This document shows positions 1-64,000 of a stretch of 64,000 nt of DNA, piece by piece (position 1 is the first letter of the stretch; each line of letters opens with the position of its first letter). Below the pieces are notes generated by a model that did not search any database, was not told the origin of the DNA, and saw only the letters and a list, made by a program, of their open reading frames with translations. The stretch comes from Herbiconiux sp. L3-i23 (GTDB lineage Bacteria; Actinomycetota; Actinomycetes; Actinomycetales; Microbacteriaceae). Both the position numbers and the translations under genes were made by a program. Location of the stretch: NCBI RefSeq assembly GCF_023734115.1, contig NZ_AP025737.1, forward strand, positions 558,001 to 622,000. The letters run 5' to 3'.

Positions 1-364
1 CGTACTGCGCCGCCGTGGACCCGGCGCGGCACGCGAACTCCCACTCCGCCTCGGTGGGGAGGCGGTAGCCGTCGGAGTCGACGTGCCAGGTCACCTCCTC
101 GCCGTCGAAACCGTAGGCCGGATCGAGGCCTTCCCACTCGGAGGCGGCGTTGCAGAAGCGGATCGCGCGCAGCCAGCTGGCCTGCGTCGCCGGCCGCCGC
201 GGCTCGGCGGCGGCGATTCCGAGCAGGTCGGCCATCTGCTCCTCGGTCACCGCGAAGACGCCGATCTCGAACGGTTCGAGGTCGACGCTCCATCGCGCCC
301 CGCGGCGCGCGTCGGTCAGGACGATCGTGCCGCCTCCGATCCGCGCCATCTCGATCTCGTCCAT
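1..364 (-). CDS. Formylglycine-generating-enzyme/SUMF1-like protein, N-terminal part (cut by window edge)
   Basis: The minus strand is open from an ATG at 364 to the window edge, about 121 codons. It begins MDEIEMARIGGG and reaches YRLPTEAEWEFACRAG, the signature of the FGE-sulfatase (SUMF1/EgtB-like) fold. Family members oxidise a cysteine to formylglycine in sulfatases or act as C-type-lectin-like sulfoxide-synthase domains; the catalytic C-terminal half lies outside the window, so activity cannot be judged. It is divergent from otsA. The N-terminus looks cytosolic, with no signal peptide. The family call is strong and the exact function is open. Confidence 0.8.
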   Translation of the reverse strand, partial: MDEIEMARIGGGTIVLTDARRGARWSVDLEPFEIGVFAVTEEQMADLLGIAAAEPRRPATQASWLRAIRFCNAASEWEGLDPAYGFDGEEVTWHVDSDGYRLPTEAEWEFACRAGSTAAQY

Positions 365-416
365 CCCGCAAGCCTGTCACGCGACCATTCCTCAGGGCCC
401 GTGGACGCCCCCTCGC

Positions 417-442
417 TAGACTCAGGTCCCGACCCACGAGGA
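417..442 (+). promoter_or_regulatory. Putative otsA promoter -10 box and Shine-Dalgarno
   Basis: A TAGACT -10-like hexamer (417-422) predicts a transcript starting near 429. GAGGA at 438-442 then sits 9 nt before an ATC codon at 452. This would exclude the upstream in-frame GTG at 401 from the mRNA. Inferred from motifs only. Confidence 0.4.
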
Positions 443-451
443 TCGGACAGC

Positions 452-1918
452 ATCATCGCCACCCCGCAGAACACCTTCGGTTTCGTCGTCGTCTCCAACA
501 GGCTCCCCGTAGACCGGGTCGAGCACGGCGGCGACGGGCAGTGGCAGCGTTCGCCCGGGGGTCTCGTGACGGCGCTCGAACCGGTCATGCAGGCCAACGA
601 CGGCGCATGGGTGGGGTGGCCCGGCATCGCGGATCGCGAGTTCGAGCCCTTCGAGAACGACGGGGCCTGGCTCGTCCCGGTGCCGCTGTCCGAGGACGAG
701 GTCGCCGACTACTACGAGGGCTTCTCGAACGACACCCTCTGGCCCCTCTACCACGACGTGATCGCGCAGCCTTCGTACCACCGGGAGTGGTGGGAGGCGT
801 ACGTGCGGGTGAACCAGCGTTTCGCGGACGCCGCCGCGAAGGTGGCCGACGAGAAGGCGCTCGTCTGGGTGCAGGACTACCAGCTGCAGCTCGTGCCCGC
901 GATGCTGCGCGAACAGCGGCCCGATCTCACGATCGGGTTCTTCAACCACATCCCGTTCCCCGCCTACGGCATCTACTCGCAGCTTCCGTGGCGCAAGCAG
1001 ATCGTCGCCGGCCTCCTCGGGGCCGACGTCATCGGCTTCCAGCGCGCCGCCGACGCCGGCAACTTCGCCCGCGCCGTGCGTCGCCTGTTCGGCTACTCGG
1101 CGAAGGGCACGCACCTCGAGGTGCCCGAGACGCGCCCCGACGGCAGCACGGAGATGCGGCACGTCGTCGCCCGCCACTTCCCGATCTCGATCGACGTCGC
1201 CGGGTACGAGGAGCTCGCGCGGACCGCCGAGGTTCAGGCGCGGGCGGCGGAGATCCGGCGCGAACTCGGCGACCCGGCGATCATCATGCTCGGCGTCGAC
1301 CGGCTCGACTACACCAAGGGCATCGGGCATCGCATGAAGGCCTTCGGCGAGCTGCTCGCCGACGGGCGGCTCGATGTCGAGAGCTCGATGCTCGTGCAGG
1401 TGGCGAGCCCCAGCCGGGAACGCGTCGAGACCTACAAGACCCTCCGCGACGAGATCGAGCTGACGGTCGGGCGCATCAACGGCGACTACGGGCACATCGG
1501 CCATCAAGCCATCAACTACCTGCACCAGAGCTACCCGCGCGACGAGATGGTGGCTCTGTTCCTCGCCGCCGATGTGATGCTCGTCACCGCTCTGCGCGAC
1601 GGAATGAACCTCGTCGCCAAGGAGTACGTCGCGAGCCGCATCGACGAGGGCGGGGTGCTCGTACTCAGCGAGTTCGCCGGCGCCGCCGACGAGCTGAAGA
1701 GCGCGCTCCTGATCAACCCGCACGACATCGAGGGCCTGAAGGACGCGATGATGACCGCGGTGTCGATGACGAAGAAGGAACGGCAGACGCGGATGCGGTC
1801 GCTGCGCAAGCGGGTGCGCGAGCATGACGTCGAGTTCTGGTCGGCGAGCTTCCTCGACGTGCTCCGCAAGGCGAGCCCGGCGGGCGCCCCCGACGTCGCC
1901 GATCCGGGGGACGCATGA
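452..1918 (+). CDS. otsA: Alpha,alpha-trehalose-phosphate synthase OtsA (UDP/GDP-glucose dependent)
   Basis: OtsA joins a nucleotide-activated glucose to glucose-6-phosphate, giving trehalose-6-phosphate in the cytosol. It is a GT20 glycosyltransferase with FVVVSNRLPVDR at the N-terminus, SPGGLVTALEPV, GFFNHIPFP, the donor-site GVDRLDYTKGI, DGMNLVAKEYVA and LSEFAGAADEL. From ATC at 452 it is 488 aa, normal for the family. No ATG, GTG or TTG lies in frame between the start of the conserved domain and GTG 401, which lies upstream of the predicted TSS. I therefore favour the rare ATC start, preceded by GAGGA; GTG 401 (505 aa) is the fallback. The 3' end overlaps otsB by four bases (ATGA), so the two are co-translated. 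Confidence 0.93.
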   Translation: MIATPQNTFGFVVVSNRLPVDRVEHGGDGQWQRSPGGLVTALEPVMQANDGAWVGWPGIADREFEPFENDGAWLVPVPLSEDEVADYYEGFSNDTLWPLYHDVIAQPSYHREWWEAYVRVNQRFADAAAKVADEKALVWVQDYQLQLVPAMLREQRPDLTIGFFNHIPFPAYGIYSQLPWRKQIVAGLLGADVIGFQRAADAGNFARAVRRLFGYSAKGTHLEVPETRPDGSTEMRHVVARHFPISIDVAGYEELARTAEVQARAAEIRRELGDPAIIMLGVDRLDYTKGIGHRMKAFGELLADGRLDVESSMLVQVASPSRERVETYKTLRDEIELTVGRINGDYGHIGHQAINYLHQSYPRDEMVALFLAADVMLVTALRDGMNLVAKEYVASRIDEGGVLVLSEFAGAADELKSALLINPHDIEGLKDAMMTAVSMTKKERQTRMRSLRKRVREHDVEFWSASFLDVLRKASPAGAPDVADPGDA

Positions 1919-2748
1919 ACGACTCCGTCGGCGTCCACTCGGGCGGGACCGGGTCCGCGGTGCCGCGCGACCTCCGCGATGCGCTGCGTCGGCTCGCCGC
2001 CACCCCGCGCCTGCTCGTCGCCCTCGACTTCGACGGCACCCTCGCTCCGACGGTCGACGACCCGGCGAAGGCTCGCGCGCTGCCCGAGGCGCGGGCGGCC
2101 GTCGACCGGATCCTCACCCTTCCCGGAACCCGTGTGGCGTTCGTATCGGGTCGCGCGCTCGACTCGTTGGAGGAGGTCTCCGGGGCGGGGGACGACACGA
2201 TCCTCGTCGGCTCGCACGGCATCGAGGTGCGTCTCGACTCGCCCGACGAAGTGTTCACCCTCGGCGAGGAGGAGCAGGCCCGGCTCGGTCTCCTCGGCGA
2301 CGTGCTCGACCAGGTCGCCGACAACGTCGACGACGTGTGGATCGAGACGAAGCCGGCGGGATTCGCGCTGCACACCCGCCTCGCCACCGAGCGCAACAGC
2401 CGGATCGCGCATCTCGTCGCCCTCTCCGAGGCTCACGCCGAGGTCGACGATCTGACGGTGCGGCGCGGCAAGGACGTCCTCGAGTTCTCCGTCCGATCGA
2501 CGACGAAGGGCGAGGCGGTGGAGCACCTGCGCCGCTACACCGGTGCGAGCGCCGTCTTCTACGCGGGCGACGACGTCACCGACGAGGACGCGTTCGAGGC
2601 GCTCGGCGACGGCGACCTGGCACTCAAGATCGGCAGCGGCACGACGGTCGCCGACCACCGCGTCGACGGACCCGAGGACGTCGCCCACGTCCTCAGCCTC
2701 CTCGCCGACCTGCGGGCGAGCGCGACGGACACCGACCGCTCGAACTGA
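1915..2748 (+). CDS. otsB: Trehalose-phosphatase OtsB
   Basis: OtsB dephosphorylates trehalose-6-phosphate to trehalose, completing the OtsAB osmoprotectant pathway. It is a HAD-superfamily protein of 277 aa: motif I is VALDFDGTLAP (Asp nucleophile and acid/base), VAFVSGRALDSL follows, and the C-terminal motif is AGDDVTDEDAFEAL. Start ATG 1915 overlaps the otsA stop (ATGA), indicating translational coupling. Length and motifs are complete. Confidence 0.94.
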   Translation: MNDSVGVHSGGTGSAVPRDLRDALRRLAATPRLLVALDFDGTLAPTVDDPAKARALPEARAAVDRILTLPGTRVAFVSGRALDSLEEVSGAGDDTILVGSHGIEVRLDSPDEVFTLGEEEQARLGLLGDVLDQVADNVDDVWIETKPAGFALHTRLATERNSRIAHLVALSEAHAEVDDLTVRRGKDVLEFSVRSTTKGEAVEHLRRYTGASAVFYAGDDVTDEDAFEALGDGDLALKIGSGTTVADHRVDGPEDVAHVLSLLADLRASATDTDRSN

Positions 2749-2951
2749 CCGCTCGAGAGCCGGTGGTTCCGCCCGCCTCGAGGAATTCCGGCACATACGC
2801 ACATCCCGATTGGGAAAACCTTCGGGAATTCCTTCGAGTAGCTGAAACTCCGGCGTAACAGTGGCGCCCCCGCGGCGAAACACGCGTGCAGTTCACTGTG
2901 ATCTCCCCCTTTCTCCTGCACCACCGACCCTCCTGGAGGTGGCTCTTCGCC

Positions 2952-3002
2952 ATGCCTGCACGCCCGCACGACATCGCTCAGAGAACGGCCCTCGACGCAT
3001 GA
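2952..3002 (+). CDS. Putative 16-aa leader peptide before the cohesin-like gene
   Basis: A near-perfect Shine-Dalgarno, GGAGGTGG at 2935-2942, stands 9 nt before ATG 2952. That ATG opens a 16-codon frame, MPARPHDIAQRTALDA, whose TGA (3000-3002) overlaps the ATG of the next gene at 2999 (ATGA). The larger gene has no good Shine-Dalgarno of its own. The arrangement suggests translational coupling through a leader peptide. There is no run of regulatory codons typical of an attenuator. Alternatively the true start of the large protein is elsewhere and the small frame is chance. Confidence 0.45.
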   Translation: MPARPHDIAQRTALDA

Positions 3003-4456
3003 CGCGAGGTCTCACATCACGGCGGAAGTGGGTGATCGGCGTCGCCGCCGGCTGCGCCCTCGTCGCCGCCCCCGCCTCGGTGCTCACCGTGAGCGCCGCG
3101 TCACTCAATGAAGGCACGGGTGTCGTCGCGACTCCGAGCGCCACGAAGCTCGGGATCGGCGAGAACGTCGGTGTCACGCTGCGCGCCGACGCCAGCGACG
3201 ACCTCTACGCCGCGTCGGTCGAGATCGGCTTCGACCCCACCAAGGTCGCGTTCGACCCGAACTCGGTGGCGAGCGAATTCGACGGGCTCTACAGCGCCAC
3301 CGTCGACGAGACCGGCGGCGCCGCAGTCGTCACCTTCTCGGTGACGCGGCTCGGCACCTCCGACGGGCAGGCCGGTCAGGTCGACCTCGGCAGCGTCGGG
3401 TTCACCTCGCTCGCGGCCGGAGACGCCGCGCTCACCGTCCGGTCCGTCACGCTGGTCGACAGTGCGTCGGCCGTGCAGTCGAAGCAGCCGGGCACCGCGC
3501 TCGGAGTGCAGGTGACGGCGCCAGTCCAGCCGCCGGTCGCCGAGCCGGGCACGGTCGTGAAGCTCGCGACCAGCCACAAGCTCGACGTGACCCCCGCTGG
3601 GACCGTGTCGATGGCCGTGTACGTGCGCAACAACGACACCCACGCCGTCGACATCCGCGTCACCACGCCGTACGGCGAGCAGAAGTGGACAAAGATCGAG
3701 CCGGGCAAGGCCGTCTACAAATGGATGGACACCGGGCTCGCCTCGGTGCCGGCGGGCAAGTTCACCGTCGCGGGGTACTACTGGACCGGCGTCGGCAACT
3801 ACCAGCTCTACACCGTCCCGTTCGAGGGCAGGCAGGCTCCCGTCGCCGTCCGCGCGGACGCCGTGACGGCACCCGAGGTCGTGACGCCCGAGCAGGTCGT
3901 CGGCAACGGGACTCAGGCCGCCCCGGCCCGTCCGGCGCCGGACGCCCCCGCACCGATCGTCGCCGACACGGTGACGACACCGGAGGTGGGTCTCTCGGGC
4001 AACAGCTTCGTGCGCGGAGGCACGGCGCAGATGAGCGTCGCGGGACTCCCTGCGGGGGAGACGTTCCAGGTCGCTCTCGTCGAGGGGGCGACACCCCTCG
4101 GTGCGATCTCGACGAACTCGGCGGGTCTGGGCACGACCGACCTCGTCATCCCGGTCGACGCGCCGACCGGTGAGCAGGAGATCGTCGTCTCCGGAGCGTC
4201 CGGTGCGGTCGCGACCGTCCCGGTGCTGATCGAGGAGACCGATCCGGTCGAGCCGACAGCGGCAGCGGCCACGACATCGGAGGCCGACGGCGAGCAGCTC
4301 GACACCAAGGCACTCGTGGAGGACGCCGCCGAGCCCGCCGCGCAACAGCAGTCGCTCGTCTGGCTGTGGAGCGGCGTGATCGGCGTCGCGCTCCTCGCCG
4401 GTGCCGCCCTGCTGATCGCCCGTCGCGTGGCCACCGCACGAGGAGGCAAGCGATGA
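2999..4456 (+). CDS. Membrane-anchored cell-surface protein with cohesin-like domain
   Basis: Secreted protein of 485 aa. Residues 1-34 form a signal peptide (MTRGLTSRRKW, then a hydrophobic core). Residues ~42-172 resemble a type I cohesin/CBM2-like beta-sandwich: YAASVEIGFDPTKVAF, a VTFSVTRLG strand, then GSVGFTSLAAGDAALTVRSV. Residues ~184-278 are a second beta module (YVRNNDTHAVDIRVTTPYGE) of a kind seen in actinobacterial exoproteins, followed by a Pro/Ala linker. A third Ig-like module spans ~328-412. Residues ~452-475 are a transmembrane helix with a basic tail (RRVATARGGKR). No LPXTG motif is present. The start overlaps the leader peptide, and the stop overlaps the dockerin-amidase start (ATGA, with AGGAGG before it). 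The partner gene suggests it is a cell-surface receptor for a dockerin-tagged enzyme; that role is inference. Confidence 0.75.
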   Translation: MTRGLTSRRKWVIGVAAGCALVAAPASVLTVSAASLNEGTGVVATPSATKLGIGENVGVTLRADASDDLYAASVEIGFDPTKVAFDPNSVASEFDGLYSATVDETGGAAVVTFSVTRLGTSDGQAGQVDLGSVGFTSLAAGDAALTVRSVTLVDSASAVQSKQPGTALGVQVTAPVQPPVAEPGTVVKLATSHKLDVTPAGTVSMAVYVRNNDTHAVDIRVTTPYGEQKWTKIEPGKAVYKWMDTGLASVPAGKFTVAGYYWTGVGNYQLYTVPFEGRQAPVAVRADAVTAPEVVTPEQVVGNGTQAAPARPAPDAPAPIVADTVTTPEVGLSGNSFVRGGTAQMSVAGLPAGETFQVALVEGATPLGAISTNSAGLGTTDLVIPVDAPTGEQEIVVSGASGAVATVPVLIEETDPVEPTAAAATTSEADGEQLDTKALVEDAAEPAAQQQSLVWLWSGVIGVALLAGAALLIARRVATARGGKR

Positions 4457-6354
4457 ACGCTCGGCCCTCCACCATCAGTCGTGACAACGGCGCCGCGGGC
4501 GCCAGAAGAGGAAGTGATCGGTCGATGAGACGAACGGTCTCCGGCATCACGGCCGGCATCATCGTCGCGGGAGGGTTGGTCGCCGTCGCGCCTCCTGCCT
4601 ACGCTGCCGACGAGTCGGTCTCGTATCCCGCACCCGACTATCTGAAGGGTGAACTGACGGGCGACCTCAAGATCGACACCGACGACCTGTCGCTGCTCCT
4701 CGTCAACATCGGAGCGACGAGCGCCGACCCGGTGTGGCCGCAGGTGGCCGCCGCCGACCTCGACGGCGACGGCACGATCAGCATCGTCGACGTGTCACTG
4801 CTGTCGAAGCAGTACCTGTACGACGACGGCGACTTCGAGCTGCTCGAGACGAGCATCGTCGACATCCAGAAGGCCATGACGGCGGGGTCGTTGACCTCTG
4901 CGGAGCTGACGGCGCAGTATCTGCAGCGCATCGGCGCCTACGACAGGACTGCGGGAATCGACACGCGCACCACCGCGGCGGCGGCGCAGATGTTCGAGTC
5001 GATCATCGCCTCGAACCCCGACGCCATGGCCCAGGCCGCGGCCCTCGACGCCGAACGGGCGACGACCGGGCCGCGCTCGATCCTGCACGGTGTCCCCTTC
5101 ATCGTGAAGGACAACATCAACACGGTCGGCATGGCGACGACCGCGGGATGCGCGTGCCTGTCGGACAACGTGACCGACACCGACGCCGAGACGGTCGAGC
5201 GCCTGCGCGCGGCCGGCGCGGTGCTGATCGCCAAGGCGAACCTGTCCGAGTTCGCTCAATCGACCGTCTCGTCGATCAGCAAGTTCGGGACGACGATGAA
5301 CGCGTACCGCCTCGACAAGAACTCCGGCGGCTCGAGCGGCGGAAGCGGCGCCTCGGTGTCGGCGAACTTCGCCCCCTTCTCGCTCGGCACCGACACGGGC
5401 GGCTCGGTGCGAGTTCCCGCGTCGTTCAACTCGGTGGTCGGCATCCGTCCGACGATCGGTCTCGTCAGCCGTGAGGGCGTCATCCCGCTCGATCTTTACC
5501 GCGACACGGTCGGACCGCTCGCGCGAACGGTCTCGGACGCCGCGTTGGCGCTCGACGCGCTCGCCGGCAGCGACCCGCTCGACGCGGTGACGGCCGGCGC
5601 CGACGCGGCGAAGCCCGTCTCCTACGTGCAGGGGCTCGACGCCGCCGCACTCAAGGGCAAGCGCATCGGCTACATCACGGGCTTGGTCTCGGGAACGGCC
5701 GACGCGGTGGGCTTCCGCCTCGTCGACGACGCCAAGGCAGACCTCCGTGCCGCGGGCGCCACCGTCGTCGATGTGGGAGCGTTCGGCAACGTCGCGGGCT
5801 ACGCGCTCGGCAGCCTGCCGAGCAGCCGCAGCTTCACGCACGACATGGACGAGTACCTCGACACCTACTACGAGGACGGATACACCTTCCTCGACCTCGC
5901 CGAGAAGGTGGCCGAGTCGGAGCGGGTCTCGCCGAACGACGACATGTCGAGCTGGCCGTCGAGCACCATCCGCGGGTGGGCGACCACCACCGAGGCCGAG
6001 CGGGATGCGGCGTATCCGACGTTCCTGCGCGCGCAGCAGGCGATGCGCGCCCGCGTCGACCAGCTGATGGCGCAGTACCAGCTCGACGCGCTCATCTATC
6101 CGAGCACCGGTGGTGTGGTCGAGAGCCCGGGCAGCAACAACCGGATCAGCGCCTACAGCGGCTACCCGGCCATCTCGGTGCCGATGGGCTTCGCGGACTC
6201 CGCGTTGGACGCGACGTCGCACGACGGCACCCCGATGGGGCTCGAGTTCCTGGCGGAGCCCTACTCGGAGGCGAAGCTGATCTCGTACGCGTACGCCTAC
6301 GAACAGCAGTCGCAGAACCGCCGCCCCACCGCGGTGTTCCCGGCTCTCGACTGA
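4453..6354 (+). CDS. Secreted amidase-signature hydrolase with type I dockerin module
   Basis: Protein of 633 aa with a signal peptide ending near AYA-ADE (51-53); an internal start at 4525 (MRRTVSG) would give a more ordinary signal. Residues ~66-122 are a dockerin: two EF-hand-like repeats, GELTGDLKIDTDDLSLLL and ADLDGDGTISIVDVSLL, spaced as in cellulosomal dockerins. Residues ~131-630 are an amidase-signature domain with the Ser-cisSer-Lys triad: Lys219 (VPFIVKDNIN), Ser294 or 295 (SGGSSGGS) and nucleophile Ser318 (GTDTGGSVRVP). These enzymes hydrolyse carboxylic amides; the substrate here is unknown. It is translationally coupled to the cohesin-like gene, so the pair may form an extracellular complex. 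A strong hairpin follows the stop. Confidence 0.85.
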   Translation: MNARPSTISRDNGAAGARRGSDRSMRRTVSGITAGIIVAGGLVAVAPPAYAADESVSYPAPDYLKGELTGDLKIDTDDLSLLLVNIGATSADPVWPQVAAADLDGDGTISIVDVSLLSKQYLYDDGDFELLETSIVDIQKAMTAGSLTSAELTAQYLQRIGAYDRTAGIDTRTTAAAAQMFESIIASNPDAMAQAAALDAERATTGPRSILHGVPFIVKDNINTVGMATTAGCACLSDNVTDTDAETVERLRAAGAVLIAKANLSEFAQSTVSSISKFGTTMNAYRLDKNSGGSSGGSGASVSANFAPFSLGTDTGGSVRVPASFNSVVGIRPTIGLVSREGVIPLDLYRDTVGPLARTVSDAALALDALAGSDPLDAVTAGADAAKPVSYVQGLDAAALKGKRIGYITGLVSGTADAVGFRLVDDAKADLRAAGATVVDVGAFGNVAGYALGSLPSSRSFTHDMDEYLDTYYEDGYTFLDLAEKVAESERVSPNDDMSSWPSSTIRGWATTTEAERDAAYPTFLRAQQAMRARVDQLMAQYQLDALIYPSTGGVVESPGSNNRISAYSGYPAISVPMGFADSALDATSHDGTPMGLEFLAEPYSEAKLISYAYAYEQQSQNRRPTAVFPALD

Positions 6355-6370
6355 TCCGATCGCGGAACGT

Positions 6371-6406
6371 GGAGGTGCCGTCGCGGGGAACCGCGGCGGC
6401 ACCTCC
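6371..6406 (+). terminator. Hairpin terminator after the amidase gene
   Basis: GGAGGTGCCG (6371) pairs with CGGCACCTCC (ending 6406), extended inward by CGCGG/CCGCG around a GGAA loop: a 16-bp near-perfect stem 17 nt after the stop. There is no T-run, as is common for actinobacterial terminators. Confidence 0.65.
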
Positions 6407-6420
6407 GCTTCGCCGAGCGG

Positions 6421-6445
6421 CATCCTGAGTGCCCCACTCAGGATG
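6421..6445. repeat. Perfect 10-bp inverted repeat
   Basis: CATCCTGAGT and ACTCAGGATG are separated by GCCCC. It lies 41 nt before the start of the small membrane protein gene. It could be an operator or a second small hairpin of the terminator region. Confidence 0.5.
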
Positions 6446-6485
6446 CGCGGAGTAGCGTCGCGCCTGTCGAGGAAGGGTGCGGATC

Positions 6486-6830
6486 ATGTCGAGCGATCTC
6501 ATGGGCGCAGAGAGCAACGTCCAGCGCATCATGTCGACGGGAACCGTCTGGTTCGCGGCGGCGATCGGGAGCGTCGCCGTCTTCTGCGGTCTGCTGCTGT
6601 CGTCCGGGTGGCGTCCCGCGGTCCTGTCGGCCGGGCTGCGGGTGCTGTGGTGGATCGGAGCCGGGGCGGTCTCGGCGAGCGTGGCGCTGATCGGCTGGTC
6701 GGGGTGCCCCATCCTCGAAACGAGCGTGCCGGTCGCGAACCGCAACAAGACCGTCACGATGCAGGTCGGAACCGCGACGTTCATCGCGGGCAGCGCGCTC
6801 GCGGTCCTCGCCGTCCTCCTCGGCCCCTGA
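6486..6830 (+). CDS. Small integral membrane protein, unknown function
   Basis: A 114-aa protein with three predicted transmembrane segments: GTVWFAAAIGSVAVFCGLLL, a middle segment VLWWIGAGAVSASVALIGW and a C-terminal VGTATFIAGSALAVLAVLLG. The ATG at 6486 follows GGAAGGG by 8-9 nt, better than the in-frame GTG at 6477. I do not recognise the family. It stands alone between the amidase terminator and the first copy of the ~90-bp repeat. Confidence 0.7.
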   Translation: MSSDLMGAESNVQRIMSTGTVWFAAAIGSVAVFCGLLLSSGWRPAVLSAGLRVLWWIGAGAVSASVALIGWSGCPILETSVPVANRNKTVTMQVGTATFIAGSALAVLAVLLGP

Positions 6831-6861
6831 CCTGCCCGCCGGGCTCGTGTGCCGGTCGCCG

Positions 6862-6950
6862 CTGACCAAATCAAGGAATTCTCGGTCTCAGCGGGCTCGG
6901 ATCCGCATGAACGTGTGACTCGACCTTGCTTTCTCCTTGATTCGGTGAGT
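6862..6950. repeat. ~90-bp repeat with terminal inverted repeats, copy 1
   Basis: It starts CTGACCAAATCAAGGAA and ends with its imperfect complement TTCTCCTTGATTCGGTGAG. The core, GGGCTCGGATCCGCATGAAC, continues through CGTGTGACTCGACC and is almost identical to the copy at 8979-9070, in the same orientation. The two copies flank the ABC exporter operon. It resembles a MITE-like or structured intergenic element. The rest of the 6831-7120 gap shows no gene. Confidence 0.7.
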
Positions 6951-7120
6951 TGACGGCGGGGGAAGGGCTGGCGGATGCGATGTGCCGCAGCGCGCGCGAC
7001 GCGCCGGTCCGCTCTTGTCAGCGCGGGATGCCTCCAGTACGGTCGAAGGACTCGATGTGAACACCGTCCACTTCATCGTTTCGCATCGACGACCTCTTCG
7101 CCTTTCAGCTCGGGAGACGC

Positions 7121-8110
7121 ATGCCCACCGACCTCGCCATCGAGACCCACGACCTCGTCAAGACCTACGGCAAGACCCGGGCGGTCGACGGCGTCGACCT
7201 CGCGATCCCGCGCGGCGGCGTGCACGGCTTCCTCGGGCCCAACGGTGCGGGCAAGACGACCACGATCCGGATGCTCGCGACCCTCATCGCGCCCGACGAG
7301 GGAGCCGCCCGCGTGCTCGGCCACGACGTCGTGACCGAGGCCCGCGAGGTGCGCCGCAAGGTGAGCCTCACCGGACAGTTCGCCTCCGTCGACGAAGACC
7401 TGACGGGGCGCGAGAACCTCCGGCTGCTCGCGCGGCTCTTCGGCTACAGCGGCGTCACGGCGAAGAGGCGGGCCGACGATCTGCTCGATGCCTTCGGTCT
7501 CGCTGACGCCGCCGACCGTCCGGTCAAGAAGTACTCCGGCGGGATGCGCAGGCGCATTGACATCGCCGCGAGCATCGTCGTCACCCCCGAGCTGCTGTTC
7601 CTAGACGAGCCGACGACCGGGCTGGACCCGCGCAGTCGCAACGAGGTGTGGGAGATCGTCCGTGCCATGGTGAGCGGGGGCACCACGGTGCTGCTCACCA
7701 CGCAGTACCTCGACGAGGCCGACCAGCTCGCCGACCGCATCTCGGTCATCGATCGAGGCAAAGTGATCGCCGAGGGCTCGTCGACGCAGCTGAAGGCCTC
7801 AGTCGGGTCGGGGTCGCTGCACGTCGTCGTGATGAGCCCCGCCGATCGACCGGAGGCGCGTCGAGTGCTCGAGGAGCAACTCGGGGTCGAGGTGCGGGAG
7901 GACGCCGACCCCGCGGCTCTGACCGCCGCGGTGGAGGGATCGGCGCTGGTGACCCGCTCGCTGGCCGCACTCGAGGGCGCCGGGATCCGGCTGGCCCAGT
8001 TCTCGCTCGGGCAGCCGACGCTCGACGAGGTCTTCCTCGCCCTCACGGGGCACGGCGCCGACGAGCACCCGACCGACGCGACAACGGATGAGAAGGAGGC
8101 GGCGGCATGA
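7121..8110 (+). CDS. DrrA-type ABC transporter ATP-binding protein
   Basis: Cytosolic ATPase subunit (329 aa) of a two-component exporter. It carries Walker [11 protein letters not shown] (39-48), the ABC signature [10 protein letters not shown], Walker [14 protein letters not shown], and a C-terminal extension typical of daunorubicin-resistance (DrrA) family ATPases. Start ATG 7121 follows GGGAGA. The stop overlaps the permease start (ATGA). The family includes antibiotic and lipid exporters; the substrate cannot be read from sequence. Confidence 0.92.
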
Positions 8111-8949
8111 CCGTCGAAGCAACCCGACCGGGAGACGCGGTCGAGGCACGGTCGATCGCGAGCGTGCTCGCCGACACCGAGCGCCCCGAACCGCCCGGCC
8201 CGCTGTCGACATCGCTGACCTTCGGCTGGCGTGCGCTGCTCAAGATCAAGCACGTGCCGGAGCAGCTGTTCGACGTGACCGTCTTCCCGATCATGTTCAC
8301 CCTGCTGTTCACCTTCCTCTTCGGAGGCGCACTCGCCGGCAGCACCGAGAACTACATCCAGTTCCTGCTGCCCGGCATCATGGTGCAGGGCGTGATCATG
8401 ATCACGATGTACACCGGCACCACCCTCCGCACCGACGTCGAGAAGGGCGTCTTCGACCGGTTCCGGTCGCTGCCCATCTGGAGGCCGTCGGCCCTCGTCG
8501 GCATGCTGCTCGGTGACGCCGTGCGCTTCACCATCTCGTCGGTGGTCACCATCGCGCTCGGCCTGATCCTCGGCTGGCGTCCCGAGGGCGGTGCCGTCGG
8601 CGTCGCGCTCGGCGTGCTGGTGATCCTCGTCTTCGCCTTCAGCCTCGGCTGGGTGTGGACGTTCCTCAGCCTCGTGCTGCGCACCTCGGCGGCGGTCATG
8701 GGAGCCAGCATGATCCTCATCACCCCGCTGACCTTCGGCAGCAACATCTTCGTCGACCCGTCGACGATGCCGAACTGGTTGCAGGCGTTCGTCGAGGTCA
8801 ACCCCGTCTCGCACCTCGTCACCTCGGTGCGCGAGCTGATGGGCGGCCTCCCCGTCTCGGGCAGCCTGCCCCTCACGTTCGTCTGGGCGGCGGGCCTCGT
8901 GCTGGTCTTCGGCAGCCTGACGATGTGGCGCTACCGCGACCCCCGCTGA
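8107..8949 (+). CDS. DrrB-type ABC-2 transporter permease
   Basis: Membrane partner of the preceding ATPase: 280 aa, about six transmembrane segments of the ABC-2 type ([40 protein letters not shown]; later [19 protein letters not shown]). The cytosolic N-terminus is ~45 residues. It overlaps drrA by four bases. The operon is enclosed by direct copies of a ~90-bp repeat, which may mark horizontal acquisition. Confidence 0.9.
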
Positions 8950-8978
8950 CCTCACTCACCGGCGCGGGTCCTGACCTC

Positions 8979-9070
8979 CACTGACCAAATCAAGGAAATC
9001 GTGGCCCGAACGGGCTCGGATCGGCATGAACGTGTGACTCGACCCCGCTTTTTCCTTGATCTGGTCAGTG
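8979..9070. repeat. ~90-bp repeat with terminal inverted repeats, copy 2
   Basis: CACTGACCAAATCAAGGAAA at the left end is matched by TTTCCTTGATCTGGTCAGTG at the right end, a 20-bp terminal inverted repeat with one mismatch. The internal core is shared with 6862-6950. This copy ends 80 nt before ilvD. Its ends are better preserved than those of copy 1. Confidence 0.75.
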
Positions 9071-9137
9071 GACAGCGGGCGAAGCGGCGAGGGAGGGGCG
9101 GATGCTGGAGCGGCGCCGACCGGGTGCGGCGTGCCGA

Positions 9138-9143
9138 TATCCT
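9138..9143 (+). promoter_or_regulatory. -10 box of ilvD (leaderless start)
   Basis: TATCCT at 9138-9143 leaves 7 nt to ATG 9151, so transcription would begin at or next to the start codon. No Shine-Dalgarno precedes the ATG. Confidence 0.55.
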
Positions 9144-9150
9144 CTGTTAC

Positions 9151-10866
9151 ATGCTTGAAACCAATGGGGGAGCGGGCGCGCCCGACAGCAAGCCCCGCAG
9201 TCGCACCGTCACCGACGGGATCGAGGCCACGACCTCGCGAGGGATGCTCCGTGCCGTCGGCATGGGCGACGCCGACTGGGACAAGCCGCAGATCGGCATC
9301 GCCAGCTCGTGGAACGAGATCACCCCCTGCAACCTCTCGCTCGACCGCCTCGCGCAGGCGGCGAAGGAGGGCGTGCACTCGGGTGGCGGCTACCCGCTGC
9401 AGTTCGGCACCGTTTCGGTCTCCGACGGCATCTCGATGGGCCACGAGGGCATGCACTTCTCCCTCGTCTCGCGCGAGGTCATCGCCGACAGCGTCGAGGT
9501 GGTCATGCAGGCCGAGCGCCTCGACGGATCGGTGCTGCTCGCCGGCTGCGACAAGTCGATCCCCGGCATGCTGATGGCGGCCGCGCGACTCAACCTCTCG
9601 AGCGTCTTCGTCTACGCCGGCTCCATCGCGCCCGGCTGGGTCAAGCTCAGCGACGGCACCGAGAAGGACATCACGATCATCGACTCCTTCGAGGCGGTCG
9701 GTGCTGTGAAGGCCGGCAAGATGACCGAGGCCGACGCCAAGCGCATCGAGTGCGCCTTCGCCCCCGGCGAGGGGGCCTGCGGCGGCATGTACACCGCCAA
9801 CACCATGGCGAGCGTCGCCGAGGCGCTCGGCCTCAGCCTCCCCGGCTCGGCGTCGCCGCCCTCGGCCGACCGCCGCCGCGACTACTACTCGCACCGCGCG
9901 GGCGAGGCCGTCGTCAACCTGCTCCGCCTCGGCATCACCGCGCGCGACATCCTGACCAAGAAGGCGTTCGAGAACGCCATCGCGGTGGGCATGGCGCTCG
10001 GCGGCTCGACCAACATCGTGCTCCACCTGCTCGCCATCGCGCACGAGGCCGAGGTCGAGCTCACCCTCGACGACTTCAACCGCATCGGCTCGAAGGTGCC
10101 GCATATCGGCGACCTCAAGCCGTTCGGCAAGTACGTGATGAACGACGTCGACCGTCACGGCGGCATCCCGACCCTCATGAAGGCGCTGCTCGAGGCCGGC
10201 CTGATCCACGGCGACGCGCTCACGGTCACCGGCAAGACCGTCGCCGAGAACCTCGCCGAGATGGACATCGACCCGCTCGACGGCGAGGTGCTGCGTACCC
10301 TCGACAACCCCATCCACGAGTCCGGCGGCCTCACCATCCTCAAGGGCTCGCTCGCCCCCGAGGGTGCGGTCGTCAAGACGGCCGGATTCGACGCCGCCGT
10401 CTTCGAGGGCCCCGCCCGCGTCTTCGAGCGTGAGCGCGGCGCGATGGACGCTCTGACCAACGGCGAGATCAAGCACGGCGACGTCGTCGTCATCCGCTAC
10501 GAGGGCCCCAAGGGCGGTCCCGGCATGCGCGAGATGCTCGCCATCACCGCCGCCATCAAGGGTGCGGGCCTCGGAAAAGATGTACTACTGTTGACGGACG
10601 GCAGATTCTCAGGCGGCACAACCGGCCTGTGCATCGGCCACATAGCTCCCGAAGCGGTCGACGCAGGTCCGATCGCCTTCGTGCGCGATGGTGATCTGAT
10701 TCGGGTCGATATCGCCGCTCGCTCGATCGACCTACTGGTCGACGCCGCAGAGCTGGAAGCCAGGTCCGCTGGTTGGGCCCCCCTTCCTCCGCGCTATACC
10801 CGTGGCGTCCTCGCGAAGTACTCCAAGCTCGTGCATTCCGCGGCTGTCGGCGCCATCACCGGCTGA
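9151..10866 (+). CDS. ilvD: Dihydroxy-acid dehydratase IlvD
   Basis: Fe-S/Mg-dependent dehydratase converting dihydroxy-acids to 2-keto acids in isoleucine, valine and pantothenate synthesis. The protein is 571 aa. It carries the cluster/metal cysteine motifs [20 protein letters not shown] and [17 protein letters not shown], and a C-terminal [22 protein letters not shown] 9151 is chosen because TATCCT stands 7 nt upstream and conservation begins soon after ([16 protein letters not shown]). From about 10575 to the stop the codon choice changes sharply (AAA, GTA, CTA, TTG, AGA, TCA, ACA, ATA appear together) compared with the GC-ending codons before. This suggests the 3' end was replaced by recombination. 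The acetolactate synthase genes follow. Confidence 0.95.
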
Positions 10867-10937
10867 CGCAGCTCGGATGACCCAGCCGGGGTAGCTCCGC
10901 CCGCTCCTCACACCTCTCCGATCGCCGAAGGATCAGC

Positions 10938-12851
10938 ATGTCCGCGACTCCGACACCCACGCCCGGCGCGCCCCGCGCACAGGCACCAGAGCAGCTGACG
11001 GGAGCGGAGGCAGTCGTCCGCACCCTCGAGCTCTTGGGGGTCACCGATGTCTTCGGACTTCCGGGCGGCGCGATCCTGCCGGTCTACGACCCGCTGATGG
11101 ACACCACGAAGATCCGGCACATCCTCGTGCGTCACGAGCAGGGCGCCGGTCACGCCGCCGAAGGCTACGCCTCGTCGTCGGGCAAGGTCGGCGTCGCCAT
11201 CGCGACCTCCGGGCCGGGAGCCACGAACCTCGTCACCGCCATCGCCGACGCCTACATGGACTCGGTGCCGATGCTCGCGATCACCGGACAGGTGTTCTCG
11301 ACCCTCATGGGCACCGACGCGTTCCAGGAAGCCGACATCGTGGGCATCACGATGCCGATCACGAAGCACAGCATTCTCGTGAAGACGCCGGATGAGATCC
11401 CCGGAGCCATCGCGGCGGCGTACCACATCGCCTCCACCGGCCGCCCCGGCCCGGTGCTCGTCGACATCACGAAGGACGCCCAGCAGAACACGGCGCCGTT
11501 CATCTGGCCGCCCAAGGTCGACCTGCCCGGCTACCGGCCCGTCACCAAGGCGCACGGCAAGCAGATCCTCGCCGCCGCCCAGATGCTCGTCGACGCGAAG
11601 CGCCCTGTGCTCTACGTCGGCGGCGGAGTCGTGCGCTCCCGCGCGGCCGCCGAACTGCTCGCCCTCGCCGACGCGGTCGGCGCCCCGGTCGTGACGACCC
11701 TGATGGCGCGCGGTGCGTTCCCCGACTCGAACCCGCTGAACCTCGGCATGCCCGGCATGCACGGCACCGTCCCGGCGGTGCTCGCGCTGCAGGAGAGCGA
11801 CCTGATCGTCTCGCTCGGCGCCCGATTCGACGACCGGGTCACCGGCAAGGCGGCGCTCTTCGCACCCGACGCGAAGGTCGTGCACGTCGACATCGACCCG
11901 GCCGAGATCTCGAAGATCCGCATCGCCGACGTGCCCATCGTCGGCGACCTGAAGGACGTCCTCGTCGACCTGCTCGCCGCCTTCCGCGACGCGCGGCCGG
12001 CCGCCGCCGACGCTCCCTACGCCGCGTGGTGGAACCGACTGAACGAGCTCCGCGAGGAGTTCCCGCTCGGCTACACCCCGACGACCGATGGTCTGCTGTC
12101 GCCGCAGTACGTGATCCAGCGCATCGGCGAGCTCACCGGACCCGAGGGCGTGTACGCCGCGGGTGTCGGCCAGCACCAGATGTGGGCCGCCCAGTTCATC
12201 AAGTACGAACGTCCCAACTCGTGGCTCAACTCCGGCGGCGCCGGCACCATGGGCTACTCGGTGCCCGCCGCCATGGGCGCGAAGGTCGCCCAGCCCGACC
12301 GGACCGTGTGGGCGATCGACGGCGACGGCTGCTTCCAGATGACCAACCAGGAGCTCGCCACCTGCGTCATCAACAACATCCCGATCAAGGTCGCGATCAT
12401 CAACAACAGCTCGCTCGGCATGGTGCGCCAGTGGCAGACGCTGTTCTACGACGGCCGCTACTCGAACACCAACCTCAACACCGGGCACGGGTCGATCCGT
12501 GTCCCCGACTTCGTGAAGCTCGCCGACGCCTACGGCGCGCTCGGCATCCGGGTGACCGAGGAGTCCGAGGTCGACGACGCGATCAGGCAGGCGCTCGAAA
12601 CGAACGACCGCCCCGTCGTGATCGACTTCGTCGTCTCGGCCGACGCGATGGTGTGGCCGATGGTGCCGCAGGGGGTGTCGAACAGCTACGTGCAGTACGC
12701 CCGCGAGCACTCTCCGACCTGGGACGACGACGCTGCCGAGACCGGCCGCAGCGCCGACACCGAGGTGAGCGAAGCGACCGCCGAGGTCGAGATCGAATCG
12801 GCTGCCGAGGGACGCTCCGATAGCCGCTCCGCGAAGGGAGGTGCGCGATGA
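10938..12851 (+). CDS. ilvB: Acetolactate synthase large (catalytic) subunit
   Basis: Thiamine-diphosphate enzyme forming acetolactate or acetohydroxybutyrate, the committed step of BCAA synthesis. Motifs: [14 protein letters not shown], the catalytic-Glu region [15 protein letters not shown], and the TPP-binding [15 protein letters not shown] with the NN of [14 protein letters not shown]. The protein is 637 aa, longer than the usual ~600, because of a 45-residue acidic tail ([18 protein letters not shown]...). Start ATG 10938 follows GAAGGA. Its stop overlaps ilvN (ATGA). The 70-nt gap after ilvD shows no clear attenuator. Confidence 0.94.
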
Positions 12852-13354
12852 GCCACGTCCTCTCGCTCCTTGTCGAAGACAAGCCGGGTCTGCTGACCCG
12901 AGTCGCCGGCCTCTTCGCCCGCCGCGGCTTCAACATCGAGTCGCTCGCGGTCGGCCACTCCGAGATCCCCGGCCTGTCGCGCATCACGGTCGTCGTCGAC
13001 GTCGAGGATCTGCCGCTCGAGCAGGTGACGAAGCAGCTCAACAAGCTGATCAACGTCATCAAGATCGTCGAACTCGACCCCGTGCAGTCGGTGCAGCGCG
13101 AGCATCTGCTGATCAAGGTGAAGGCCGACGGGGCGAGCCGCTCGCAGATCCTCGAAGCCGTGAATCTCTTCCGCGCCAAGGTCGTCGACGTCGCCACCGA
13201 CGCCCTGGTCATCGAGGTGACCGGCGACACCGCCAAGACGCAGGCGCTGCTCAAGGTGCTCGAGCCCTTCGGCATCCGAGAGATCGCCCAATCCGGCCTG
13301 CTCGCGATCGGTCGAGGCTCGAAGAGCATCACCGAACGCGTCGCCAAGAACTGA
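12848..13354 (+). CDS. ilvN: Acetolactate synthase small (regulatory) subunit
   Basis: A 168-aa regulatory subunit that binds the end product (valine) and activates the large subunit. The N-terminal ACT domain is [20 protein letters not shown] followed by FNIESLAVG; a C-terminal ALS-type ACT-like domain follows ([20 protein letters not shown]). The start overlaps the ilvB stop by four bases, consistent with a fixed subunit ratio. ilvC follows after 36 nt. Confidence 0.94.
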
Positions 13355-14416
<1,062 letters not shown>

Positions 14417-14425
14417 TCTGATCCC

Positions 14426-14479
14426 ACTCGCCCACTTCACCCCGTCCGGGGCTCCGGACACGGGGTGAAGTGGGCGAGT
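14426..14479. terminator. Bidirectional hairpin terminator between ilvC and the SGNH hydrolase
   Basis: A 54-nt palindrome: ACTCGCCCACTTCACCCC pairs with GGGGTGAAGTGGGCGAGT and GTCCGG pairs with CCGGAC around GGCT, with one 2-nt bulge. It sits between two convergent stops and can end transcription in both directions. Confidence 0.8.
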
Positions 14480-15270
14480 CACGTTAACCGGCGGGTGCCG
14501 CCCTTCGGCGGAACCGTCACCAGGTGCGGCCAGCGCGGCGACAGGGTGTCGCCCAGAGTCACCCTGCGGAGTTTGCGGCCGACCAGCGGCAGCAGCCAGT
14601 CCACCGTCCACCGGTGCTGGTCGCGCAGCCACTCGCGCGCACTGCGCGGCGCGGGCGGGTCCCACGGGCCTGCGCTGATCGTGTGCGGCACGTCGAGGGC
14701 GTCGAGCACCCGCGCCGCCAGCCGCTTGTGCCCGCGTTTCGACATGTGCAGCCGGTCGGGCGCCCACATCCGCGGATTGGCGTACTCCTCGAACCTCCAG
14801 TAGTCGATGAGCACCGCACCGACCTCGCGGGCGATCCTCCGCACCTCGTCGTTGTAGAGCCGGTTGCGGCGCAGGAACACCTTCAACGCCGGATGCGCGA
14901 CGATGTCGTATCCGGTGAAGAGCACCAGGGTCGCGCCGGTCGCCGCGAGGTCCCGCACCATCGCCTCGTATTCGACCATCAGGGCGGCGACGTCGGTGCC
15001 GACGTCGAGAAGATCGTTGCCGCCCGCGTAGACGGTGATGAGGGTCGGGCGCAGCGCGATCGCAGCGGGGACCTGATCGGCGTCGATCTGGCGCAGTCGC
15101 TTGCTGCGCACCGCCAGATTGGCGTACTGCCATCCGGGCTGGTGTCGCGCCAGTCGGTCGGCGACACGGTCGGCCCAGCCGCGCACCCCGTTCGGCAGGG
15201 TCGGGTTCAGGTCGCCGACGCCCTCGGTGAAGGAGTCGCCGATCGCGACGAAACGCCCGGGACCCTGCAT
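14479..15270 (-). CDS. SGNH/GDSL-family hydrolase (lipase/esterase fold)
   Basis: Protein of 263 aa from ATG 15270. Block I is FVAIGDSFTEGVGD (nucleophile Ser). Block III is YAGGNDLLDVG (oxyanion-hole Asn). Block V is DRLHMSKRGHKRLA (Asp and His). No signal peptide is seen from this start, so it is probably cytosolic. Such enzymes are esterases or deacetylases of broad range. Longer upstream starts exist, but conservation begins at FVAIGDS. It is convergent with ilvC and divergent from the membrane-protein pair. Confidence 0.88.
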   Translation of the reverse strand: MQGPGRFVAIGDSFTEGVGDLNPTLPNGVRGWADRVADRLARHQPGWQYANLAVRSKRLRQIDADQVPAAIALRPTLITVYAGGNDLLDVGTDVAALMVEYEAMVRDLAATGATLVLFTGYDIVAHPALKVFLRRNRLYNDEVRRIAREVGAVLIDYWRFEEYANPRMWAPDRLHMSKRGHKRLAARVLDALDVPHTISAGPWDPPAPRSAREWLRDQHRWTVDWLLPLVGRKLRRVTLGDTLSPRWPHLVTVPPKGGTRRLT

Positions 15271-15392
15271 CAGCGGTGCGGATCCGGTCGACGCACGCAC
15301 CTCACCGCACCAGCTTGTCAGCGTCGGACGGCCTCCGCGCGAACCCCGGATGACATTCCGGTGACGAGGCCGCCGCCGCTCCACCATGGACA

Positions 15393-15746
15393 ATGGGAGG
15401 AGTGGATGAGCGCACCGAGACGACCGGCGACGATGCCGACACGCGGACGGCCGCTGCGGCCGACGGTGCCGCACGCGTGGTCCACCGCGTGGTCCTCGGC
15501 GTCTTCGCCGCGGTCTACCTCGCCCTCGCCATCGGATGGGTGCTCGTCGTCGCCGACAACGGCACCGCGCTCGGCGCCCCGCTCGCCGAAGGCCTGTACC
15601 TGGTCGGGCTCGGCTTCGCGGTTCTCGCGGCACCGCTGTGGTTCGTCGCCAGCATGCTGCTGGCCCGCAGTGCGCAGAGCCGGGTGCTGTGGATGCTCGT
15701 CGGCGTGGTCGTCCTCCTGCCGTGGCCGGCGGTGATCGGCCTATGA
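15393..15746 (+). CDS. Small membrane protein, unknown function
   Basis: A 117-aa protein with a polar, Asp/Thr-rich N-terminus (~28 residues) and three transmembrane segments: VVLGVFAAVYLALAIGWVLV, GLYLVGLGFAVLAAPLWFVA and VLWMLVGVVVLLPWPAVIGL. The ATG at 15393 is uncertain; GTG 15402 is also in frame. It overlaps the next gene by four bases, so the two small membrane proteins are likely made together. The family is not recognised. Confidence 0.65.
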   Translation: MGGVDERTETTGDDADTRTAAAADGAARVVHRVVLGVFAAVYLALAIGWVLVVADNGTALGAPLAEGLYLVGLGFAVLAAPLWFVASMLLARSAQSRVLWMLVGVVVLLPWPAVIGL

Positions 15747-16177
15747 CCGGGTCGTCGGAGGCCGACGATGATAAGGGCGCCGAGGCCGGGGCGGTGCCGT
15801 CGGCAAGCGCCGAGTCGGCCGTCGAGGCGACCGACCGCGAGGCCCGCATCGGCAAGGTCGTCGAGCGGACGCGCCGCGCCCGCCGGCTCACCATCGGCAT
15901 CGCTCTCGCCGCCGGCGTCCTCTACGCCTGGGATCTCGTCGAGGCGGTGGGCAACCTCGTCGTGCTCCTGCAGTACGCGGCGCTCGTCGGCGGCTCCCTC
16001 AACTCCTTCGCCTGGCTGGTGCTCGGCACGGCCATCGCCCTGCCCGTCGTGGTCTACGCGGGCGCGCTCGTCCTCGCGCGCGGCCGGGGTCCGCTGCGGA
16101 CAGCCGTCGTACTCGCGGCTGGGCTCGGCGTCGTCGCCTGCCTCTCGCTCATCATCGAGCGGCTCCTCGGCGGGTGA
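15743..16177 (+). CDS. Small membrane protein with acidic N-terminus, unknown function
   Basis: A 144-aa protein starting at ATG 15743, which overlaps the previous stop (ATGA). Residues 1-45 are charged (EADDDKGAEAGAVPS, then basic VVERTRRARR). Three hydrophobic segments follow (LTIGIALAAGVLYAW; NSFAWLVLGTAIALPVVVYA; AVVLAAGLGVVACLSLIIER). It is probably a partner of the upstream protein. The family is not recognised. Confidence 0.65.
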   Translation: MTGSSEADDDKGAEAGAVPSASAESAVEATDREARIGKVVERTRRARRLTIGIALAAGVLYAWDLVEAVGNLVVLLQYAALVGGSLNSFAWLVLGTAIALPVVVYAGALVLARGRGPLRTAVVLAAGLGVVACLSLIIERLLGG

Positions 16178-16181
16178 GCGC

Positions 16182-16601
16182 TCAGGCGACCGGCGCGAAG
16201 GCCGACGCCGGCACCAGCGCGGCGACGGCGAGCAGGAGCACGAGCACCAGCTGACCCGCGTAGCGCGGCCAGAACGGGAACGCGAGGCGCCCGAACGTCT
16301 CGGGTCGCGTCGCCGCATACGCGTTCGCGGGGAACACCGCGACGAGGAAGACCACGAGCAGTGTCGCCGCCAGCGGGGCCACCGGCGGGAGAAGCACGCC
16401 GATCCCGCCCGCGATCTCGCAGACGCCGGTGAACAGTACCAGGCGCATCGCCGTCTCGGGCGCGGAACCGCGCAGCGCAGGCGGGATCATCTTCGCCATC
16501 ACCCGGCGCGGGCCGGGACGGAAGTGATTCACGCCCATGCCGATGAACGCAGCGGCGAGAGCGATCCGGATGCCCCACTGGACGATCTCGACGGCGCTCA
16601 T
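16182..16601 (-). CDS. DoxX-like membrane protein
   Basis: A 139-aa integral membrane protein with four transmembrane helices and the DoxX-type start [19 protein letters not shown], followed by [20 protein letters not shown]. DoxX-family proteins are often linked to quinone or redox functions. ATG 16601 begins the conserved part; an upstream ATG at 16724 would add a non-conserved, low-hydrophobicity extension. It is convergent with the membrane-protein pair, 4 nt between stops. Confidence 0.75.
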
Positions 16602-16677
16602 CCCGTCATCCTCGCACCCCTCACTGTTCGCAAATTCGTCCCTGGGCGGCGAGCGGGCTGCGTGCCAGACTGGCGCC

Positions 16678-19161
16678 ATGGTTCGAGGTTCGAAGCACCC
16701 GTCCACATCCGGCACCGCCGACAACGCCCCCGCTCGCGGCGAGGGTGTCTCCGACGAGACCGTCGCCGCTCTCGACGCCTGGTGGCGCGCGGCGAACTAC
16801 CTCTCCGTCGGACAGATCTATCTGCTCGGCAACGCGCTGTTGCGGGAGCCGCTGAAGCCGGAGCACGTCAAACCCCGTCTGCTCGGCCATTGGGGCACGA
16901 CCCCGGGCCTCAACTTCATCTACGCCCACCTCAACCGCGCCATCCGCGAGCGCGACCTCGACAGCATCTTTATCGCAGGCCCGGGTCACGGCGGCCCCGG
17001 AGTCGTCGCAAGCGCTTATCTCGACGGCACCTACTCCGAGATCTACGGCGACATCGACCGCTCAGCGGAGGGCGTGCAGAAGCTGATGCGCCAGTTCTCG
17101 TTCCCGGGAGGCATCCCGAGCCACGCGGCACCCGAGACGCCCGGATCGATCCACGAGGGCGGAGAGCTCGGCTACGCCCTCTCGCACGCCTACGGTGCCG
17201 CGTTCGACAACCCGAATCTCCTCGTCGCGGCCGTCGTCGGCGACGGCGAGGCCGAGAGCGGGCCGCTCGCCACGAGCTGGCACTCCAACAAGTTCGTCGA
17301 CCCGGCGCAGGACGGGGTCGTGCTGCCGATCCTGCATCTGAACGGATACAAGATCGCGAACCCGACCATCCTCGCCCGCATCCCGGAGGAGGAGCTGCTG
17401 CAGCTGATGCGCGGGTACGGGCACGAGCCGTTCCTGTTCGCGGCGGAGGCCGACGAGCCGCACGACGCGGTGCATCGCCGGTTCGCCGCGGTGCTCGACC
17501 AGGTCCTCGACCGCATCGCCGACATCAAGTCGAAGGCGGCCGCCGGTGCGCTCGACGAGCGTCCGCGCTGGCCGATGATCATCTTCCGCACCCCGAAGGG
17601 CTGGACCGGCCCGAAAGAGGTCGACGGGAAGAAGACCGAAGGCAGCTGGCGGGCCCACCAAGTACCGCTCGCGAACGCGCGGGACACCCCCGAGCACACG
17701 GAACTGCTGGAGGACTGGCTGCGCTCGTACCGCCCCGAGGAGCTGTTCGACGAGGCGGGCGCGCTCGTGCCGCTCGCGACGGCTCTCGCGCCCGAGGGCG
17801 ACCGGCGGATGAGCGCCAACCCGGTCGCGAACGGCGGCCTGCTGCGCCGCGACCTGCGCCTGCCCGACTTCCGCGACTACGCCGTCGACGTGCCGGAACC
17901 CGGTGCCAGCACCGCCGAGGCGACGAAGGTGCTCGGCGAGTGGATGGCCGAGGTCATGCGTCGCAACCCCGACAACTTCCGGCTGTTCGGGCCCGACGAG
18001 GTGAACTCGAACCGGCTCTCGCCCGTCTTCGAGGTCACCGACCGCCAGTGGGATGCGATCACCGTCCCCGACGACGACCATCTCGCCCGCGCCGGCCGCG
18101 TGATGGAGGTGCTGAGCGAACACCAATGCCAGGGCTGGCTCGAGGGGTACCTCCTCACCGGCCGGCACGGCGTCTTCACGAGCTACGAGGCGTTCATCCA
18201 CATCGTCGACTCGATGCTCAACCAGCACGCCAAGTGGCTGAAGGTCGCGCGCACCCTGCCGTGGCGCCGCCCGGTGTCGTCGCTCAACTACCTGCTCAGC
18301 TCGCACGTCTGGCGTCAGGATCACAACGGCTTCTCGCATCAGGATCCCGGCTTCATCGACTTCGTCGTCAACAAGAAGGCCGACGTGGTCCGGGTCTACC
18401 TGCCGTTCGACGCGAACACGCTGCTGTCGACCTACGACCACTGCCTTCGCACGACCGACTACGTCAATGTCGTCGTCGCCGGCAAGCAGCCGACAGCCAA
18501 CTGGCTCACCATGGATCAGGCGATCGACCACTGCACGCGGGGCCTCGGCATCTTCGAGTGGGCGGGAACCGAGGTGCCGGGGGAGGAGCCCGACGTCGTG
18601 CTCGCCTGCGCCGGGGATATCCCAACGCTCGAAGTGCTCGCGGCGGCGAAGATCCTCCGCGAGCGTCTGCCCGAGCTCAAGGTGCGGGTCGTGAACGTCG
18701 TCGACCTGATGCGGCTGCAGACCGAGAGCGAGCATCCGCACGGACTGAACGACCACGCGTTCGACGCGATCTTCACCACGACGAAGCCGGTGATCTTCGC
18801 CTATCACGGCTACCCGTGGCTGATCCACCGCCTCACCTACCGCCGGGCGGGTCACGCGAACATCCACGTGCGCGGATACAAGGAGGAGGGCACCACGACG
18901 ACGCCGTTCGACATGGTGATGCTGAACGACCTCGACCGCTACCACCTGGTGATCGACGTCATCGACCGCACGCCGGGGCTCGCCGAGCGGGCGGGGCTGC
19001 TGCGGCAGGAGATGCAGGACGCCCGCATCGACGCCCGCCAGTACACGCGGGAGTTCGGCGAGGACATCCCGGTCGTCGCCGACTGGGTGTGGCCCGACGA
19101 CGAGGCGGGGGAGCGCACCCTGTCCCAGGCCGGCACCGACACCGGCGCCGACAACCTCTAG
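16678..19161 (+). CDS. xfp: Phosphoketolase (xylulose-5-P / fructose-6-P)
   Basis: A thiamine-diphosphate enzyme that cleaves xylulose-5-phosphate (often also fructose-6-phosphate) with phosphate to acetyl phosphate and a shorter aldose phosphate. The protein is 827 aa, full length. Motifs: [54 protein letters not shown], the TPP-binding [20 protein letters not shown], and [23 protein letters not shown] box lies 6 nt before ATG 16678, suggesting a leaderless mRNA. It is followed by a hairpin and then pta-ackA, which use its acetyl phosphate. Substrate preference is not readable from sequence. Confidence 0.95.
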
Positions 19162-19173
19162 GTGTGCGCGAGA

Positions 19174-19212
19174 ACGCACGTTCCGGGCTCGTGCGCCCGC
19201 CGGAACGTGCGT
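19174..19212. terminator. Hairpin between xfp and pta
   Basis: ACGCACGTTCCGG (19174-19186) pairs perfectly with CCGGAACGTGCGT (19200-19212). A 13-nt loop separates the arms and there is no T-run. It separates phosphoketolase from the pta promoter. Confidence 0.65.
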
Positions 19213-19254
19213 CTGTGCCCGCAATATCGGACTTCGACGGGGTGTAGAAATAGG

Positions 19255-19260
19255 TAGGAT
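19255..19260 (+). promoter_or_regulatory. -10 box of pta-ackA (leaderless start)
   Basis: TAGGAT at 19255-19260 lies 6 nt before the GTG start at 19267, placing the TSS on the start codon. No Shine-Dalgarno is present. Confidence 0.55.
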
Positions 19261-19266
19261 TTCCTC

Positions 19267-21402
19267 GTGGCCATTGAGACGCGCAACGTCTACATCACGT
19301 CCGTCGAGGGTGACACCGGCAAGTCCACCGTCGCTCTCGGGGTGCTCGACACCCTGACCCACGAGATCGACCGCGTCGGCGTCTTCAGACCGGTCGCCCG
19401 GTCGACCAGCGAGCGCGACTACGTGCTCGAGATGCTGCTCGATCACGACGGCGTCGAGCTCAGCTACGAGGACTGCATCGGCGTCGGCTACGACGAGGTG
19501 CACGCCGACCCCGACGCGGCGCTCTCCCGCATCGTCGAGCGCTACAAGGCGGTCGAGGCGCGCTGCAGCGCGGTCGTCATCCTCGGCTCCGACTACACCG
19601 ACGTCGGCACCCCGACCGAGCTGTCGTTCAACGCCCGCGTCGCCGCGAACCTCGGCGCCCCCGTCGTGCTCGTGCTCGGCGGCCGCGCCTCCGGGCAGGG
19701 CGGCGAGCTCGGATCGCCGCGCTCTCGCACCGCCGACGAGCTCGCCCAGGTCGCCGAGGTCGCCGTCGGCGAGCTGCACGACGAGCACGCGTCCTTGCTC
19801 GCCGTCGTCGCCAACCGCGTCGAACCGGCCATCGTGCAGGCGGTGCGCTTCACCGTCGGACTCGCGCTGCACGACGAGAACGTGCCCGTCTGGGCGATCC
19901 CCGAAGACCCGATGCTCGTCGCCCCCACGATGCAGAACCTCATGGACGCGACAGGCGGCACGCTCATCAAGGGCGACGCGGCGATGCTGCAGCGCTCGGT
20001 GTTCGGTGTCGTCATCGCCGCGATGTCGATGGTCAACGTGCTGCCCCGCCTCACCGAGGGATCCGTCGTCGTGGTCCCCGGCGACCGTGTCGAGGTGCTC
20101 GTCGCCGCTCTCCTCGCCCAGGCGTCGGGCACGTTCCCCTCGCTCGCGGGCATCCTGTTGAACGGCGGATTCGAGCCGCCCGCCTCCATCGAACGCCTCA
20201 TCGAGGGCGTCGAGGTGAACCTCCCGATCGTCGCCACGAACCTCGACACCTACGAGACGACGCTGCGCGTCACGCAGTCGCGGGGCCGGCTCGCCGCCGA
20301 GTCGCCGGCGAAGTTCGAGCAGGCGCTCGCCCTGTTCGAGCGGTCGGTCGACCGCAAGGCGCTCGTCGACCTCCTCGAGGTGCCGCACGCCACCATCACG
20401 ACGCCGCTGATGTTCGAGCACAAGCTGCTCGAGGAGGCGCGCGCCGCCGGATCGCGCATCGTGCTGCCCGAGGGCGACGACGACCGCATCCTGCTCGCCG
20501 CCGACCGTCTGCTGCGCCGCGACGTCGCGAAGCTCACGATCCTCGGCGACGAGGCCGAGATCCGCGCCCGGGCGCTCTCGCTCGGCGCCGATCTCACCGA
20601 CGCGACGATCATCAGCCCGTTCGACCCGGAGCTGCGCGAGCGCTTCGCCGAGGAGTACACACGGCTTCGCGGTCACAAGGGCGTCACCATCGACATCGCC
20701 CGCAACGTCGTCACCGACGTGTCCTACTTCGGCACCCTCATGGTGCACCTCGGCCTCGCCGACGGCATGGTCTCGGGCGCCGCGCACACGACGGCGCACA
20801 CGATCCGCCCGTCATTCGAGATCATCCGCACCAAGCCGGGCGTCTCGGTGGTCTCGAGCGTGTTCCTGATGGCCCTCGCCGACCGGGTCCTCGTCTACGG
20901 CGACTGCGCCGTCATCCCCGACCCCACCAGCGAGCAGCTCGCCGACATCGCGATCTCATCGGCCACTACGGCGGCCGCGTTCGGCATCGACCCGCGCGTC
21001 GCGATGCTCTCGTACTCGACCGGGCAATCGGGCGAGGGCGCCGACGTCGAGAAGGTGCGCGCCGCGACCGCGCTGGTGCGCGAACGCCGCCCCGACCTGC
21101 TCGTCGAAGGGCCGATCCAATACGATGCGGCCGCCGACGCGGCCGTCGCCGCCGCGAAGCTGCCCGAATCGGAGGTCGCCGGCCGCGCCACCGTGTTCGT
21201 CTTCCCCGACCTCAACACGGGCAACAACACTTACAAGGCGGTGCAGCGCAGCGCCGGGGCCGTCGCCATCGGCCCGGTGCTGCAAGGCCTCAACAAGCCG
21301 GTCAACGACCTCTCGCGCGGCGCCCTCGTGCAGGACATCGTCAACACGGTGGCGATCACGGCCATCCAGGCCGGCCAGCAGGAAGGGCGGAGCACCGAGT
21401 GA
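19267..21402 (+). CDS. pta: Phosphate acetyltransferase (long, DRTGG-domain form)
   Basis: It interconverts acetyl phosphate and acetyl-CoA. The protein is 711 aa with the three-part layout of long Pta enzymes: an N-terminal P-loop/CobQ-like domain (SVEGDTGKSTVALGVLDTL), a central DRTGG domain, and a C-terminal PTA_PTB catalytic domain (RIVLPEGDDDRILLAA; HLGLADGMVSGAAHTTAHT; FPDLNTGNNTYKAVQRSAGA). GTG 19267 is preceded by TAGGAT at 6 nt. Its stop overlaps ackA (GTGA). With xfp upstream it channels acetyl phosphate toward acetyl-CoA. Confidence 0.95.
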   Translation: MAIETRNVYITSVEGDTGKSTVALGVLDTLTHEIDRVGVFRPVARSTSERDYVLEMLLDHDGVELSYEDCIGVGYDEVHADPDAALSRIVERYKAVEARCSAVVILGSDYTDVGTPTELSFNARVAANLGAPVVLVLGGRASGQGGELGSPRSRTADELAQVAEVAVGELHDEHASLLAVVANRVEPAIVQAVRFTVGLALHDENVPVWAIPEDPMLVAPTMQNLMDATGGTLIKGDAAMLQRSVFGVVIAAMSMVNVLPRLTEGSVVVVPGDRVEVLVAALLAQASGTFPSLAGILLNGGFEPPASIERLIEGVEVNLPIVATNLDTYETTLRVTQSRGRLAAESPAKFEQALALFERSVDRKALVDLLEVPHATITTPLMFEHKLLEEARAAGSRIVLPEGDDDRILLAADRLLRRDVAKLTILGDEAEIRARALSLGADLTDATIISPFDPELRERFAEEYTRLRGHKGVTIDIARNVVTDVSYFGTLMVHLGLADGMVSGAAHTTAHTIRPSFEIIRTKPGVSVVSSVFLMALADRVLVYGDCAVIPDPTSEQLADIAISSATTAAAFGIDPRVAMLSYSTGQSGEGADVEKVRAATALVRERRPDLLVEGPIQYDAAADAAVAAAKLPESEVAGRATVFVFPDLNTGNNTYKAVQRSAGAVAIGPVLQGLNKPVNDLSRGALVQDIVNTVAITAIQAGQQEGRSTE

Positions 21403-22589
21403 GCGGCGTCCTCGTCATCAACAGCGGCTCGTCGTCGCTGAAGTACCAGTTCATCGACACCGCCACCGAAGAGGTGCTCGCCAAGGGCCTCATCGAGCGG
21501 ATCGGCCAGTCCGAAGGAGTCGTCACCCACGAGGTCGGCGACGACGAATGGGCCATCGAGGAGCCGCTGCCCGATCATGACGCCGCCTTCGCGGCCATGA
21601 TCCGCGCGTTCGACGAGCACGGGCCCTCGCTCGGCGGCGACGCCGTCGGCGCCATCGGTCACCGCGTGGTGCACGGCGGGGCCCGCTTCTTCGCGCCCAC
21701 GATCGTGACGCCGCAGGTGGAGCGCGACATCGACGAGCTGGCCGAGTACGCGCCGCTGCACAACCCGGCGAACCTCGCCGGCATCAGAGCGGCGGGCAAG
21801 GCGTTCCCAGGCGTCGAACAGGTGACGGTCTTCGACACCGCCTTCCACCAGACCATGCCGCCCGAGGCCTACACCTACGCCATCGACGACTCCATCGCCC
21901 GCCGCTACCGCATCCGCCGTTACGGATTCCACGGCACCTCGCACAAGTACGTCTCCGAACGCGCGGCGGCGTTCCTCGGCCTGCCGCTCGAGCAGTCGAG
22001 GCTCATCGTCCTGCACCTCGGCAACGGCGCGTCGGCGTGCGCCGTCGAGAACGGCCGCTCGGTCGACACCTCGATGGGGTTCACGCCGTTGCAGGGGCTC
22101 GTCATGGGCACACGGTCGGGCGACCTCGACCCCGCGATCGTGTTCCAGCTCGCGCGCTTCGGGGGTCTCGGCCTCGATGAGCTCGATGAGCTGCTCAACA
22201 AGAAGAGCGGGATGCTCGGGCTCACGGGCACCGCCGACATGCGCGACGTCACCGACGCGATCGCGAAGGGCGACCCGTCGGCGAAGCGTGCGCTCGACGT
22301 CTACACCCACCGCATCAAGCAGTACGTCGGCTCCTACCTGGCCGTGCTGGGCGGCGCCGATGCCATCGTCTTCACGGCGGGGGTCGGCGAGAACGCGGCC
22401 CTCGTGCGGGCGGGAGCGCTCGCCGGCCTCGAAGGCCTCGGCATCCAGCTCGACGCCGACGAGAACGCCCGGCGCGTGAAGGGCGAACGCCGGATCTCGG
22501 CGGAGGGGTCCCGGATCCCGGTGCTCGTCATCCCGACGAACGAGGAGCTCGAGATCGCCCGGCAGACGGTCGCCGTCGTCGCTGCGTGA
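21399..22589 (+). CDS. ackA: Acetate kinase
   Basis: ASKHA-fold kinase forming ATP and acetate from acetyl phosphate (reversible). The protein is 396 aa. It carries the N-terminal signature VINSGSSSLKYQFID and the second signature RRYGFHGTSHKYVSERAA, plus HLGNGASACAVENG and the C-terminal FTAGVGENAALVR. The GTG start overlaps the pta stop by four bases. Together with phosphoketolase it yields one ATP per acetyl phosphate. Confidence 0.96.
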   Translation: MSGVLVINSGSSSLKYQFIDTATEEVLAKGLIERIGQSEGVVTHEVGDDEWAIEEPLPDHDAAFAAMIRAFDEHGPSLGGDAVGAIGHRVVHGGARFFAPTIVTPQVERDIDELAEYAPLHNPANLAGIRAAGKAFPGVEQVTVFDTAFHQTMPPEAYTYAIDDSIARRYRIRRYGFHGTSHKYVSERAAAFLGLPLEQSRLIVLHLGNGASACAVENGRSVDTSMGFTPLQGLVMGTRSGDLDPAIVFQLARFGGLGLDELDELLNKKSGMLGLTGTADMRDVTDAIAKGDPSAKRALDVYTHRIKQYVGSYLAVLGGADAIVFTAGVGENAALVRAGALAGLEGLGIQLDADENARRVKGERRISAEGSRIPVLVIPTNEELEIARQTVAVVAA

Positions 22590-22671
22590 CGTCGCGAGTC
22601 GCGGCGACGGGCGGCCGGGAGCCCTGCCGCTAACATTGTCAGCGTTTGTGCCGAGCCCCGAAGGAACGCCT

Positions 22672-24267
22672 GTGCCGAAACCCATCGTGCTGATCGCCGA
22701 AGAACTCTCGCCCGCCACCGTCGAGGCCCTCGGCCCCGACTTCGACATCCGGAACGTCGACGGGACCGACCGGGCGGCGCTCCTCGAGGCGCTCGCTGAC
22801 GCGAGTGCGGTGCTGGTGCGATCGGCGACGCAGATCGATGCCGAGGCGCTCGCCGCTGCGAAGCAGCTCAAGGTCGTCGCCCGCGCCGGTGTCGGACTCG
22901 ACAACGTCGACATCCCCGCCGCGACGAACGCCGGCGTGATGGTCGTCAACGCCCCCACCTCGAACGTGGTGTCCGCGGCCGAGCTCGCGATCACCCACCT
23001 GCTCTCGCTCGCCCGCTACGTCCCCGACGCCAACGCGTCGCTCAAGGCGGGGGAGTGGAAGCGGTCGAAGTTCACCGGCGTCGAGCTGTACGAGAAGACC
23101 GTCGGTATCGTCGGCCTCGGCCGCATCGGCACCCTCGTCGCCCAGCGTCTCGCCGGGTTCGACGTGAACCTCATCGGCTACGACCCCTACGTCACGCCGA
23201 GCCGTGCGCAGCAGCTCGGCATCGAGCTCGTCTCGCTCGAAGACCTCGTGCGCCGCAGCGACTTCATCACCATCCACATCCCGAAGACCCCCGAGACGAC
23301 CGGCCTGATCGGCGCCGCCGAGTTCGACAAGGCGAAGCCGAACCTGCGCATCGTGAACGCGAGCCGCGGCGGCATCATCGACGAGACCGCCCTGTACGAG
23401 GCGCTCAAGGCGAAGAAGATCGCGGGCGCCGGCATCGACGTCTTCGTCTCCGAGCCGCCGAAGGATTCGCCGCTGCTCGGGCTCGACAACATCGTCGTCA
23501 CCCCACACCTCGGCGCGTCGACCGACGAGGCCCAGGAGAAGGCGGGCATCTCGGTTGCGAAGTCGGTGCGTCTCGCGTTGTCGGGCGAGCTGGTCCCCGA
23601 TGCGGTGAACGTGGCGGGCGGCGCCATCGACCCGTACGTGCGCCCCGGTCTGCCGCTCGTCGAGAAGCTCGGCCAGGTCTTCGCGGGCCTCGCCGACGGC
23701 CCGCTCGCGAGCGTCGACGTCGAGGTCCGCGGCGACCTCGTCGAGTACGACGTCAGCGTGCTGAAGCTCGCCGCCCTGAAGGGCGTCCTGTCGAACGTCG
23801 TCAGCGAGAACGTGTCGTACGTGAACGCGCCGCTGATCGCGGAGCAGCGCGGCATCACCGTCCGGCTGCTCACCGACCCTGTCTCGGAGGAGTACCGCAA
23901 TGTGCTCACCGTGCGCGGCGCGCTCGCCGACGGCACGACCGCGTCGGTGTCGGGAACGCTGACGGGCACGAAGCAGATCGAGAAGATCGTCGAGATCAAC
24001 GGGTACGACGTCGAGCTGCCGTTCGCCGACCACTCGGTGGTGTTCACCTACGACGACCGTCCCGGTGTCGTCGCGATCTACGGTCAGAAGTTCGGCGACG
24101 CCGGCATCAACATCGCGGGCATGCAGATCGCACGCCGTGGCCGCGGCGGCAAGGCGCTCAGCGTCCTGACCATCGACAGCCCGGCCCCCGAGGAGCTGCT
24201 GGAGGAGATCCGGGTCGCGATCGACGCCGACACCTTCCGCGAGATCGACCTCGTCGACCTCGTCTGA
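22672..24267 (+). CDS. serA: D-3-phosphoglycerate dehydrogenase
   Basis: First enzyme of serine synthesis, oxidising 3-phosphoglycerate with NAD. The protein is 531 aa, the long actinobacterial form: catalytic/NAD domain (VGIVGLGRIGTLVAQRLAGF; VNASRGGIIDETALYEALKA; VTPHLGASTDEAQEKAG), an intervening allosteric substrate-binding domain and a C-terminal ACT domain (FTYDDRPGVVAIYGQKFGDA) for serine feedback. GTG 22672 follows GAAGGAA by about 5 nt and gives the family length. A GTG at 22648 is also in frame. TAACAT at 22631-22636 is a likely -10. A repeat cluster begins just downstream. Confidence 0.94.
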   Translation: MPKPIVLIAEELSPATVEALGPDFDIRNVDGTDRAALLEALADASAVLVRSATQIDAEALAAAKQLKVVARAGVGLDNVDIPAATNAGVMVVNAPTSNVVSAAELAITHLLSLARYVPDANASLKAGEWKRSKFTGVELYEKTVGIVGLGRIGTLVAQRLAGFDVNLIGYDPYVTPSRAQQLGIELVSLEDLVRRSDFITIHIPKTPETTGLIGAAEFDKAKPNLRIVNASRGGIIDETALYEALKAKKIAGAGIDVFVSEPPKDSPLLGLDNIVVTPHLGASTDEAQEKAGISVAKSVRLALSGELVPDAVNVAGGAIDPYVRPGLPLVEKLGQVFAGLADGPLASVDVEVRGDLVEYDVSVLKLAALKGVLSNVVSENVSYVNAPLIAEQRGITVRLLTDPVSEEYRNVLTVRGALADGTTASVSGTLTGTKQIEKIVEINGYDVELPFADHSVVFTYDDRPGVVAIYGQKFGDAGINIAGMQIARRGRGGKALSVLTIDSPAPEELLEEIRVAIDADTFREIDLVDLV

Positions 24268-24284
24268 GGTCCTCCCCGGGTAGT

Positions 24285-24925
24285 ATCCCGCTCGTTGAGC
24301 GAAGCGATACGGAGGGACTACTTCCCACCCGGTTGTCGAGTAGCGCGCCAGCGCGTATCGAGACGGCTCGAGTAGCGAGGAACGAGCGCATCGAGAGCGC
24401 CGCTTCGGACCTTGGCGCTGTGGTCTCGGTGCGCTTCGCCTACTCGACCCGTCTCGATGCGCTTCGCTTACTCGACGATCGGGTTCGGACCCGCTCGTTG
24501 AGCGAAGCGATACGGAGGGACGACTTCCCACCCGGTCGTCGAGTAGCGCGCCAGCGCGTATCGAGACGGCTCGAGTAAGCGAGGAACGAGCGCATCGAGA
24601 GCGCCGCTTCGACCTCAGCGCTGTGGTCTCGATGCGCTGCGCTTACTCGACCCTGGGCCCCTGGCGCACGCTTGCGCCAGGGACTCGGTGCGCTTCGCTT
24701 ACTCGACGACCGGTTAGTCCCGCCCGTTGAGCGAAGCGATACGAAGGGACGACTCTTCACCCGGTCGTCGAGTAGCGCGCCAGCGCGTATCGAGACGGCT
24801 CGAGTAAGCGAGGAACAAGCGCATCGAGAGCGCCGCTCCGGACCTCAGCGCAGTGGTCTCGATGCGCTTCGCTTACTCGACCCGTTTCGATACGCTCCTT
24901 CGTCGCTACTCAACGACCGGACGAG
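24285..24925. repeat. Cluster of three ~200-bp palindromic repeat units
   Basis: The 676-nt gap between serA and the DUF6458 gene is filled by three degenerate tandem units. Each opens with CGTTGAGCGAAGCGATACG (near 24293, 24494 and 24727). Each then contains GTCGAGTAGCGCGCCAGCG, ATCGAGACGGCTCGAGTA and a return arm rich in CGCTTCGCTTACTCGAC. The arms are mutually inverted, so the RNA or DNA can form long hairpins. I see no credible gene; open frames here are repeat-encoded and lack start signals. Related pieces occur at 29.0, 34.4, 36.6 and 39.9-40.3 kb. Confidence 0.85.
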
Positions 24926-24943
24926 CGCAGCGCCCCCTGAAGC

Positions 24944-25192
24944 TCAGAGGTTGTCGTCGCGGACGCTGCGCTGGGTGGTGGAGCCGCTCGCCGGATCGAC
25001 GGTGGTGCGCGAGGTCGACACCGACTGGCGCTTGCGCATGAGCAGCACGATGCCGAGGATCGTGATCAGCGCGCCGGCCGCGATCAGGATGTAGCCCACC
25101 GTGGTGAGGGCGATCCAGTCGGTGGTCACGTTGACCGCGAAGGCGAGGATGGCGCCGACGGCCATCAGGAAGATTCCGAAACCGAGACTCAT
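24944..25192 (-). CDS. DUF6458-like two-helix membrane protein
   Basis: An 82-aa protein starting MSLGFGIFLMAVGAILAFAV, with a second helix TVGYILIAAGALITILGIVL and a cytosolic tail (MRKRQSVSTSRTTVDPASGS...). This layout matches small actinobacterial DUF6458 proteins of unknown function. It is transcribed alone, convergent with serA across the repeat cluster. Confidence 0.8.
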   Translation of the reverse strand: MSLGFGIFLMAVGAILAFAVNVTTDWIALTTVGYILIAAGALITILGIVLLMRKRQSVSTSRTTVDPASGSTTQRSVRDDNL

Positions 25193-25276
25193 CGCTCGTG
25201 CTCGCTCTCTGTAGAGGTACAGGCGACGCTCAGCATAGGTTCACCGGGCGGCGCGTGGCTGAGAACCGGCCGTGCA

Positions 25277-26698
25277 TCACTCCCAGTCGTCGGGCCCGCC
25301 GGACCCCGCCGCATACTCCTGCATGGGCACCTCGTCGCGCCGCCACGCCTCGATCACGGGGTCGACGATGCGCCAGCATTCCTCGGCGATGTCGCCGCGC
25401 ACGGAGAGCAGCGGGTCGCCGTCGAGGATGCCCTCGAGCACCTGTCCGTAGGGGAGCAGGTCGCCCGGCTCCTTCTCGGCGGTCATCTCGGTGCGCTCGA
25501 GTTCGAACGGGTCGCCGCTTCCGTTCATCGTCAGCTCGAACCGGACCCGGTCGGACTTCAGGTCGAGCACGATCCGGTCGCCCGTCAGCGCCCCGGCGAG
25601 ACCCTCGATCGGGTCGGTGCAGGTCAGCACGATCGAGACCTCCTTGCGTGCAGTGCCGAGCGCTTTGCCGGAGCGCAGCAGGAAGGGAACCCCCGACCAA
25701 CGGGGTGTGCGCACCTCGAGTTCGACCTCGGCGAGCGTCTCGGTCATCCGCGCCGGGTCGACGCCGGGGGAATCGACGTAGGAGGGCAGATCGCGGTCGC
25801 CGATCCGTCCCGCCGTGTACCGCGCCCGACGGCTGGCGGCGACCGGGTCGTCGCCGATCACGCGGGTGTTGCGCAGGACCTGCGCGGCGTTCGAGCGCAG
25901 CTCGACCTCGTCGAGGCGGGGGAGCGGCTCCATCGTGAGCAGGGCGAGCACCTGCAGCAGGTGGCTCTGGATCATGTCCACCAGTGCGCCGGCGTTGTCG
26001 TAGTAGCCCGCGCGTCCCTCGAGGCCGAGGGCCTCGTCATAGACGATCTCGACGCGTTCGATGCGATCCTTGCTCCACACGTCCTTCAGCAGGGTGTTGC
26101 TGAAGCGCAGGCCGAGGATGTTGAGCACCGTCGACTTGCCGAGGAAGTGGTCGATGCGGAAGACCTGGCGTTCGGGCACGATCTGCGCGATCAACTGATC
26201 GAGCCCTTCGGCGCTGGCCTGGTCGACGCCGAACGGCTTCTCGAGCGCGAGGCGCAGGTCGGTGGGCAGCTCCATCCCGCGCAGCGCATCGCAGACCTTC
26301 GCCGTAACCGACGGCGGAAGCGCGAAGAACAGCACCGGGGTGCCCTGGCAGGCGGCGAGGATCTGCGCCAGCACCGCCTCGTCGGTCACGTCGCCGGTGA
26401 ACCACCGCGCGGTGTCGACGAAACGATCGGCCGCCTCGGCTCCACCCTCGACGTCGTCGAACGCGGTGCGGACGGTGGCGCCCCACTTCGCGTCGGACGA
26501 CTCCTCGAGGCTCGCGCCGATGATCTCGACCTCCCGCTCCGACCTCGTCAGCAGGCTGGCGAGCCCCGGCAGCAGCAGTCGGCGCGTGAGGTCGCCGCCG
26601 CCGCCGAGCACGATCAGGCTGACCTCTGCGCCGGCCCCTCGGCCTCGTGCGCCGGTCGTGAAGGCTTCTGCACTGGTCGCGCTGGGAGCACTGGTCAT
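25277..26698 (-). CDS. zwf: Glucose-6-phosphate dehydrogenase
   Basis: It oxidises glucose-6-phosphate with NAD(P) to 6-phosphogluconolactone, entering the oxidative pentose phosphate pathway. The protein is 473 aa. The nucleotide-binding start is LIVLGGGGDLTRRLLLPGLA (GxxxDL-type), and the active site is RIDHFLGKSTVLNILGLRFS. ALEKPFGVD precedes it. ATG 26698 is chosen because TATCCT lies 6 nt upstream on the minus strand (leaderless). No opcA or gnd neighbour is present; it diverges from leuB. Pentose phosphates from this route could feed the phosphoketolase. Confidence 0.93.
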   Translation of the reverse strand: MTSAPSATSAEAFTTGARGRGAGAEVSLIVLGGGGDLTRRLLLPGLASLLTRSEREVEIIGASLEESSDAKWGATVRTAFDDVEGGAEAADRFVDTARWFTGDVTDEAVLAQILAACQGTPVLFFALPPSVTAKVCDALRGMELPTDLRLALEKPFGVDQASAEGLDQLIAQIVPERQVFRIDHFLGKSTVLNILGLRFSNTLLKDVWSKDRIERVEIVYDEALGLEGRAGYYDNAGALVDMIQSHLLQVLALLTMEPLPRLDEVELRSNAAQVLRNTRVIGDDPVAASRRARYTAGRIGDRDLPSYVDSPGVDPARMTETLAEVELEVRTPRWSGVPFLLRSGKALGTARKEVSIVLTCTDPIEGLAGALTGDRIVLDLKSDRVRFELTMNGSGDPFELERTEMTAEKEPGDLLPYGQVLEGILDGDPLLSVRGDIAEECWRIVDPVIEAWRRDEVPMQEYAAGSGGPDDWE

Positions 26699-26704
26699 GC
26701 GGGG

Positions 26705-26808
26705 AGGATATGCCGCCGGCCCGACGAATCCCCTGGGCGCCGACGCATGCACGCGATTCCCGCCTGCAGGCAGGGGATAGCCTGAGAGCCTCCGCTCGAG
26801 GTAAGGAG
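26705..26808. promoter_or_regulatory. Divergent promoter region of zwf and leuB
   Basis: On the minus strand TATCCT (26710-26705) serves zwf. On the plus strand TAGCCT (26778-26783) plus AAGGAG (26803-26808) serves leuB at 26813. Motif-based inference. Confidence 0.5.
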
Positions 26809-26812
26809 CCGC

Positions 26813-27874
26813 ATGTCCCGCACCGTCACGATCGCCGCGATCCCCGGAGACGGCATCGGGCCCGAAGTCGTCGCCGAAGCGCTGAAGGTGCTGCACGCCG
26901 TCGCGCCCGACGGGGTCGACTTCGAGGTCACCGAGTTCGCGCTGGGGGCCACGCGCTACCTCGAGACCGGCGACGTGCTACCCGACGAGGAGCTCGCGGA
27001 GATCGCGGCGCGCGACGCGATCCTGCTCGGTGCGGTCGGGGGAGTGCCCGGCGACCCGCGGCTTGCGGGCGCCAACATCGAGCGAGGGCTGCTGCTGAAG
27101 CTGCGGTTCGCCCTCGACCACTACGTCAACCTGCGTCCGACGGTGCTGCACCCCGGCGTGGTCAGCCCGCTCGCGGATCCGGGGCACGTCGACTTCGTCG
27201 TCGTCCGTGAGGGCACCGAGGGGCCGTACGTCGGCAACGGCGGCAGCATCCGGGTCGGCACGCCGCACGAGATCGCGACCGAAGTGAGCCTCAACACCGC
27301 GTTCGGTGTCGAGAGGGTCGTGCGCTACGCCTTCACGGCCGCAGCGGCGCGCCGCGGCAAGCTCACCCTCGTGCACAAGACCAACGTGCTCACCCATGCG
27401 GGTGCGATCTGGAAGCGCCTCGTCGACCAGGTGGCGGCCGAGTATCCGTCGGTGACGGTCGACTACATCCACGTCGACGCCGCCACCATCTACCTGGTGA
27501 CCGATCCTGCTAGATTCGACGTGATCGTCACGGACAACCTCTTCGGCGACATCCTCACCGACCTGGCCGGCGCAATCAGCGGCGGAATCGGTCTCGCGGC
27601 CTCGGGCAACATCAACCCCGACGGCGCGTTCCCCTCGATGTTCGAGCCCGTGCACGGTTCAGCGCCGGACATCGCGGGACAGCAGAAGGCGGATCCGACC
27701 GCCGCGATCCTCTCCGTCGCCCTCCTGCTCGAGCACCTCGGTTTCGCCGAGGCGGCCGCTCGGGTGAGCGACGCGGTCGCGGCCGATCTCGCCTCTCGCG
27801 CACAGACCGGCGCTGCCCGCCGCACCTCGGAAACCGGCGACGCCATCGTCGCCCTCCTCACGTCCAAGGACTGA
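26813..27874 (+). CDS. leuB: 3-isopropylmalate dehydrogenase
   Basis: It oxidatively decarboxylates 3-isopropylmalate in leucine synthesis. The protein is 353 aa of the beta-decarboxylating dehydrogenase family: [49 protein letters not shown], and the metal/substrate signature [23 protein letters not shown] 26813 is preceded by AAGGAG. It is adjacent to ilvE with 2 nt between stop and start, so the two form an operon. Confidence 0.94.
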
Positions 27875-27876
27875 AC

Positions 27877-28980
27877 ATGACCGCAGCAACAACGTTCCCT
27901 CTCGCCTTCTCGGCCACGCCGTCGCAGTCGGCGCGAGCCGAGGCCGAGCGCGAGGCGATCCTCGCCGACCCCGGATTCGGCAAGCACTTCACCGACCACA
28001 TGGTGCAGGTCACCTGGACCCTCGACGAGGGCTGGCACGATGCCGAGGTCGTCCCCTATGGTCCGATCACCCTCGACCCCGCCGCCTCGGTGCTGCACTA
28101 CGGGCAGGAGATCTTCGAGGGACTGAAGGTCTACCGCCACGCGGACGGCTCCATCTGGAGCTTCCGGCCCGAGGCCAACGCCCTGCGCCTGCAGCGTTCG
28201 GCCGAGCGGATGGCACTGCCGTCGCTGCCGACCGAGGACTTTCTCGAGTCGCTGCGCCAGCTGCTCGCGTTCGACAAGGCGTGGGTGCCGTCGGCGCCCG
28301 AGACGAGCCTCTACATCCGCCCGTTCATGATCGCCAGCGAGAGCTTCCTCGGGGTGCGGGCCGCGCAGAAGGTCGACTACCGGGTCATCGCCTCGCCGGC
28401 CGGAGCGTACTTCCACGGCGGTGTCCGACCGGTGTCCATCTGGCTGTCGACGGACTACTCCCGCGCAGGCCGTGGCGGAACCGGGGCGGCGAAGACCGGC
28501 GGCAACTACGCGGCGTCTCTGCTGCCCCAGGCCGAGGCCTACCGCAACGGCTGCGACCAGGTGCTCTTCCTCGACTCGGTCGAGCAGAAGTACCTGGAAG
28601 AGCTCGGCGGCATGAACATCTTCCTCGTGCGGCACGACGGCACCCTCATCACGCCGGCACTCAGCGGCTCGATCCTCGAGGGCATCACCCGCGAGAGCAT
28701 CATCCGCCTGGCGAAGGACCGCGGGCACGCGGTCGAGGAACGCCCGGTGACCCTCGACGAGTGGCGCGAGGGCGTCGCCTCCGGCGAGATCAGCGAGAGC
28801 TTCGCCTGCGGGACCGCCGCGGTCATCACGCCGATCGGCGCGCTGAAGGGGCCCGACTTCGCCATCGGCGATGTCTCCGCCCCGGCCGGCGCGCTGACGA
28901 TGTCGCTGCGCGAGGAGCTGACCGACATCCAGTACGGCCGCAAGCCCGACCGCCACGGCTGGCTCACCCGCCTCGGCTGA
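27877..28980 (+). CDS. ilvE: Branched-chain amino acid aminotransferase
   Basis: PLP enzyme (fold type IV) exchanging amino groups between glutamate and branched-chain keto acids, the last step of the pathway encoded at 9-14 kb. The protein is 367 aa, the long group. Motifs: LHYGQEIFEGLKVYRHADGS, the PLP-Lys region AKTGGNYAASLLPQ, and EELGGMNIFLVR followed by LSGSILEGITRESII. ATG 27877 lies 2 nt after the leuB stop. A palindromic repeat follows. Confidence 0.94.
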   Translation: MTAATTFPLAFSATPSQSARAEAEREAILADPGFGKHFTDHMVQVTWTLDEGWHDAEVVPYGPITLDPAASVLHYGQEIFEGLKVYRHADGSIWSFRPEANALRLQRSAERMALPSLPTEDFLESLRQLLAFDKAWVPSAPETSLYIRPFMIASESFLGVRAAQKVDYRVIASPAGAYFHGGVRPVSIWLSTDYSRAGRGGTGAAKTGGNYAASLLPQAEAYRNGCDQVLFLDSVEQKYLEELGGMNIFLVRHDGTLITPALSGSILEGITRESIIRLAKDRGHAVEERPVTLDEWREGVASGEISESFACGTAAVITPIGALKGPDFAIGDVSAPAGALTMSLREELTDIQYGRKPDRHGWLTRLG

Positions 28981-29002
28981 TCCACCGCCTACTCCACCCG
29001 CC

Positions 29003-29070
29003 CCGCCCGCCCCGCGAAGCGATACGAAGGGCGCAGAGAGGCGCCTTCGTATCGCTTCGCTCAACGGGCG
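29003..29070. repeat. Dispersed palindromic repeat (hairpin) between ilvE and ROK gene
   Basis: GCGAAGCGATACGAAGG pairs with CCTTCGTATCGCTTCGC across a 13-nt loop, flanked by GC-rich CCCGCCC/GGGCGG. It belongs to the same family as the 24.3-24.9 kb cluster. It supplies the stop codon of the ROK gene on the minus strand and can act as a bidirectional terminator. Confidence 0.75.
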
Positions 29071-30254
29071 GCGGCCCCGGTGAGTGCGTCGATGCGGGCG
29101 GGGGAGAGGGCCTCGTCGAGCGCGAGGGTCGCGGCGCCGACCACGCCGGCGCGCGCGCCCAGCACCGACGGGACGATCTGCAGACCCGCGGTGGCGAGCG
29201 GTGTGCCGCGCGCGGCGACGACCTCGCGGATGCCGGAAAGCAGCGGCTCCTCCGCCTGAGAGAGGGATCCGCCGATCACGACGACCGACGGATTCGTGAG
29301 GCTGATGCAGGCCGAGAGCACGTCGCCGATGTCCTGTCCCGCGAGGTGCACGGCGTCGACGGCGTCGGGGTCGCCCGCGCGCACCAGGCCGACGATGTCG
29401 GCCGACCCGGTCACCCCGAGCCCGCCCGCGGAGAGGCGGCGGGCCACGGCGGGCGATGCGGCAACGGCCTCCAGGCACCCCGTGTTGCCGCAGCGGCAGG
29501 GCGCGTCGGGATCGCGGGCGACGCGGATGTGGCCGATGTCTCCGGCGATCCCCCGTGCCCCGCGCTGCAGTCGCCCGCCCGAGATGATGCCGGATCCGAT
29601 GCCGGTGGCGACCTTCACGAAGACGAGATCGTCGGTGTCGGGCCAGCTGGTCGCCCGTTCACCGAGAGCCATGACGTTGACGTCGTTGTCGACCAGGACC
29701 GGGCTGGGGATCCGCCGTCGGATGTGGGCCGGCACGTCGTAGTCGTGCCAGCCGGGCATGATCGGCGGATTCGAGGGACGTCCGATGGCGAACTCGACCG
29801 GCCCGGGCAGCCCGATGCCGACGGCGAGCACCTGCTCGGCGGCATGCCCTGAGGCGAGCAGCGATGCGGTCGCTTCGTCGAGGATGCGATCGAGGATCGG
29901 CTCGGGACCGTCGGTGATGTCCGACTGCCAGGTCCTCTCCTCGCGCACCCGCCCCGACAGATCCACCACGGCGACGCGGGTGTGGCGTGCGCCGGCGTCG
30001 ACCGCGACGACCACGCGAGACGTCGGATCGAGGGCGAATCGGGCGGGCGGGCGCCCGCCGCTCGACACCGCCGGTTCGACGGGGCGCACGAGGCCTGTCC
30101 GAAGGAGGCTCTCGAGGCGGAGGGCCGCCGCCGTGCGCGCCAGGCCCGACTCGGCGGCGAGCTCGGCCCGGGTGCGCGGGATGCCGTCGCGCAGCAGCTG
30201 GAACAGCGCGCCGGGGCCCGCGTCGGCCGCCGCGGGGGTCCGCTCGAGGGACAT
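29061..30254 (-). CDS. ROK-family transcriptional regulator
   Basis: A 397-aa repressor of the NagC/XylR type. An N-terminal winged helix covers ~10-60 (LLRDGIPRTRAELAAESGLA). A ROK sugar-binding domain follows: VAVDAGARHTRVAVVDLSG, DNDVNVMALGER, and the zinc-type CRCGNTGCLEAV. ATG 30254 is chosen because the upstream alternative (30293) lies inside the palindrome that looks like its operator. It diverges from the sugar operon starting at 30366 and probably represses it until a sugar binds. The last codons and stop lie within a dispersed repeat. Confidence 0.88.
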   Translation of the reverse strand: MSLERTPAAADAGPGALFQLLRDGIPRTRAELAAESGLARTAAALRLESLLRTGLVRPVEPAVSSGGRPPARFALDPTSRVVVAVDAGARHTRVAVVDLSGRVREERTWQSDITDGPEPILDRILDEATASLLASGHAAEQVLAVGIGLPGPVEFAIGRPSNPPIMPGWHDYDVPAHIRRRIPSPVLVDNDVNVMALGERATSWPDTDDLVFVKVATGIGSGIISGGRLQRGARGIAGDIGHIRVARDPDAPCRCGNTGCLEAVAASPAVARRLSAGGLGVTGSADIVGLVRAGDPDAVDAVHLAGQDIGDVLSACISLTNPSVVVIGGSLSQAEEPLLSGIREVVAARGTPLATAGLQIVPSVLGARAGVVGAATLALDEALSPARIDALTGAAAR

Positions 30255-30280
30255 GAGCGCATTCAAGCACAGCGCCGAAA

Positions 30281-30316
30281 CTTTTGCTCGCATGGCGGCA
30301 AAAGACTGCCTAGGCT
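30281..30316. promoter_or_regulatory. Putative ROK operator and promoter of the sugar operon
   Basis: CTTTTGC (30281-30287) and GCAAAAG (30298-30304) form an inverted repeat with 10-nt spacing, followed at once by TAGGCT (30311-30316), a -10 box. A repressor bound here would cover the -35 region. GGAGAAG at 30358-30364 serves the GTG at 30366. Confidence 0.55.
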
Positions 30317-30365
30317 GGAACGGACAGCCGCGCGCCGAAGGGCGCCATCACTTCACTGGAGAAGC

Positions 30366-31103
30366 GTGACCACCGCCCCCGTCTCAGTTCAGCTCTACAG
30401 CATCCGCGACGCGATCGCCGCCGACCTCGGCACCGCACTCGACAGGATCGCGGCCATCGGCTTCGAGAACGTCGAACCGTACGGCTTCGTCGACGGTGCG
30501 GCCACCTACGCCGACGCGCTGTCGGAGCGCGGACTCACCGCCCTGTCCGCCCACGCCCCCTTCGTCGACGGCGGCGACGTGCCGAAGGCGCTGGATGCGG
30601 CGGCGACGCTGGGACTCGCCACCCTCATCGACCCCTTCATTCCGGCCGAGAAGTGGCGGACCGCCGACGACGTCGCGCGCATCGCCGAGCGCCTCAACAC
30701 CATCGCGGAGCAGGCGAGCGGCTACGACTTCTCCATCGGCTACCACAACCACGACTGGGAGTTGGCGACGATCGACGGCGTCACCGCCCTCGAACTGCTC
30801 GAGTCGCAGCTCGACCCGGCCGTCGTGCTCGAGGTCGACACGTATTGGGTCGAGGTCGGCGGCCAGTCGGCCCCCGACCTGCTGAAGCGGCTCGGATCGC
30901 GCGTGAAGCTCATCCACGTGAAGGACGGCGGCCGCAACGGCGTCACCGCCGAGCAGCAGCCCGCGGGCGAGGGTGAGATCCCGATCCCCGCCATTCTGCG
31001 GGCAGCACCTGACGCGGTGCGGGTCATCGAGTTCGACGAGTACGCGGGCGACGTCTTCGACGGTCTCGCCGCCAGCCTGGCCTACGTGAAGGAGCAGGCA
31101 TGA
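30366..31103 (+). CDS. Sugar phosphate isomerase/epimerase (TIM barrel), first of operon
   Basis: A 245-aa xylose-isomerase-like TIM barrel of the AP-endonuclease-2 family: VQLYSIRDAIAADLGTALDR, IGFENVEPYGF, metal-site residues in YHNHDWEL and EVDTYWVEVGGQ, then HVKDGG. Such proteins isomerise or epimerise sugars, keto-sugars or inositol derivatives. GTG 30366 is preceded by GGAGAAG. The stop overlaps the next gene (ATGA). It is part of a four-gene set controlled by the ROK gene; the substrate is unknown. Confidence 0.85.
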   Translation: MTTAPVSVQLYSIRDAIAADLGTALDRIAAIGFENVEPYGFVDGAATYADALSERGLTALSAHAPFVDGGDVPKALDAAATLGLATLIDPFIPAEKWRTADDVARIAERLNTIAEQASGYDFSIGYHNHDWELATIDGVTALELLESQLDPAVVLEVDTYWVEVGGQSAPDLLKRLGSRVKLIHVKDGGRNGVTAEQQPAGEGEIPIPAILRAAPDAVRVIEFDEYAGDVFDGLAASLAYVKEQA

Positions 31104-32206
31104 GCGCCGGACGCGTCGGCGTCGGTGTGATCGGCGCCGGTGTCATCAGCTCGGCCTACCTCGACAACCTCACGCGGTTCCCCGATGTCGAGGTGCTCTT
31201 CATCGCCGACCTCGACCTCGACCGCGCCGCCGCGCAGGCTGAGAAGTACGGGATCGCGGGCAGCGGGTCGGTCGACGAGCTGCTCGCCGTCGACGACATC
31301 GAGATCGTCGTGAACCTCACCATCCCGGCCGTGCACGTCGAGGTCGGGCTGCGCATCCTCGAGGCCGGCAAGCATGTGTGGTCGGAGAAGCCGTTCTCGC
31401 TCGATCGTGAGAGCGGCCGCGAACTGCTCGCCGCCGCCGAGGCCAAGGGCCTCCGCGTCGCGACGGCGCCCGACACCGTGCTCGGTGCGGGGCAGCAGAC
31501 CGCGCTGCGCACCATCGCCGACGGACGCGTCGGACGCGTTCTCACCGCGTTCGCGCAGATGCAGGGCCCCGGCCCCGAGTCGTGGCACCCGAGTCCCGAG
31601 TTCCTCTTCGATATCGGCGCCGGACCGCTGTTCGACATGGGTCCCTACTATCTGACGACCCTCGTGAACGTGTTCGGGCCCGCCCGCCGGGTGACCGCCG
31701 TGTCGAACACCGCGACCACCACGCGCATCATCGGGTCGGGCCCGAAGGCCGGCACCGAGTTCCCGGTCAACGTCCCGACCCACATCTCGGCGATCATCGA
31801 GTTCGACGACGACGCCTCGGCGGTCATCGTGTTGAGCTTCCAGTCGCACCTGCCCCGCGCCGGCGTGGTCGAGATCTCCGGAGCCGACGGCAGCATCGCC
31901 TTCCCCGACCCCAACATGTTCGACGGCGAGTCGAAGCTGTGGGAGCGCGGCGCCGAGGACCCGGTGGAGATCGAGCCGGTCGGATCGACTTTCGGCCGCG
32001 GCACCGGCGTCGTCGAACTCGCCCGCGCGATCCGCGCCGGTGTGCCCGAGCGTGCCAGCGCGGAGCTCGCGTTCCACGTCGTCGACATCATGACGTCGAT
32101 CACCGAGTCGGCTGCGACGCGTCAGGCGGTCGCGGTGACCAGCACGGTCGCGCGGCCCGAGCCGCTGCCCGAAGGATGGGACCCGTCCGAGGCGACACTC
32201 GCATGA
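31100..32206 (+). CDS. Gfo/Idh/MocA-family oxidoreductase
   Basis: NAD(P)-dependent sugar or polyol dehydrogenase of 368 aa. The Rossmann start is VGVIGAGVISSAYLDNL, the family hallmark is VWSEKPFSLD (catalytic Lys of EKP), and the C-terminal half is the beta-sheet substrate domain. It overlaps its neighbours on both sides by four bases (ATGA at 31100 and 32203), so the operon is tightly coupled. The substrate is unknown; inositol-like polyols or uronic-acid derivatives are usual. Confidence 0.88.
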   Translation: MSAGRVGVGVIGAGVISSAYLDNLTRFPDVEVLFIADLDLDRAAAQAEKYGIAGSGSVDELLAVDDIEIVVNLTIPAVHVEVGLRILEAGKHVWSEKPFSLDRESGRELLAAAEAKGLRVATAPDTVLGAGQQTALRTIADGRVGRVLTAFAQMQGPGPESWHPSPEFLFDIGAGPLFDMGPYYLTTLVNVFGPARRVTAVSNTATTTRIIGSGPKAGTEFPVNVPTHISAIIEFDDDASAVIVLSFQSHLPRAGVVEISGADGSIAFPDPNMFDGESKLWERGAEDPVEIEPVGSTFGRGTGVVELARAIRAGVPERASAELAFHVVDIMTSITESAATRQAVAVTSTVARPEPLPEGWDPSEATLA

Positions 32207-33327
32207 GCCTGCCGGGATCGGGACCGTCGAGATCGGGGCTTCCCGGCTCGAATCTGGGCGTCGGCATCATCGGGGGCGGCTTCATGGCCGCGGTGCACTC
32301 CCGCGCCGCCCGTGCCGCAGGAGCCCGCCTCGTGGGCCTCAGCTCCTCGACACTGGAGCGCGCGAGCGCGGCCGCGGAAGCGCTGGGGGTCGAACGCGCC
32401 TTCGCCTCGGCCGAGCAGCTGCTCGCCGACGACGCGATCGACGTCGTGCACATCTGCACCCCCAATGCGACGCATGCCGCCCTCGCCTCGGCGGCGCTCG
32501 CGGCGGGCAAGCACGTCATCTGCGAGAAGCCGCTCGCCACCGAGATCGCCGACGCCGAACGACTCGTCGGCGAAGCCGAGGCGTCGGGACTCGTGACCGC
32601 GATCCCGTTCGTCTACCGCTTCCACCCCATGGCGCGGGCCGCTCGAGACCGCGTCCGAGGCGGTGCTGCGGGGCGGCTGCTCACCGTGTCCGGCAGCTAT
32701 CTGCAGGACTGGCTCCTCGAGCAGGGCGACGACAACTGGCGCGTCGACGACCGCCAGGGCGGGCGCTCCCGCGCGTTCGGCGACATCGGCTCGCACCTCG
32801 TCGACCTGTTCGAGTTCGTCGGGGGAGACCCGATCGTCGCCGTTGCCGCGAAGACCTCGACCGTCTTCGCGAGCCGCGGCGGAACCGAGAACGTCAACAC
32901 CGAGGACGCGGTCGCGGTCGCCATCGAGACGGAGTCGGGCGCCATCGGCACCCTGCTGGTCTCGCAGGTGGCGCCGGGACGCAAGAACGCCCTCGTGCTC
33001 GAACTCGCGGGCACCGCCGAGTCGATCCGCTTCGAGCAGGAGAACCCCGAGCAGCTGTGGATCGGACGCCGCGCAGGAAGCGAGCTGCTGCTGCGCGACC
33101 CCGGCGAGCTCACCGGCGATGCCGCGCGGCTCAGCGTCCTGCCCGGAGGGCATCCGCTCGGATACCAGGACGCGTTCTCCGCGTTTGCCGCCGACGTCTA
33201 CGCGACCATCCGCGGCGACGAGGTCGACGGCGTCGCCTCGTTCGCCGACGGCCTCCGCGCGATGCGCATCACCGAGGCGGTCCTCGACTCCGCCCGTGAC
33301 GGCGCGTGGGTGCGACCCGCCGCCTGA
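32203..33327 (+). CDS. Gfo/Idh/MocA-family oxidoreductase (second)
   Basis: A 374-aa paralogue of the preceding enzyme with LGVGIIGGGFMAAVHSRAAR and the EKP motif in VICEKPLATEI. About 18 extra residues precede the Rossmann motif (Gly/Ser/Pro rich), so the true start could be slightly later, but ATG 32203 overlaps the previous stop. Two non-identical dehydrogenases beside two isomerases suggest an oxidation-epimerisation-reduction scheme on a sugar. Confidence 0.87.
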   Translation: MSLPGSGPSRSGLPGSNLGVGIIGGGFMAAVHSRAARAAGARLVGLSSSTLERASAAAEALGVERAFASAEQLLADDAIDVVHICTPNATHAALASAALAAGKHVICEKPLATEIADAERLVGEAEASGLVTAIPFVYRFHPMARAARDRVRGGAAGRLLTVSGSYLQDWLLEQGDDNWRVDDRQGGRSRAFGDIGSHLVDLFEFVGGDPIVAVAAKTSTVFASRGGTENVNTEDAVAVAIETESGAIGTLLVSQVAPGRKNALVLELAGTAESIRFEQENPEQLWIGRRAGSELLLRDPGELTGDAARLSVLPGGHPLGYQDAFSAFAADVYATIRGDEVDGVASFADGLRAMRITEAVLDSARDGAWVRPAA

Positions 33328-33380
33328 CACCGGCTCGACCGCCCGAGCACCGCCAGAACCAGTAGAGAAGGACGTCGCCG

Positions 33381-34394
33381 ATGACGAACACGCACCCCGT
33401 CACCCTGTTCACCGGCCAGTGGGCCGACCTCACCCTCGAGGAGGTGGCGAAGCACGCGAGCGAGTGGGGCTACGACGGCCTCGAGATCGCCTGCTCCGGC
33501 GAGCACCTCGACGTCTGGCGCGCCGCCGAGGACGACGACTACCTGCAGGGCAGGCTCGAGATCCTCGACCGCTACGGGCTCAAGGTGTGGGCGATCTCCA
33601 ACCACCTCAAGGGACAGGCGGTCTGCGACGACCCCATCGACTTCCGTCACAAGGCCATCGTCGGCTCGAAGGTCTGGGGCGACGGCGACCCCGAGGGTGT
33701 CCGTCAGCGCGCGGCCGAAGAGCTGAAGCTCACCGCGAAGGTGGCACGCAGGCTCGGGGTCGACACGGTGATCGGCTTCACCGGATCGAAGATCTGGCCC
33801 TACGTCGCCCAATTCCCGCCGGTGCCCGCCGAGGTCATCGACGCCGGCTACCAGGACTTCGCCGACCGCTGGAACCCCATCCTCGACGTATTCGACGGCG
33901 AAGGCGTGCGCTTCGCCCACGAGGTGCACCCCAGCGAGATCGCCTACGACTACTGGTCGAGCGTGCGCAGCCTCGAGGCCATCGAGCACCGCGAGGCCTT
34001 CGGCTTCAACTGGGACCCCAGCCACATGATGTGGCAGGGCGTCGACCCCGTCGCGTTCATCACCGACTTCGCCGACCGCATCTACCACGTCGACTGCAAG
34101 GACACCCGCCTCCGCACCCCCAACGGGCGCTACGGGGTGCTCGGATCCCACTTGCCGTGGGGCGACCCGCACCGCGGCTGGGACTTCGTGTCGACCGGGC
34201 ACGGCGACGTGCCATGGGAGGACTCCTTCCGTGCCCTGCGTGCCATCGGCTACTCGGGCCCCATCTCGGTGGAATGGGAGGACGCGGGCATGGACCGCCT
34301 GCACGGTGCGAAGGAGGCCGCCGGCTTCATCCGCTCGCTCCTCTGGGAGCTGCCCACCGCCTCCTTCGACTCCGCCTTCAGCAACCAGGACTGA
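33381..34394 (+). CDS. Sugar phosphate isomerase/epimerase (second, longer)
   Basis: A 337-aa TIM-barrel isomerase: [31 protein letters not shown], a metal-ligand Glu in [26 protein letters not shown] and VDCKDTRLR. It resembles the longer isomerases found beside Gfo/Idh dehydrogenases in inositol and sugar-acid clusters. ATG 33381 lies 53 nt after the previous gene, with AGAGAAGGA upstream. It is the last gene of the operon; a palindromic repeat follows. Confidence 0.86.
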
Positions 34395-34425
34395 CCCGCC
34401 CCCACTCGCCCGCCTCGCGCCTCGT

Positions 34426-34494
34426 CGCTCGTTGAGCGAAGCGATACGGAGGCGCCAGCGAGTTCCCCTTCGTATCGCTTCGCTCAACGGGCGG
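34426..34494. repeat. Dispersed palindromic repeat between the sugar operon and tetR-like gene
   Basis: CGTTGAGCGAAGCGATACGG and its return arm CCTTCGTATCGCTTCGCTC form a hairpin with ~17-nt loop. It carries the stop codon of the TetR gene on the minus strand. Confidence 0.75.
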
Positions 34495-35182
34495 GGGAGT
34501 CGGGGAGGTCGAGGATGGTGCGGCGCACGCTGTCGATGTACCAGCTCTTCAGCTCGACCTCGCTCCACCCGAAGTCGGAGACGAACACCTGGTACGGCTC
34601 GAAGCCGTTGAGGAAGGCCAGCGCGCCCGCGAGCTCGTCGACGGACTTGTCGCGTCGCAGGAGCCCCCGCGCCGCCATCGCATCGACGGCGAGGCGGTTG
34701 TCGGCGAGCCGACGCTCCATGAGCTCCCGGTAGAGCGCGGCGACCGCGTCGTCATCGAGCGCTGCGGCGCTGAGCGCCCGCCACAACCCGATGCCCGCCG
34801 CCTGCCCGGCGACGATGAAGTCGGAGAAGGCCGCCAGCATCGCCTCGACGTCCTCGATGGCGAACATGTCCTGCAATTCCGTGCGCTCGGAGAGCGGATC
34901 CGCTCCTTCCCGGCCGCCGAACGCGTGCTCGAACGCCGCGATGAGCAGAGCGGCCTTGGGTCCGTTCGCCGCGACCGATTCGCTCGAGACGCCCGCAGTG
35001 CGACCGATCAGGGCGAGAGTCGTCCGCGCATAGCCGTGGGTCGCGAAGCACTCCGCCGCCGCCGCGACGATACGGCTGCGGGTCTGCGCCGCCTGCTGCT
35101 CGCGGAGCGGGGAACGGTACTCGCGCTTCGAGGGGATTGCCGCGGAAGCTCCGCCGGAAGAGACTCTGGACAAGTTCGCCAT
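34484..35182 (-). CDS. TetR-family transcriptional regulator
   Basis: A 232-aa regulator. The helix-turn-helix lies at about 32-78 (RSRIVAAAAECFATHGYART; LALIGRTAGVSSESV), followed by a helical ligand domain. ATG 35182 is selected; the longer frame to 35239 would run across the palindrome that is its likely operator. It diverges from a glycosyltransferase gene, which it probably represses. The final Ala-Arg-stop is supplied by the adjacent repeat. Confidence 0.86.
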   Translation of the reverse strand: MANLSRVSSGGASAAIPSKREYRSPLREQQAAQTRSRIVAAAAECFATHGYARTTLALIGRTAGVSSESVAANGPKAALLIAAFEHAFGGREGADPLSERTELQDMFAIEDVEAMLAAFSDFIVAGQAAGIGLWRALSAAALDDDAVAALYRELMERRLADNRLAVDAMAARGLLRRDKSVDELAGALAFLNGFEPYQVFVSDFGWSEVELKSWYIDSVRRTILDLPDSPAR

Positions 35183-35191
35183 ATTCACTAC

Positions 35192-35211
35192 AGTATCACG
35201 TATTCGATACT
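35192..35211. promoter_or_regulatory. Putative TetR operator
   Basis: AGTATC (35192-35197) and GATACT (35206-35211) form an inverted repeat with 8-nt spacing in an AT-richer stretch between the divergent tetR-like and glycosyltransferase genes. Confidence 0.5.
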
Positions 35212-35237
35212 TGCCACTTAGCGAAAGCGTGCGTTCC

Positions 35238-36548
35238 ATGTCCTCCTACCTCCTCTGCAGTTCCCCGATCTACGGCCACATCGCCCCCATGCTCACCATC
35301 GGACGGCGCCTGGTGCAGCGCGGCGACATCGTGACGGTCCTGACCGGCCGCAAATATCGCGACGCCGTCGAAGCCGGCGGGATGGTCTTCCGTCCTCTGC
35401 CCGATGCCGTCGACTACGACGACGCGAACCTCGACCGATGGCTCCCCGGCCGCGAAGGACGCACAGGGCTCGACGCGGTCCGCTTCGACCTCATCGGCAT
35501 GTTCGGCCGCGTCATCCCCGACCAGTACCGCGCCGTCGAGGCGGCCCTCGCCGAGGGACGTTACGACGCGATCGTCGCCGAAGGCGCTTTCACCGGAGTC
35601 CTGCCGAAGCTGCTCAAGGAGCCCGCCGGAACCCGCCTGCCGATCATCGGGATCTCCGCCCTCCCCGTCACGCTGACGAGTGTGGACACGGCGCCGTTCG
35701 GGCCTGCGATGCAGCCGGGACGCGGCCCGGTCGCGCGGTTGCGCAACCGGATGCTCAACCGCCTCGTCCACAGCGGACCGTTGAAGCCGATCCAGACCAC
35801 CGTCGATGCTGCGCTCGCCGAGGTCGGCGCGCCGCCGGCGCCGGGCAACTTCTTCGACTTCCCGAGCATGTTCGACCACACCATCCAGCTGAGCGCGTCG
35901 GGCCTCGAGTACCCGCGCCGCGAGACTCCGTCGACGCTGCGCTTCGTCGGGCCGCTCCGTCCCGAGGCGGGCGCCGCCACGGATGTGCCGGAGTGGTGGG
36001 GTGATCTCGACGGGACGACGCCCGTCGTGCACGTGACGCAGGGCACCATCGACAACCTCGACTTCGAGCGGCTCGTCGCGCCAACGATCCGCGCCCTCGC
36101 GGGCGAGGACGTCCTCGTGGTTGCGACGACCGGCGGGCGCGACGTCGAGCCGCTCCTCGCGGCGTTCGGCGGCGACCTCCCCGCGAACGCCCGCATCGGC
36201 CGATTCCTGCCGTACGGCGAACTGCTGCCCAGGTGCAGTGTGCTCGTCACCAACGGCGGCTTCGGCGGAGTGCAGCAGGCCCTCGGCTTCGGCGTCCCGC
36301 TCGTGGTCGCCGGCGCGACCGAGGACAAGCCCGAGGTGGCGGCGCGTGTGGCGTGGAGCGGCGCCGGCATCGAACTGCGCACCGGCGACCCGAAGCCCGA
36401 GCGCATCCGTCGGGCGGTTCTTGCGCTGCTCGCCGATCCGGCCTACCGTGCGGCCGCCCGGCGGCTGCAGGCCGAGCTGCGCGCCCTGCCCGACCCGATC
36501 GACGTCATCGTCGAGACGCTCGAGCAGGCCGCCCGCACCCACGCCTGA
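35238..36548 (+). CDS. MGT-type (GT1) glycosyltransferase
   Basis: A 436-aa GT-B enzyme like the macrolide glycosyltransferases, which move a sugar from a UDP donor to small hydrophobic acceptors. N-terminal acceptor domain: YLLCSSPIYGHIAPMLTIGR. C-terminal donor domain: VVHVTQGTIDNLDFERLV, RIGRFLPYGELLPRCSVLV and TNGGFGGVQQALGFGVPLVV. ATG 35238 lies next to the conserved start; TTG 35211 would overlap the operator. Divergence from a TetR regulator suggests inducible inactivation of an antibiotic or plant/microbial metabolite. Confidence 0.86.
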   Translation: MSSYLLCSSPIYGHIAPMLTIGRRLVQRGDIVTVLTGRKYRDAVEAGGMVFRPLPDAVDYDDANLDRWLPGREGRTGLDAVRFDLIGMFGRVIPDQYRAVEAALAEGRYDAIVAEGAFTGVLPKLLKEPAGTRLPIIGISALPVTLTSVDTAPFGPAMQPGRGPVARLRNRMLNRLVHSGPLKPIQTTVDAALAEVGAPPAPGNFFDFPSMFDHTIQLSASGLEYPRRETPSTLRFVGPLRPEAGAATDVPEWWGDLDGTTPVVHVTQGTIDNLDFERLVAPTIRALAGEDVLVVATTGGRDVEPLLAAFGGDLPANARIGRFLPYGELLPRCSVLVTNGGFGGVQQALGFGVPLVVAGATEDKPEVAARVAWSGAGIELRTGDPKPERIRRAVLALLADPAYRAAARRLQAELRALPDPIDVIVETLEQAARTHA

Positions 36549-36554
36549 CCCGCC

Positions 36555-36622
36555 CACCCGCCCTGCGCAGCGATACGGAGGGAGGATGCAACACTCCTTC
36601 GTATCCCTGCGCAGGGCGGGCG
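36555..36622. repeat. Variant palindromic repeat after the glycosyltransferase
   Basis: GCCCTGCGCAGCGATACGGA and its return arm (TCGTATCCCTGCGCAGGGC) form a hairpin. It is the dispersed repeat with CTGCGCAG replacing the usual GAGCGAAGC. It probably terminates transcription. Confidence 0.65.
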
Positions 36623-36682
36623 GGGCGTAGCGGTCGCGCTTTCTCCCGTGTCCTCAGGGTCGTGGGCGGTAGGGTCGTGACC

Positions 36683-37456
36683 GTGAAGATCGCCCGTTTC
36701 AGTGTCGATGCAGATCCGCGCTACGCCATCCTCGATGAGGAGGAGGACGAGTTGATCGTCCTGGCGGGCGACCCCATGTTCTCCGGGTTCCAGACCACCG
36801 GCGAGCGCATCCCGATCGCGTCGGCGAAGCTGCTGGCGCCGGTCATCCCGCGGTCGAAGGTCGTCTGCGTCGGCCTCAATTATCCGGCGCACAAAGAAGA
36901 CATGGGGCAGCAGGCGCCGTCCGCAAACCCCCTCATCTTCTTGAAGCCCAACACCGCGGTCGTAGGCCCGGGCGACGCGATCCGCCTCCCGTCCGTCGAG
37001 GGACGCATCGTGCACGAGGGCGAGCTCGCCGTCGTGATCGGCAAGATCGCGAAGGACGTGCCCCGCGAGCGCGCGCTCGACTACGTCTTCGGATACACGA
37101 TCGCGAACGACGTCTCCGCGCGCGACCAGATGTTGGCGGACGGTCAGTGGGCGAGGGCGAAGGGGTACGACACGTTCTGCCCGATCGGCCCGGTCATCGA
37201 GACCGAGATCGACCCGTCGAATCTCGACATCCAGACCTGGGTGGACGGCGAGCCGCGACGCCACGGCAACACGTCCGAGATGATCTACCCGGTCGACGAG
37301 ATCATCGCGTTCGCGTCAAGCGTGTTCACCCTGCTGCCCGGCGACCTCATCCTGATGGGGACGCCTCCCGGGCTCGGCGGCTTCGTCGACGGCCAGGTCG
37401 TCGACATCGAGATCGAAGGCATCGGAACCCTCTCGAACCCCGCGAAGAACAAGTGA
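36683..37456 (+). CDS. Fumarylacetoacetate hydrolase-family protein
   Basis: A 257-aa metal-dependent hydrolase or isomerase of the FAH/HpcE-like fold: VVCVGLNYPAHKEDMG, PLIFLKPNTAVVGPGD, VHEGELAVVIGK (metal Glu residues), YTIANDVSARD and LMGTPPGLGGFVDGQ. Members act on acylpyruvates or homoprotocatechuate-pathway intermediates; the substrate here is unknown. GTG 36683 has TAGGGT 7 nt upstream (leaderless), so it is preferred to GTG 36677. The stop overlaps the GDPD gene (GTGA). Confidence 0.87.
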   Translation: MKIARFSVDADPRYAILDEEEDELIVLAGDPMFSGFQTTGERIPIASAKLLAPVIPRSKVVCVGLNYPAHKEDMGQQAPSANPLIFLKPNTAVVGPGDAIRLPSVEGRIVHEGELAVVIGKIAKDVPRERALDYVFGYTIANDVSARDQMLADGQWARAKGYDTFCPIGPVIETEIDPSNLDIQTWVDGEPRRHGNTSEMIYPVDEIIAFASSVFTLLPGDLILMGTPPGLGGFVDGQVVDIEIEGIGTLSNPAKNK

Positions 37457-38325
37457 GCGCGGCCGCCCGCACCACGTTGTTCGCGCACCGTGGCGCGAGC
37501 GCGGACTTCCACGAGCACACGCGCGCCGCCTACCTCGAGGCGATACGTCAGGGCGCTGACGGCCTCGAGACCGATGTGCGCCTCACCGCGGATGGCCACC
37601 TCGTCTGCTGGCACGATCCCACCACCGACCGGGTGGCCGGAGTGCCGGGCTGGGTGCACAGGCTGACGCTCGACGAGCTTCGCGCCCTGGACGTGACCCG
37701 TGGACAGGCCATCCCCGCCGAGTACGGCACCGCGGCCGAGCAGGTCATGACGCTGCCCGAACTCCTCGCGCTCATCGCCGAGGCCGACCGCCCGGTTCGG
37801 CTCGCGCTCGAGATCAAGCAGCCCGGGCCGTTCGCCGGTGCTCTCGACGACGAGGTCCTGCAAACTCTTGCGGACGCTGGATGGGATGCCTCGTCCGGGC
37901 GCCTCGGCGACTCCACCGTCGATCTGATGTGCTTCTGGCCGCAGACGGCGGCGTCGCTGCTCGAGACCGTCTCGCCGTCGCTCGTGATGCTGCTCGTCGA
38001 GGACGCCGAGCACGACGAGCTCGTCCGCTGGGTGGAGCACGAAACAGGGGGAGTGCTCTCCGGCGACAGCGCCGAGCGTGCCGTGGCGGATGCGCAGACG
38101 ACGCGAGACGAACTCCTCGACGACGCCCGAGTGGGCGTCGGACCCGACCGAGCCATCGTGAAGCGCGATCCGCAGCTGATGCGTTCGTGGACGCAATCCG
38201 GCCGTGCGGTGCGCGTCTGGACGGTCGATGACATCGCCGACGCCCTGCTCTGCCTCGACGTCGGCGTCACCGAGCTCACCACCAACCGGCCGAAGAGGCT
38301 GCGCGGCGACCTCGAACGCTACTGA
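37453..38325 (+). CDS. Glycerophosphodiester phosphodiesterase (GDPD family)
   Basis: A 290-aa cytosolic TIM-barrel enzyme cleaving glycerophosphodiesters to glycerol-3-phosphate and an alcohol. It has [14 protein letters not shown] (His/Arg of the active site; the usual Asn-Glu-Asn-Thr is here HEHT), [27 protein letters not shown] and [18 protein letters not shown]. The GTG start overlaps the FAH stop by four bases. No signal peptide. gltX follows with its own promoter. Confidence 0.88.
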
Positions 38326-38389
38326 CGCCCATCCGCATCTCTGCCCGGCCGAGCCCTCCGGTCACGACGCCGGTAGAATCGCGGGCGGT

Positions 38390-39898
38390 ATGTCAACCTT
38401 CCCCGTCACCACCGCCACTGGCGCCGATGTGCGCGTCCGCTTCTGCCCGTCACCCACGGGCACGCCTCACGTCGGACTCGTCCGCACGGCGCTGTTCAAC
38501 TGGGCCTACGCCCGGCACACGGGCGGCACCTTCGTCTTCCGCGTCGAAGACACCGACGCGAGCCGCGACACCGAGGAGAGCTACGAGCAGATCCTCGAAG
38601 CTCTGCGGTGGCTGCACCTCGATTGGGATGAGGGCATCGACGTCGGCGGTCCGCACGCCCCGTACCGCCAGTCGCAGCGCTACGACATCTACGGCGAGAT
38701 CATCGAGCGTCTGAAGGCCGCCGGGCACCTGTACGAGAGCTTCGCGACCGCTGACGAGATCGAGGCGCGCAACATCGCCGCCGGGCGCGACCCGAAGCTC
38801 GGCTACGACAACTTCGAACGCGACCTCAGCGACGAGCAGCGCGACGCGTACCGCGCGGAGGGTCGTCAGCCGGCCCTGCGTCTGCGTGTGCCCGACACCG
38901 ATCTGTCGTTCGACGACCTGGTGCGCGGCGAGATCACGTTCGCCGCCGGATCGTTTCCCGACTTCGTGCTCGTGCGCCCGAACGGCCACCCGCTCTACAC
39001 GTTCACGAACCCCGTCGACGATGCCCTCATGGGCATCACGCACGTGCTCCGTGGCGAGGACCTGCTGTCGTCGACCCCGCGCCAGATCGCGCTGTACGGT
39101 GCGCTGATCGACATCGGCGTCACCTCATTCGTGCCCCGCTTCGGCCACCTGCCCTATGTCATGGGCGAGGGCAACAAGAAGCTGTCGAAGCGCGACCCCG
39201 AGTCGAACCTGTTCCACCACCGCGACCGCGGGTTCATTCCCGAGGGGCTCGTCAACTACTTGGCGCTGCTCGGCTGGTCGCTGACGCACGACCGCGACGT
39301 CTTCTCGCTCGACGAGATGGTCGCCGCGTTCGACGTGGTGACCGTGAACCCGAACCCGGCCCGCTTCGATCAGAAGAAGGCCGAGTCGATCAACGGCGAC
39401 CACATCCGCCTGCTCGGCGCCGACGACTTCGCCGGCCGTCTCGTGCCGTACCTCGTGAACGGGGGAGTGCTGGCCGGGGAGCCGACTCCCGAGCAGAGCG
39501 CCCTTCTCGCGAAGCTGGCCCCGCTGGTGCAGGAGCGCATGCAGCTGCTCGGTGAGGCGCCGGGGATGCTCCGCTCGTTCTTCGTGGGCGTCGACGACCT
39601 CGTCTACGACGACGATGCGATCTCCTCGCTGCCCGCCACCGCAGGTGAGGTGATCGCGGCGTCGGTGAACGCGCTCGAGCTGGTGCCCGAGAGCGAGTGG
39701 GCGGCGGAGGCGATCCAGTCCGCGCTGCAGACGCAGCTGATCGACGCGCTCGGTCTGAAGCCGCGCGTGGCGTACGGCCCGGTTCGCGTCGCCACCTCGG
39801 GCCGCCGCGTCTCCCCGCCGCTGTTCGAGTCCCTCGAGATCCTGGGCAAGCAGGAGGCCCTGGCCCGCCTGGACAAGCTCTCGAGGCGCCTGGCCTGA
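38390..39898 (+). CDS. gltX: Glutamyl-tRNA synthetase
   Basis: Class I aminoacyl-tRNA synthetase of 502 aa. The HIGH-type motif is in [14 protein letters not shown] and the KMSKS-type motif is [29 protein letters not shown] and [20 protein letters not shown] also match. ATG 38390 follows TAGAAT (38374-38379) by 10 nt, leaving a 5' UTR of about 4 nt. In actinobacteria this enzyme often also charges tRNA-Gln for amidation. A tRNA-Gln gene lies 475 nt downstream. Confidence 0.96.
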
Positions 39899-39919
39899 CC
39901 CTCCGCATCGGGTCCGTGC

Positions 39920-40320
39920 GACCGCGCTCTCGATACGCTCGTCCCTCGCTACTCGAGCCGTCTCGGTGCGCTTCGCTCACTCGACGACCGGGGTGTGACT
40001 CGTGCCCTTCGTATCGCTTCGCTCAACGGGCGGGCCTGACCCGGTCGTCGAGTAGCGACGAAGGAGCGTATCGAGACGGGTCGAGTAAGCGAAGCGTATC
40101 GAGACCACAGCGCGCCTGCTCTCGATACGGCGCTGGCGCGCCTACTCGACGACCGGATGCGAGTCGTGCCCCTTCGTATCGCTTCGCTCAACGGGCGGGC
40201 GTGATCCGGGTCGTCGAATAGCGACGAAGGAGCGTATCGAATCCCCCGCGCAAGCGTGCGCGGCGGGCCCAGGGTCGAGTAAGCGCAGCGCATCGAGACC
40301 ATCGCGCCGGTGGTTCGCGA
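39920..40320. repeat. Palindromic repeat cluster between gltX and tRNA-Gln
   Basis: The 474-nt gap after gltX holds at least two units of the dispersed repeat: CTTCGTATCGCTTCGCTCAA near 40007 and again near 40171. They alternate with GTCGAGTAGCGACGAAGGAG and TCGAGTAAGCGAAGCG arms. No credible gene is seen. TATGAT at 40337-40342 is a likely -10 for the tRNA. Confidence 0.82.
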
Positions 40321-40372
40321 CCCGCTTCCGATCCCGTATGATGGTCTGCGGCCTCCTTCCGAGGAGAAGCCT

Positions 40373-40444
40373 TGGGGTATGGTGTAATTGGCAACACGGC
40401 TGATTCTGGTTCAGTTGTTCTTGGTTCGAGTCCAGGTACCCCAG
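40373..40444 (+). tRNA. tRNA-Gln (anticodon CTG)
   Basis: Cloverleaf: acceptor TGGGGTA pairs with TACCCCA, the D-arm contains TGTAATTGGCAACAC, the anticodon loop is TTCTGGT (CTG), and the T-arm carries GGTTCGAGTCC. The discriminator base is G. CCA is not encoded. A rho-independent terminator follows. Confidence 0.95.
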
Positions 40445-40476
40445 CAGTATCCGAACATCGCGTTCACATGAAGAAG

Positions 40477-40496
40477 CCCCGGTTCTCCGGGGTTTT
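40477..40496 (+). terminator. Rho-independent terminator of tRNA-Gln
   Basis: CCCCGG-TTCT-CCGGGG followed directly by TTTT. It also lies 12 nt from the stop of the convergent histidine kinase gene. Confidence 0.85.
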
Positions 40497-40507
40497 CGTG
40501 TTTCTAG

Positions 40508-41617
40508 TCAGCCTCTGGGCGGGAACGTCACGCGCACGCGGAGGCCGCCGCCGTCTCGGGGCGCGATCTCGAGCGACGCGTCGTGTGCGCGGGCGATCGA
40601 GGCGACGATCGCGAGGCCGAGCCCCGAGCCGACGTGCTCATCGCCCCTACGACGGGCGCGGCCCGCTCCTCGGACGAACGGCTCGACGAAAGTGGCCGCC
40701 GTCGCGGCGTCGAGCGCGGGGCCCGTGTTCGCCACGGAGAGTGCGGCTACCCCGTCGCGTGCTCGGGCGACCGAAACCCACACCTCGCCACTGGCAGGGG
40801 TGTGCGCCACAGCGTTCTGAACGAGGTTCGTCACCAGTTGCCGGAGCAGCGTCTCGTCGCCCACGACCGCGGCCGCGTCGAGATCCGCGCTCACCCGGAT
40901 ATCCCGCTTCGATGCGTCGGCGGCGAACCCCTCGACGACTCGTCCGACCACCGCGGCGAGATCGACCACCTCGGTGAGGCGGTTGCGTGCGTCGGCTCGC
41001 GCCAGGTCGAGAAGGGCTTCGGTCAACACGATCGACCGCTCGTTCATCTCCGCGATCCGGCGGAGAAGAGCATCGACGTCCCGCCCGTCGGGGTCGGCCT
41101 GCGCCACTTCGAGCATCGTGCGGATGACGGCGTGCGGGGTCCTGAGCTCGTGCGATGCGTTCGCGGCGAATCGTCGCTGCTCCTCGACCGACGCTTGGAC
41201 GCGGGCCACCATGTCGTCGAAGGTGTCGGCCAGGTCGGTGAGCTCGTTGCCGGCGCCGGGCATCCGGATGCGGTGGTCGAGCGAGCCGTCGCGCACGAGG
41301 CGGGCGGCGTCGGTGACACGGGTCAACGGGGTGAGCATCCGCCCCGCGAGGATCCACCCGCCCACGAGTCCGATGACGGCGAGTGCCACTAGAGCCCACA
41401 CCGCGTACTTGACGAAGACCTCGGTGAGATCGGAGCGCGACGGGGAGAACCCGCCCGAGAGGTCGAGGTTGCTGTCGGGCACGAAGCGCAGCAGGAGGAA
41501 TCCGATGGCAAAAATCGCGACCCCCACGACACCGGTGAACGCGGCGTAACTCAAGGTGAGTTGGACGCGCAGAGACAACCCTTCTGGTCGGCCCGTTTGG
41601 GAAGCCGACTCAGCCAC
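40508..41617 (-). CDS. Sensor histidine kinase (HAMP, two transmembrane helices)
   Basis: A 369-aa membrane kinase: helices at ~24-44 and ~68-91 with a short extracytoplasmic loop (SNLDLSGGFSPSRSDLTEVF), HAMP domain, then HisKA with phospho-acceptor His156 in FAANASHELRTP. The ATPase domain has NLVQNAVAHT and GSGLGLAIVASIAR. GTG 41617 overlaps the regulator stop by 8 bases, marking an RR-HK operon. The short sensor loop and the divergent VanY-like gene recall VanS-type cell-envelope sensors; the signal is unknown. Confidence 0.9.
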   Translation of the reverse strand: MAESASQTGRPEGLSLRVQLTLSYAAFTGVVGVAIFAIGFLLLRFVPDSNLDLSGGFSPSRSDLTEVFVKYAVWALVALAVIGLVGGWILAGRMLTPLTRVTDAARLVRDGSLDHRIRMPGAGNELTDLADTFDDMVARVQASVEEQRRFAANASHELRTPHAVIRTMLEVAQADPDGRDVDALLRRIAEMNERSIVLTEALLDLARADARNRLTEVVDLAAVVGRVVEGFAADASKRDIRVSADLDAAAVVGDETLLRQLVTNLVQNAVAHTPASGEVWVSVARARDGVAALSVANTGPALDAATAATFVEPFVRGAGRARRRGDEHVGSGLGLAIVASIARAHDASLEIAPRDGGGLRVRVTFPPRG

Positions 41618-42281
41618 CGGGGCCCTCGACGACTCGGTATCCGACCCCCGGAACGGTGTCGATGAGCCACGGTTCGCCGAGCCGCTTGCGCAGTGCCGAG
41701 ATCGTGATGCGCACCGCGTTGGTGAAGGGGTCGGCGTTCTCATCCCATGCCCGCTCGAGCAGCTGCTCGGCGCTGACCACCCCGCCCCGCGCGGCCAGGA
41801 GCACCTGCAGCACCGCGAACTGCTTGCGGGTCAATGCGACGTATCTGTCGCGGCGGTACACCTCTCGGCGGAAGGGGTCGAGCCGCAGGTCGCCGAACAC
41901 GATGACCGGCGGGTTGCCGGCAGACGGACGCCGCTCGAGTGCGCGCAACCGCAGCACCAGCTCGCGGAGCGCGAACGGCTTGGTGAGGTAGTCGTCGGCG
42001 CCGCTCTCGAAGCCGGTCTCCTTGTCGTCGAGGCGTGCTGCGGCGGTCAGCATCAGGATGCGGGGACTCTCGGGCGAGGAGGAGAGGTGCCGTGCGATCT
42101 CGTCGCCGTTCGGGCCGGGGATGTCGCGATCGAGCACGACGACGTCGTAGTCGTTGACCGCGAGCAACTCGAGGGCGGTGTCACCGTCGCCGGCGATGTC
42201 GGCGGCGATCGACTCGAGTCGCAGGCCGTCGCGGATCGCCTCCGCGAGGAACAGCTCGTCCTCCACGATCAGCGCACGCAT
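41610..42281 (-). CDS. OmpR/PhoB-type response regulator
   Basis: A 223-aa regulator. The receiver domain is MRALIVEDELFLAEAIRDGL with phospho-acceptor Asp51 (VVVLDRDIPGPNG) and Lys in YLTKPFALREL. A winged-helix DNA-binding domain follows (LTRKQFAVLQVLLAARGGVV; TVPGVGYRVVE). Start ATG 42281. It is encoded upstream of and overlapping its kinase, and divergent from the VanY-like gene 87 nt away, its most likely target. Confidence 0.93.
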   Translation of the reverse strand: MRALIVEDELFLAEAIRDGLRLESIAADIAGDGDTALELLAVNDYDVVVLDRDIPGPNGDEIARHLSSSPESPRILMLTAAARLDDKETGFESGADDYLTKPFALRELVLRLRALERRPSAGNPPVIVFGDLRLDPFRREVYRRDRYVALTRKQFAVLQVLLAARGGVVSAEQLLERAWDENADPFTNAVRITISALRKRLGEPWLIDTVPGVGYRVVEGPGG

Positions 42282-42368
42282 CCCGTCACCGTAACGCTCG
42301 CGGCGTATCGCCGACGTATGCAGCCGCGGATACGCCCGGGCAACAGCGCTCGCGGTGCGATCGTCGAC

Positions 42369-43001
42369 ATGACCAGAACTCTGCAGCACCCGCCTCAGCC
42401 CTCCCGCGCGGTTCGACGCAACCGTCGCAGAACCGTTACCGCCGTCGTGGCGGTCGGGCTGCTCACCGTCCTGTTGGCGCTCACCATGCCGCGATTGGCT
42501 ACGCAGGGAACCGATCTCGGCGATCTGCCGATCATCGGATCGGGGTGGTCCGGTCCCGGGGATGCGGATGGGGTGATCCTCGACGACGAGATCGTCGGCG
42601 TCGACGACGACATCCCCGCGATCACCGGCCTGCAGCCGGCGCTGCGCGACGCGCTCCGGGAGGCGACGGCGGCGGCCGCGCTCGAGGACGTGAGCCTCGA
42701 CGTCTCGAGCGGCTGGCGTAGCACGCAGCTGCAGGAGCAGCTCTTCGCCGACGCCGTCGACACGTACGGCAGCGAGGAGATCGCCCGCCAGTACGTGGCG
42801 CCCGCCGACCGCTCGAGTCACGTCACCGGCGACGCCTTCGACCTGGGCGGGCTGGAGGCGCAGCTGTGGCTCGGTCAGCACGGCAGCCAGTGGGGCCTGT
42901 GCCAGACCTACGCGAACGAGCGGTGGCACTTCGAGCTCGCGACGACTCCCGGCGGCGAGTGCCCGCCGATGCTGCTCGACGCGTCGTCCGACTGGTCGTG
43001 A
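42369..43001 (+). CDS. VanY-like D-alanyl-D-alanine carboxypeptidase (M15B)
   Basis: A 210-aa membrane-tethered peptidase. A basic N-terminus and one helix (~22-40, TVTAVVAVGLLTVLLALTM) precede an extracytoplasmic zinc peptidase domain. That domain has the SxHxxGxAxD motif in SSHVTGDAFDLGG and WHFE in ANERWHFELAT. It trims the terminal D-Ala from peptidoglycan stem peptides. ATG 42369 is the start; ATG 42318 would add residues with no visible role. It diverges from a two-component system, as van-type clusters do, but no vanHAX genes are present. Confidence 0.87.
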   Translation: MTRTLQHPPQPSRAVRRNRRRTVTAVVAVGLLTVLLALTMPRLATQGTDLGDLPIIGSGWSGPGDADGVILDDEIVGVDDDIPAITGLQPALRDALREATAAAALEDVSLDVSSGWRSTQLQEQLFADAVDTYGSEEIARQYVAPADRSSHVTGDAFDLGGLEAQLWLGQHGSQWGLCQTYANERWHFELATTPGGECPPMLLDASSDWS

Positions 43002-43082
43002 TCGGCCGCCGCCCGAGGCGGGTCGGCCCGCGGTGCCATCGAGCAGTCGAGCAGTCGTTGAGTCGCGCAGCCGCTCAGTCGC

Positions 43083-43727
43083 TCAGCCGAGCAGATCGGC
43101 ACGTGCGCGCTCGAAGCCCTCGACCTCGAGCTGCCAGGTGGGGCGCACGAACTCGGATTCGTCGAGCCGCAGCCGCTGCTCCACGAACGTCTGCCCCTGG
43201 GAGTCGACGTGGTGCGAGACGCCGTTCGGCCGATAGCCGAGCCGCCTCGATACTCCGAGTGACGCGTCGTTCCACGACGCAGCACCCGACTCCGCGAAGC
43301 GGGCGCCGAGAGCGTCGAACGCGAATAGCAGCACCGCTGCGCGCATCTCCGTGCCGATGCCCCTTCCATGGAAGGGCTGGCCGAGCCATGAGCCCGTGGA
43401 GACGGTTCTGAGCGCCGAGAACTCGGAGACCTTCAGATCCTGGACACCCACGATGTGCCCGTCGAGCTCCACGGCGAAGGCGATCGTCCAGTTGTTCGGC
43501 TTGACCTGCGAACGGAGGTACCACTGCCAGACGACGACATTCCGGCGCAGTTCGTCCCCGCTCGCGCGTGTCCACGGGTACGAGAAAGGCATCGTCGCCG
43601 GATCGTGTACGCCGCCCTCCACCACCGCGAGGAGCTCGGGGAGATCGTCGTCGCGCACCGGCCGCAGGACCAACCGTGGGGTGCGCAGACGCAGGGCGAA
43701 GAGCGGCCAGACCTCGTCGACGGACAT
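43083..43727 (-). CDS. GNAT N-acetyltransferase (RimJ/RimL-like)
   Basis: A 214-aa acetyl-CoA-dependent transferase: LRTPRLVLRPVRDDDLPELL, a central strand VELDGHIVGVQDLKV, and the CoA-binding loop GQPFHGRGIGTEMRAAVL. It continues GAASWNDASLGVSRRLGYRP. ATG 43727 has TACCTT 7 nt upstream on its strand (leaderless). The acceptor is unknown; family members modify ribosomal proteins or small amines. Confidence 0.87.
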   Translation of the reverse strand: MSVDEVWPLFALRLRTPRLVLRPVRDDDLPELLAVVEGGVHDPATMPFSYPWTRASGDELRRNVVVWQWYLRSQVKPNNWTIAFAVELDGHIVGVQDLKVSEFSALRTVSTGSWLGQPFHGRGIGTEMRAAVLLFAFDALGARFAESGAASWNDASLGVSRRLGYRPNGVSHHVDSQGQTFVEQRLRLDESEFVRPTWQLEVEGFERARADLLG

Positions 43728-43799
43728 GCAACAGAAGGTAAAGGTCCGACCCGCAAAGGGCCAGCGCTCGATGTCGGAGGGTGGTGGCAGAGTGCAGAT

Positions 43800-45236
43800 A
43801 TGACGGCACGCACGACGACACGGCTCGCGGAGGAGGCGGCGCTGCTGTCCTCGCGCGCCGATGTCCTGTCGGTCGGTGCCGTCCAGTCAGCCGGTGCCGC
43901 CGAGGTTTCGCTGGTCGAGTCGCTGATGGCGTCATCCGACGTCGACCTGCTCGCGCTGCACCAGCACGCGGCCGAGGTGCTCCGCCTCGCCGAGGCCGTC
44001 ATCGTCGCCGCATCGGGCGAGGTCGCGCGCCGCAGCGAGTCCGGGCTTCCCGACGCGCTCGCGCGCCGGCTCGGCGAGAAGAACGCGACCGAACTGCTCG
44101 CCAAGCGCAGCAGGCTGGCTCCCGTCGACGTGGCTACCCACTGCAGGGTGGGTCTCGCGGTGACTCCGCGAGAAGGACTCACCGGTGAGGTGCTCCCGCC
44201 GTTCTTCCCTGTGCTGGCATCCGCCCTGGCGGACGGAGCGCTCACGGCGCGTGCCGGACGGGACATCGTCGTCGCCCTCGAGAAGATCGAGCCGAACGCG
44301 ACCGCCGAAGGACTCGCGTGGGCTGAGCGCTACCTGGTCGAGGGGGCCGCGAAGCACTGGGAGGCCGTGACGCTGCGCGACGTGTGCCGGGTTCTCCCCG
44401 AGCAATTCGACCCCGACGGTGTCGAGCATCGCGAGAAGGTCATCCGCGCCCAGCGCGGCGTGACCGGCATCGCACTCGAGTCCGGCGGATTCCGCTACAT
44501 CGTCGACACCGATGCTGAGGGCTCTGCCTACTGGGAGGCCGCCATCGACGCCCGAATCGCTCCGCGTCGCCAGGTGCGTTTCCATGATGTCGACGAGTCG
44601 GCCACCCCCGTCGACGGTGACTCCGATGCGCTCGGCATCGAGGACGCCCCCGAGTGGGACTCGCGCACCTGGAAGCAGAAGCGGCACGACGCCCTCATCG
44701 ACCTCCTTCGTGACAGCCTCAAGCACGACGACGGCAGCTTCGGCGGAGTCGACACCACCGTCGTGCTGCACGTGACCGACCAGACCGTCGCGTCGGGCAT
44801 CGGCACCGCCTACTTCGAGGGCGTCGACGGCGTCGTCTCCGCGGCCACAGCCCGGCGCGCGATGCAGTGCGCCAACATCATCGCGGTCGTTCTCGACGGA
44901 GTGGAACAGCCCCTCCGACTCGGATCCACAGAACGGTTCTTCACCCCCGGCCAGCGCCGCGCCATGGCCGCGCGAGACGGTGGATGCGTCTGGCCCGGCT
45001 GCACCGCCCCACCTCGATGGTGCGACGCGGCCCACATCGAGCCGTGGTCGGCCACCAAGTGCACCGACATCGAGAACGGCGTACTCCTCTGCCATTTTCA
45101 CCACCGACGATTCGATGAAGACGGCTGGCAACTCGAAAGACGAGACAACGTCCCCTGGTTCATCCCGCCCTCCCACATCGACTCATCGAGGACTCCGCGC
45201 AGAGGTGGAAGAGTCCGCGTTCCTGCGGCGCCGTAG
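43800..45236 (+). CDS. DUF222 / HNH endonuclease-domain protein (13E12-type)
   Basis: A 478-aa protein with a long N-terminal helical DUF222 region and a C-terminal HNH nuclease domain: CVWPGCTAPPRWCDAAHIEP, then ENGVLLCHFHHRRFDEDGW (paired Cys and the His-Asn-His core). This family is present in many copies in actinobacteria, often near mobile or recombinogenic DNA; its biological role is not established. ATG 43800 is preceded by CAGAGT at 6 nt. Confidence 0.9.
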   Translation: MTARTTTRLAEEAALLSSRADVLSVGAVQSAGAAEVSLVESLMASSDVDLLALHQHAAEVLRLAEAVIVAASGEVARRSESGLPDALARRLGEKNATELLAKRSRLAPVDVATHCRVGLAVTPREGLTGEVLPPFFPVLASALADGALTARAGRDIVVALEKIEPNATAEGLAWAERYLVEGAAKHWEAVTLRDVCRVLPEQFDPDGVEHREKVIRAQRGVTGIALESGGFRYIVDTDAEGSAYWEAAIDARIAPRRQVRFHDVDESATPVDGDSDALGIEDAPEWDSRTWKQKRHDALIDLLRDSLKHDDGSFGGVDTTVVLHVTDQTVASGIGTAYFEGVDGVVSAATARRAMQCANIIAVVLDGVEQPLRLGSTERFFTPGQRRAMAARDGGCVWPGCTAPPRWCDAAHIEPWSATKCTDIENGVLLCHFHHRRFDEDGWQLERRDNVPWFIPPSHIDSSRTPRRGGRVRVPAAP

Positions 45237-45385
45237 GCGACGCGCCGGCGTCGCCGGCCGGAGTGCGCGGATAAGGATGCTGATCCGTCGCTCGCCTCGC
45301 GCTCACGATCCGCTCATGTGCCCGACATAGGTTCGATATGTCACATCGAGCCGGTATCGTCCGGCTCCGCACGGAAGGGGCACCC

Positions 45386-46426
45386 ATGAAAGCACTGCAG
45401 TACGTCGAAATCGGACAGCCGCCGAAGGTCGTCGACATCCCGAAGCCCGAGGTCGGCCCCGGGCAGGTGCTGCTCAAGGTGACCGCCGCGGGCGTCTGCC
45501 ACTCCGACGAATTCGTCATGAGCCTGCCCGAAGACCAGTACACCTACGGTCTGCCGCTGACCCTCGGCCACGAGGGCGCGGGCATCGTCGAGGAGCTCGG
45601 CGAAGGCGTCGAGCACCTGAACGTCGGCGACGCCGTCGCCGTGTACGGGCCGTGGGGCTGCGGACGCTGCCACATGTGCGCCCGAGGCAAGGAGAACTAC
45701 TGCGTCAACGCCGAGGCTGAGGGCATCAAGCCGCCCGGGCTCGGCAGCCCCGGCTCGATGGCCGAGTACATGCTCATCGACGACCCGCGCCACCTCGTTC
45801 CGCTCGGCGACCTCGACCCGGTGAAGAACGTCTCGCTCACCGACGCCGGCCTCACGCCCTACCACGCCATCAAGAACTCGCTGCCTAAGCTCGGCGCGGG
45901 CAGCACCGCCGTCGTCATCGGCACCGGCGGCCTCGGCCACGTCGGCATCCAGATCCTCAAGGCGTTGTCGGGTGCGGTGGTCGTCGCGCTCGACGTCAAC
46001 GACGAGAAGCTCGAGCTCGCGAAGCATGTCGGCGCCGACCACGCCCTCCTCAGCAACGCCGACGCGGTGGACGAGATCAAGAAGCTCACCGGCGGGCTCG
46101 GCGCCGACGCCGTGTTCGACTTCGTCGGAGTGCAGCCCACCGTCGACCTCGCCGTCGCCGCCGCTGCGACCGAGGGCGACGTGACCATCGTCGGAATCGG
46201 CGGCGGCATCGCCAAGGTCGGCTTCGGAGCGATCGGCTACGACGTCGCTGTCCGCTCGCCCTACTGGGGCAGCCGCGCAGAACTGATCGAGGTCCTCGAC
46301 ATGGCCCGCCGCGGCCAGGTCGAGGTCGAGATCCAGAAGTACTCCCTCGACGACGGGCCCAAAGCCTATGAGGCGCTGCACGCGGGCACGATCCGCGGAC
46401 GCGCCGTCATCGTTCCGGGAAGCTGA
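45386..46426 (+). CDS. Zinc-dependent NAD(P) alcohol dehydrogenase (medium-chain)
   Basis: A 346-aa MDR dehydrogenase. The catalytic zinc site is in AGVCHSDEFVM and GHEGAGIVEELGEGV. The structural zinc loop is CGRCHMCARGKENYC with four cysteines. The Rossmann motif is VVIGTGGLGHVGIQILKA. Start ATG 45386 follows GGAAGGGG. It oxidises a primary or secondary alcohol; the substrate is unknown. A hairpin with a T-run follows. Confidence 0.9.
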   Translation: MKALQYVEIGQPPKVVDIPKPEVGPGQVLLKVTAAGVCHSDEFVMSLPEDQYTYGLPLTLGHEGAGIVEELGEGVEHLNVGDAVAVYGPWGCGRCHMCARGKENYCVNAEAEGIKPPGLGSPGSMAEYMLIDDPRHLVPLGDLDPVKNVSLTDAGLTPYHAIKNSLPKLGAGSTAVVIGTGGLGHVGIQILKALSGAVVVALDVNDEKLELAKHVGADHALLSNADAVDEIKKLTGGLGADAVFDFVGVQPTVDLAVAAAATEGDVTIVGIGGGIAKVGFGAIGYDVAVRSPYWGSRAELIEVLDMARRGQVEVEIQKYSLDDGPKAYEALHAGTIRGRAVIVPGS

Positions 46427-46444
46427 GCAGACTCGCACTGCGTG

Positions 46445-46485
46445 AGGAGCCGGCCCGATCGATCGGGTCGGCTCCTACACTTTTC
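46445..46485 (+). terminator. Rho-independent terminator after the alcohol dehydrogenase
   Basis: AGGAGCCGGCCCGATC pairs with GATCGGGTCGGCTCCT with one mismatch and essentially no loop beyond the central bases; ACACTTTTC follows. It separates adh from luxS. Confidence 0.75.
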
Positions 46486-46528
46486 AGCGGCGGCCATGCG
46501 CGTCGCCGGCCCACGATCGGAGAAACCC

Positions 46529-46996
46529 ATGGAAGCCCCTCGCATGAACGTCGAGTCGTTCAACCTCGACCACCGCACCGTGCAGGCGCCGTACGTGCGG
46601 GTCGCCGACCAGAAGACGCTGCCCGCGGGCGACGTGATCACCAAGTACGACGTGCGCTTCACCCAACCCAACAAGGGGCACCTCGAGATGCCCGCCGTGC
46701 ACTCGCTCGAGCACCTGTTCGCCGAGCACTCCCGCAACCACTCGACGGCCGTGCTCGACTTCTCGCCCATGGGCTGCCAGACCGGCTTCTACCTGATGCT
46801 CCAGGGCGACCCCGCCTACGACGACGTGCTCGAACTCATCGAGGCGACCCTCGGCGACATCCTCGACGCAAACGAGGTGCCCGCCGCCAACGAGGTGCAG
46901 TGCGGATGGGGAGCGAACCACTCGCTGAGCGGCGCCCAGGATGCGGCGCGCGCGTTCCTCGCCGAGCGCACCTCCTGGAACGTGGTCACCGCGTGA
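46529..46996 (+). CDS. luxS: S-ribosylhomocysteine lyase LuxS
   Basis: LuxS cleaves S-ribosylhomocysteine to homocysteine and DPD, the precursor of AI-2, within the activated methyl cycle. The protein is 155 aa. The metal site is His58, Glu61, His62 in [10 protein letters not shown] with Cys125 in [10 protein letters not shown]; catalytic Cys83 is in [13 protein letters not shown] 46529 follows GGAGA; ATG 46544 is an alternative. Its stop overlaps the nucleosidase gene (GTGA), which makes its substrate. Confidence 0.95.
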
Positions 46997-47706
46997 GCGG
47001 AGTCGACGCCATCGTCGTCGTCGCGATGCCCGAGGAGGCGGCGCCGTTCCTCGAGCTGGCGACCCGTGTCGGCGACGCCGAGCAGATCGGGGGCGCGATC
47101 CACCGCCGCATCGAACTCGCCGGTCGCGAGGTGCTGCTCGTGCAGGGCGGCATCGGACTCGTCAACGCGGCAGGCGCCGCGACGTCGGCCATCCTCTCCG
47201 TCGGCGGCGCGCCGCTCCTCGTCAGCGCCGGAAGCGCCGGCGGGCTCGGCGACTCCGCCGTCGGTGACATCGTCATCGGCACCGACCACAATCATGCCGA
47301 CGCCGACGCCCGCGTCTTCGGGTACGCGCTCGGCCAGGTGCCGCAGATGCCGGCGTCGTATCCGGCCGACGACGCGGCGGCCGCGGCCCTCGCCGCGCTC
47401 GACATACCGTGGAACGACGGCGCCCTCACCATCCGATCGGGCCTCGTGCTCTCCGGCGACTCCTTCGTCACCGAAGACAAGGCGGGCAGGCTCAGCGCCG
47501 ACTTCCCGGGCGTGCTCGCCGCGGACATGGAGTCGGTCGCCATCGCCCAGACCGCACACGTGCACGGCGTGCCGTTCGTGTCGGTGCGCGGCATCTCCGA
47601 CCTGTGCGGCCCGCACGAGTTCGAGGCGCACGTCGACGACGCGGCCGCCCGGTCGGCGGCCGTCGTCACCGCACTCATCGACTGGCGTGGAGGCGCAGCG
47701 CTCTAG
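46993..47706 (+). CDS. mtnN: 5'-methylthioadenosine/S-adenosylhomocysteine nucleosidase
   Basis: A 237-aa nucleosidase removing adenine from S-adenosylhomocysteine and methylthioadenosine. Motifs: [51 protein letters not shown] and [10 protein letters not shown] (general-acid Asp). GTG 46993 overlaps the luxS stop, so the two SAH-recycling steps are made from one transcript. The stop overlaps by three bases the convergent stop of the MBL gene. Confidence 0.92.
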
Positions 47707-48341
47707 ACGTCGAGCGTCTCGCCCGGCTGCAGGGGGAAGAACTCTCCGCCACCCTGCTCGGTCGCGTCCTTCAGTCGGCCGTAGCTGAGGTTCTTACCGA
47801 TCTGCGACAGCCCCATGTCGTGCATCGGGAACGCACGCTTCGGCGCCACCTCGAGCACGTAGTCGATGGCTTCGGAGATCTTCATCCACGGCGCCCACGC
47901 CGGCGTCGCCAGCGTGTCGACCTCGACGCCCTCCGGCACCGTAAACGAATCGCCCGGGTAGAAGAGGGTGTCGTTGACGAGCACACCGAGGTTGTCGATC
48001 ACCGGGATCGACGAGTGGATGACGGCGTGACGTCCGCCGAAGAAGCGCAACGTGAACGGATCGACCTCGATGGTGTCGCCGGCGTGCACCACAGTGACGT
48101 CGAAGTCGGCGGCCGCCCGGGCCACGCCCTCTGGCGCGAAGATCGGTGCGTCGGGATTCGAGTCGAGGATGCGCTTCAGCTGCTCGGGCGTCCAATGGTC
48201 CGGGTGCTCGTGCGTGATGACGATCGCGACCGTGTTGCTCGCGTCGGTGATCGGGGTGGTGAAGCTGCCCGGATCGACGAAGAGCGTCTTGCCCCCCTGC
48301 TGGATTTGCAACGCGGCATGCTCGAGTTTGGTGACCCTCAT
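47703..48341 (-). CDS. Metallo-beta-lactamase-fold hydrolase (UlaG-like)
   Basis: A 212-aa cytosolic metal-dependent hydrolase with the metal motif THEHPDHW, a GDSF/MHD pair (FYPGDSF, FPMHDMG) and no signal peptide. Minus-strand TAGGCT stands 6 nt before ATG 48341 (leaderless). It resembles L-ascorbate-6-phosphate lactonase-type proteins in layout, but the substrate is unknown. Confidence 0.85.
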   Translation of the reverse strand: MRVTKLEHAALQIQQGGKTLFVDPGSFTTPITDASNTVAIVITHEHPDHWTPEQLKRILDSNPDAPIFAPEGVARAAADFDVTVVHAGDTIEVDPFTLRFFGGRHAVIHSSIPVIDNLGVLVNDTLFYPGDSFTVPEGVEVDTLATPAWAPWMKISEAIDYVLEVAPKRAFPMHDMGLSQIGKNLSYGRLKDATEQGGGEFFPLQPGETLDV

Positions 48342-48511
48342 GCTGCGAGCCTAGAACCGCAAGTTGCCAGCCGGCTTCGAGGTAGGCGACGAGGGCTCGG
48401 CGGCGCGTGCCACAGGAACCGTCATCGGCCTGCCAAGATCGTGCGGGGGTCTTCCGCTGCGCCATCGCGTCGGCGGTCTCGCTCGTGGCCCCGGAAACGG
48501 AAGAACACTTC

Positions 48512-48682
48512 ATGTCGAAGTCCACCCGCATCACCTACGCCGTCATCGGACTGGTCTTCATCGGCGTCTGCGTCCTGCTCGTCGCCACGAGCCAGGAGCC
48601 GATCGCCTGGTTCGCCGGCGGCTTCGCCCTCGCCTTCGGCTTCATGGCGGTATTCGGTTTGCTGCGCCTCGGCCGTGACTGA
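48512..48682 (+). CDS. Small two-helix membrane protein
   Basis: A 56-aa protein MSKSTRITYAVIGLVFIGVC... with two hydrophobic segments (AVIGLVFIGVCVLLVA and FAGGFALAFGFMAVFGLL). Start ATG 48512 follows CGGAAG. Unknown family; coding is supported by GC3 pattern, hydrophobic periodicity and the ribosome site. Confidence 0.55.
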   Translation: MSKSTRITYAVIGLVFIGVCVLLVATSQEPIAWFAGGFALAFGFMAVFGLLRLGRD

Positions 48683-48719
48683 ACGGAGTGCGGCGAGGGC
48701 GGCTTGCTAGCGTTGCGGC

Positions 48720-49166
48720 ATGGCTGACGACGTAGAAGCCCCGAAGCCGAAGGTGATCCGCGACCCGCTGACCAAGGTCGGCGCGATCGTCGGGACGTTC
48801 ATCCTCATCTTCCTGCTCACCTTCCTGTTCGGAGTGGCGTCGGGATTCGCCACCGCCGGGGTGTACGCGATCGCCTTCGGGTTGACGTTGGTGGCGATCG
48901 TCGTGCTGAGCCGGTTCTTCCGCTCGACCACTGAAGAGAACGCGCCCCGTCCGATGTGGCGGCTGACCGGGCGACCGGTCGCCGGGTACGTGATCGCCGG
49001 TATCGCGGTTGCGCAGGCGTTCTCGATCGCGGTGATCCCGGACGGACCGCCGGTCGAGGCCCGCATCGTGGCCATCACGTTCTACGCCATCGTCGCGGTC
49101 GGATACCTCCAGTCGTCGATCCGGTTGACGCGTCGAGAACGCGACGCCGCGGCCAGCGAAATCTGA
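48720..49166 (+). CDS. Four-helix membrane protein, unknown function
   Basis: A 148-aa protein: a charged N-terminus (MADDVEAPKPKVIRD), then four transmembrane helices (VGAIVGTFILIFLLTFLFGV; AGVYAIAFGLTLVAIVVL; YVIAGIAVAQAFSIAVI; IVAITFYAIVAVGYLQS). TAGCGT lies 6 nt before ATG 48720 (leaderless). The family is not recognised. Confidence 0.72.
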   Translation: MADDVEAPKPKVIRDPLTKVGAIVGTFILIFLLTFLFGVASGFATAGVYAIAFGLTLVAIVVLSRFFRSTTEENAPRPMWRLTGRPVAGYVIAGIAVAQAFSIAVIPDGPPVEARIVAITFYAIVAVGYLQSSIRLTRRERDAAASEI

Positions 49167-49190
49167 GCAACGCTTCCCCCCTGACGGAAT

Positions 49191-49210
49191 ATACCCATGG
49201 GGGGTATGTT
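49191..49210 (+). promoter_or_regulatory. CsoR-like copper operator and -10 box of the P-type ATPase gene
   Basis: ATACCC (49191-49196) and GGGTAT (49202-49207) form an inverted repeat with 5-nt spacing and a central G-run, the pattern of CsoR-type copper-sensor sites. It overlaps TATGTT (49205-49210), which lies 6 nt before GTG 49217, so bound repressor would block the promoter. Confidence 0.65.
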
Positions 49211-49216
49211 GTACCA

Positions 49217-51433
49217 GTGATGAGTGGACACGACGAGCACTTCGACGGCCGCGGATCGGTCTCTCCGGAGACCCACCATGACCACGCCCACGCCGGTCAT
49301 GGCGACGACGATCACGGCGCGCGAGCGGTACACGATCACAGTGACCACCTCGGGCAAGCCGACCACTCCGGGGGTGCGAACCACTCAGGACGCGGTGCTC
49401 ACGAGCGCGCCGAGCACTCCGGTCACGGCGCCCACGGGCACTCCGGCCACGAGGGGCACTCCGGACACGAGGGACACGATCCGGCGATCTTCCGACGCAA
49501 GTTCTGGTTGAGCCTCGCGCTCACCGTGCCGACCCTCGTGTTCTCACAGGGGTTGCAGGAGATCCTCGGCCTCGACGGTCCGCGCTTTCCGGGGAGCGAG
49601 TTCATCCCGGCCGTCTTCGGCGCGGTCCTGTTCTTCTACGGCGGGCTCGTATTCCTCCGCGGCGCCGTGGACGAGCTCCGCGGCCGCGCCCCAGGCATGA
49701 TGACGCTGATCTCGCTCGCGATCATCGTCGCGTTCGTCTACAGCGCCGCCGTCACCCTCGGGTTGCCGGGCATGGACTTCTGGTGGGAACTCGCCACCCT
49801 CATCACCATCATGCTGCTCGGTCACTGGATCGAGATGTCGGCCGTCATGGGTGCCGGGGACGCCCTCGGCGCGCTCGCCTCGCTGGTGCCCGACCAGGCG
49901 GAGCGTCTCCACGACGGTGACTCTGAAACCGTCGCGGTGTCCGACCTGCGCGAAGGCGACCTCGTCCTCGTACGGCCGGGAAGCGCGGTGCCGGCCGACG
50001 GTGAGGTCGTCGACGGGCGAGCGGACGTCGACGAGTCGATGCTGACCGGCGAGTCCCGTCCGGTGGTGGCGTCGGCTGGGTCGCAGGTGATCGCCGGCAG
50101 CGTCGTCGCGGGCGCGCTCACGGTCAGAGTCACGGCCACGGGGGAGCAGACCGCGCTGTCGGGCATCATGCGTCTCGTCGCCGAGGCCCAGGCCAGCAAG
50201 TCGGGTGCGCAACTGCTCGCCGACCGGGCCGCGAAGTGGCTCTTCTACGTCGCGGTCGCCGTCGCTGCCGTCACCCTCGCGGCATGGGCGGTGCTGCGCC
50301 CCGACGACCCCGGCTTCACGCTCGAGCGGGTCGTGACCGTACTGATCATCGCGTGCCCCCACGCTCTCGGCCTCGCGATCCCGCTGGTCGCGCAGATCTC
50401 CACGACGCTGGGGGCTCGCGCCGGAATCCTGGTCCGCAACCGTGCAGCGCTCGAAGACGCGCGCCGCGTCGACGTGGTGCTCTTCGACAAGACGGGCACG
50501 CTCACTGAGGGTCGGCAGGGCATCGCCCAGGTGGTGGCGGAGGAGGACGGGAACGTCGATGCAGTGCTCGCTCTCGCGGCCGCCGTCGAGCAGCGGTCGG
50601 AGCATCCGATCGGCCGTGCGGTCATCGCGGCGGCGAAGGAGCGGTCGCTACCGCTGCCCGAGGCCGAGGACTTCGAGCCGCTCGCCGGCAGGGGAGTCGC
50701 CGCGCGGGTCGACGGACGCGCGGTCGCGGTGCTGAGTCCCGGTGCGGTCGCCGATCGTGGCGTGTCGGTGCCGCAGGTGCTCGGCGACGGTGCCGCCGCC
50801 GCCCAGCGCGAGGGGCGAACGGTCGTGTGGGTGGTTCGCGAGGACGCCGCGGTCGGCTACCTCGAGATCGATGACATCGTGCGTGCGGAGTCGCGCGACG
50901 CGGTCGCAGCCCTGCGCGAGCGCGGGGTCAGGGTGGCCATGGTGACGGGGGATGCGAAGGACGTCGCCGCCCATGTCGCGTCGGCGCTCGGGATCGAGGA
51001 GGTCACCGCCGAGGTCCTGCCGCAGGACAAGGCGGGCGTCGTCCGTGACCTCCAGCGCGGTGGGGCTCGCGTCGCCATGGTCGGCGACGGTGTCAACGAC
51101 GCCCCGGCGTTGGCGCAGGCGGACCTCGGGATCGCGATCGGTGCGGGCACGGACGTCGCCATCGAATCTGCCGGCATCGTGCTCGCCTCGAGCGACCCGC
51201 GCAGCGTCGCCGACGTGCTCACCCTCTCGCGTGCCACCTACCGGAAGATGCTGCAGAACCTCGCTTGGGCGGTCGGCTACAACGTGGTGTCCCTTCCGCT
51301 CGCGGCGGGGGTCGCGATCGGCATCGGGATCGTCGTCTCGCCGGCGGTCGGCGCGGTGCTGATGTCGGTGTCCACCATCGTGGTCGCCATCAACGCGCAG
51401 CTGCTGCGCCGCCTGCGCATCGGGAGACGCTGA
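49217..51433 (+). CDS. copB: CopB-type heavy-metal P1B ATPase with His-rich N-terminus
   Basis: A 738-aa metal-exporting ATPase. The first ~86 residues hold about 22 histidines, including HSGHEG repeats, a metal-binding tail in place of Cys-type HMA domains. The core follows: VDESMLTGESRPVV, the intramembrane CPH motif in LIIACPHALGLA, phosphorylation loop DKTGTLTEG, an HP motif (SEHPIGRAV) and hinge GDGVNDAPALAQAD. CPH marks the CopB-like (P1B-3) group, usually linked to copper or silver. GTG 49217 follows TATGTT by 6 nt; ATG 49220 is next. The CsoR-like operator supports copper induction. No csoR or copZ is in the window. Confidence 0.92.
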   Translation: MMSGHDEHFDGRGSVSPETHHDHAHAGHGDDDHGARAVHDHSDHLGQADHSGGANHSGRGAHERAEHSGHGAHGHSGHEGHSGHEGHDPAIFRRKFWLSLALTVPTLVFSQGLQEILGLDGPRFPGSEFIPAVFGAVLFFYGGLVFLRGAVDELRGRAPGMMTLISLAIIVAFVYSAAVTLGLPGMDFWWELATLITIMLLGHWIEMSAVMGAGDALGALASLVPDQAERLHDGDSETVAVSDLREGDLVLVRPGSAVPADGEVVDGRADVDESMLTGESRPVVASAGSQVIAGSVVAGALTVRVTATGEQTALSGIMRLVAEAQASKSGAQLLADRAAKWLFYVAVAVAAVTLAAWAVLRPDDPGFTLERVVTVLIIACPHALGLAIPLVAQISTTLGARAGILVRNRAALEDARRVDVVLFDKTGTLTEGRQGIAQVVAEEDGNVDAVLALAAAVEQRSEHPIGRAVIAAAKERSLPLPEAEDFEPLAGRGVAARVDGRAVAVLSPGAVADRGVSVPQVLGDGAAAAQREGRTVVWVVREDAAVGYLEIDDIVRAESRDAVAALRERGVRVAMVTGDAKDVAAHVASALGIEEVTAEVLPQDKAGVVRDLQRGGARVAMVGDGVNDAPALAQADLGIAIGAGTDVAIESAGIVLASSDPRSVADVLTLSRATYRKMLQNLAWAVGYNVVSLPLAAGVAIGIGIVVSPAVGAVLMSVSTIVVAINAQLLRRLRIGRR

Positions 51434-51443
51434 GTCCGGCAAG

Positions 51444-52352
51444 ATGTCGCAGGTGACCTCCCGACGACGCCTGGTGCTCGCGATCAACCCCACGGCGTCG
51501 TTCGGCAAGGGGCGCCACGTCGGTCCGCTCGTCGCCGATCGGCTGCGCGCCGCCGGGCATGAGGTCACGGCGCTCGCCGAAGCGAGCATGCTCGACCTCG
51601 CCGTCGCCGCGCAGCGGGCGCTCGACGCCGGCGCCGACGCGCTGGTCGTGGTCGGCGGCGACGGCATGGTGCACCTCGGTGTGAACCTGGTCGCGGGGAC
51701 GGGCGTCCCTTTGGGAGTGATCCCGTCGGGCACCGGCAACGACACGGCGCGGGGCCTCGGCATCCCGCTGGGCGACGCGGAGGCGGCGGTCGCTCATCTT
51801 CTGGAACGGCTCGAGCGCGGTCCGCGTCTCATCGATGCGGGCCGAGTGCGAACGACTGAGCGGTTGGTGTGGTTCGCCTGCATCCTCTCGGCCGGTTTCG
51901 ACGCGATCGTCAACGAACGGGCGAACCGGATGCGGCGTCCTCGCGGCGCGAGCCGGTACACGATCGCGCTGCTGCGGGAGCTGGCGGTGCTGCATCCGAT
52001 CCGCTACCGGCTGGAGCTGGACGGGGTGTCGCGGGAGACGGAGGCGGTGCTGCTCGCGGTGGCGAACAACACGTCGATCGGCGGCGGGATGCTGATCGCA
52101 CCGGATGCGCAGGTCGATGACGGGCTGTTCGATGTGGTGATCGTGGCGCCGGTGTCACGGCTGCGGTTCCTGCGACTGTTCCCGAAGGTGTTCAAGGGCA
52201 CTCACACGAGTCTCGACATCGTCGACGTGGTCCGGGCGCGCCATGTGAGGCTGCACGCCGAGGGTGTCGTGGCGTACGCGGACGGTGAGCGGGTCGGCGA
52301 TCTCGACATGGAGGTGGAGCTCGTTCCGCGTGCTTTGGCGGTGTTGGCGTAG
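51444..52352 (+). CDS. Diacylglycerol/lipid kinase family protein
   Basis: A 302-aa DAGK-catalytic-domain protein: LVLAINPTASFGKGRHVGP, the nucleotide-binding GGDGMVHLGVNLVAG, IPSGTGNDTARGLGIPLGD and ADGERVGDL near the C-terminus. The usual GGDGT is GGDGM here. Such enzymes phosphorylate diacylglycerol or similar lipids at the membrane. ATG 51444 lies 10 nt after the copB stop, so it is probably co-transcribed. Confidence 0.87.
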   Translation: MSQVTSRRRLVLAINPTASFGKGRHVGPLVADRLRAAGHEVTALAEASMLDLAVAAQRALDAGADALVVVGGDGMVHLGVNLVAGTGVPLGVIPSGTGNDTARGLGIPLGDAEAAVAHLLERLERGPRLIDAGRVRTTERLVWFACILSAGFDAIVNERANRMRRPRGASRYTIALLRELAVLHPIRYRLELDGVSRETEAVLLAVANNTSIGGGMLIAPDAQVDDGLFDVVIVAPVSRLRFLRLFPKVFKGTHTSLDIVDVVRARHVRLHAEGVVAYADGERVGDLDMEVELVPRALAVLA

Positions 52353-52426
52353 GCCGCGCCGCTCGATTGGCGCACCGCGTCAGGTTCGCCTATACTCGAC
52401 CAGGCGCTCGGCAAGCCGAACGCAAC

Positions 52427-52499
52427 GGCCCCATCGTTTAGCGGCCTAGGACGTCGCCCTCTCACGGCGGTAACGCGGGTTCAAATCCCGCTGGGGTCA
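52427..52499 (+). tRNA. tRNA-Glu (anticodon CTC)
   Basis: Acceptor GGCCCCA pairs with TGGGGTC, the anticodon stem-loop CGCCCTCTCACGGCG gives CTC, and the T-arm is GCGGGTTCAAATCCCGC. The discriminator is A and CCA is not encoded. Promoter: TATACT at 52391-52396 with TTGGCG at 52367-52372, 18-nt spacing. A very strong hairpin follows. Confidence 0.95.
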
Positions 52500-52501
52500 C
52501 A

Positions 52502-52557
52502 TCAGAATAAAGAAGAGCGGCTCGCCCTCCGGGGCGAGCCGCTCTTCTTTATTCTGA
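52502..52557. terminator. Perfect 26-bp stem hairpin after tRNA-Glu
   Basis: Positions 52502-52527 and 52532-52557 are exact reverse complements around a TCCG loop. The base of the stem is AT-rich (TCAGAATAAAGAAG), so the far arm supplies a T-rich stretch (CTTCTTTATTCTGA). It would terminate in either direction. Confidence 0.8.
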
Positions 52558-52589
52558 CGCGACCCCAGGGGTGCTTTTCACCTCACCAG

Positions 52590-52706
52590 GGTGGGCCCAC
52601 CCCGCGAGGGGCCCCGGATGACGCGAAGCGGCATTTGGGGTAGCGAGTGGGTGGGCCCACGCCGCGAGGGGCCCCGGATGACGCGAAGCGGCATTTGGGG
52701 TAGCGG
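52590..52706. repeat. 60-bp tandem repeat, two copies
   Basis: GTGGGCCCAC starts at 52591 and again at 52651, an exact 60-nt period. Each unit continues GCGAGGGGCCCCGGATGACG and CGAAGCGGCATTTGGGGTAG with one base change. Together with the hairpin before it and a C-rich stretch (52780-52855) after it, this fills the 365-nt gap before the next gene. Minus-strand frames through it are repeat translations, not genes. Confidence 0.85.
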
Positions 52707-52865
52707 TGGGGACAAATGATTCCGCAGAGGCCGCCCGCGGCCGAACGGTCGGGCGCCCAAGGCACGACTAGCGCCGCAGGCCGCGCCGCAGGCCGCAGCC
52801 GCCGCAGGCCAACCCCGCCCACGCCCTACCCCCCACCCCCCCCAACCTCCCCGATACTGACCTGC

Positions 52866-53540
52866 ATGCACTTCGCGGGCATCATCCCCGAGGACATGCC
52901 GCCTCCTGCGACGGCGGACGAGGTCTCTCGTCGTTTCGGCATGGATTTGTTCACGTTCGTCGACCAGCCGGCGCTCGAGGAGACGTCGGTGAGCGCCGCC
53001 TGGACGTCCTCGGGAGCCGGTGGCGATCATCTCGATCACGCGTCGTTGACGTACATGCTGTTGCGCAATCCGGACGACCGTGAGGATCCGGTGAACAGGT
53101 CGACTCTTCCGCAGGAGGATCGGGACATCATCGAGGCCCCGCCCGAATTCCCGTTGCCGCAGTGGTTCCTCGATGCGAGGCGCATCATGCTCTACCGCTC
53201 CTTGTGGGAGGCGGTGCGTACCGCTCCGCGCGGGTCGCAGTCGGTGAAGGATGCTCTCCTCGACCACATCTGGTACGCCCTCGTGAATCGGTTCCGCGAG
53301 GAGCGGGTAGTGGGGGAGATGCCGGGCGAGGTCAGCGGGATGCCGACGGTTGCCGGACTGGTCGAGACCTCGGTGCTGGTCGATGGCGTCGAGCTGCGCG
53401 GGGTCCACCACGACTTCGATCCCCACGTCTACGCGATCGCCGTGGAGGTCGGCGATCGACTGTTGACGGTCGTCGTCCCTCGCGAGGAGCTGCCTTACCT
53501 CCGGCTGGAGTTCGTGACGCGCGCGGTCACTTCCCGCTGA
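52866..53540 (+). CDS. Hypothetical protein, unknown function
   Basis: A 224-aa soluble protein beginning MHFAGIIPEDMPPPATADEV, with no signal peptide or transmembrane helix. GATACT lies 7 nt before ATG 52866, suggesting a leaderless start. It contains an acidic central part (NPDDREDPVNRSTLPQEDRD) and a C-terminal beta-rich part (YAIAVEVGDRLLTVVVPREE). I recognise no family. It overlaps the convergent APH-like gene by 14 bases at the 3' end. Confidence 0.65.
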   Translation: MHFAGIIPEDMPPPATADEVSRRFGMDLFTFVDQPALEETSVSAAWTSSGAGGDHLDHASLTYMLLRNPDDREDPVNRSTLPQEDRDIIEAPPEFPLPQWFLDARRIMLYRSLWEAVRTAPRGSQSVKDALLDHIWYALVNRFREERVVGEMPGEVSGMPTVAGLVETSVLVDGVELRGVHHDFDPHVYAIAVEVGDRLLTVVVPREELPYLRLEFVTRAVTSR

Positions 53541-54375
53541 CGGCGTCGGACACCATCCGCAGTCCTTGCGCTTCGAATGCGCGATCGCCGGCGCTGTGCG
53601 CCCAGACGGCGGTTCCGATCGCCTGCCTCAGCATCTCGATACGCCACAGCTCGGGGTCGCGCGGGTCGGATCCGTAGCCGCGGAGGAACGCCGCTTCGAG
53701 GTCGGACCGCCCACGCCATTGCTGCGCCGCGAGCCGGCACAGGTCGGTGTGGGCGGGACGGAAGGCGAACCGCCCGAAGTCGATGGCCTTGACCGTGCTC
53801 GCGTCGATCAGCCAATTGCGCGGCTGCCAGTCCCCATGCGTGGGGACGGACGTGACCGGGCGGGGACGGGCGGCGTGCAGCATCGCTCGCGCCGCGTCCG
53901 CCTGCGAGTGTGTGAGGCGGTGCGGCCGATCGAGGTCGGCGAGAGCCTTCCTCGTCGCACGCTCCTCGTATCCGTCGTCCACGCGCTGCTCCTGCGCATG
54001 CAGTCGGCGCAGCAGCCGGCCCGCCTGCTCATGCACCTCGGCGGCAGTGGCGGAATCCGTCCCGTCGACGAGGTCGCCGTCGAGGTAGTCGAGCAGGAGG
54101 ACGCGGGCGTCACGATCGGCGGCGACGAGGCGCGGCGCGAGGCCGAGGTCGGCCAGCGCGGAGGTGTAGCGCTCGTAGGCGGTGATCTCGCGCCCGATGT
54201 GGGTGTTGTCGGAGCCGCCCGCCTTGGCGATGTAGTGGGCGCCGGCGCTTCGGAAGTGCAGGACCGTGGTGGCGACGCCCCAAGACAGGTCCGCGAGAAG
54301 TTCAGGGTCGGTCAGCCATCCGCCGAGGAGCGCGGCCTGCTTCCCGGTCAGCCCGGACGCCCTCCAGTCGCGCAT
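53527..54375 (-). CDS. Aminoglycoside phosphotransferase-family (APH) protein
   Basis: A 282-aa kinase-fold protein: N-lobe HYIAKAGGSDNTHIGREITA (ATP-binding Lys and Glu), catalytic loop VPTHGDWQPRNWLID (Brenner motif HGDxxxxN) and metal-binding KAIDFGRF. Members phosphorylate antibiotics, sugars, choline or other small molecules; resistance is not proven here. Start ATG 54375, divergent from a nucleotidyltransferase gene with 47 nt between them. Confidence 0.85.
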   Translation of the reverse strand: MRDWRASGLTGKQAALLGGWLTDPELLADLSWGVATTVLHFRSAGAHYIAKAGGSDNTHIGREITAYERYTSALADLGLAPRLVAADRDARVLLLDYLDGDLVDGTDSATAAEVHEQAGRLLRRLHAQEQRVDDGYEERATRKALADLDRPHRLTHSQADAARAMLHAARPRPVTSVPTHGDWQPRNWLIDASTVKAIDFGRFAFRPAHTDLCRLAAQQWRGRSDLEAAFLRGYGSDPRDPELWRIEMLRQAIGTAVWAHSAGDRAFEAQGLRMVSDAVSGK

Positions 54376-54422
54376 CCGACGACGCTAGTGGAGTCGCGTG
54401 CTCACGCGCAGAATGATTTCTC

Positions 54423-55232
54423 GTGAACGATGACGACCGTTTCCTCGCGACAGTGGTGACCGCGCTCGCGGCGCTCCCGAGAGTGGAGGCCGTCGCGTTG
54501 GGAGGCTCACGCTCGACCGGAACCGCCCGCGAGAACAGCGACTGGGACTTCTCGATCTACTACCGCGGCGACTTCGCCCCCGACGATCTCCGAGCCATCG
54601 GCTGGCCCGGATCGGCGACGGAGGTCGGTGGGTGGGGCGGCGGCGTGTTCAACGGTGGCGGCCGGTTCACGATTGACGGACGCGAGATGGACATCCACTA
54701 CCGCGACCTCGCCGTCATCGAACGAGAACTGGTTCGCGCCGATGCGGGAGAGGTGCACATCGAACCACTCATGTTCTACCTCGCCGGCATCCCCACCTAC
54801 CTGGTGCTCGCGGAACTCGCGATCAACCGGACACTGCACGGGGACCTTCCCCGGCCGCAGTACCCGCCCGTTCTGCGAGAGTCCGCCGCGGCGACGTGGA
54901 GCGAGCGAGCCGAACTCGAGCTCGACTACGCGCGGAAGGGACATGCGCCGCGAGGCGATGTTCTGCGCTGCCTGGGCTCGATCGCACTCGCAGCCACCCA
55001 GTACGCTCACGCGATCCTCGCCACCCGGGGCCGATGGGTGACTAACGAGAAAGGAATGCTCGCGGCAGCAGGGCTGTCCGGAGTCGACGGGGTCGTCGCC
55101 GCCGCGCGCAACGATGAGAGCTCCCTCGTTGCCGCCGTCGACGCCGCACAGCGGATCTGCCGAGCCGCGCTGATCGACGGAGGATCGGGTGTCGAGAACA
55201 CCGCCGACCACCGCCGGTCGACTGAGTCCTAG
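54423..55232 (+). CDS. Nucleotidyltransferase-domain protein (ANT-like)
   Basis: A 269-aa protein with the Pol-beta-type nucleotidyltransferase motif ALGGSRSTGTARENSDWDFS (GS...D-D) and a third carboxylate in TIDGREMDIHYRD. A helical C-terminal region follows, typical of aminoglycoside-adenylyltransferase-like proteins. GTG 54423 has CAGAAT 8 nt upstream. Together with the APH-like neighbour it forms a pair of small-molecule-modifying enzymes; substrates unknown. Confidence 0.85.
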   Translation: MNDDDRFLATVVTALAALPRVEAVALGGSRSTGTARENSDWDFSIYYRGDFAPDDLRAIGWPGSATEVGGWGGGVFNGGGRFTIDGREMDIHYRDLAVIERELVRADAGEVHIEPLMFYLAGIPTYLVLAELAINRTLHGDLPRPQYPPVLRESAAATWSERAELELDYARKGHAPRGDVLRCLGSIALAATQYAHAILATRGRWVTNEKGMLAAAGLSGVDGVVAAARNDESSLVAAVDAAQRICRAALIDGGSGVENTADHRRSTES

Positions 55233-55241
55233 AGTCGCCTC

Positions 55242-56477
55242 ATGCGCGAGACGGCGAGCATCGTGCGCCCGCAGAGCGGACGCGACTCCCACCGGGTGAC
55301 CTTCGTCGAACTGTTCTTCGACCTGGTGTTCGTGTTCGCGATCACTCAGCTCTCGCATGCGCTCATCGAGCATCCGTCGTTGCCGGTGCTGCTGCAGACC
55401 CTGCTGCTCACCGTGGCGCTCTGGTGGATGTGGATCAACACCGCCTGGGTGACGAACTGGCTGCATCCCGAGCATCCGGCTGTTCGGGGACTGCTGCTCT
55501 CCATGATGTTCGCCGCGCTCCTCCTCGGCACGGCGATCCCCGACGCGTTCGGCGACGGGGCGGTGCTCTTCGCGCTCTGCTACGTCGTCATCGAGGTGGG
55601 CCGCTCCGTGTTCACCGCTGTGGCACTGCGCCGCGACCGGCCCGAGAACTCGCTGGGCTTCGTGCGCATCTCGATCTGGCAGCTGGCGGCGGCGTCGCTC
55701 TGGATCGCGGGCGCGCTGCTCCCAGACGCGCGCGGATGGTTGTGGCTTGCGGCGGTCGCGTTGTACAGCGCCGGCCCGTCCGCCCGCTACGCCCTGCCCG
55801 GCCTGGGGGCGACCCCGGTTCGGGTCTGGCATATCTCGGGCGAGCACATGGCCGAGCGCGCCGCCCTCTTCCTCATCATCGTGCTGGGCGAGTCGATCAT
55901 CGTCACGGGCACCGCGTTCGACGACGTGCCGCTCGACCCGGTCTCGATCTCCGCCTTCGCCGCCGCGTTCGCGAGCACGGTGCTGATGTGGCTGCTCTAC
56001 TTCAACCATCGCGAACGGCGTGGCAGCGAGTACATCTCGTCGACGGACGCGAACGGCGCGATCGGTCGGCTCGCGTACACGTACATCCACGTGCTGCTGG
56101 TGATCGGCATCCTGCTCACCGCCGTCGCCGACGAACTCGTCCTGCTACACCCGCTCGGCGAGCACGAGGAGGGGCACGCGACCACAGGATCGTCGCCGTG
56201 GGTCGCGGGCCTCATCTGCGGTGCCGCTGCGGTCTACCTGATCGGCAACGCGCTGTTCACCTGGGCGGTGAAGGGGCCGATGCTCGTCTCGCACTACCTG
56301 GGTGCCGCGGCGCTCGCCGCCCTGTTCGCGCTGCACCCGCTGCTGTCGCCGCTCGCGCTCAACTGGCTGAGCAACCTGGTGCTCCTCGTCGTCGTGATCG
56401 CCGACCAACTCCTGTGGCGCCGCCTTGGCCGCGAAGGCGAGGTCCGCACCGCCGACGAGGTGGACGAAACGATCTGA
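55242..56477 (+). CDS. Low temperature requirement protein A (LtrA) family membrane protein
   Basis: A 411-aa polytopic membrane protein with about ten helices. The N-terminal family signature is VTFVELFFDLVFVFAITQLS. LFLIIVLGESIIVTGTAFDD in the middle is also typical. LtrA-family proteins were linked to growth at low temperature in Listeria; the molecular activity is unknown. TAGAGT stands 6 nt before ATG 55242 (leaderless), 9 nt after the preceding stop. Confidence 0.88.
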   Translation: MRETASIVRPQSGRDSHRVTFVELFFDLVFVFAITQLSHALIEHPSLPVLLQTLLLTVALWWMWINTAWVTNWLHPEHPAVRGLLLSMMFAALLLGTAIPDAFGDGAVLFALCYVVIEVGRSVFTAVALRRDRPENSLGFVRISIWQLAAASLWIAGALLPDARGWLWLAAVALYSAGPSARYALPGLGATPVRVWHISGEHMAERAALFLIIVLGESIIVTGTAFDDVPLDPVSISAFAAAFASTVLMWLLYFNHRERRGSEYISSTDANGAIGRLAYTYIHVLLVIGILLTAVADELVLLHPLGEHEEGHATTGSSPWVAGLICGAAAVYLIGNALFTWAVKGPMLVSHYLGAAALAALFALHPLLSPLALNWLSNLVLLVVVIADQLLWRRLGREGEVRTADEVDETI

Positions 56478-56509
56478 GCGTTCGCAGCTTCAGTCGCACA
56501 GGCGGCGCA

Positions 56510-56628
56510 TAGACTCACCCCAGCGAAGGGGAGTATCCCGTCTCGCTGTGATCGTCAGCACGGGCCTCGAGGATGCGGCCCCGGTCACGGCGTCACCGCA
56601 TCGCGGTGGGGGAGAGACTTTCGGTCAT
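56510..56628 (+). promoter_or_regulatory. yybP-ykoY manganese riboswitch with its promoter
   Basis: TAGACT (56510-56515) is a -10 box that starts the RNA near 56521. The leader carries the class consensus: GCGAAGGGGAGTATCCC at the 5' side, TGATCGTCAGCACGGG in the first internal loop, a variable GC-rich arm, and GGGGAGAGACTTTCGGTC closing P1 (CGAAGG with CTTTCG). This aptamer class binds Mn2+ and precedes manganese-homeostasis genes such as TerC-family exporters, exactly the gene that follows. Confidence 0.85.
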
Positions 56629-56656
56629 CCCGCATGCCCACGACCGAAGGACGCCC

Positions 56657-57691
56657 GTGTCTGATCTTGAGATCCCGCTCTGGTTCGAGATCGGCTCGTA
56701 CGTCGTCCTCGGTCTGATCCTGCTGACCGACCTCGTCATCGCCTACCGCCGCCCGCATGTGCCGTCGACGCGCGAGTCTGCGCTCTGGGTGATCTTCTAC
56801 GTGGCGCTCGCCCTCGTCTTCGCGGGGCTGATGCTCGCGCTCGGCGACGCGGAGCACGCCGGCCAGTTCATCGCCGGTTGGCTGACCGAGTACAGCCTCA
56901 GCATCGACAACCTGTTCGTCTTCGTCATCATCATGGCGAGCTTCAAAGTGCCGAGGAAGTACCAGCAGGAGATCCTGATGGTCGGGATCATCCTCGCGCT
57001 GGTCTTCCGCGGCATTTTCATCCTGCTGGGTGCCGCGATCATCGAGAACTTCAGCGCGATCTTCTACCTCTTCGGACTGTTCCTCATCTACACGGCGTAC
57101 ACGCAGGCGTTCGGCAAGGACCACAACGAGGAGAACGAGAGCCGCATCATCGGCTTCCTCCGGAAGCGGATCCGCATCACCGACGAGTTCGACGGCAACA
57201 AGATCCGCACCGTCATCGACGGCAAGAAGACGTTCACGCCGATCCTGCTGGTCTTCATCGCGATCGGATCGACGGACATCCTGTTCGCGCTCGACTCGAT
57301 CCCCGCGATTTTCGGCATCACGACGAGTCCGTTCATCGTGTTCACCGCCAACATCTTCGCCCTGATGGGGCTCCGGCAGCTCTACTTCCTGCTCGGCGAC
57401 CTCATCGACCGTCTCGTCTACCTCAAGTACGGGATCGCGTTCATCCTCGCCTTCATCGGCGTGAAGCTGTTCCTCCACGCCCTGCACGAGAACGAACTGC
57501 CCTTCATCAACGGCGGCGAGCACGTCGAGTGGGCTCCCGACATCGACACCTTCGCCTCACTCGCGGTGATCGTGGCGTCGATGGCCGTCGCGACGATCGC
57601 AAGCCTCATCAAGATGAAGCGCGACCCGAACCTCCCCGACCCGAAGGACGCGCTGAAGCCCCGCACCGACGAGGACGCCGAAACGAAGTAA
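56657..57691 (+). CDS. TerC-family membrane protein (probable Mn2+ exporter)
   Basis: A 344-aa integral membrane protein with about eight helices and the two acidic TerC motifs, SLSIDNLFVFVIIMASF and SDT-type AIGSTDILFALDSIPAIFG. A charged cytosolic loop (KDHNEENESRIIGFLRKRIR) and tail are present. TerC/Alx/MeeF-type proteins export manganese, in some bacteria to metallate exoenzymes. GTG 56657 follows GAAGGA. The riboswitch directly upstream predicts induction by Mn2+. Confidence 0.92.
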   Translation: MSDLEIPLWFEIGSYVVLGLILLTDLVIAYRRPHVPSTRESALWVIFYVALALVFAGLMLALGDAEHAGQFIAGWLTEYSLSIDNLFVFVIIMASFKVPRKYQQEILMVGIILALVFRGIFILLGAAIIENFSAIFYLFGLFLIYTAYTQAFGKDHNEENESRIIGFLRKRIRITDEFDGNKIRTVIDGKKTFTPILLVFIAIGSTDILFALDSIPAIFGITTSPFIVFTANIFALMGLRQLYFLLGDLIDRLVYLKYGIAFILAFIGVKLFLHALHENELPFINGGEHVEWAPDIDTFASLAVIVASMAVATIASLIKMKRDPNLPDPKDALKPRTDEDAETK

Positions 57692-57802
57692 CGCCCGCAC
57701 CCCTGGTCGCTGAGGAGGCCGGCCAGGGCCGTCGCGATGCGACCCGACCCGACTGCCCCCGCTCGCACCGTGCCCGGCGAAGCGAGACGAGGGCCCGCGG
57801 GC

Positions 57803-58414
57803 TCAGGAGAACCGGAACGACTCCAGCGCCGTGCTGATCGCCGAGACGACCATGACGAGCACGATGCTCGTCGTGATGACACTGCCCGCGATGTAGACCC
57901 ACAGCGGGGCCATCCCGGCGCCCACCCGGCGGCGGAGGACGACCGCCCGGCCGATCGCGTAGACGAGGCTCGACAGTAGCGCCCACGCCCAGTGGAACGG
58001 CTGCACGACGCCGAGCTTCTGCAGCCGGTCGCGGTCGAGGTAGGCGAGGAGCACCGAGCCCGCATAGAAGAGGAAGCTGAGGCTCGAGGCGGCGAGGTAG
58101 CCCGGCGTGTAGATGGCGAACGGGTTGCTCGGCTGTTCCAGCGCGGCGCGCATCACGCCGCCGAAGTCCATGATGAGCAGCTGCACGAGCGTCAGCAGCG
58201 GAATGATCGAGAAGATCCAGATGAAGGCGCTGTCGTACTTCGTCCCCGCGGGGAGCTCCGGCTGGATCGGGCGCCCATCGGGGCCGACCGGGGTCGTCCA
58301 CGCCGACCCTTCGAGGGTCTCGGTCCACTTCGTGCCGTCCCACCAGCGGCGGGATGCGCCGCCCTGAGGGTCGGGGTAGAAGCCGGGCGGGGTGGGCTGC
58401 TCTGCGCTCGTCAC
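57803..58414 (-). CDS. DUF2510-domain membrane protein
   Basis: A 203-aa protein: an N-terminal DUF2510 motif (PGFYPDPQGGASRRWWDG, then TKWTE), a short linker and four transmembrane helices (AFIWIFSIIPLLTLVQLLIM; YLAASSLSFLFYAGSVLLAY; two more to the C-terminus). The GTG start at 58414 has TACGCT 6 nt upstream on the minus strand (leaderless). The function of DUF2510 is unknown. It diverges from the PP2C operon. Confidence 0.83.
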   Translation of the reverse strand: MTSAEQPTPPGFYPDPQGGASRRWWDGTKWTETLEGSAWTTPVGPDGRPIQPELPAGTKYDSAFIWIFSIIPLLTLVQLLIMDFGGVMRAALEQPSNPFAIYTPGYLAASSLSFLFYAGSVLLAYLDRDRLQKLGVVQPFHWAWALLSSLVYAIGRAVVLRRRVGAGMAPLWVYIAGSVITTSIVLVMVVSAISTALESFRFS

Positions 58415-58549
58415 GCGCTGAGCGTAGCGAAGCGGGTCGTGCCGCGGCCAGAAGTGGTCGGAATCGGTCCAGGGGGCGGAAGACCGCCGCTTCGCGGATC
58501 CCGACCGGTGGAAGGTACGGTGTATCCCAGGAACGAAGGGGGTTCGTCG

Positions 58550-59368
58550 ATGACCGACCCGGTCGATCTCGGCGGATTCGCCGCGAAGATCACGGTTGCG
58601 GGCGCGTCGCACGTGGGCGCGGTGCGCACGCGCAACGAGGACTCCTACCTCGCCCGCCACCCGTTCGCCGTCGTCGCCGACGGCATGGGCGGGCACTCGC
58701 ACGGCGAGCGGGCGAGTCGCTGCATCATCGACGCGCTCTCCGCCATCGACGAGACCGAGCTGCCGAGCGTGGACGACGTCATCGCGGCGATCGGCGCTGC
58801 GAACACTGAACTCATCGTCTCGGCCGACGAGGGCACCGTGTCGGGCAGCACCGTCTCCGGGGTCGCCCTGGTGCGGCCGAACCCCACCGACAAGCCGCAC
58901 TGGATGGTCTTCAACGTCGGCGACTCCCGCGTCTACCGCTTCGACGGGCGCCACCTCGAACAGGTCAGCGTCGATCACTCCGTCGTGCAGGAACTCGTCG
59001 AGCTCGGCCACATCACGCCCGAGGCAGCCGCCGTGCACCCCGACCGCAACGTCATCACCCGTGCCGTCGGCTCCGACCCCGCACTCGACATCGACGTCTG
59101 GCTGCTGCCCGCCGACAGCCCGCAGACCTTCCTCGTCTGCTCCGACGGGCTCACCAAAGAACTCGACGACGACTTCATCGCCGACGTCCTCGCCTCCCAC
59201 GATGCCGACGCGTCAGGGGTCGTCGACGCGCTCGTCGCCGCGGCGCTCGCCGTCGGCGGCCACGACAACATCACCGCGGTGCTGTTCGAGTACATCCCGG
59301 ACGAGACCGGCGACGACGTGACCGCGACGAGGCAGCCGGTGCTCGAAGACACCCGCCCGAGAGGATGA
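58550..59368 (+). CDS. PP2C-family Ser/Thr protein phosphatase
   Basis: A 272-aa cytosolic metal-dependent phosphatase with all PP2C blocks: VRTRNEDSYLA, VVADGMGGHSHG, NVGDSRVYRFDG, VCSDGLTKELDDD and GGHDNITAVLFEY. Start ATG 58550. It is the first gene of an operon with an FHA protein, a membrane kinase and a second FHA-like protein; each junction is a four-base overlap. It most likely reverses the phosphorylation made by the kinase two genes on. Confidence 0.93.
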   Translation: MTDPVDLGGFAAKITVAGASHVGAVRTRNEDSYLARHPFAVVADGMGGHSHGERASRCIIDALSAIDETELPSVDDVIAAIGAANTELIVSADEGTVSGSTVSGVALVRPNPTDKPHWMVFNVGDSRVYRFDGRHLEQVSVDHSVVQELVELGHITPEAAAVHPDRNVITRAVGSDPALDIDVWLLPADSPQTFLVCSDGLTKELDDDFIADVLASHDADASGVVDALVAAALAVGGHDNITAVLFEYIPDETGDDVTATRQPVLEDTRPRG

Positions 59369-60654
59369 CCGCCCACGTGAGTGCGCAGTACACGCCCGCC
59401 GCATCCGGCTGGGTCGCCGTCGTCAGCGGCTCCCGGGCCGTGCTCCTCGAGGCGGGGGATCCGGAGCGGATCGAGCCGCTGCTCGTCGCGCTCGACGCCG
59501 CCGAACCGGTGAGCGCGGTCCTCGACCTGCTGATGCGCGACGGGCTCGGTGCGATGCCCGCCTTCGGATTCGCGGCCCTCGACGACGGCGCCGCCCGCGT
59601 CCTCGTGCGCGGCGAGGTCAGCGCGACCCTCGGCGACGACGAGTACCGCGGCAGCGACTACTCGACATGGGGCGAGCACCGCGCGGCGGGTACCGACACG
59701 GTGGTGCTCGCCGTGGGTGCCGACCACTTCGCCGTCTCCCTTCCGCTCGGGCGCGGCGCCGCGTTCGCGACGACGCTCCGCCTCGGAGTCTCGTCGGCGA
59801 GCGAGCAGCCGCCGGTCGCTGCGGGCGCGCCGCCGGCAGCGGAGACGCCTGCCTCTCCGATCGTGCCGCCGGTGGCGGAGTCCCCGACTCCCGCCGTCCC
59901 CGAGCCCGAGGAGTCGAGCGCGCCGACCCGCATTTCGTCCCCACCCGTGGTGGCAGCTCCGTCGCCCTCCTCCGCGCCGGTGACCGCGCCGACGAGCATC
60001 CCCGAGCAGACCATGGTGGAGTTCACCCTCGCCGACGCCGACCCGGGGTACTCGCACCTCTTCGAAGAGACGATCGTGCGACCGATCGAGCACGCCGCCG
60101 TCCGCGACGACGAGGCCGCCGACGAGGTGGCCGCGCCCGCGATCGCTGCGCCGGTCGCCGATGTCCCCACTTCGGCCACCGCTTCCGCGTACGAGGAGCA
60201 CGACGGCATGACCATCGTGAGCGGCGATCTCGCCGCCCTGCGCGCTGCGGCCCCGCCCCCGCAGACGGCTCCCATCCCCCCGTCGCCGACGAGCGCCGCG
60301 CCGGCCGTACCCGAACTGCGCTTCTCCACCGGACTCACCGAGACGCTGACCGCGCCGATCATCATCGGCCGCTCGCCCTCCACCGGCAAGGTCTCCGCCG
60401 GTCGGGTGCCGCGACTCGTCACGATCACCGACGACCCGGATCTGTCGCGCTCGCACGTGCAGATCGAGATGCAGGGCGACGCGGTCGTCGTCACCGACCT
60501 GCACTCGCGCAACGGCACGACCGTGGCGCTGCCCGGCCGCGCCGCCGAACGCCTCCGAGGGGGAGTGCCCACCACCGTGATCGACATGACCGTCATCGAC
60601 CTCGGCGGCGGGCTCACCATCCAGGTCCGCGAACCGCAGGGTCCCGCCGCATGA
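59365..60654 (+). CDS. FHA-domain protein with Pro/Ala/Thr-rich linker
   Basis: A 429-aa protein. Residues 1-140 are an uncharacterised alpha/beta domain (GWVAVVSGSRAVLLEAGDP...). Residues ~145-315 are a disordered Pro/Ala-rich linker with spaced Thr motifs: EQTMVEF (Thr216), EETIVRP (Thr236) and DGMTIVS (Thr283). A C-terminal FHA domain spans ~319-423: IIIGRSP (Arg336), LSRSHVQIE and SRNGTTV, all key phospho-Thr-binding residues present. It overlaps PP2C and the kinase by four bases each. A likely phosphorylation-dependent adaptor of the kinase. Confidence 0.88.
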   Translation: MTAHVSAQYTPAASGWVAVVSGSRAVLLEAGDPERIEPLLVALDAAEPVSAVLDLLMRDGLGAMPAFGFAALDDGAARVLVRGEVSATLGDDEYRGSDYSTWGEHRAAGTDTVVLAVGADHFAVSLPLGRGAAFATTLRLGVSSASEQPPVAAGAPPAAETPASPIVPPVAESPTPAVPEPEESSAPTRISSPPVVAAPSPSSAPVTAPTSIPEQTMVEFTLADADPGYSHLFEETIVRPIEHAAVRDDEAADEVAAPAIAAPVADVPTSATASAYEEHDGMTIVSGDLAALRAAAPPPQTAPIPPSPTSAAPAVPELRFSTGLTETLTAPIIIGRSPSTGKVSAGRVPRLVTITDDPDLSRSHVQIEMQGDAVVVTDLHSRNGTTVALPGRAAERLRGGVPTTVIDMTVIDLGGGLTIQVREPQGPAA

Positions 60655-62306
60655 GACGCGCCCCATCGACCCCGCCCGAGCTGCGGGGCTACCGCTACCT
60701 GCGGCCTCTCGGCGCCGGCGGGTTCTCCGACGTGTTCCTCTACGAGCAGGCGTTACCCCGGCGCAACGTCGCCGTGAAGGTGCTGCTCACCGACGAGCTG
60801 AATCAGTCGAGCCGCGACGCCTTCGTCGCCGAGGCCAACCTGATGGCCCAGCTCTCGGCGCACCCGTACATCGTCACCATCCACCACGCCGACGTGACCC
60901 CCGACGACCGGCCGTACTTCGTCATGGAGTACTGCTCGGGCGCGAGCCTCGGCGAGCGCTACAAGTCCGAGCGCTTCGAGGTCGCCGACGTGCTGCGCAT
61001 CGGCGTCCGCCTCGTCGGTGCCGTTGCGACGGCTCACGCGTCGGGCATCCTGCACCGCGACATCAAGCCCGGCAACGTGCTCACCAACGACTACGGGTGG
61101 CCGGCGCTCACCGACTTCGGCATCGCGTCGACCCTCGACGAGCTTCCGGTGCACACGACGACCAGCACCCGCGATCTCGACCTCGCCACCACGGGCACCG
61201 CCGCTCAGTCCGTCGGGCTCAGCGTGCCGTGGTCCCCGGCCGAGATGTTCGAGGACGACCCCGACCCGGATGTGCGCTCCGACGTCTTCTCGCTGGCGGC
61301 GACCCTGCACACCCTGCTCGCCGGGCGCACCCCCTTCGAGATTCCGGGACGCTCGAACGGCACACTCGACCTCATCGGACGCATCGAACGGGGAGCCATC
61401 ACCCCGCTCGGGCGCGACGACGTGCCGCGCTCGCTCGTCGCGGTGCTGCAGAAGGGCATGGCGCTGCGCCGCGAGGACCGTTTCGCGAACGCCGTCGAGT
61501 TCGGGCGCGCCCTGCAACGGGTCGAGCTGGAGCTCGGCTACGCGCCCACCACCATCGAGGTGCCGAACCTCGAAAGCGTCAAGGCGCCCGTCGCCGACGC
61601 GAGCTCCGCCGAAGAGACCCACGTGCGCTCCGTGTCGACGATCGAGGCGCAGCCGGTCACCCCGTCGGCGCCCGCTCCCGAGTCGCAGGAGACCCGGGTG
61701 CGCGAGGTGAAGACCGTCGACCCGGCGCCCGACGCGGCGTCCATCGAGGACCGCACCCTGCTGCGCTCGGGCAAGCCCGCCCGCGATGAGGTCGGTCACG
61801 ACACCACGAGGCGCCCGGTTCCGCGCGAGACGACGGAGACACTGCCCGGTTCTCCGGAACCGCAGCCTGTCGCGCCGGCCCCCCGTCGTTCGAGAGGTCG
61901 CGCCTTCGCGCTCATCGGCGGCATCGCCGCTGTCGTCCTCGTCGGGGGAGCGGTGGCCACCGCGGTCGCCCTCACCGGGACACCGGAGCCGCAGCCGACC
62001 GAGACCTCGTCGACCGGCGACGAACCGGCCGACGCGATCGTCGGCGGCGCGGTTCCCGCGCCGACCGACGGCGTCTTCGAGCGCACGCCCGACGGCACAT
62101 CGGTCGTGTTCCGGTGGATGAACCCGTCCCCGCAGGAGGGCGACAGCTTCCGCTGGTGGCGCTCCGAGCAGCCCGGCAGCACGAACCCTGCGACGGAGAG
62201 CGTCGCCACGGTCGGACCTGTCGACCCCGCGCAGCGGGTGTGCATCTCGGTCGCCGTGCTGCGCGGCGGCAAGACCGGCGACCCGCTCGAGGTGTGCACG
62301 TCGTGA
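60651..62306 (+). CDS. Membrane Ser/Thr protein kinase (PknB-like) with extracytoplasmic beta domain
   Basis: A 551-aa kinase. Glycine loop GAGGFSDVF (21-29), Lys43 (VAVKVLL), HRDIKPGNVL with Asp137 and Asn142, and DFG Asp155 show an active Hanks-type domain (~12-290). The activation segment is long and Thr-rich (TTTSTRDLDLATTG). A juxtamembrane linker repeats ETxVR motifs (Thr323, Thr348) and DRTLLR (Thr369). A helix at ~417-442 leads to a short extracytoplasmic domain (SVVFRWMNPSPQEGDSFRWW), fibronectin-like rather than PASTA. It overlaps the flanking FHA genes by four bases. Confidence 0.92.
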   Translation: MRRAPSTPPELRGYRYLRPLGAGGFSDVFLYEQALPRRNVAVKVLLTDELNQSSRDAFVAEANLMAQLSAHPYIVTIHHADVTPDDRPYFVMEYCSGASLGERYKSERFEVADVLRIGVRLVGAVATAHASGILHRDIKPGNVLTNDYGWPALTDFGIASTLDELPVHTTTSTRDLDLATTGTAAQSVGLSVPWSPAEMFEDDPDPDVRSDVFSLAATLHTLLAGRTPFEIPGRSNGTLDLIGRIERGAITPLGRDDVPRSLVAVLQKGMALRREDRFANAVEFGRALQRVELELGYAPTTIEVPNLESVKAPVADASSAEETHVRSVSTIEAQPVTPSAPAPESQETRVREVKTVDPAPDAASIEDRTLLRSGKPARDEVGHDTTRRPVPRETTETLPGSPEPQPVAPAPRRSRGRAFALIGGIAAVVLVGGAVATAVALTGTPEPQPTETSSTGDEPADAIVGGAVPAPTDGVFERTPDGTSVVFRWMNPSPQEGDSFRWWRSEQPGSTNPATESVATVGPVDPAQRVCISVAVLRGGKTGDPLEVCTS

Positions 62307-63010
62307 CCCCGCTCAAGGTCGAGTTCTGCGGCGAGTGGTTCGACGTCGACGGCGAGTTCGGCATCGGCCGCGAAGCCGAGCTGACCATCGACGACAACCC
62401 GTACCTTCACCGCCGGTTCCTCATCCTCCGGCACGAGTACGGCATGTGGTGGCTCGTCAACGCGGGTAACCTGCTGTCGGCGACGGTCACCGACGCGTCG
62501 GGGCTCGTGCAGGCCTGGCTCGCCCCGGGGGCGAAGCTGCCGCTGGTGTTCCCGGTGATGCACGTCATGTTCACCGCCGGGTCGACGACCTACGACTTCA
62601 CCATCCACGCCGCCGAGGACTACTTCGCGACCGCCGCGACCGCGACGGAGGCCGGAGGATCGACGACGATCATCCCCGTGCACCTCACGCGCACCCAGCG
62701 GCAGCTCGTCGTCGCCCTCGCCGAGCACGTCCTCACTCAGAGCGTTCCCGGGCGGGGGACCGTGCCGAGCTCGGCCGAGGCCGCCGCGCGTCTGGGGTGG
62801 AGCATGACGACGTTCAACCGCAAGCTCGACAACGTGTGCGAGAAGCTCGACCGGCTGGGGGTGCAAGGCCTGCGCGGGGGACGCGGCAAGCTCGCGACCA
62901 GTCGCCGGGCCCGCCTCGTCGAGTACGCGGTCGCGACGAGACTCGTGGGCGCCGAAGATCTGCCGATCCTCGACGAGGCGCCGAGCGATGGGGAGTCCTC
63001 CCCGTCGTAA
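62303..63010 (+). CDS. FHA-like / helix-turn-helix protein, possible regulator of the kinase operon
   Basis: A 235-aa cytosolic protein. Residues ~1-110 look like a degenerate FHA fold (FGIGREAELTIDDNPYLHRR; the normal Ser of SxxH is absent). Residues ~125-205 resemble a helix-turn-helix (LTRTQRQLVVALAEHVL; SSAEAAARLGWSMTTFNRKL) with a basic tail. The GTG at 62303 overlaps the kinase stop. It could turn phospho-signals into transcription; this is inference. Confidence 0.72.
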   Translation: MTPLKVEFCGEWFDVDGEFGIGREAELTIDDNPYLHRRFLILRHEYGMWWLVNAGNLLSATVTDASGLVQAWLAPGAKLPLVFPVMHVMFTAGSTTYDFTIHAAEDYFATAATATEAGGSTTIIPVHLTRTQRQLVVALAEHVLTQSVPGRGTVPSSAEAAARLGWSMTTFNRKLDNVCEKLDRLGVQGLRGGRGKLATSRRARLVEYAVATRLVGAEDLPILDEAPSDGESSPS

Positions 63011-63096
63011 CGCGACAGGAGCATTGCGTAAAGTAATCGAGACTCCGGCAGCGGGGTTCGTGTGATGAATAGGTCGAAGCAGCGGGGTGACGACGG

Positions 63097-64000
63097 ATGC
63101 GAGTGACGGCATGGCTGCGCGAGCGCAAGACGCTGGCGTCCACCCTCACCCTCGCGATCCTCGCGGGAGTCCCCGTCACCTTCGCGGTGCTGCACCAGGG
63201 ATTCCCGGTCACCGACGCCGACCTCGTCTCCCGCGACGTCTGGGTCACCAACGGTGAACGTCTGCTCGCCGGTCGACTGAACCGTCAGATCGAAGAGCTG
63301 AACGGCGCCGTCGAGACCTCGAGCAGGTCGATCGATGTGTTCCAGGAGGGCGGCGACGTCTTCCTCACCGACGCCGACGCGTCCACCGTCGAACGCGTCG
63401 ACCCCGCGTTCACGACCCTCGTGCAGAAGGCCGACCTGCCGCCCGGCGCCGTCGTCGCGTTCGGGGGCAAGACGCTCGCCGTGCTCGATCCCGCCGACGG
63501 GCGCGCGTGGGCGGTCGACGTCACCAACGAGCTCGCCTTCGACCCCGTCGCGACCGAACCCGACGTCGAAGCGGGCGCCGAGGCGAGCATCACCGTCACC
63601 GACAAAGGCGCGCTCTTCGTCGCGTCGCCCGAGAACGACACCCTCATCTCGCTCGAGTCGCCTGGGGCGGCGCCGGTCGTGACCCCGCTCGACCTCGACG
63701 GCGCCGTGCAGGCCACGACGGTCGGCGACGAACCCGTCTTGTTCGACGCGAACTCGAACGAGGTCATCCGCCGCGACGGCGGACGCGTCACCCTCCCCGA
63801 GCAGGGGCTCGCCATCCAGCAGTCCGGTCCCGAGAACGACAGCGTCCTCGTCGCCGGTGAGAGCTCGCTGCTCCGAGTACCGCTCGGCGGCGGCGACGTC
63901 GTGAGCCTCGACGCGCAGGTCGGCGCACCCGCGACAAGCGAGGGGCAGGTCGCACCCCCGGTGTGGCTCGACGGTTGCGCGCACGCCGCATGGGCCGACT
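63097..64000 (+). CDS. Large surface protein, N-terminal part (cut by window edge)
   Basis: Open from ATG 63097 to the window end (301 codons). A basic start (MRVTAWLRERKTLAS) precedes one hydrophobic segment (TLTLAILAGVPVTFAVL), then an extracytoplasmic domain with repeated strands of beta-propeller style (GALFVASPENDTLISLES; PVLFDANSNEVIRRDGG). In related actinobacteria this position next to FHA/kinase genes is held by very long Ig-like or fibronectin-III proteins; that cannot be confirmed here. It is a plausible substrate or effector of the kinase operon. Confidence 0.7.
   Translation, partial: MRVTAWLRERKTLASTLTLAILAGVPVTFAVLHQGFPVTDADLVSRDVWVTNGERLLAGRLNRQIEELNGAVETSSRSIDVFQEGGDVFLTDADASTVERVDPAFTTLVQKADLPPGAVVAFGGKTLAVLDPADGRAWAVDVTNELAFDPVATEPDVEAGAEASITVTDKGALFVASPENDTLISLESPGAAPVVTPLDLDGAVQATTVGDEPVLFDANSNEVIRRDGGRVTLPEQGLAIQQSGPENDSVLVAGESSLLRVPLGGGDVVSLDAQVGAPATSEGQVAPPVWLDGCAHAAWAD

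Follow-up and report, generated by a model that had tools for sequence, protein, structure and literature searches.

The pairing of cohesin with dockerin is best known from cellulose-digesting bacteria, and the two modules have mostly been studied in anaerobes that degrade polysaccharides, while their non-cellulosomal versions are reportedly the subject of a review by Peer et al. from 2009. The cohesin of Archaeoglobus fulgidus (2xdh), for which we know of no amidase partner, offers one such non-cellulosomal version of the fold and stands 12th among the 50 fold matches listed for the cohesin considered below, but is archaeal. ScaE of Ruminococcus flavefaciens holds a multi-enzyme cellulosome, whereas the gene pair described here, from a 64,000-nucleotide stretch of DNA (the window), apparently combines one receptor with one enzyme, and its receptor is without a sorting motif. 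PMC12484212 presents ScaE as a cohesin protein that is wall-bound through LPxTG, a layout that is also that of the window's relatives.

Both by fold and by sequence, the window cohesin family is matched best by the non-cellulosomal X82 cohesins of Clostridium perfringens (e.g., that of NagJ). In that organism, according to PMC12997984, each protein has a single cohesin, and one of the proteins bears both modules. However, the C. perfringens cohesins are found on glycoside hydrolases, while the window cohesin belongs to a non-enzymatic anchored protein, whose partner would be an amidase. For the catalytic domain of the latter, the nearest solved relatives are peptide amidase (1m21/5ac3) and related amidase-signature enzymes, although the aligned chains cover only the catalytic part of gene 2. 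Non-cellulosomal cohesins and sortase-anchored cohesins are already known; the receptor–amidase pair was not found in searches of open-licence papers, as judged by titles and the starts of abstracts, and a paper joining cohesin, dockerin and Microbacteriaceae (PMC12915301) names the modules, in its accessible part, for cellulosomes only.

Organization of the gene pair

The preliminary description of this DNA had reported two adjacent, translationally coupled genes that encode both types of module. Both reading frames are open at their coordinates (Table 1), the ATGA overlap is confirmed, the Cohesin, Dockerin_1 and Amidase profiles find their matches, and both calcium loops that had been quoted are present. 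The start codon overlap in the amidase frame recurs in 25/26 and 66/68 two-gene cases. Within gene 2, an internal ATG ahead of RRTVSG is a possible alternative start.

Table 1. Features of the gene pair in window coordinates; the signal peptides of both proteins and the anchor of gene 1 were read by eye from the sequence.
Feature	Coordinates	Strand	Basis and remarks
Gene 1, cohesin protein (P0001)	2999..4456	+	485 aa; predicted to be secreted and C-terminally anchored
Signal-peptide-like N-terminus of gene 1, residues 1-35	2999..3103	+	By eye
Cohesin domain, residues 36-175	3104..3523	+	AlphaFold2; fold search against PDB; PF00963 below cut-off
Accessory region 1, residues 178-284	3530..3850	+	No match in Pfam search; not seen in G008 and G034 proteins (alignment)
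Accessory region 2, residues 325-412	3971..4234	+	No match in Pfam search; common to congener G008 protein (alignment)
Hydrophobic anchor, residues 452-474, then basic tail	4352..4420	+	Sequence; no LxxTG ahead
ATGA, gene 2 start codon across gene 1 stop	4453..4456	+	
Gene 2, dockerin-amidase (P0002)	4453..6354	+	633 aa; predicted to be secreted
Signal-peptide-like region of gene 2, residues 1-51	4453..4605	+	By eye; ends PPAYA
Type I dockerin, residues 67-120	4651..4812	+	PF00404 at residues 69-120, below cut-off
First calcium loop ELTGDLKIDTDD, residues 67-78	4651..4686	+	Positions 3, 5, 12 invariant in 29/29
Second calcium loop DLDGDGTISIVD, residues 102-113	4756..4791	+	Positions 1, 12 invariant in 29/29 and 80/80
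Amidase-signature domain, residues 128-626	4834..6330	+	PF01425

The cohesin protein

The AlphaFold2 model of the cohesin domain (pLDDT 93.8, pTM 0.87) displays the predicted jelly-roll fold of the cohesins. In a fold search of this model against the PDB, matches 1–24 among the 50 listed are cohesins, with non-cellulosomal cohesins from C. perfringens at the top and 2vo8 as the best match (TM 0.76, E 7.7e-8), and a search with the cohesin family profile picks up the NagJ cohesin of C. perfringens at E about 1e-8. The domain had been called cohesin-like from its sequence, and its relationship to the cohesins is significant both by fold and by this profile match.

The profile search that had been proposed with PF00963 (Cohesin) and PF00404 (Dockerin_1) gave a divided answer, in that both models match the window modules and both remain under their Pfam cut-offs. 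On gene 1, PF00963 scores 18.5 bits at residues 49-148 against a cut-off of 24.1 (22.8 bits with the domain alone), and on gene 2, PF00404 scores 19.2 bits against a cut-off of 22.9 (21.8 bits in the genome-wide search). Across the pair-bearing genomes, Cohesin is above the cut-off in 21/28 and Dockerin_1 in 23/28; at E <= 0.1, the two models match 62/69 aligned cohesin family members and 29/29 aligned dockerin members, respectively. As for the remainder of the gene 1 product, accessory region 1 resembles stretches of other secreted proteins (L005, L006, L007, L009, L013 and L014).

The C-terminus of the window protein, like that of congener L015, departs from that of a sortase substrate, having the hydrophobic stretch and basic tail without the LxxTG. 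The sole NCBIfam match on gene 1 is a sub-threshold sorting domain at this end (16.1 of 29 bits), and the organism's own genome has three sortase matches. The lack of a sortase motif that had been remarked on hence holds for the window but does not extend to its relatives, with an LxxTG near the C-terminus of the cohesin protein in 24/26 and 66/68 complete two-gene relatives.

The dockerin-bearing amidase

PF01425 (Amidase) matches gene 2 with 311.6 bits against a cut-off of 27, and the nearest solved structures of this domain are 5ac3 (E 3.3e-81) and 1m21 (E 3.5e-80). K219, S294/S295 and S318, which we take to be the expected catalytic positions of amidase signature enzymes, are kept in the alignments to both structures and are identical in the 3 aligned rows, so that the domain has the Lys-Ser-Ser positions of this family. 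As far as can be read from its sequence, the gene 2 product would hydrolyse amides.

In the dockerin, positions 1, 3, 5 and 12 of both loops bear side chains with oxygen (E, T, D, D in the first and D, D, D, D in the second), the first loop deviating from the canonical D/N at positions 1 and 3. EF-hand models match up to 16/29 dockerins, and calmodulins are the best matches of the dockerin profile to PDB sequences, with no dockerin among the 60 matches listed. We also folded the natural cohesin–linker–dockerin chain of locus L172 (Microbacterium sp. 2FI, 242 residues), using an alignment (A10) of 61 cohesin and 6 dockerin rows, which was picked among random row subsets for having no residue in the wrong part, and before any A10 fold was seen. 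The resulting fold has a pTM of 0.62 with poor dockerin blocks (pLDDT 41-75) and speaks neither for nor against docking. One of the dockerin rows is from L171, whose contig is labelled Stenotrophomonas maltophilia and is probably a contamination; the amidase tree places it alongside Microbacterium.

The EF-hand and calmodulin matches, the poor dockerin of the L172 fold and the position of both window modules below the Pfam cut-offs are compatible with the dockerin-like stretch being a calcium-stabilised folding aid for the amidase, with the cohesin-like surface protein merely co-transcribed. We hold this to be improbable, as the best structural matches of the latter are true cohesins and the two modules are distributed together in the manner set out next.

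Distribution and alternative arrangements

We searched 398 genomes of the Microbacteriaceae, including that of the window organism, and counted strong homologues of the cohesin. The search for the pair that had been suggested for this family finds it in 28/398 genomes, the window's own among them: a strong cohesin is present in 28 and a dockerin-amidase in 29, with all 28 falling within the 29 (p 3.7e-42 for the co-occurrence, computed without regard to shared ancestry). The 29th (G103) is truncated by a contig end, its amidase frame being open from where the contig begins. A match to the amidase start is found in 202 genomes, and the 173 of these that are outside the dockerin-bearing set have no strong cohesin, which argues against a folding aid with a co-transcribed bystander.

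In a control with the generic Pfam models over the 398 genomes at E <= 1e-4, which misses the window's own cohesin and dockerin, the pair accounts for 19/19 cohesin and 21/24 dockerin matches. Two extra cohesin matches in the pair-bearing genomes G168 and G029 are weak and sub-threshold (E about 0.007-0.008). Even at E <= 1, the window organism's genome has just one Cohesin and one Dockerin_1 match, each sub-threshold, rather than the multi-cohesin scaffoldin and several dockerin enzymes of a cellulosome; together with the co-occurrence, this sustains the original proposal of one receptor and one enzyme. The 3/24 dockerin matches outside the pair, and the fact that the specificity of binding is itself predicted, would leave room for a cohesin that binds some other target (surface or substrate) and a dockerin with a different partner. 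We consider this highly improbable in view of the 398 genomes having no further cohesin at the control threshold and the window genome one match per model.

Beyond the family, Cellulomonas, Cellulosimicrobium, Georgenia, Nocardioides and others also have the pair, whether the two genes overlap, stand in the opposite order or are fused. Among 80 named loci the cohesin is present in 74, and in the remaining 6 the amidase frame extends past the start of the locus. The pairing is far beyond chance, because the same two modules recur jointly across many genera. The distances of cohesins and dockerins show a weak signal of coevolution (a partial correlation of 0.19 after controlling for amidase distance, with a permutation p of 0.001 over 66 loci). 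No flanking gene is generally conserved: after the pair itself (30/30 loci), the next largest cluster is seen in 9/30 loci, and with flanking genes so rarely common to the loci, there is no pathway context for the amidase substrate.

The cohesin gene lies 3′ of the amidase gene in L108, L170 and L189, while single chains occur as cohesin–dockerin–amidase (L106 and L172) and, in Nocardioides, as dockerin–amidase–cohesin (L164 and L180). That the modules remain together through changed gene order and fusion again speaks against the folding aid. The single-chain loci lie apart in the amidase tree, as might be expected if the modules mainly acted in cis or head to tail, giving rise to polymers of the enzyme, at the surface or in the medium, with the anchored two-gene form as one version. 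Nevertheless, single chains are in the minority (1/28 family cases and 3/74 named loci with a cohesin), L106 could be a fusion by a lost stop, and in most forms the chains are separate and the cohesin carries a sorting motif, making such a primacy of polymers decidedly improbable in our estimation.

Proposed function

Hence, we propose, with considerable confidence, that the two genes specify a minimal dedicated display module, in which an anchored cohesin receptor binds the dockerin of a separately secreted amidase. The gene 1 receptor would sit on the cell surface; in the window organism a membrane helix would hold it there, while nearly all relatives probably attach theirs to the cell wall through sortase. 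The amidase would be exported on its own, with its N-terminal dockerin plugging into the gene 1 cohesin, a contact that we infer to be calcium-dependent; the gene overlap would match the output of both products. Docking would have the amidase work at the cell surface, where it would cleave amide bonds in extracellular amides or peptide amides and its products would stay close to the cell.

We offer far more tentatively, and with considerable doubt, the wider view that actinobacteria have widespread, cellulosome-independent two-part display modules, with a surface cohesin specifically capturing one amidase, and that the fused enzymes of some lineages could string together head to tail as polymers on the surface. 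The retention of the pair in many actinobacteria suggests a simple means of keeping a single enzyme attached to the cell. If true, a conserved one-to-one pairing with an amidase in actinobacteria would mean that the cohesin–dockerin contact also serves the simple surface retention of a single enzyme. The many natural pairs, some of them fused, would then be material for studies of specificity and for display tools, and the secreted amidases would gain a testable role.

Domain Architecture of the Cohesin and Dockerin-Amidase Genes

The gene for the anchored cohesin protein (gene 1) runs into the gene for the secreted dockerin-amidase (gene 2) through a shared ATGA, with the signal-peptide-like starts and the anchor being assigned by eye from the sequence. 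Neither accessory region of gene 1 was matched in a Pfam search. Stretches similar to one of these regions are found in secreted-looking proteins of the same genome (locus L013) and of relatives (L005, L006, L007, L009 and L014), some of which resemble lyases or nucleases as judged by eye. A trehalose-phosphatase gene (PF02358) lies upstream of the pair, with nothing seen tying it to the module.

Coordinates of the pair, neighboring features and related matches
Feature	Location	Description
Trehalose-phosphatase gene	window 1915-2748	PF02358
Gene 1	window 2999-4456	Signal-peptide-like start, cohesin domain, two accessory regions, hydrophobic anchor, basic tail
Accessory region of gene 1	window 3530-3850	
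Gene 2	window 4453-6354	Signal-peptide-like start, dockerin, amidase-signature domain
Dockerin match outside the pair	G362:C13:154463-154606	One per genome
Dockerin match outside the pair	G400:C5:796500-796646	One per genome
Dockerin match outside the pair	G307:C97:13020-13187	One per genome
Short cohesin frame, Demequina	L140:4115-4507	130 aa, stops early

The cohesin-like β-sandwich proposed for the gene 1 product in the preliminary description is borne out by the predicted fold: an AlphaFold2 model (pLDDT 93.8, pTM 0.87), built on an alignment of the window domain and 68 relatives from the named-set loci (see below), recovered cohesins at rows 1-24 among the 50 matches listed in a Foldseek search of the PDB, with an adhesin domain appearing at row 25 and an integrin at row 38. 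The top match, 2vo8 (E 7.7e-8, TM 0.76), and the second, 2jh2, are both non-cellulosomal C. perfringens cohesins; likewise, the family profile retrieved the NagJ cohesin at an E of about 1e-8 and the scaffoldin cohesins more weakly. The generic Pfam models did match both window modules, albeit under their cut-offs (Cohesin, 18.5 bits; Dockerin_1, 19.2 bits). At E <= 0.1, Cohesin matched 62 of the 69 aligned members searched singly, while Dockerin_1 matched all 29 members of the dockerin alignment and the best EF-hand model 16 of them. A PDB sequence search with the dockerin profile had calmodulins as its best matches and no dockerin among the 60 listed; hence, it indicates paired calcium loops rather than dockerin identity. 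The calcium positions are near-invariant, with position 12 being Asp in both loops (29/29 and 80/80), and the first loop of the window dockerin has Glu at position 1 and Thr at position 3. The catalytic domain (Pfam Amidase, 311.6 bits) has the peptide amidases 5ac3 (E 3.3e-81) and 1m21 (E 3.5e-80) as its nearest structures, with conserved lysine and serine positions.

Passages of three papers report C. perfringens proteins with a single cohesin and one protein with both modules (PMC12997984), the sortase-bound ScaE (PMC12484212), and dockerin-bearing wall hydrolases in cellulosomes (PMC6403190); these passages contain no description of a cohesin receptor paired with a dockerin-amidase.

Co-occurrence and Phyletic Spread

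Across 398 Microbacteriaceae genomes (the family set), the cohesin profile matched 28 at E <= 6e-20 and five weakly (E above 0.003); in the window's own genus it is present in 2 of 9. The dockerin-amidase profile matched 202 genomes, with its dockerin part covered in 29 (E <= 9e-40); among the matches listed, down to an E of about 2e-6, those without the dockerin start no earlier than profile position 41, within or close to the amidase. The pair recurs in the family, with all 28 cohesin genomes falling within the 29 with a dockerin-amidase (Fisher's p 3.7e-42, a figure that takes no account of ancestry). For the remaining genome (G103), the upstream side is not visible, as the amidase frame is already open at the first base of the contig. 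The pair in G200 is split, with each gene at the end of its own contig.

As a control, the generic Pfam models were run on the same genomes at E <= 1e-4, a threshold at which the window's own modules are missed: all 19 cohesin matches (19 genomes) and 21 of the 24 dockerin matches (22 genomes) were at the pair. The three other dockerin matches lie in frames of ~1250 aa in two pair-bearing genomes and in an 86-aa frame. Relaxing Cohesin to E <= 0.01 in the 28 pair genomes added two weak matches, in G168 and G029, both below the cut-off.

A one-genome-per-species collection was scanned with the dockerin-amidase start, and the best 80 of 112 relatives were taken (the named set, overlapping in genomes with the family set). 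By record title, these span Microbacteriaceae genera, Cellulomonas, Cellulosimicrobium, Oerskovia, Sanguibacter, Isoptericola, Georgenia, Demequina and Nocardioides. A cohesin is present in 74 of the 80 loci; in the remaining six the amidase frame passes the locus start, which is the contig end. Two loci (L117, L122) show the cohesin tail alone, and the early stop in the Demequina locus is perhaps a frameshift in the record. One contig named Stenotrophomonas maltophilia (L171), whose amidase clusters with Microbacterium, is probably contamination.

Predicted Surface Anchoring

The preliminary description noted the absence of a sortase motif. This holds for the window protein and fails for the family, with LxxTG lying close to the cohesin protein C-terminus in 24/26 family-set and 66/68 named-set cases. 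The motif is lacking in the window, its congener (L015), L170 and L189; the window and congener proteins retain the hydrophobic stretch and basic tail. The window organism's genome has three sortase matches above the cut-off.

Gene Order, Possible Coevolution and Fusions

Among the 26 complete two-gene cases of the family set, a start codon in the amidase frame gives a 4-base overlap with the cohesin stop in 23 and a 1-base overlap in two, with one in reverse order (L106, the split L083/L084 and L109 being left out); the corresponding figures for the 68 named-set cases are 64, two and two (leaving out the six loci that lack a cohesin, three fusions, L172, L164 and L180, and three short frames, L117, L122 and L140).

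Cohesin and dockerin distances correlate at 0.61, mostly through common ancestry. Controlling for amidase distance leaves a partial correlation of 0.19 (66 loci; permutation p 0.001), which lends weak support to cohesin-dockerin coevolution. In the predicted fold of the natural Microbacterium fusion L172 (pTM 0.62), the cohesin is modelled well and the dockerin poorly.

The fusions L172 and L106 run from cohesin to dockerin-amidase. In L106 (G380) one open frame carries the cohesin, LSATG, a membrane stretch, a second signal-like stretch and the dockerin-amidase, reflecting either a genuine fusion or the loss of a stop codon. The Nocardioides fusions L164 and L180 have the order opposite to L172, with more sequence beyond the cohesin. 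In the amidase tree, where some node supports are modest, L106, L172 and the Nocardioides fusions are placed apart, suggesting that the cohesin and dockerin-amidase modules were joined more than once.
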